IMG/VR virus record: IMGVR_UViG_3300017752_000176
Location: 1-23,155 of that record
Direction: 5' to 3' (one strand)
Origin: a virus
DNA: 23,155 nucleotides
Below the pieces are notes generated by a model. That model did not search any database. It saw only the letters and a list, made by a program, of their open reading frames with translations, and had not been told where the DNA came from. Made by a program: the position numbers and the translations under genes. Positions 1-23,155 of this stretch are shown here, piece by piece. How positions within the stretch are numbered: position 1 is the stretch's first letter; each line of letters starts with the position of its first letter.

Positions 1-1
1 T

Positions 2-346
2 ACCGTTCTGGATGGTGAAGTATCTAGCTTGAATACTCAAGACAGCGATAACAAAACCGCAGTAGCAGATGACATCGATAGCTTAGCTCTGTTAGTTAGT
101 ACTAACGATGTATATGCTATTCAAGAAGATGTAAGTGAAAACTCTATATCTGTCACTATTGATTATAGTAGTGTTGGATTCGCTTCTGCTCCTGCAGTTG
201 TAGGAAGTCTTACTAGTTATGTTGCTGATGATCCTATCATTGGCATACAACTTAGTGGAGATCCATCAACAAGCAGTGCAGTATTTATGTTCTCGGATGA
301 AATTCCATCCACAGGATATAAAATTGATGTTTTAGCATCTGTATAA
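2..346 (+). CDS. 3' end of a structural protein (partial)
   Basis: The reading frame is open to the left edge, so 114 residues of a longer protein are visible; no true start lies in the window. The last ~65 residues contain hydrophobic beta-type segments and the signature ADDPIIG followed by FMFSDEIPSTGY. This matches the C-terminus of the protein at 1069-2013 (AEDPIIA ... FAFSSKIPSHSY), so both carry the same C-terminal domain, which I take to be a virion surface or assembly domain. It is followed 25 bases later by a strong terminator. It is probably the end of a neck, tail or fibre gene transcribed in the opposite direction to the capsid block. No family could be named from sequence alone. 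Confidence 0.7.
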   Translation, partial: TVLDGEVSSLNTQDSDNKTAVADDIDSLALLVSTNDVYAIQEDVSENSISVTIDYSSVGFASAPAVVGSLTSYVADDPIIGIQLSGDPSTSSAVFMFSDEIPSTGYKIDVLASV

Positions 347-371
347 TCGATTAATCTTAACCCTTAACCTG

Positions 372-399
372 GACGACCCCTTCGGGGGTCGTCTTTTTT
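372..399 (+). terminator. Rho-independent terminator with UUCG tetraloop
   Basis: A perfect 9-bp stem (372-380 with 385-393) is closed by a C(UUCG)G tetraloop and followed by six T residues (394-399). It sits 25 bases after the stop of the plus-strand partial gene and should end that transcript. There is no T tract on the other side, so it acts on the plus strand only. Confidence 0.93.
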
Positions 400-402
400 A
401 TG

Positions 403-410
403 TGTAAATA
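403..410 (+). promoter_or_regulatory. Possible late-promoter-like octamer TGTAAATA
   Basis: The octamer differs at one position from the T4 late promoter element TATAAATA. It lies between the terminator and the J-domain start codon, 5 bases before the ATG. The same octamer precedes the start at 12898 and the internal scaffold start at 5095. Such octamers are common by chance in AT-rich DNA, so this is only a candidate. Confidence 0.25.
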
Positions 411-415
411 CCATC

Positions 416-1072
416 ATGGAAGACTGGACAGATCTATTTAAAAAACACAAGAAAGATGAACTTGGAGCGTATATTCCAGAAAACAAAAAGTTCATACATA
501 AAGACGATCTATCTACCGAAGCTAACGAAGAAGAATACCGCAAGCTGCTCGAAAAAAAATTCGAAAAACTAAAACACAAAATATCTTATCTCAATATAGA
601 ATACGAAGAAATTTCTGATATTTTCCAACATGCCAAACAAACATTCATATCTACAATGTTTGAGTATTGTTCGCGCAAAGGTATTGAGCCTCCATTTAAA
701 AAAGAGCCAGAACAACAAAAGCAAAAACTGAAAGACAAAAAGCAAGTAAAAGAACTGTATCGAGAAATAGTAAAACAAACACATCCCGATAAAACGGCTG
801 GGTTATCAGAAGAAGAAATAGAATCGCGCGCTGAACTTTATCAACAAGCAACTTCTGGAAAACTATCGGGTGATTTTAATAAAATACTAAAAGTAGCACT
901 TGATCTAGATATAGACATTCAGGAAATTAATCCTGATCTACTAGAAACTATTGAGCGCGAAATTAAAAAAATGGAAGACAAAATATCAACCATACAAAAA
1001 GATATAATGTATAAATGGTACTACGCTGATCCTGATAGCCAGCTTAAAATATTTGAGCAAATTGCTGGTTAA
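416..1072 (+). CDS. J-domain (DnaJ-like) protein
   Basis: A 218-residue protein with a J-domain core near its middle. Helix II (about residues 107-121) leads into the hallmark HPD tripeptide at 123-125 in the context KQTHPDKT. Helix III follows (about 136-166), with a 'GKLSGDFNKILKVALDLDI' type end seen in divergent J-proteins. J-domains stimulate the ATPase of Hsp70/DnaK, so the protein probably recruits host DnaK, perhaps for capsid or tail assembly. The N-terminal 100 residues are very charged and probably helical, and the C-terminus is a further coiled-coil-like segment (175-200). There is no glycine/phenylalanine region or zinc-finger region, so this is not a full DnaJ. The ATG at 416 is the only sensible start and has no Shine-Dalgarno. 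It starts 17 bases after a terminator, so it needs its own promoter or readthrough. Confidence 0.85.
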   Translation: MEDWTDLFKKHKKDELGAYIPENKKFIHKDDLSTEANEEEYRKLLEKKFEKLKHKISYLNIEYEEISDIFQHAKQTFISTMFEYCSRKGIEPPFKKEPEQQKQKLKDKKQVKELYREIVKQTHPDKTAGLSEEEIESRAELYQQATSGKLSGDFNKILKVALDLDIDIQEINPDLLETIEREIKKMEDKISTIQKDIMYKWYYADPDSQLKIFEQIAG

Positions 1073-2013
1073 TTAGCATTATCTATAATAAATGCCGCAA
1101 CTTCTAAAGCGTATGAATGACTAGGTATTTTTGATGAAAAGGCAAACCTCACACCTCCTAGAGATACTCCACCTTCAATTCTGTATGCAATAATTGGATC
1201 TTCAGCATCTAAACTTCTAAGCGTAGCTAGTACGGTAGGAGTAAATGGAGGGAAAAATTCTGTAGACCAATCAATAAATAATTCTTCGCTATCTTTGGGT
1301 ATAGGTATAGTTTTAGCAAAACCTTCTATAGCTTGAGATGTAATTTGATTCCTCACACTATTTAACTCTTCTTGAGTAGATTCGTTAGTTTTTACAAATG
1401 CTTCACTTAGCAACTTGAATTGAGTTTTTAATTTATCAAGCTCTTTGGTTAAGTTTGGTTCGCTAGATCTTACATATGTACTCTCGACTTCCCCACCATC
1501 AATTCCAGCAACTTGTAATGGTACTGATCCATACATGTTGTAGGAATGAACTAACTCTTTTAATAGTTGATTAGCTTCTGCTGCGGATTTTTGAAGTATT
1601 TGTGCTGATGTATTCTTGCTGGTTGATGTAGCGACGGATCTTCGGATAGAGGTGTCACCTTCTCTCAACTCTATCCAGTCTGTCACACCATCAGTAGTAG
1701 TTGTGGTGCTAGTATTTGTAGAAGAAGAGCTACTCGCAGCATTTCTTAGTATGTTGCGAGCCTGCTTGTTCATATAATCTTTTAAGTATAATTGAGTGAA
1801 TATAGCTTTCTCCTCATACTTTAGTTCTGGGACCACTGAATCTTGATCTTCATTAACATAAAAATCAGTGTTAATTAATGTGTTTAACTGGCCTATATTA
1901 GCTTCCAGATACCCAGAAATTAATAAAGCATTCCTTTCTCTTTCTAGCGCTGTACTATGATCCCCAAATTCAATATCCCAAATATGATATCCAAGCTCGC
2001 CCAACTGATTCAT
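1069..2013 (-). CDS. Probable neck/virion structural protein
   Basis: A 314-residue protein of unknown family. The N-terminal 90 residues look helical and resemble head-completion or adaptor proteins only in position and composition. A Ser/Thr-rich linker at 94-107 separates this from a helical middle part (about 135-230, heptad-like). A C-terminal beta-type domain (about 245-308) includes DAEDPIIAYRIEGG and FAFSSKIPSHSY. That domain is shared with the plus-strand partial gene at the left edge. The start codon overlaps the stop of the upstream SAP-like gene (TAATG), so the two are probably translationally coupled. Its stop codon overlaps that of the head-on J-domain gene. Location after the capsid gene suggests a head-tail connector or neck role, which is inference. 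Confidence 0.6.
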   Translation of the reverse strand: MNQLGELGYHIWDIEFGDHSTALERERNALLISGYLEANIGQLNTLINTDFYVNEDQDSVVPELKYEEKAIFTQLYLKDYMNKQARNILRNAASSSSSTNTSTTTTTDGVTDWIELREGDTSIRRSVATSTSKNTSAQILQKSAAEANQLLKELVHSYNMYGSVPLQVAGIDGGEVESTYVRSSEPNLTKELDKLKTQFKLLSEAFVKTNESTQEELNSVRNQITSQAIEGFAKTIPIPKDSEELFIDWSTEFFPPFTPTVLATLRSLDAEDPIIAYRIEGGVSLGGVRFAFSSKIPSHSYALEVAAFIIDNAN

Positions 2014-2414
2014 TATTCGTTTATAATTCTAAGAATATCTTTAGCTCTTTGAGATTTTGGATCAACAATTGGCTTACTATTTGTACTCGCTCCGTACCTA
2101 CCATGAGTACGGTTTTCATACTCTTTCATTAATTTGTTTTTTAATGTGGTTTTTGTTCCAGATGGAAACACTCCAGCTTCAACTGCAATTTCTTGAAGTT
2201 GTGATAAACTCATGCTAGCTACAGCTTCGTCAAAACTTTCTCCACTAGATAACTTGAATGGATCCCTATTTTTGACACCCATTAACTCTTCTACAGTTTT
2301 TGCTAGATTTTGTCTGTTATCAGCCACTTTACCATCTGCATACTGCATTGGTTTCTTTTTGGCTGAAGGCTTTGTTGTTGTTTTTTTAGTTGTTTTTCTT
2401 TTGTTTGTGGCCAT
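2013..2414 (-). CDS. Small basic protein with SAP-like motif
   Basis: A 133-residue protein. The first 22 residues are dense in Lys and Thr, an unstructured basic tail. Residues 68-102 match a SAP-type helix-extended-helix: a Leu-rich first helix (SLSQLQEIAVEAG), a GTKTTLKNKL second helix, then a basic end. SAP motifs bind DNA in eukaryotic and phage proteins, so a DNA-contacting virion or packaging role is plausible. It lies downstream of the terminator that follows the capsid gene, so it may need its own promoter. The 46-base leader is almost all A/T with no clear ribosome binding site. Its stop overlaps the next start by one base (TAATG). Confidence 0.65.
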   Translation of the reverse strand: MATNKRKTTKKTTTKPSAKKKPMQYADGKVADNRQNLAKTVEELMGVKNRDPFKLSSGESFDEAVASMSLSQLQEIAVEAGVFPSGTKTTLKNKLMKEYENRTHGRYGASTNSKPIVDPKSQRAKDILRIINE

Positions 2415-2460
2415 AATAATTTCTATAATTTAAAGTTGTATACACATATAATAACTCTAA

Positions 2461-2491
2461 TAAACAAAAAATCCACCATAAAGGTGGATTT
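2461..2491 (-). terminator. Intrinsic terminator after the capsid gene
   Basis: Read on the minus strand, a perfect 9-bp stem (2491-2483 with 2477-2469) with a 5-base loop is followed by UUUGUUUA. With the U residues at the stem base this gives a run of six U. It begins 30 bases after the capsid stop codon and should end or attenuate the head-gene transcript. Confidence 0.85.
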
Positions 2492-2520
2492 CTTGATAAA
2501 GAGTATTGTAGAACAATATC

Positions 2521-3636
2521 TTACACTACAAGTCCAAACAGGGCTCGGTTGTCGAGGATCATGCGACCTTCTTCGATAGAACCATAGTATCCAATCTTGG
2601 ACTGACGAACGCTATATTGATCATCAGCAACTAAGGAGAACTCGGAACCAGTTTCAGAATCGGTAGCAACTGCACGAAGCATAGACTCAACACGCTTATC
2701 AAGACCAATAACGATCTCAGACTCACTATCGGCACCAAAACTACCATCACTAGCAAATCCAATATCATTAGCTTGACCGTCAACAAGGCTAGCGAACAAT
2801 TTATTAAAACGTTGTCCGTGACCCATTTCTTGAAGTTCCATGATATTGATACCATAGAATTCAGGAATTCCGCCATTAGAGTATACAGCTTCACGCATGC
2901 TATCAGTAGCAGCGATATCAGTGTTGTTACCCTTGGTATTAATTGGGTTGTAAGCCATTTCTCGAAGACCTTGTACAACTTCTGGAGAAACGATAAGATC
3001 AGTTACTCCACGGCCTCCGATACCACCTTCAGGTGTACCACCAGTCCAAGCAGTATTAATGCGTTTACCAAGTGTAAGAAGACGATTAAAGTCATCAAGA
3101 ATCAAACGTCCGCTGTTAGCAGCTTTGATTACATGGTTTTTACCTTTTGTGCTAGATTCAGCCAAAGCTCCAAGAAGAAGAGTGGCAGAATTACGTTCTT
3201 GCTTGAGAAGAACTTCTTGAGCAACACGAGAGAAAGACTTACTAATAACATCCATACGGGAGCGTTGAGCATAACGCTTATCGAAATCAACAGCACTATC
3301 AAGACGATAGGTTGTGAATTTCATTTCACCACCGATAGGTGTTACTGTGTTAGTAGGAAGGCCACCAGGTACGGCTTGACTCCAAACAGTGACATAATCT
3401 TCATCAGTTACGTCATAGTAAAGATCCATTGGGATACTTGGGCTTTCATCAGCGCTAAATGCGAAATTTGAGAATAAGTTACTGAGTGTAGGAGCTTGGT
3501 TGATAACCTTAGCCAATACAGGTCCAATAAATTCTGCTAATGCAACTTGAGCTTCATACGCGACATCGCGGTTTTTAGAAGCCATTGCTTTAACGAGCTC
3601 AATTTGTTCGGGTGTTCTTTTTAATGTAATTTTCAT
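2521..3636 (-). CDS. Major capsid protein
   Basis: A 371-residue protein placed directly after protease/scaffold and decoration genes, the standard slot of the major capsid protein. It shows the expected layout of an HK97-fold capsid: a helical N-terminal arm (about 8-50), an extended loop-rich region with the 'VPGGLPTNTVTPIGGEMKF' segment (about 89-107), a long helix with repeated Arg/Lys (about 125-150), and a C-terminal part ending in a DDQYSVRQSKIGYYGSIEEGR-like stretch. The fold assignment rests on position and general features, not a visible catalytic motif. A purine-rich AGAAAGG element precedes the ATG by 11 bases, one of the few Shine-Dalgarno-like sites here. Base composition looks more GC-rich than neighbouring genes, as expected for a highly expressed gene. 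Followed by a strong terminator. Confidence 0.88.
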   Translation of the reverse strand: MKITLKRTPEQIELVKAMASKNRDVAYEAQVALAEFIGPVLAKVINQAPTLSNLFSNFAFSADESPSIPMDLYYDVTDEDYVTVWSQAVPGGLPTNTVTPIGGEMKFTTYRLDSAVDFDKRYAQRSRMDVISKSFSRVAQEVLLKQERNSATLLLGALAESSTKGKNHVIKAANSGRLILDDFNRLLTLGKRINTAWTGGTPEGGIGGRGVTDLIVSPEVVQGLREMAYNPINTKGNNTDIAATDSMREAVYSNGGIPEFYGINIMELQEMGHGQRFNKLFASLVDGQANDIGFASDGSFGADSESEIVIGLDKRVESMLRAVATDSETGSEFSLVADDQYSVRQSKIGYYGSIEEGRMILDNRALFGLVV

Positions 3637-3664
3637 TTTAAATTTTACCTTTCTTTATTAAAGA

Positions 3665-4372
3665 TTATGCACAATCGATTTTTACGATAGCGTAACCACC
3701 TTTCATTAATCCTGCTTTACCAAATACATTGGTTCCACCAAGAGCTCCAGCTTCGTCATCACGATGACCAACTGCGAGAATGGTTCCAAGGATTTTTTGA
3801 CCAGCTACAACAGCGGTACGTGCTACAGCTGCAACTTGTCCGTCAGCTGCTCCAATAAGAACTTGTCCAGCTGTACCAACAGTACCACCTTCAAAAGCAT
3901 CAGAAGTAATAGAAATCATACCTTTCGAAAGAACAGGTACAACTTCACCAGGAAGAACTCCAAAAAGTTCGTCTTTCTTGACTTGATTGTAAAGAAGGTT
4001 TTCTCCAAGTTCATCACGAGCAACAGTTTGACGAAGTGTAATTCCGATACATTCATCTTCGGGAGCTGCGATAGGAGCAAAACTCAGTGTTGCTTCTGGA
4101 TAAAAATTCTTTGCAACATTTGGATAATCAGTTTTTCCAAGCAGAGAATTTGCTCCAGTTTGAGCGTCGATATCAATTGGATCCCAACTTGTGCCCTCTG
4201 CATTAAGAGAGCCATTCGAAACTTTCACGAATACACCAGCATCACCTTGAGGGGTTGAGCGGCGGCCATCTTGAGAAAGATCGATGAATTGTTCGAGAGT
4301 TCCAGCACTTTTGAAGAGATTTACGACATCATGTTCATCGTAATCACGAAACGGTAATAGTCTAATAGCCAT
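3665..4372 (-). CDS. Probable head decoration / capsid-associated protein
   Basis: A 235-residue protein between the scaffold and the capsid gene. It begins with a conserved-looking MAIRLLPFRDYDEHDVVNLF segment and continues as a Gly/Ala/Val-rich, beta-type chain. The position between scaffold and capsid is that of head decoration or stabilisation proteins (lambda gpD-like slot), but the length is greater than in that family and no motif proves it. Base composition is, like the capsid gene, less AT-rich than neighbours, suggesting high expression. An AAGGA element lies 10 bases before the ATG. Spacing to the upstream protease/scaffold gene is 21 bases and to the capsid gene 28 bases, so all three are likely on one transcript. 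A minor capsid or head-fibre protein is an alternative. Confidence 0.6.
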   Translation of the reverse strand: MAIRLLPFRDYDEHDVVNLFKSAGTLEQFIDLSQDGRRSTPQGDAGVFVKVSNGSLNAEGTSWDPIDIDAQTGANSLLGKTDYPNVAKNFYPEATLSFAPIAAPEDECIGITLRQTVARDELGENLLYNQVKKDELFGVLPGEVVPVLSKGMISITSDAFEGGTVGTAGQVLIGAADGQVAAVARTAVVAGQKILGTILAVGHRDDEAGALGGTNVFGKAGLMKGGYAIVKIDCA

Positions 4373-4393
4373 TTTATTTTATTCCTTTATATT

Positions 4394-5095
4394 TTAGTAG
4401 TTTATGGTTAAATTGTCTTCCGAGAAAGCTTTTTCAAATTTTTCTTTCAACGAAACTTCTTGCTCTGAGGATTCTGCATTGTTGTTAGCAACAACTTCTT
4501 CTTCGGCTTCCACCTTATCCATTGCTTCTTCAACAGCTTCTTCCTCTGAAGAATCAGTGCTTTTAAGTTCTGCCAAACGTTTTTCAACAGCTTCAGCTAG
4601 CTTAGCATTAAATTCTTCTTCTTGCTTAGCGATAAATTCTTTGTTCTGATGTTTAAGTACAACTTGCAATTTCTCTTGGAAAGTTGCAAATGCTTCTTCA
4701 GACTCTTCAAGATCTTTAAGTTCGTGAGCGACAACCTTACGGCTATCTTCGTCGAGCTCATAAGCATCTTCGATTACGGACATTCTCGCATCAAAACGAG
4801 CAACTGCCTCCTGTTGTTTATGCTGCTGCTCTAATTCTGTAACACGGTCAGTAGCAACTGTGAGCTCTTCACTAAGCCTCTTAACTTCAGCTGCAGTTTT
4901 TTCTGCGGCTTCAGTCAACTCAGCTTTTTCAGTCTCAAGTTGTTCTTTTTCTTGCACGAACGAATCGTTGCGTTCAAGAATTGCGTCATTAATAATTTTA
5001 GATACAGTAGCCACTGCTTCTTCAGAGAATTTCTTTTCAGAAACTTTTTCTTCAAGAGCTGACACTAGATTATTTAAAATTTCGTTATTGTCCAT
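4394..5095 (-). CDS. Possible internally initiated scaffold protein
   Basis: An in-frame ATG at 5095 (Met277 of the fusion) opens a 233-residue scaffold: MDNNEILNNLVSALEEKV, then a coiled coil and acidic tail. The codons before it are extremely A/T-rich and encode a polar linker (NNKKSII), unlike the domains on each side. They include an A tract and the octamer TGTAAATA 17 bases upstream of the ATG. This is the layout of nested protease/scaffold genes in lambda-like phages. No Shine-Dalgarno is visible, but most genes in the window lack one. The reading is inference. Confidence 0.45.
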   Translation of the reverse strand: MDNNEILNNLVSALEEKVSEKKFSEEAVATVSKIINDAILERNDSFVQEKEQLETEKAELTEAAEKTAAEVKRLSEELTVATDRVTELEQQHKQQEAVARFDARMSVIEDAYELDEDSRKVVAHELKDLEESEEAFATFQEKLQVVLKHQNKEFIAKQEEEFNAKLAEAVEKRLAELKSTDSSEEEAVEEAMDKVEAEEEVVANNNAESSEQEVSLKEKFEKAFSEDNLTINY

Positions 5096-5923
5096 AATAA
5101 TACTTTTTTTGTTATTTACATCAGAATTGATGTTTTGTGAAATATTTTTTTCCTTTTTTTCTGTAGTTGGTGTTTGTTCTGTTTTTGAACTAACTACTAA
5201 TCCCTTTACATTAGCGGCGGGATTCGAGGTGAAGCCAATTCCGAGAGGAAAAATTTCTCCAACAATTAATCGGTGAATTGGTGAGCCATCTTTCATCTTT
5301 CCTTCGCCACCAAGAGCTTTTAAATTACCTTTTAACTCATCAATCATATTCTCATCATCGATAATTTCGGCGTTTTTCAAGTCATTACTGCCAACAGCCA
5401 ATACAAAATCATTAAAACCAATTTCCCAACTAGCTGACACTTTATGATAAAGCTCACTTTCTGGATCTACAGATTGTTCGACTAAATTTGCAAATTGAGG
5501 ATTGACTGTTCTATATATGAGAGAAGCTAGAGCAATATTAAATGGTTCGTTTGTATTCTCTACTTCTTCCGAAGATAGAATCTCATTACCCATAAAGCTA
5601 GAAAAGCTTGCAGAAACTATATGTCCAACTATCTTCTCCTTTTGATGTTCAATATTAGTTGGCTTATGTTTGAATTGGTCAAGAATGTTTATCGCTGATT
5701 TAGAGTCAATTCCATCACCGTTCTTATTAAATGCATTAACTACTGCTCCATTAAATGCCACAGCGAGTAAATCCATATTTTTTTCAAGATCGACATCTGT
5801 CGGTATTATTTCCTTTAATGACTCAAGTGAAGCTTTACTGATATTAAGGTCTGGCGAATCAACATCTCCAGACGCTAAAATTATATTTGAAAAATTTGTA
5901 GTGTATTTAAATTTTTTGCTCAT
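4394..5923 (-). CDS. Prohead maturation protease fused to scaffold
   Basis: A 509-residue two-part protein. Residues 1-245 look like a phage prohead serine protease: His93 (NIEHQ) and His101 (VGHI) with Ser163 or Ser165 (HKVSASWEIGF) fit the His-then-Ser order of herpesvirus/T4 gp21-type proteases, and FTSNPAA sits near the end of this part. Residues 246-276 are a polar linker. Residues 277-509 are a scaffold: a long Glu/Lys/Gln-rich coiled coil (about 295-370 and 405-450) and a strongly acidic stretch (452-480). An internal Met277 begins the scaffold part, so a separate scaffold could also be made, as with lambda C/Nu3. It sits between portal and decoration/capsid genes, the usual head-gene order. 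The start ATG has no Shine-Dalgarno and follows the portal stop by 14 bases. Confidence 0.82.
   Translation of the reverse strand: MSKKFKYTTNFSNIILASGDVDSPDLNISKASLESLKEIIPTDVDLEKNMDLLAVAFNGAVVNAFNKNGDGIDSKSAINILDQFKHKPTNIEHQKEKIVGHIVSASFSSFMGNEILSSEEVENTNEPFNIALASLIYRTVNPQFANLVEQSVDPESELYHKVSASWEIGFNDFVLAVGSNDLKNAEIIDDENMIDELKGNLKALGGEGKMKDGSPIHRLIVGEIFPLGIGFTSNPAANVKGLVVSSKTEQTPTTEKKEKNISQNINSDVNNKKSIIMDNNEILNNLVSALEEKVSEKKFSEEAVATVSKIINDAILERNDSFVQEKEQLETEKAELTEAAEKTAAEVKRLSEELTVATDRVTELEQQHKQQEAVARFDARMSVIEDAYELDEDSRKVVAHELKDLEESEEAFATFQEKLQVVLKHQNKEFIAKQEEEFNAKLAEAVEKRLAELKSTDSSEEEAVEEAMDKVEAEEEVVANNNAESSEQEVSLKEKFEKAFSEDNLTINY
5113..5120 (-). promoter_or_regulatory. TGTAAATA octamer before the internal scaffold start
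   Basis: The octamer lies 17 bases upstream of the internal ATG at 5095, on the coding strand. Its spacing is nearly the same as at 12917-12924 (18 bases). It lies within coding sequence, so codon content could explain it. Confidence 0.22.
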
Positions 5924-5937
5924 CTATTTTAAGTACA

Positions 5938-8010
5938 CTATTTTTTGTGATTTTTGCTATGATATAATATAGCTGAAGGATAATCGGATAGTTCATGCTT
6001 TGCGGATACCTCCAATATGTCAGGCATAACATCTAACTTTTGAATATTATCGATGTTCTTAACACAAGACAATAATGTACGCTTCCACTGGTTTTGTTCT
6101 TTAGCACAAACAACTGATTCGCACAACTTAACAATTAAATCTTTATGGTTGTCATTCAATTCTTTTAAATTTTTATGTTTTTGGAAATTAGCAATAGCAT
6201 AAGATTGTAAATCTTCTATATCATATATTGTTTGTTGAACATTATCTTTTCCATAATAATCTGCGGCTTGTAATGGAATTTGATTTGTTCCATTTGGTCG
6301 TCCAGGAGATTTTTTAGTTTTATTTTGTGTTTCTTTACTTTTTTGCTGAACAGCTTGTTTTTGGTTCTGCACGCCTTCTTTTTGGATTTCTAGTTGTTCT
6401 TCTGCAATTTCTCGATCTTTTTCAGACTGAACACTTTCAATCATTGGTATACCACCAACCAAAGGATTGTAATAACCTTTTTCACGTTGCTCAACATACT
6501 TTTCTTGAACTTGAGATAATTCGCGTGGATTTGGATACAGTCCAGTTTGCATGGATTTGATGCCTTGCTCTGGAGTAAGTATACCAATTTCCAACAATCT
6601 AGTAATAACTCTATGAAACTGAACTTCATCTTTAATGTCAATCTCTTCAAATTTAGCTGTGGGATAAGACTTTAATCCCATGTTCTGACAAACCTCTTTA
6701 ATTTGCGGCTGTAAAAAATCATTTAAAAATGCATTACGAGACTCTTTTAATCTCTCTAAGAATATTTCAGCTTTAACTTGTGTGTTTGAGAACTTTTCAC
6801 TACCCACAATAATATTTTGTAGGCCTTCTTTAATATCTTCATTTACTATTTTGTATTTTTCAGAACCAAGAACTTTATTAAGATCAGGAATAACAAATTG
6901 AGCTTTAGTTGTGTAATCTGCAATTAATGCTCGGCCAACACTCTCATTTTTAAATAGCTCTTGCATGGCTTTTAAATTGTTTGGGTTCACTCCGCCTTTA
7001 TCTGGCTCTGCCCCCATTGTAATTAAAAGTATTACATTCTCTACGGTTCTACATATAGCTTGATCAATCTTCTTTAACTCTAACTTCCAATTAATATCAT
7101 CTAATACAGGAAAGCCAAAAGGAACAGCAAAAGGTTCATAATCTTGTTTTTTATAAAATGAATAAATTAATTTTTCTGAATCTAATTCAATTTTTAAGCC
7201 ATCACGAGTAAATGATCCATCTTTAATTTTCTTTTTAGTTTCAGGATCCAATGAATCAAATACTTTTTTATCTTCTTCTGTTTTTGGTTCTCTTAATTTT
7301 TCTAACTCATAGTCGGATAATACTTTTTTATATATTCCATCTTGAAATGCGGTAGCTTTATCTGCAACAATGTCATAAGGATTAAGTAACATGTATCGAA
7401 CTGGTATCTCTCCAGGCTTTAATGTCTGAGATGCGTATACATAATTCATCTTCATTAAGTCTTCGTTAGAAAACTTACCATCTACTCTATAAAAAAATAT
7501 ATTCCCTGATCTATAATACTCCCTAAAGTATTGGTCTTTTAGTTTCCATATACCTATTTTTTTCATCCATCCCTCAATGAACTTTTTAGATCGGTCATTC
7601 TCACCCTCAAGGTATATAGGCGAATTAGAAAATTCAGCCATTATATCTATAGCGTTTCTAAAAATTGAAATATTAGCATAAGCCTTTTGACATAGCTCTA
7701 TAGCATCTCTAACATTAACTCCATCGCCAGAGTAATCATAAGGAAGCATACCATTCCTAATATTGACATATTTATTTTCTTTATTGTTATGGTGTATGGC
7801 ATTTTTTCTAGAAGTTGTATGATCTCCATATTGAACTCTTCTGTTTGAAGTGCTTGCCGCAGCAGACTGGACATAAAAACTGTCTCCAGCTGTTTCTGGT
7901 AGTGTTCCTATAGCTTCATTTAATTTCAATATATCATCTATAGGTTTATCCTGCTTTGAAAATTGACTCCAATAATCAGATCTTTTTGTATACTTTCTTT
8001 TTTCTTTCAC
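5938..8010 (-). CDS. Portal protein
   Basis: A 690-residue protein between large terminase and prohead protease, the canonical portal slot. The portal core spans about residues 75-510: the region around 95-135 (DGVNVRDAIELCQKAYANISIFRNAIDIMAE), the NPYDIV segment at 210-215, and the stretch 380-430 leading to a long helix. The portal forms the dodecameric DNA entry channel and the docking site of the terminase. The start is GTG at 8010; no in-frame ATG lies upstream. It is longer than typical portals (about 500-550 residues). The extra C-terminus begins with a Gln/Lys-rich coil (527-567), a KKSPGRPNG AT-hook-like patch (566-574) and a separate ~110-residue helical tail containing three cysteines. 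The tail's role is unknown. Confidence 0.87.
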   Translation of the reverse strand: MKEKRKYTKRSDYWSQFSKQDKPIDDILKLNEAIGTLPETAGDSFYVQSAAASTSNRRVQYGDHTTSRKNAIHHNNKENKYVNIRNGMLPYDYSGDGVNVRDAIELCQKAYANISIFRNAIDIMAEFSNSPIYLEGENDRSKKFIEGWMKKIGIWKLKDQYFREYYRSGNIFFYRVDGKFSNEDLMKMNYVYASQTLKPGEIPVRYMLLNPYDIVADKATAFQDGIYKKVLSDYELEKLREPKTEEDKKVFDSLDPETKKKIKDGSFTRDGLKIELDSEKLIYSFYKKQDYEPFAVPFGFPVLDDINWKLELKKIDQAICRTVENVILLITMGAEPDKGGVNPNNLKAMQELFKNESVGRALIADYTTKAQFVIPDLNKVLGSEKYKIVNEDIKEGLQNIIVGSEKFSNTQVKAEIFLERLKESRNAFLNDFLQPQIKEVCQNMGLKSYPTAKFEEIDIKDEVQFHRVITRLLEIGILTPEQGIKSMQTGLYPNPRELSQVQEKYVEQREKGYYNPLVGGIPMIESVQSEKDREIAEEQLEIQKEGVQNQKQAVQQKSKETQNKTKKSPGRPNGTNQIPLQAADYYGKDNVQQTIYDIEDLQSYAIANFQKHKNLKELNDNHKDLIVKLCESVVCAKEQNQWKRTLLSCVKNIDNIQKLDVMPDILEVSAKHELSDYPSAILYHSKNHKK

Positions 8011-8057
8011 AATACATAATACACAAAGTCTAACTAAAAGTCTATAAAAGTTAAAAG

Positions 8058-9917
8058 TTAACTTATAAACATTGGAACAAATGTAGAATGAGCTTGCTGA
8101 GCCTTAGAGTTATTCATGTCATGAAATACCTTAACCATCCAACTTCCAAGCACTAAAGCTGAGTACGAATCCTTCCTCGCTTTGTCAGGTCCAGTCTGCC
8201 TTCTAAGCTCTGGAGGTAGCCCAAAAGTCTGCGTTCCCTGAGGTGAAGTTGTAATCTGAATTAATGCGCATTGATTTTTCGTCATGTTAATCATGTCGTA
8301 TTGATGTTCTATAAAGTCTATCATTTTTGCTTGACCACTTTGCTTTGACTCTTCTTCAGATAGTCTAAGAAATTTTAATTTATTGATTGGTATTTTTTTA
8401 GCTCTTTGTTTATTGTAAGCTTCATCAATTGCTCTAGAACCAAACCAAATACGTTTATGATCAAAATTTGCTTGTAATAACTCATTAGCTTTTCTGATCC
8501 AATCAGATGTAGGCTTTCTTAGGAATAAATACTTATAATCTTTTTTATTGTACTGCACTTTCGCAGTTCTTAATTCATCTTTATAATTTTCCATTTTATC
8601 GAAATCGCCGTCAACACCTTTTATTTTTATATTGCTAGTTTTAAATAACTCACTCTCATTAACTGCATTGATAAATTGAACGCCTCCATTGTAATCTCCA
8701 ACTATAGCAATGATATTAAAGTTTTTAATAAGATAATGAAAATAAAAAATATGTTCTCTCAGTGGAGTTCCGGACATTGCATAAGAGTGAACTAAGGTTG
8801 AGGTACCTTTACTTTTATGATACTTTAATACATGCATAGCAAAATCATCACTACTTTCACTTTCTGACCAAGATGGGTCAAAAGCTAATATATATTCATC
8901 CTCAGGCTGACCTTTAATTTCTACATGAGGATCTTCTCCATCTGGCACGGTACAAGCGGCCATACGAGAAGTTTTAAAGTATCCAGAACTATCATCAGTA
9001 AATAATGCTCCAAATTCACGTTCAAACTGAGATTGACTCATTGTAGCTTTAGCTTGAGTTATAAGGTTTTGGTCGTAAAGCTGCTTGGGTGCGCAATCAT
9101 AAGAAAACTGCATGATACATCTTGTAGCTTTATCTGTTTGATTTTCAATTAAACCCTCAAATTGACTATACAACTTATACATGTATTCAAATTTATAACT
9201 AGCAGACGAAAGCATGATAAGTTTATTGTTTGGCCATATATATCTTTCTTCTTCAGTCATCTTGCCTTGCTCAATTAGTTTTGTTTCAAGGTTATACAAA
9301 TCTTCTCTTTGAGTGGGGTTCTCAACAACAGAAAGGAAAGGAACAATAACTTCATTATAGATTCTTTCCGGCATCAATAAGAACTCATCAATAATGATTC
9401 TATGAAACCTAAATCCTCGAAGCTTGGATCCATCTCCTAATGGCAAGGCTCTAATCCTACTTCTCCCAATTTCCATTAACCATTCATCATTGCTTTTTGA
9501 TTTTTTAGTTATACAATTCGCTAGCATTCTAGCTTCAGGCTTTGCGGCGATGTCTTCAATTTTTTTAAATATTTGTTTGGACTGCCTAAATGATGCGGCC
9601 AATATCCCAATCTCAACACCCTGATGTAGTATAGCATCAAGAAAAGCGTATACACCAGTAGTAAACGATTTACTCATACCACGACTCCAGACCCCCATAA
9701 AGTAATCAGTTTCAAACATAGCCTTAATAGCCATATGCTGAAAAGGAAACAAATCTACCCCACCCACTAAGCTAGTAGTGAAAGTTATGTTGTCTTTTAA
9801 AAATTTATAAAGATTTTGCTTTGCCTCGTTTTCATCGAGGAAGCCCTCTAAGTTCAGAGTTTCTTGATTGACGTCTTCCTTAGGTCGACGAGTTTGATTT
9901 CCTTCATCCCAAGCCAT
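8058..9917 (-). CDS. terL: Terminase large subunit (packaging ATPase-nuclease)
   Basis: A 619-residue protein with both terminase domains. ATPase: Walker A is WSRGMSKSF at 77-85 (variant P-loop with upstream Arg), Walker B is IIIDEF at 174-179 with the catalytic Glu178, and the coupling motif LSSAS is at 236-240. RNase H-like nuclease: Asp347 (ILAFDPSW), Asp408 (IVGDYNG) and Asp583 (RKDSYSAL) are the expected three acidic metal ligands. It cuts concatemeric DNA and pumps it into the prohead through the portal. Length is close to T4 gp17 (610 residues). The start overlaps the end of the upstream nuclease gene by 14 bases, suggesting coupling; the leader (TAGATAAAA) has no Shine-Dalgarno. A 47-base A/T-rich gap follows before the portal gene. 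Confidence 0.97.
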   Translation of the reverse strand: MAWDEGNQTRRPKEDVNQETLNLEGFLDENEAKQNLYKFLKDNITFTTSLVGGVDLFPFQHMAIKAMFETDYFMGVWSRGMSKSFTTGVYAFLDAILHQGVEIGILAASFRQSKQIFKKIEDIAAKPEARMLANCITKKSKSNDEWLMEIGRSRIRALPLGDGSKLRGFRFHRIIIDEFLLMPERIYNEVIVPFLSVVENPTQREDLYNLETKLIEQGKMTEEERYIWPNNKLIMLSSASYKFEYMYKLYSQFEGLIENQTDKATRCIMQFSYDCAPKQLYDQNLITQAKATMSQSQFEREFGALFTDDSSGYFKTSRMAACTVPDGEDPHVEIKGQPEDEYILAFDPSWSESESSDDFAMHVLKYHKSKGTSTLVHSYAMSGTPLREHIFYFHYLIKNFNIIAIVGDYNGGVQFINAVNESELFKTSNIKIKGVDGDFDKMENYKDELRTAKVQYNKKDYKYLFLRKPTSDWIRKANELLQANFDHKRIWFGSRAIDEAYNKQRAKKIPINKLKFLRLSEEESKQSGQAKMIDFIEHQYDMINMTKNQCALIQITTSPQGTQTFGLPPELRRQTGPDKARKDSYSALVLGSWMVKVFHDMNNSKAQQAHSTFVPMFIS

Positions 9918-10836
9918 TTTTATCTATATAATATTGTAAATCAACATCCCATAATCTCTTACCTAAGGTTAAAATCTTAGGGATGACTGATTGAGAGTTT
10001 GTTCGAGTACCTGTAAAAACAAATTGACAACTTCCAGCAAACTCGTGAGATATTAATCTCATGTTGTGGTATATGAATTCTAAATTTGATTTGTGTGGGC
10101 CGAAAGCATTATTTTTATATAACCTATTAAGATCGCTTTCCACAACTATGAATAAGTATGAGTCAAAATCTTGTACTCTCTGAAGTTCTCTTTTGAACCT
10201 AGCTAAACCTCCCGAAAGAGTACCCTTAAAATCAGAATCAGATTTTCTATCTACATAAGTATAGTTATAATCATCACCCCCAACCGTATAATCTCCGAAA
10301 TCTAACTTTAGATCTTCAGACACATTAAAGATTAATGGTTTTTGTTCTCTTGTGTCAACAAAAATCTTTAAATTCTCAAAATGTTCATCTTCCTTAAAAA
10401 AGCTTTCATCAATCGCACTACCATGTAGCGGTCTTACTCCAGCTGCTTTACATGCTGCTCCATACGAGCCAAAAGCATATTTGTAGACATCTATGTCTGG
10501 CAACTTGTTGATCTTTAACTCTAAATGGTTTGGAGCGTACTTAAGACCCTTTAATTCTATTCTTTGTTTTAATTTTTTTAATGCGTATTTTGCAGCCGTC
10601 TCTTTATCTTGAGACATGCACCATTTTATTAATTGACTGCGAGTAGAAAAGTCATTATTAAAGTAATCATCTTTCTTTTTGAAAGGTAATGGTTTTCCTG
10701 TTAATAAATTATTACGTGGATAAAATGTAGTATAGTAAGTAGCTAAATCCATCTTGTGCTTCTTGAGATGTATATGAAGCCCTTTTTCTGTGTCAAACTC
10801 TTCGTGACACACTTGACATTTAAAATTAGATGACAT
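9904..10836 (-). CDS. C2H2 zinc finger - ERCC4-type nuclease
   Basis: A 310-residue protein with two recognisable parts. An N-terminal classical C2H2 finger spans residues 7-27: C7-x2-C10-x12-H23-x3-H27, with the core hydrophobics Phe14 and Leu20. The C-terminal part (about 155-275) is an ERCC4/XPF-type nuclease: VDTREQKP at 160-167, GDYTVGG at 181-187 and DRKSDSD at 196-202. The XPF signature GDxnERKx3D is therefore present with a conservative Glu-to-Asp change at 196. Such enzymes cut branched or flapped DNA. The region between (about 45-140) is basic and unassigned. It overlaps the upstream gene by 11 bases and TerL by 14 bases, so it is part of the packaging operon and may resolve replication branches before or during packaging. 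This role is inference. Confidence 0.88.
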   Translation of the reverse strand: MSSNFKCQVCHEEFDTEKGLHIHLKKHKMDLATYYTTFYPRNNLLTGKPLPFKKKDDYFNNDFSTRSQLIKWCMSQDKETAAKYALKKLKQRIELKGLKYAPNHLELKINKLPDIDVYKYAFGSYGAACKAAGVRPLHGSAIDESFFKEDEHFENLKIFVDTREQKPLIFNVSEDLKLDFGDYTVGGDDYNYTYVDRKSDSDFKGTLSGGLARFKRELQRVQDFDSYLFIVVESDLNRLYKNNAFGPHKSNLEFIYHNMRLISHEFAGSCQFVFTGTRTNSQSVIPKILTLGKRLWDVDLQYYIDKNGLG

Positions 10837-11872
10837 CGCTTTTAGATATACCTAATATTCTTGACTTCCAAGAATTCATAGATTCCAAATTATCAGCTTC
10901 TTCCTTGATAGCCTTCTTTTGCATGTTTGCCATCTTGACCATTAGTTTTCGCTCTTCTTCGTTTTGAAAGCTTTCAACTAGTGACAGTATTGATGCGTTT
11001 TGATCTTGACGTTGAGATATCCTTTTTGATCTGTCTCCAGCAAGTCTTTGTATTAAAGACTCCTGTCGTTTTTCGCATTGATTATACTCTTCACTTTTGG
11101 TTTTTAATAGTTCTGATAGCCTTACCGTCAGCTCTTGCTGTTCGTCTGCTTCATCAAACATTCTGTTTAATTTCTCCATGTGTGAAGATATGTTTTTTAA
11201 GTTTATATAATCAACACATACATTTACATACAAATTAACTTCATCAGTAGTCAAGTCTGGCTTGTCCCAAGTAGCTCGAATAAATTCAGCCTCAAATAAA
11301 TCTTGATCTTCTTCCTTATGATAATTACTTATAATCTGAGTAAATCTTGGGGATTTTAAAAAACGAAATAAAGATTCAATTGATTTTTTTTCCATTGCTT
11401 TCATTTCTCCTTCTCTTAGTCCTGCATCAGTATATAGGTTGACCTTCTCTAAGCATTCAGCTATATTTTTAGGTTCATCGTATTTGTTGCGTTCAGCTCG
11501 ATTTTCTTCGCGTTTCCTTTTTTTGGCCGCATCCAAATAACTTCCAACAGTTCTTTGTTCCCTGCCTAGCTTTTTAACTTCGTCATCAGGGAAAAGTAGT
11601 TGTGCAATTTGATAACTACTCATTCCGTCTTGAGAGTATTGCTCGATAAAGTTTTTCTGCTCTTCTGTTAATACTATAGGTTTAACATTTTCATGGACTG
11701 AAGTTTTATATTTTATCTCTTTAGAAACTAAATATTCCCTTACAGCTCTACCCTGCTTTGATCTACCATCTATAGTACCATCTTTAAATGTCGCGCGTGT
11801 TAATTCAATTAAATCTGGAATTTTATGAAAATTGTCGTCAATAAATTTTTTTTGTTCTTCGGTTAAATTCAT
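10826..11872 (-). CDS. HTH / coiled-coil protein, candidate terminase small subunit
   Basis: A 348-residue protein with no family that I can name for certain. Residues 3-52 and 68-118 form an internal duplication. Both start LTEEQKxFI, continue through a likely helix-turn-helix, and end near a basic patch (GRSKQGRAVREYL and GREQRTVGSYLDAAKKRK), like DNA-binding repeats. The middle (150-235) is helical and acidic; the C-terminus (235-330) is charged coiled coil suited to oligomers. Small terminases have an N-terminal DNA-binding part followed by oligomerisation helices. This gene lies two genes upstream of TerL, where no other small terminase is visible, so that role is a fair guess. The start ATG overlaps the sigma factor stop (ATGA), indicating coupled translation. 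Confidence 0.5.
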   Translation of the reverse strand: MNLTEEQKKFIDDNFHKIPDLIELTRATFKDGTIDGRSKQGRAVREYLVSKEIKYKTSVHENVKPIVLTEEQKNFIEQYSQDGMSSYQIAQLLFPDDEVKKLGREQRTVGSYLDAAKKRKREENRAERNKYDEPKNIAECLEKVNLYTDAGLREGEMKAMEKKSIESLFRFLKSPRFTQIISNYHKEEDQDLFEAEFIRATWDKPDLTTDEVNLYVNVCVDYINLKNISSHMEKLNRMFDEADEQQELTVRLSELLKTKSEEYNQCEKRQESLIQRLAGDRSKRISQRQDQNASILSLVESFQNEEERKLMVKMANMQKKAIKEEADNLESMNSWKSRILGISKSDVI

Positions 11873-12567
11873 AATATTATATCTTTGTTTTTGATTATTT
11901 TAATCACTTTTTCTTTGAAGAATTTGCGCATATTTTTGATTTGCTTGTATCCAGCCTTTCTTCCTGATTCATTTGTCTTGTATCCTAATTCTTTAGCAAC
12001 AATGTCTTCATTTATATTATCTATAAATAACATTTTATATATCTTGTACTGTCGATCAGACAAGTCTTCTTTTAAATGTTTTTGTACCGAGTCGATTGCT
12101 AAATCCACGTTAAACTCATTTGATTTAAATGTTGCTGATTCATATTCTTGAGAGTCTAACCTTAGGGGTATTTTAACATCGTGCGCACCCTTTTTACTTT
12201 TTTCCCACTTTTTATAAAGTGGACAACTACTATCTTGAGATCCGCTTTTAGTAAACGAACATAAATTATCACCACCAATAGATGTATCAAAAGGGCAATT
12301 ACTACATGGTTTTGCAAAGTTTAAATAAAAGTTTCTTAAAATATTTTTAAATTGATTACTTATAATTTTATTTATCCAAGGCTTTAAATCTCTCTTTTGA
12401 TCCCATTTCTCCCATTTTTGATAAATATGTAACCTTATTATTTGCTCAACATCCTCAAAAGCGATCCAGGGCATAGAATCAAGAAACCATTTGTTTTTAC
12501 GTTTACGAATTTCTTGATTGATTACTTCAATTTGATCTTCGAATATAAGTTTTTCAGGTCTACCCAT
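11869..12567 (-). CDS. Phage RNA polymerase sigma factor with Cys4 insert
   Basis: A 232-residue sigma70-family protein of ECF-like size. Region 2 lies at about 34-80: AFEDVEQIIRLHIYQKWEKW, then LKPWINKIISNQFKNILR, the usual core-binding and -10-contact pattern. Region 4 lies at about 167-225: LSDRQYKIYKML, then NEDIVAKELGYKTNESGRKAGYKQIKNMRKFF, a helix-turn-helix for -35 DNA or an activator. Between them lies C88-x2-C91-x11-C103-x11-C115, a likely zinc knuckle not normal for sigma factors. It probably redirects host RNA polymerase to phage promoters, most likely late ones since it lies beside virion genes, a role like T4 gp55. It overlaps the upstream Zn-ribbon gene by 8 bases and the downstream gene by the ATGA overlap. 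Confidence 0.82.
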   Translation of the reverse strand: MGRPEKLIFEDQIEVINQEIRKRKNKWFLDSMPWIAFEDVEQIIRLHIYQKWEKWDQKRDLKPWINKIISNQFKNILRNFYLNFAKPCSNCPFDTSIGGDNLCSFTKSGSQDSSCPLYKKWEKSKKGAHDVKIPLRLDSQEYESATFKSNEFNVDLAIDSVQKHLKEDLSDRQYKIYKMLFIDNINEDIVAKELGYKTNESGRKAGYKQIKNMRKFFKEKVIKIIKNKDIIL

Positions 12568-12898
12568 TTTTTCTAGGCCTACCCCTTTTACGTTTGGTTG
12601 GTTCGTTCTTCTCTAGCTCTCTAGGCATAATTGAGCCCAGTGTAAAGTTGGTGTTAGAAACTTCTATCTCATACTCTAAATTTGATATATCAGGAACTTC
12701 ATAAATGTCAGTACCGTCTTCATCGTGCACTTCTTTTTGGATTGGTTGCGCTCGCAAAGATTTTTGCTTTAATGGTGTAGCTCCTCTAGTCTGACTTAAA
12801 CCTTGGTCTAATGGAGTTCCACAGCTAGAACAAAATTTAGGCTTGGTTACAGTATATTCGTTTTTTCCACCACAGTGTTGACAATATGTTGATAACAT
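12560..12898 (-). CDS. Small Zn-ribbon / AT-hook protein
   Basis: A 112-residue protein with two nucleic-acid-type ends. The N-terminus is a zinc ribbon: C6-x2-C9 (YCQHCGG) and C23-x2-C26 (FCSSCGTPL), the zf-ribbon pattern found in many small bacterial and phage proteins. The C-terminus is a classical AT-hook, KRKRGRPRK at 102-110. The middle is acidic and looks disordered. An AT-hook would suit minor-groove binding in this AT-rich genome. The stop lies inside the start region of the sigma factor gene (8-base overlap), so the two are co-translated. A partner or co-activator of the sigma factor is an attractive reading but unproven. The leader holds a TGTAAATA octamer 18 bases before the ATG. 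Confidence 0.7.
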   Translation of the reverse strand: MLSTYCQHCGGKNEYTVTKPKFCSSCGTPLDQGLSQTRGATPLKQKSLRAQPIQKEVHDEDGTDIYEVPDISNLEYEIEVSNTNFTLGSIMPRELEKNEPTKRKRGRPRKNG

Positions 12899-12916
12899 AC
12901 TATCATAATAAAAACA

Positions 12917-12924
12917 TATTTACA
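12917..12924 (-). promoter_or_regulatory. TGTAAATA octamer before the Zn-ribbon/sigma genes
   Basis: It lies in the only intergenic gap of this stretch (12899-12940), 18 bases before the ATG at 12898. It would be placed to start a transcript for the Zn-ribbon, sigma and packaging genes. One mismatch to the T4 late element. Candidate only. Confidence 0.3.
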
Positions 12925-12940
12925 TTAATTCCAATTAAAA

Positions 12941-13534
12941 TTAAATTAAATAACCGCTAATTATTTTCGCTTGATTCTCTATTAAATCAATATCTTTTTT
13001 GTATATCTCTGTTTTCTTTTTTGTAAAGTCTATACATATAATTCCTACTACGCCATGATTTAATGTTTCTATGGGAAATGCATAAGAAGATCGTACTCCA
13101 CGTTCCTCTAGCCAATTGCGTAATAATGGGCTATCAATAGACTCAATATCCTCAAGTCTGAAAGATTTATCTCCATGAATACCCAATACATCTTTAATGA
13201 ATGCATTAAATGTGCTAACTCTTAAATCTTGCAACCTCATCGACTCAGAACTAACTCCAGAATTCAAAGATTCATATGTACAACTAAATTTCTGTTGGTG
13301 GTTTCCACTGTAAAAATGATCACCGTTATGAAACTCAAATATGTATGCTCGATCAGCAGTAATCTCGTTCCTGGTGAAATCTAGGGCTTTTTGCACATTT
13401 TCGTTTTGCTTTGTGTATTTCACAACACAGGCATTTTGTTTATTTTTTTTAGCTTGAACAAGCTCTTTAATAAAGATGCTGATTATTGTAGTTCCAGCAA
13501 CTATACAAGATGATAATATAATAGACCAATCCAT
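12941..13534 (-). CDS. Membrane-anchored GAF-like domain protein
   Basis: A 197-residue protein. Residues 4-23 form one hydrophobic membrane segment (IILSSCIVAGTTIISIFI) and are followed by a basic stretch (KKNKQN), consistent with an anchor leaving the main part in the cytoplasm. Residues 45-197 look like a GAF-type sensor domain: a starting helix, ADRAYIFEFHNGDHF, a variable loop, then SSYAFPIETLNHGVVGIICIDF and a closing helix. GAF domains bind small ligands or mediate dimers; the ligand is not deducible. No enzymatic domain is attached. It lies between the fibre genes and the sigma factor operon, 17 bases after the fibre stop. A role in host signalling or as an envelope-located factor is possible. 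No Shine-Dalgarno seen. Confidence 0.65.
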   Translation of the reverse strand: MDWSIILSSCIVAGTTIISIFIKELVQAKKNKQNACVVKYTKQNENVQKALDFTRNEITADRAYIFEFHNGDHFYSGNHQQKFSCTYESLNSGVSSESMRLQDLRVSTFNAFIKDVLGIHGDKSFRLEDIESIDSPLLRNWLEERGVRSSYAFPIETLNHGVVGIICIDFTKKKTEIYKKDIDLIENQAKIISGYLI

Positions 13535-13551
13535 GAAGTAATATACACCAA

Positions 13552-16500
13552 TTATTCTAAAGTAATCGGTAAAAACATTTCTTCATTTGAATTAAATGTG
13601 TCAAAGTAATCGCCCGTAGAACCCGCACTAACACTAGGGGTTGGTGTTATAGTTGGTGTTATGCTTGGTGTCGGGGTAACTGTTGCTGTTGGAGTTGGAG
13701 TGGGAGATGGGCATACTCCTAACACATTTATAGTACCGCGCATACCTGCATGATTTTCGCACTGATATTGATACTTGTCAATTGCTTCATCGCAAGGCAC
13801 TTGCCATGTTAAGGAGTATGTATGATCTTCATATGGACCCTCAGTTAAATCTGTTTTTACTACTCCAGAGAGTGGAGCCATAGCTTGGCCTAAGTCGTTA
13901 TAATTAGTTATCTTAAGCGGATGAGATAAGAGGTTTGGTTCATCACCGGTAACAAATATTGTTAATGTTTCTCCGCGATTAACATCAATGCATCCAAATA
14001 AACCACCATTACCGCTTGAATCACTTGTAGTATATTTATACTCTGAATGACCAGGACTAATATATTCAGATTCTACTGTTATAGTTAAAGGCGATGATAC
14101 ACACCCCAACTTTGTAGGAGTTGCAGTTGGAGTTGGAGTGGTTGAAGGCGTTGGAGTTATACTTGGAGTAGGGTAAAATGATTCACAAACTACTGGATTA
14201 AACTCTAAATTATTGTTTCCGCCCATGTATCCATGGTTATAACATTCGTAAGACAAAGAGCCACCAAATTCGCTTCCTATATTTAATGTTACGTTGCCAT
14301 AGTAAAAATTATGAACTCTCGAATCATTACCTGATGCATAAACTGATTGTTTTGACCCAAATAAAGAGTCGCCAGTATAGCTAAAATCTGAATAACTTCC
14401 AGTAATATCACCTATGTATTCATCATAAAATGCAATTGGGTGCTCAATAGGCACATTTAAGAATTTAAACTCTCCGTTACCCATATAATGTTTCGATTCC
14501 TTATTATTAAATATATACTTACCATCTTGAATTGACACATTATTTTGGCCAGACAAGCAATTATATACTACGGTTGAAGGAGTTATAGTGGGCGTTGGAG
14601 TAACTGGTGGTGTCGAACTTGGTGTTGGGGTTGGACTAGGTGTTACTGGGTCAAAAGTTTTTAATAAACTAAAAAATAAAGACCCAGATTTATAAAAAGT
14701 TAAAGTTAATTCTCTGTTACTCGCAAGAGAAATGACAATTTGACCTCCAGATGAACTAATGGATTGTTGATTTGAAGTTCCGTAATCCCAAAGTAAGGAG
14801 CCGTTATCTTCTTTAACAACAAAACCTTGACCTCCTATCGTTAAAGTAGCTTCAACATTTGAACCTAAAACTTGAATGTATTGTTCGTTAGAGAGTTCGT
14901 ATATGTCGATAGATTTATTTTCTCCGTTTTGCAGCGAATTTACAATACTCAAAGATTTTAACCCTAATATAGCGCTTCCGTTTTTAATTTTATAAAAATA
15001 TAATTGAAACTCTACTCCAGAATCTAAAGTTACATTAACTTTGTCTTGAATGTTTAAAGTTGTGGATTGTGAGCTACCAAAATCAAAAGTAATTCTTTTG
15101 CTGCTTGGTTCATACTTTAATGTTATTGGAGTTTCATCTATAACGATTTGTTTTTGCCATCCATGCAATTCGTACAGCTCGAAGAATTTTATTCGCGAGA
15201 AATCTGAAGAGTAGTACTTGTGTAGGTCAGGATTATCTTCGTTACCAAAATATAAATCTACAGTTGGGTAATCATCGCACAGCAAACCGTGCATTCTTGG
15301 CATTCTTATATTGATCCATCCATCTGGATCTTCTTTTTGCACACCGCAGTACTCTAATCTATTTTCGGGTAAAAATCTTAACCTTTTAATGGTTTCACCT
15401 TCTTTTAATTCAAATATTATTTTATGGCTGTGATTTCTATACCACCAACCCTTTACATTGGTTCTTCCTCCTTGTCTTACTTTGTATCTAAAAATACAAT
15501 ATGGATTATCTTGAGTTAAAATAATTTCCATTTTTTTCATATCATGAATTTCATCAAGCTCAATATTTAGCAAACTCATATTCTGCATGTAAACCTTGTC
15601 GAAAGTAGTGTTCATCTTATGGTTCCATCGATAGTAATCTAAATTATAAGTAAATCCTATTGATGAGCCATCAATCACTTTATTCCAACCGTGATCCAAT
15701 CTCCAGCTCGTAATAACTTCGTTGTTATCGAAAGTTGAATAACTCGGAAAGTATTTATAGTCTTCTTGAGTATAATACCTCCAATCTCTATAATAGCATT
15801 GATAAGAGGAATAGACGCTTGAGTTATCATTTGGTCTTGCGGGAGGAGCTAAGAATATATTATCACTATCTGATCCAGGCCCTTTGTACCATGTGTAAGT
15901 ACAATCACTGTGATGTGAAGATTGGCCTATGTAACAATTAATTCCCTCCTGACCAAGATGTGAAATATAATTTTTGTTTTTAAAATCCCTAATCGTAAAC
16001 CTACTGTAAGTGCCATAGCCCGCGTTACTTTGTTCTACATTTTTTGCGGCGCTTCTAAACGTAGGAAAAGCCGGCATTGTAGAGTAGGAAGCCAAGTCTA
16101 AAGTTGGGTCATCGCTTAATGGTATTGGTATTGGATCCAATAATGGAGTAGAGTCATCAATGTCAGGTATACCGTCATTATCGCTATCCAATAGTGTTGA
16201 AGTTGGGGTAATACTTGGAGTAATACTTGGAGTGATTGTTGGAGTGGCTGTATTACTTGGAGTGATTGTTGGAGTGGCTGTATTACTTGGAGTGATTGTT
16301 GGAGTGGCTGTATTACTTGGAGTGATTGTTGGAGTGGCTGTATTACTTGGAGTAATTGTTGAAGTAACTGTATTGGTTGGAGTAATTGTTGGAGTAACTG
16401 TATTCGTTGGGGTAATTGTTAGAGTAACTGTATTCGTTGGGGTAATTGTTGGGGTGACTGTATTCGTTGGAGTAATTGTTGGAGTAACTGTATTACTTGG

Positions 16501-17142
16501 AGTAATGCTTGGCGTCGGAAGCGTATCTTCACCCGCATTATAAACAACTTCCTCTAATTGCACAAAACTAACATGATCAGGACTTCCACTAATATAATCA
16601 ATACTGCTTAAATCTACTCCAGACAAAAATAAATCTGTACCTTCAGACTTAAACAGTAGTGATGTGCTTAATGATGTAGATTTGCCTTGATTGTATAGTG
16701 ATAATATTTTATTATTTTCTCCATTGTAAAAATCTACTTTTACATATTGTTCTGCATCACCTTCAGTGATAAAGGATAATGTACTAGACATTCTGTATGT
16801 ATTACCAATAATAAGATTATTAAAAGTTAAATCGTTAATAATTGAATTAGAGCTATACGATGCAGTTAAATATTTTGTCTCGAAATTTAAATTCAACTCA
16901 CTACTCGACCCACCACCAACTCCATCAAGAAATCCATAATCTGTAAGATCACTTGCGATCTTTTCGATGCCTGTGAAATGTATACCGCTTTCGTTATCGT
17001 TTACTACAAGATAATCTCCACTGTGACCTTGGTAACCTGAGGGGGTGTCTTGTATTCCAGTGATTGTAATGTCCTGTAAGCTCTGACGTACAGCTGAACC
17101 CATTTCAGAGTATATATTTAACATTTGTTGTGGTGTCATCAT
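13552..17142 (-). CDS. Large modular fibre protein with cupredoxin-like domains
   Basis: A 1196-residue adhesin-like protein. N-terminal module: residues 30-71 carry the DTPSGYQGHSGDYL unit shared with the other three fibre genes. Then comes a beta-rich part (81-205), a Pro/Thr linker of nine decapeptides (217-306), and a calcium-binding type DSDNDGIPDIDD loop at 319-330, as in thrombospondin-3 repeats. A large unassigned beta-rich region (345-830) is rich in Tyr and Trp. Two Pro/Thr-separated domains follow with a full type-1 copper ligand set: His901, Cys967, His970, Met973, and His1074, Cys1128, His1131, Met1134. A final Pro/Thr stretch (1144-1170) and short tail end the protein. It is probably the outermost part of a tail or head fibre. 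It starts 4 bases after the previous stop, without a Shine-Dalgarno. Confidence 0.78.
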   Translation of the reverse strand: MMTPQQMLNIYSEMGSAVRQSLQDITITGIQDTPSGYQGHSGDYLVVNDNESGIHFTGIEKIASDLTDYGFLDGVGGGSSSELNLNFETKYLTASYSSNSIINDLTFNNLIIGNTYRMSSTLSFITEGDAEQYVKVDFYNGENNKILSLYNQGKSTSLSTSLLFKSEGTDLFLSGVDLSSIDYISGSPDHVSFVQLEEVVYNAGEDTLPTPSITPSNTVTPTITPTNTVTPTITPTNTVTLTITPTNTVTPTITPTNTVTSTITPSNTATPTITPSNTATPTITPSNTATPTITPSNTATPTITPSITPSITPTSTLLDSDNDGIPDIDDSTPLLDPIPIPLSDDPTLDLASYSTMPAFPTFRSAAKNVEQSNAGYGTYSRFTIRDFKNKNYISHLGQEGINCYIGQSSHHSDCTYTWYKGPGSDSDNIFLAPPARPNDNSSVYSSYQCYYRDWRYYTQEDYKYFPSYSTFDNNEVITSWRLDHGWNKVIDGSSIGFTYNLDYYRWNHKMNTTFDKVYMQNMSLLNIELDEIHDMKKMEIILTQDNPYCIFRYKVRQGGRTNVKGWWYRNHSHKIIFELKEGETIKRLRFLPENRLEYCGVQKEDPDGWINIRMPRMHGLLCDDYPTVDLYFGNEDNPDLHKYYSSDFSRIKFFELYELHGWQKQIVIDETPITLKYEPSSKRITFDFGSSQSTTLNIQDKVNVTLDSGVEFQLYFYKIKNGSAILGLKSLSIVNSLQNGENKSIDIYELSNEQYIQVLGSNVEATLTIGGQGFVVKEDNGSLLWDYGTSNQQSISSSGGQIVISLASNRELTLTFYKSGSLFFSLLKTFDPVTPSPTPTPSSTPPVTPTPTITPSTVVYNCLSGQNNVSIQDGKYIFNNKESKHYMGNGEFKFLNVPIEHPIAFYDEYIGDITGSYSDFSYTGDSLFGSKQSVYASGNDSRVHNFYYGNVTLNIGSEFGGSLSYECYNHGYMGGNNNLEFNPVVCESFYPTPSITPTPSTTPTPTATPTKLGCVSSPLTITVESEYISPGHSEYKYTTSDSSGNGGLFGCIDVNRGETLTIFVTGDEPNLLSHPLKITNYNDLGQAMAPLSGVVKTDLTEGPYEDHTYSLTWQVPCDEAIDKYQYQCENHAGMRGTINVLGVCPSPTPTPTATVTPTPSITPTITPTPSVSAGSTGDYFDTFNSNEEMFLPITLE
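16231..16500 (-). repeat. 30-bp tandem repeat, nine copies (Pro/Thr linker)
   Basis: Nine contiguous 30-bp units encode decapeptides of the type NTVTPTITPT / NTATPTITPS. The four units at 16231-16350 are identical at the DNA level; the five at 16351-16500 have diverged by a few bases each. In frame with the fibre gene, so copy-number change alters linker length without a frameshift. Confidence 0.95.
16933..17050 (-). repeat. 118-bp fibre module, copy in the 1196-residue fibre gene
   Basis: One of four dispersed, similar copies that lie near the start of each fibre gene. This copy encodes DTPSGYQGHSGDYL through DLTDYGF. By eye it is about 90% identical in DNA to the copy at 21188-21305. Confidence 0.9.
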
Positions 17143-17146
17143 AATA

Positions 17147-18931
17147 TTAGTTACAGTTAAATACTCCAGTTATAGATAAATCCTTATTAAATGTTACTTG
17201 AGCATTAGATGGATTCGAGCTATTAGATATCAAACTTTGTTCACTTGTTTTCCACTCTACAAATTGGCATGAGCTTTCATCTAATTGACCTCGAGGACTG
17301 GAAAGTGAGCTAGACACTAAAGTGTTATAGTCAGTAGAGCTAAACATAAATAAATCAAGATTATTTTTTGGAAAAACAGTAGTTTGAGAGGAAAATAGAT
17401 TATCAACATAACCCAAAGCAGGGTTGGCTTGTATTTCGCCTTTTGTAAATAATGTATTTAAATCTCCAGGTACACCCATTTCTAGTAGTGTATGTTTTAT
17501 TGGATTAGTGTTATTTTGTAATAAAATGTATTTACCATTACCAAAAATTCGATTACCTATTGTCTTTAATGAACCAAATGAATCAAGGTCAACTACAGCG
17601 CTAGGTTCAGGCAGAAATTCATCTACCACTTGATTGGGCGTCGTTGGGCTATGAGGCATATTTCCAGGTAAAAGGTAAGGTGTTTCTAAGTCGTAACTAA
17701 CTAGGTAGCTGAGTTTATCATCAGTGTCATTGGCATAATTCTTTTTAAACAATACTATTAATGTGCTTCCATTGTTTGTGAAGTTCATAGATACAAGATC
17801 ATATCTCTTGTTATGGGCATACCATCTCTGGTAATACCCAAAATAAGAATCTTGTGAGTTGCCTACTGCATTCCTCGCATACCAATCGTTATTTGGGTTG
17901 ATAGAATACAAGTCACCAGGTGTATCTAAAGTTTTTCTTTCTATACCTCCATGATAATAAACATATACAACTGAAGGGTCATCTGTTGTTACTACCCCCA
18001 ATCTTCCAGCTAAATTAGGATAATACTGGTTACTACTTTCAGATCGAATTTGTTTAAATTTTGATCTTGTGCCAGTACTTAAATCGTATGGTTGAGTAAA
18101 TAAATACTCATGAACATACAAGCTTTGATAACCAAATCCAATAGCTCGTAATCCATCTTCTGAGAAATGCATGTCTGATATTTGAGAGGGATAATTTATA
18201 AATTCGTCTCTCAAACGCATTGATTGTGGATTAAATTGATTGTATGGATCAGAGTTGTTTAAAGTAAATACTTGAGTAGCTGTAGGTGAATCGTAGTGAA
18301 CTTGAGGGTGTAATACGCTATCTGGAGCAATTGCCCATTGATAATCGGACTCAGCGAAATTCAATTTTATTGAGTCATCTGGCACTCCTTGAAATTCAGT
18401 AAATAAGCAAGCTTCGTGTAATTGTGGAGAACTTAACCCTTGCAAGGAAAGAGAAAATGTATTGCTAGCATTTTCAGTGATTACTTCATCTTTGTAAATG
18501 ATATAATTTGTCTTATCTTCTAGCGAAGCTACACAGCCTGGTAGGCCGTCAGATTCGCCTGGGGGTAATGTAGTGATCGTATCTTGTTTAATGATTTTTG
18601 TCCATTCGCCATCGCATGAATGATACAGTTCACATCCAGAGGCTACTATTTTACCGTCGTTTTCTGTGGCATCTGGCAAATCGGTATATTTTGGTATATC
18701 TGAACTACTTCCTCCAAAACCATAATCTGTTAGGTCGCTTGCAATCTTTTCGATACCTGTGAAATGTATGCCTGTTTCACTGTCATTAATCACAAGATAT
18801 TCGCCACTGTGACCTTGATAATCTGTTGGTGTATCATGTAAGCCAGAAAAATACAATTGACCGCTAACATAAGTTCTAATAACTGAACCCATGTCCGACA
18901 TGGCTTGTATATGTGAACTTACTTTACTCAT
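17147..18931 (-). CDS. Fibre/adhesin family protein
   Basis: A 594-residue member of the fibre family. It has the N-terminal DTPTDYQGHSGEYL module (32-72), then a paired-cysteine module with GCELYHSCDGEW at 99-110 that is nearly identical to the one in the right-edge gene. A module starting PGCVASLED (131) continues to DYQWAI (196). An insert of about 350 residues (205-550) has scattered propeller-like strands (MHFSEDGLRAIGFG, VSMNFTNNGSTLIVLF). The C-terminus is a divergent InlB/Listeria-Bacteroides-type repeat, CQFVEW to LSITGVFNC (555-593). It is probably a receptor-binding or virion-decorating fibre. The insert falls between the YQWA motif and the InlB-like repeat, unlike in its neighbour. 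The downstream fibre gene starts 4 bases after this stop. Confidence 0.72.
   Translation of the reverse strand: MSKVSSHIQAMSDMGSVIRTYVSGQLYFSGLHDTPTDYQGHSGEYLVINDSETGIHFTGIEKIASDLTDYGFGGSSSDIPKYTDLPDATENDGKIVASGCELYHSCDGEWTKIIKQDTITTLPPGESDGLPGCVASLEDKTNYIIYKDEVITENASNTFSLSLQGLSSPQLHEACLFTEFQGVPDDSIKLNFAESDYQWAIAPDSVLHPQVHYDSPTATQVFTLNNSDPYNQFNPQSMRLRDEFINYPSQISDMHFSEDGLRAIGFGYQSLYVHEYLFTQPYDLSTGTRSKFKQIRSESSNQYYPNLAGRLGVVTTDDPSVVYVYYHGGIERKTLDTPGDLYSINPNNDWYARNAVGNSQDSYFGYYQRWYAHNKRYDLVSMNFTNNGSTLIVLFKKNYANDTDDKLSYLVSYDLETPYLLPGNMPHSPTTPNQVVDEFLPEPSAVVDLDSFGSLKTIGNRIFGNGKYILLQNNTNPIKHTLLEMGVPGDLNTLFTKGEIQANPALGYVDNLFSSQTTVFPKNNLDLFMFSSTDYNTLVSSSLSSPRGQLDESSCQFVEWKTSEQSLISNSSNPSNAQVTFNKDLSITGVFNCN
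18720..18837 (-). repeat. 118-bp fibre module, copy in the 594-residue fibre gene
   Basis: Encodes DTPTDYQGHSGEYL through DLTDYGF. It is the most diverged of the four copies in its second half (VINDSETG instead of VNDNESG). Confidence 0.88.
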
Positions 18932-18936
18932 CTCAA

Positions 18937-21393
18937 TTAAATTACACTAAAGTTTCCGGTTATCGAGGTTGAATCTGTGATTATTAAAGTGGTTTCTAAA
19001 CTGTTTGGATCAGCGAAATTTCCACCCGTCCATCCGTCAAATGTACAATTTGTACTAGGAAAAGCTTGCACAGTAATTTGTGTATCTGTGGGAAATAAGC
19101 CCCATTTGTATCCAGTATCTTTTATTCTTACGACCCCACAAGAAGAAATGTTTGAGTTATCGGATATTGTTCCTCCGCTCACCAAATTTGTTGAACATTC
19201 CTCTGTGAAGTAAAATTCATCATCACTCGATTCATTATAACCTACATAACCAATAATACTATTTAATTCTGGATTTGGCTGTTTAGACATTGTGTATCCA
19301 CCGTGCAAGGCAGCGGGGGAACTACTACTACTGTGGAATTGTTTTGATATTTTTGTCCAGCCAGACCCCGTCCACTTAGCGAAATTCATATTAGTCGTAT
19401 AACTCGATTCTGGGCGCATAGGTCGACTAGCTAACATTAACAATGTACCATCCTCGGATATACCTCCTTGTTGTGTATTGTTATTCAAAGATCCATCTAT
19501 TGGTTTTGAAAAGTTAAATCCAAATGTACCTTCATCAAACAATAAGTCTCCAAGTCTATTCCAAGATTCTCCATTCCATGTTATTACTCCAACAGGTCCA
19601 GTTATACGATCAACAAAACTAATTGTTCTTTGTGCAGGAGTATAATAATTGTGATTTGAATTAAATGACAGTGAATCTGGTAATTGATAAAGTATAGCAT
19701 TTCCATCTCTACTTAAATCAAAAGTCATTCCTAAATGAATAGATATAGGTAAACTCCAATCAATTCCTCCTGTTATTACCGCTTCTTGTATGCCAAGATC
19801 AAAGGAGCTTACATTTTCTTTTTCAGACCAAATGTTCTGAGAGTCTCTACGAAATACTTTTATTCCATGAAAATAAGCCGTCCTAGTATTAGAATCTGGC
19901 TGTCCAGTTGGGTTGCTATTGCTAACTCCACCTACATCGTAACTTAAATTCCCCCCTATGCTGTATCCACACTTTACAGCAATGGTACTGCCATCTTTAC
20001 TTAACTTTAAATCTTGAAAGCCTATACCGTTAAATGTTTGAATTAAATTCCAAACTTGAGTAGATTCGTTATAATTGTATATAAATAAAGCTTTAGGGTT
20101 TGTATCAAAATAATTATGAAGAAAAGAAACCGCTAAAGTTTTACCGTCTCCGCTTAATTGAACATTTATTAACCTTTCCTCAATGTCATTGTAGCCTTCA
20201 TTATTAGAAAAATAATCACTGTTTGTTAGAGGCAATTCTATTACATGTTTTTCTGTAGTGCTATTGGTGTCTAAATTTAATTCGAATATAACTATCGCAC
20301 CATGACCACCATTTGTATTTGAAAAACGGGGCTCTACCGCTGCAACAATTGTTCCATCATCATTCATTGAAATTGACCTACCCCAAAGGTCAGTAGCTAT
20401 ACTAGGTTTTAATTCTGCTATATGATTTGCTAATTGAAGCGATCCATTACTAGCATTAATTTTCAAGACATCTACAAATGGAGTTGAAATCCCTTCGTCA
20501 TCGCCCCATCCAAAAGCTATAACTGTTCCACTTCTATTAAACTCACAAGAAACTCCAGGCCCCCTCAATTTATAAAGGTTTCCTCTTCGATTGCCCCAAG
20601 TTGTATTGCTTCCTCGTATTTGATTAGTTTCTTGTTGAACAGCGCAGGATAAAAAATTATAGCTATTCGTAATATTCTGCCAAGTTCCTTCAGAACTGGT
20701 ATCATTTGATTGTCCGTCAATATTTTGAAATGTACAGACTTCGTGCAGTACATCGTCTGTGGTTTGACCGTTTAAGCTAGCTTGTAATATTAAGGATGAA
20801 TTTTCATTTAATACAGTGTCCGTGTAGTCTATGTATTGCAATGATTCTCCTGCAGTTGTAACACAAGCAGGATATAAAGTTTGCTCAGCTTCTGATAAAG
20901 GTAATCTATCTATAGAAACTAATGGTTTCCATTCTCCATCGCAAGAGATATACAGCTCGCATCCAACTTGTACGATCTCTCCATCATAATCTATAGCTGG
21001 AACAGGTAAATCGTTAGAAGAATTATACTCTTTTGGTATAACTGGAATATCTTTAGCTATACCTGTAGAATCAATATACTCTAATCCAGTTTCAGTTGAC
21101 CTTAAATAGTATCCAGATTGATAATTTATCGGAGTATCATGCAAGCCAGTGAAGTCTGTAATGCTTTCACTATCATTACCTCCGAAACCATAATCTGTTA
21201 GATCACTTGCAATCTTTTCGATACCTGTGAAATGTATGCCGCTTTCGTTATCGTTAACTATGAGGTAATCTCCACTGTGTCCTTGGTAGCCTGTTGGGGT
21301 ATCTTTTAATTCAAAAAGTCCTGTTGGCACATAATCTTTTACTGCGAAAAGTAGATCTTCGATTCCTGCTAAGCTTTGTTTGGTTGATGACAT
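18937..21393 (-). CDS. Fibre/adhesin protein with propeller-like repeats
   Basis: An 818-residue fibre-family protein. It carries the shared DTPTGYQGHSGDYL module (31-70) plus a second, degenerate DTPINYQSGYYL unit (86-97), and the GCELYISCDGEW cysteine module (144-155). The PACVTT module (175) follows. Residues 279-656 hold at least six strand motifs of the form 'x-S-x-D-G-x-x-(I/L)-A': NRSGTVIAFG, NDDGTIVAAV, SGDGKTLAVS, SKDGSTIAVK, SRDGNAILYQ and SEDGTLLMLA. This is the pattern of a beta-propeller built from WD40-like blades, perhaps six or seven. The C-terminus (752-818) repeats the YKWGLF and InlB-like CTFDGW ... SITGNF pattern. It is probably host-surface or polysaccharide binding; no hydrolase residues are recognised. 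The start follows the right-edge gene stop by 15 bases. Confidence 0.74.
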   Translation of the reverse strand: MSSTKQSLAGIEDLLFAVKDYVPTGLFELKDTPTGYQGHSGDYLIVNDNESGIHFTGIEKIASDLTDYGFGGNDSESITDFTGLHDTPINYQSGYYLRSTETGLEYIDSTGIAKDIPVIPKEYNSSNDLPVPAIDYDGEIVQVGCELYISCDGEWKPLVSIDRLPLSEAEQTLYPACVTTAGESLQYIDYTDTVLNENSSLILQASLNGQTTDDVLHEVCTFQNIDGQSNDTSSEGTWQNITNSYNFLSCAVQQETNQIRGSNTTWGNRRGNLYKLRGPGVSCEFNRSGTVIAFGWGDDEGISTPFVDVLKINASNGSLQLANHIAELKPSIATDLWGRSISMNDDGTIVAAVEPRFSNTNGGHGAIVIFELNLDTNSTTEKHVIELPLTNSDYFSNNEGYNDIEERLINVQLSGDGKTLAVSFLHNYFDTNPKALFIYNYNESTQVWNLIQTFNGIGFQDLKLSKDGSTIAVKCGYSIGGNLSYDVGGVSNSNPTGQPDSNTRTAYFHGIKVFRRDSQNIWSEKENVSSFDLGIQEAVITGGIDWSLPISIHLGMTFDLSRDGNAILYQLPDSLSFNSNHNYYTPAQRTISFVDRITGPVGVITWNGESWNRLGDLLFDEGTFGFNFSKPIDGSLNNNTQQGGISEDGTLLMLASRPMRPESSYTTNMNFAKWTGSGWTKISKQFHSSSSSPAALHGGYTMSKQPNPELNSIIGYVGYNESSDDEFYFTEECSTNLVSGGTISDNSNISSCGVVRIKDTGYKWGLFPTDTQITVQAFPSTNCTFDGWTGGNFADPNSLETTLIITDSTSITGNFSVI
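21188..21305 (-). repeat. 118-bp fibre module, copy in the 818-residue fibre gene
   Basis: Encodes DTPTGYQGHSGDYL through DLTDYGF. It is closest to the copy at 16933-17050, sharing the NESGIHFTGIEKIASD wording with only scattered, mostly third-position DNA changes. Confidence 0.9.
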
Positions 21394-21408
21394 AATATTT
21401 ATTACACT

Positions 21409-23155
21409 TTAACAGGGATTAATTGACAGGTTTGTTGGCGGGGTGAAGTTGCTTGTGTATACTGCTTTTTTACTGATGCGTACATCTTGGATTTGGCCTG
21501 CGAAATAATCTTGAATTGAAGAAATAGTTGACCTTGTTCGCCTGCCTATTTCAAGCGGGAGATTTGAATGTCTATATGTCGTAAATGCAGTTTCAGCCAA
21601 TTTCGAACCATCAACAAATCCTCTTAGAGTGTTATTCTTTCGTGATACTGCAATATGGTACCATCTTTTTGTTTCTAACGGAAAAAGTAAATTCACTCCA
21701 AGACCTGAAAAGCTTCCGCTAGAATTAGAGTAAAGAAATGTAAACAGTCCCCGATGGTCTAAAAAGAATAACCAACCATTATTACTACCTTCATTTGTTG
21801 CGTTACCAATTATACTTGCACCGGAACCGTGACCGGATGTATGTAGGTGACTTAAGGTATCAAAGTTAACCCAAAATTCTATTGTAATGTCTCCAGCGCC
21901 TAAATTCCAATCATTCGACGCAGGCAAACTCAAATAGTCCCCGTTGCCATCAAAATTCATTGTGTCACCACCAAACAATGTGGCAGTATTGTCTACAACT
22001 GTATCACCAACAGTTGTGATCACATGCTCGTTATCACTCTTATCAGCGATAGTTTCTCCTGTGTCAGGTTGAAGATGTAAAGCTACATCTTCACAACTTG
22101 GTTGACTAGGAGCAATCAAACACTCAAAACTTCCAGTGATCGACAAATCAGTATCCACAAAAACAGTAGTATTCGCACTACTAGAATCTCCAAAATTTGC
22201 ATTACTACTCGTCCACTCGCTAAATACACAATCTTTTCCTTGACCGTCAGAATATCCCTCTGCAGAAAGGTTTATCGTTTGCGGGCCCGCAAACATTCCC
22301 CACTTGTAAGTAGTTTCATCAATAACTACCGTATTTCTTTCGTCTTCTAGTTTTGATTCTGGAAACAAACAGACATCGAAAATTAGATCAGAAATTTTTG
22401 TTCCGTTATTTAAAATCGATTCAGCTGTTAAACCTAAGTTGTCCGCTAAAAATCCATCTTTGTACTCTTGGTATTGATTGTATTCTTCGAGATTCGTTAC
22501 ACATCCTGGAGCTTCCACTGGTGGAGGTATCGATTCGCCACCAATCTTACTCCATGTTCCATTGCATGAGTGATATAGGTCACATCCAGACGCTACTATT
22601 TTACCATCGTTTTCTGTGACATCTGGAAGATCTGTGTAGCTTGGTATGGTTGAACTTCCTCCACCAAATCCATAATCTGTAAGGTCTTGAGCTATTTTTT
22701 TGATACCTGTGAAATGTATGCCAGTTTCGTTGTCGTTTACTACAAGGTAACCTCCACTGTGTCCTTGGTAATCTGCTGGTGTATCATGTAACCCAGTAAA
22801 TCCAGTCGCTCCTTCAGGAAAATCGATCTCTGCGGATACTTCTTCGGCTAAACCTGTGATATCAACATATTCTAAACCGTCTGCGGTAGAACGCAAGTAT
22901 TTACCTTCTTGGTAATCTGCTGGTGTATCATGTAACCCAGTAAATCCAGTCGCTCCTTCAGGAAAATCGATCTCTGCGGATACTTCTTCAGCTAAACCTG
23001 TGATATCAACATACTCTAAACCGTCTGCGGTAGAACGTAAGTATTTACCTTCTTGGTAATCTGCTGGTGTATCATGTAACCCAGTAAATCCAGTCGCTCC
23101 TTCAGGAAAATCGATCTCTGCGGATACTTCTTCGGCTAAACCTGTGATATCAACA
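21409..23155 (-). CDS. LamG-type fibre protein, 5' end outside the window
   Basis: The frame is open to the right edge, so 581 C-terminal residues are visible. It opens with tandem 48-residue units (GLHDTPADYQEGKYLRST type), then the shared DTPADYQGHSGGYL module, the GCDLYHSCNGTW cysteine module, the PGCVTNLEE and YKWGMF modules, and an InlB-like repeat (CVFSEW to SITGSFEC). A LamG/concanavalin-A-like beta-sandwich fills the last ~230 residues (21415-22095): MNFDGNGDYLSLPAS, ITIEFWVNFD, WYHIAVSRKNNTLRGFVDG and the closing FAGQIQDVRISKKAVYT are the usual LamG strands. Such domains bind glycans or proteins, so this may be a receptor-binding tip. It is the only one of the four family members ending in LamG. 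Confidence 0.82.
   Translation of the reverse strand, partial: VDITGLAEEVSAEIDFPEGATGFTGLHDTPADYQEGKYLRSTADGLEYVDITGLAEEVSAEIDFPEGATGFTGLHDTPADYQEGKYLRSTADGLEYVDITGLAEEVSAEIDFPEGATGFTGLHDTPADYQGHSGGYLVVNDNETGIHFTGIKKIAQDLTDYGFGGGSSTIPSYTDLPDVTENDGKIVASGCDLYHSCNGTWSKIGGESIPPPVEAPGCVTNLEEYNQYQEYKDGFLADNLGLTAESILNNGTKISDLIFDVCLFPESKLEDERNTVVIDETTYKWGMFAGPQTINLSAEGYSDGQGKDCVFSEWTSSNANFGDSSSANTTVFVDTDLSITGSFECLIAPSQPSCEDVALHLQPDTGETIADKSDNEHVITTVGDTVVDNTATLFGGDTMNFDGNGDYLSLPASNDWNLGAGDITIEFWVNFDTLSHLHTSGHGSGASIIGNATNEGSNNGWLFFLDHRGLFTFLYSNSSGSFSGLGVNLLFPLETKRWYHIAVSRKNNTLRGFVDGSKLAETAFTTYRHSNLPLEIGRRTRSTISSIQDYFAGQIQDVRISKKAVYTSNFTPPTNLSINPC
22670..22787 (-). repeat. 118-bp fibre module, copy in the right-edge gene
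   Basis: Encodes DTPADYQGHSGGYL through DLTDYGF, with KKIAQD in place of EKIASD. It directly abuts the 144-bp tandem array, whose units begin with the same DTPADYQ wording. Confidence 0.9.
22775..23155 (-). repeat. 144-bp tandem repeat (48-residue fibre units)
   Basis: Units start at 22775, 22919 and 23063 and the array runs off the right edge (2.6 copies visible). The two complete copies differ at only three bases, all synonymous (Ala GCC/GCT, Glu GAA/GAG, Leu TTG/TTA). Each unit encodes a DTPADYQEGKYLRST core and a DITGLAEEVSAEIDFPEGA segment. Confidence 0.95.

Follow-up and report, generated by a model that had tools for sequence, protein, structure and literature searches.

Two predicted cupredoxin-like domains with amicyanin-type ligand spacing near the C-terminal end of a phage fibre protein

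The window analyzed here is an IMG/VR virus record of 23155 bases. Almost all of its genes lie on the minus strand, and among their products are a terminase, other proteins of packaging and head type, and a set of fibre-like proteins. One of the fibre-like ORFs raises the question of why a phage fibre should carry, twice and close to its C-terminus, residues in the order of a type-1 copper site. A first-pass annotation had assigned two copper-site cupredoxin domains to window positions 13714–14559, and these coordinates are correct for fibre residues 862–1143. The two domains (hereafter D1 and D2) and the features around them, all on the minus strand, are as follows.

13552–17142, minus strand: fibre protein, an ORF of 1196 amino acids that carries D1 and D2
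16930–17061, minus strand: N-terminal module, fibre residues 28–71, of the direct repeat family D3 and common to three neighbouring fibre ORFs
14560–14649, minus strand: Pro/Thr linker before D1, residues 832–861 (from sequence)
14188–14559, minus strand: D1, first cupredoxin-like domain, residues 862–985 (AlphaFold2, Foldseek, match to the D2-family profile, relatives in viral contigs)
14440–14442, minus strand: His901, first predicted ligand of D1 (HPIAF), an invariant column in alignment A2
14224–14244, minus strand: C967-x2-H970-x2-M973, predicted ligand loop of D1 (YECYNHGYM; sequence and alignment)
14107–14184, minus strand: Pro/Thr linker between D1 and D2, residues 987–1012 (from sequence)
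13714–14106, minus strand: D2, second cupredoxin-like domain, residues 1013–1143 (PDB profile matches, AlphaFold2, Foldseek)
13921–13923, minus strand: His1074, first predicted ligand of D2 (SHPLKI; sequence and alignment)
13741–13761, minus strand: C1128-x2-H1131-x2-M1134, predicted ligand loop of D2 (YQCENHAGM; amicyanin spacing)
13627–13710, minus strand: Pro/Thr linker after D2, residues 1145–1172 (from sequence)

The fibre ORF adjoins three other fibre-like ORFs with which it has the D3 module in common (DTPxGYQGHSGDYLVVNDNESGIHFTGIEKIASDLTDYGF), and the four copies lie at window positions 16925–17070, 18711–18856, 21179–21324, and 22661–22806. This module is probably a common virion anchor. 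It is followed in the fibre by a Pro/Thr repeat (residues ~209–314), a large central region, D1, D2, and a short C-terminal tail whose sequence recurs unchanged in the relative L002. Residues 319–336 (DSDNDGIPDIDDSTPLLD; window 16135–16188, minus strand), located after the Pro/Thr stalk, resemble a thrombospondin type 3 calcium-binding repeat. A Cys pair flanks each domain (C862/C986 for D1 and C1014/C1144 for D2), D2 also contains C1051 and C1117, and disulfides are possible. As a single sequence, the whole fibre matched no family in Pfam and only repeat or unknown-function families in PHROGs, and a sequence search of D1 and D2 together against the PDB gave no match.

The C-x2-H-x2-M motif occurs exactly twice in the fibre, at positions 967 and 1128. 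Residue mapping placed His901, C967, H970, M973, His1074, C1128, H1131, and M1134 where the first-pass annotation had put them, and both domains contain the type-1 copper ligand set His, Cys, His, and Met in this order, with the last three residues within one loop. The Met spacing had been described as two residues shorter than that of plastocyanin; it is not unusual, because the loop of amicyanin (CTPHPFM in the profile alignments) has exactly the same spacing. In both AlphaFold2 models, a strand finishes with the Cys residue, the next loop contains the other His of the motif and the Met, and the first His lies ahead of another strand; relative to the modeled strands, this is the order seen in cupredoxins.

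A 42-sequence profile of D2 matched copper nitrite reductase (E-value 2.9e-6), plastocyanin (2.9e-5), amicyanin (3.5e-4), rusticyanin (7.6e-4), and the CuA domain of cytochrome oxidase (3.7e-3) in the PDB, as well as auracyanin and pseudoazurin. With a nine-sequence profile (A1), amicyanin was matched at 8.4e-5, with the Cys, His, and Met residues aligned. The AlphaFold2 model of D2 has nine strands and moderate confidence (pLDDT 73.5, pTM 0.71), and its Foldseek search gave 19 matches with E-values of 0.001 or lower, all of them proteins with cupredoxin-fold domains, at modest TM-scores of 0.4 to 0.5. Sequence profiles and predicted fold together strongly support a cupredoxin fold for D2. The domain scored 15.4 bits against Pfam Copper-bind (PF00127), below the gathering threshold of 21.2, and 14.1 bits against the NCBIfam amicyanin equivalog TIGR02657, below the cut-off of 110.2; by these scores, D2 resembles amicyanin but falls outside the equivalog. 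A tblastn search of phage records with D2 gave 168 matches, all in marine or cyanobacterial phages, and those listed were mainly Kyanoviridae gp9, the baseplate wedge tail fibre connector, with 27 to 43% identity. The statement in the first-pass annotation that similar strings occur in marine phage structural proteins was correct, for cyanophage gp9 and for many others; S-SSM5 and P-RSM4 are examples of cyanophages with the domain in gp9. In the D2 alignment, H62, C116, H119, and M122 (D2 numbering) are kept in every sequence.

D1 is more divergent. Its AlphaFold2 model has a pLDDT of 83.2 and a pTM of 0.81, and the best Foldseek matches were a multicopper oxidase (E-value 0.012) and amicyanin (E-value 0.048, probability 0.90, TM-score 0.52); these E-values, from 0.012 to 0.05, are weak, and nothing was found below 0.001. 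Single-sequence searches with D1 alone gave nothing significant, no solved cupredoxin was matched by sequence, and there was no score against PF00127. By contrast, a profile–profile comparison of D1 with the D2 family gave an E-value of 2e-6 and a probability of 89.5%, with all four ligands in register, which shows at the level of sequence that the two domains are homologous. In viral contigs, D1 has 52 relatives, with 34 to 48% identity in the alignment used, and none was found in cultured phage records. D1 is moderately supported as a divergent cupredoxin and is less certain than D2. On fold prediction, sequence profiles, and ligand conservation, the proposed cupredoxin assignment stands strongly for D2 and moderately for D1; the suggested fold search placed cupredoxins at the top for D2, whereas for D1 they were the best matches with weak E-values.

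We next consider how far the ligands are conserved. The first 52 D1 relatives had been fetched partly with the peptide ECYNHGYM as the search pattern, and the full conservation of this peptide among them was not counted for that reason. In replacement samples, contigs were picked by the first His motif alone (HPIAFHN or GHPFWIKT). C-x2-H-x2-M was present in 40 of 41 true, untruncated homologues in the HPIAFHN sample, the sole exception (L157) having lost Cys, His, and Met together, and in 98 of 101 in the GHPFWIKT sample, where the Cys is missing from all three exceptions along with one or more of the other ligands. Three of the four motif-less HPIAFHN matches (L152, L163, and L166) were rejected as cases of ligand loss, as they are apparently unrelated proteins in which the peptide occurs by chance; L287 in the GHPFWIKT sample was rejected likewise, its downstream sequence being unrelated.

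A scan of all fetched loci with the D2 profile yielded 219 unique domains in which a residue occupies each ligand position, part of this sample having been fetched with patterns that contain ligands. All four ligands are kept in 214 of these domains and two or three are lost in the remaining five, with no loss of one ligand only among the 219. Homologues lacking Cys, His, or Met had been named beforehand as evidence against the assignment; the site is kept in the great majority, and a few ligand-less copies do exist. After thinning to 123 sequences of <80% identity, the four ligands were within the seven most conserved columns, the other three being a Tyr, a Gly, and the Pro that follows the first His; the Met was kept in 98% of the domains, and the clustering of losses was equaled in none of 100000 permutations, a procedure that ignores phylogeny. 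Two or more ligands are lost together, often with Cys replaced by Ser, in L070, L071, L126, L157, L206, L251, L268, and L310, and these cases differ from one another in which ligands are gone. Judging from their sequences, they would be natural metal-free variants that could be used as controls. The four ligands are thus conserved jointly and lost jointly. Because they are not lost singly, they appear to serve a single joint function, of which metal binding is the simplest; because a few members lack the site entirely, the fold can evidently serve without it. Judged by the matches of the D2-family profile to cupredoxins in the PDB, the D1–D2 alignment, and the place of the ligands among the most conserved columns, the motif goes beyond chance.

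The family was defined here by an H-P start motif, a Y-x-C-x2-H-x2-M end motif, and a profile match, all of which D1 and D2 show, and we refer to it as the marine phage HP...YxCxxHxxM virion domain family. Kyanoviridae genomes usually give two matches, one in gp9 and one in the adjacent protein. In L318 (GU071097.1, 76111–80271) and the matching Kyanoviridae stretches, the protein after gp9, annotated as baseplate wedge initiator gp7 in one record, carries a second, divergent copy of the HPMRFSTT...YYYCANHRYM type. Multi-domain structural proteins contain up to five matches (G005). The BFVD models that matched include long tail fibre subunits, tail-fibre-like proteins, and giant-virus beta-sandwich proteins; among the last, A0A481Z6J5, A0A481YWX9, and A0A481YVH3, from relatives of Pithovirus and Marseillevirus, match the D2 model with E-values in the 1e-4 range, hinting that giant viruses also have this predicted fold. 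A subtilisin-like S8 protease of the marine virus AG-345-P14 (L056:4144-6321) has the same cupredoxin-like domain at its end. A contig scan with the A1 alignment also detected the domain in surface-type proteins on two MAG contigs labeled Bacteroidetes and Chryseobacterium (Bacteroidota). This occurrence across phage, giant-virus, protease, and cellular surface proteins makes it a mobile extracellular module that is common in marine viruses. None of the Pfam and NCBIfam models tested covers the domain above its own cut-off; by sequence, the same domain is common but unlabeled in marine phage tail and baseplate proteins. The wider family, which the first-pass annotation had left out along with the exact amicyanin spacing and the ligand-less copies, is of greater interest than the one fibre.

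Among known proteins, amicyanin (Paracoccus type; PDB 1aac and 1sfd) is the closest parallel. It has a C-x2-H-x2-M loop of identical length and the same strand–Cys–loop–His–Met–strand order, and it is the best small-domain fold match for D1; however, it is a free periplasmic electron carrier with its first His in a P-H context, whereas D1 and D2 are C-terminal parts of a phage fibre with H-P. The C-terminal domain of Kyanoviridae gp9 is a direct homologue of D2 (34–38% identity) with the four ligands kept, but gp9 is annotated only as a baseplate connector, and a single domain ends this protein of 406 to 410 amino acids, unlike the tandem heads on Pro/Thr linkers in the fibre. Plastocyanin, rusticyanin, copper nitrite reductase, and CuA domains have the cupredoxin fold and, in most cases, the Cys-His2-Met set, but their ligand loops are longer or different and their context is catalysis or electron transfer. 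Loop length between Cys and Met is a known means of tuning cupredoxin sites (PMC4059628). Cyanophages carry the plastocyanin gene petE (PMC3037559), likewise a phage-encoded cupredoxin, but this metabolic gene is of host origin, is expressed inside infected cells, and does not supply a virion part. In T4 gp37-type tail fibres, HxH iron sites also place a metal in a phage fibre, as is predicted for D1 and D2, and iron-binding HxH motifs in tail fibres have been proposed to help phages attach to their hosts (PMC11705849); by contrast with D1 and D2, the gp37-type sites hold octahedral iron between His pairs in a trimeric fibre and are unrelated in fold and ligand set. No report of cupredoxin domains in phage virion proteins was found in the open-licence literature, which is weak evidence of novelty because the scope was limited to open-licence papers.

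The reading that we favor, with somewhat better than even confidence, is that D1 and D2 are cupredoxin-fold domains with predicted amicyanin-type Cys-His2-Met sites that act as copper-stabilized adhesion heads on the exposed end of the fibre. Strung there on flexible Pro/Thr linkers, each domain would hold one metal ion. Copper is the most likely metal because of the Met ligand and the amicyanin loop, and from sequence, copper binding by D1 and D2 is likely. The ion, acquired extracellularly or from the host after lysis, would tie the ligand loop to the strand of the first His, so that a small compact head would withstand unfolding and proteolysis while turning an adhesive surface toward the host or the host matrix. 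The gain would be the stability of an exposed, receptor-facing domain, and electron transfer would not be required. Fibre proteins are made in a copper-poor, reducing cytoplasm, which counts against copper; because cytoplasmic copper is scarce, loading would probably take place after lysis. The weak Foldseek E-values of D1 and its lack of a sequence match to solved cupredoxins, the moderate model confidence and the TM-scores of D2, the Pfam and NCBIfam cut-offs not reached, and the ligand-less members are also counted against such heads.

The same cytoplasm makes zinc a competitor. Phage proteins fold in a compartment with far more available zinc than copper, Cys-His2-Met sites bind other soft metals in vitro, and the conservation and co-loss of the ligands fit any metal; these points speak for a cupredoxin-fold site with zinc or another ion in a purely structural role. 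We nevertheless regard it as unlikely, since both the amicyanin loop, in its exact form, and the kept Met are characteristic of copper sites, and Met is rarely conserved in zinc sites. That the domains are metal-free beta-sandwich adhesion modules, in which the motif is a relic of the fold kept for packing, agrees with the existence of the eight ligand-less copies in the same family. Residues kept only for packing should erode one by one, whereas the 219 domains show double and triple losses and no single ones, and this joint loss argues against such a relic and makes it rather improbable.

A docking role, also suggested in the first-pass annotation, would carry the Trojan Horse hypothesis proposed for iron in tail fibres over to copper: the copper-loaded head would mimic metal cargo for a metal-uptake receptor of the host. 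The published proposal for iron-binding HxH motifs in tail fibres (PMC11705849) and the location of the domains on marine phage fibres and baseplate proteins speak for it. However, the family also occurs in gp9, the gp9-adjacent protein, the S8 protease, and cellular surface proteins, which makes it unlikely that a role tied to one receptor holds throughout, and the metal in a type-1 site is largely buried; we give this role little credence. Least probable is redox chemistry, such as electron transfer at the host surface or the oxidation of copper or iron. The main role of cupredoxins is electron transfer (PMC4059628), but a partner redox domain was not found in the fibre or its neighbors, which makes this role unlikely, and there is neither a trinuclear copper site nor a known electron donor for the fibre tip.

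If the sites of these predicted stabilized heads do hold copper, a kind of metalloprotein known from respiration and photosynthesis would also be structural in marine phages, and this would extend to the baseplate connector of the cyanophages of Synechococcus and Prochlorococcus. Copper would then join the debate on metals in phage tails, color would provide a simple spectroscopic test for a virion protein, and a motif left unlabeled by current databases would be explained. As a tentative extension, which we hold to be possible rather than probable, copper-loaded cupredoxin heads could be in general use as components of the tails and baseplates of marine phages; many of their virions would then each bind several copper ions tightly and together make up an unrecognized pool of ligand-bound copper in seawater.

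Three other genes of the window were also noted. The product of 9904–10836 (minus strand), of 310 amino acids, has an N-terminal C2H2 zinc finger and an ERCC4/Hef-type nuclease-like stretch (VDTREQKPL...VDRKSDSDF), with a weak match to Hef (E-value 0.00068). A Sigma-70-like protein with a Cys-rich insert is encoded at 11869–12567 (minus strand), just upstream of the packaging genes; it matches Sigma70_r2 at the Pfam cut-off and is possibly a phage late sigma factor, judging from its sequence. The main plus-strand gene of the window, at 416–1072, encodes a DnaJ-domain-like protein with weak HscB/DnaJ matches.
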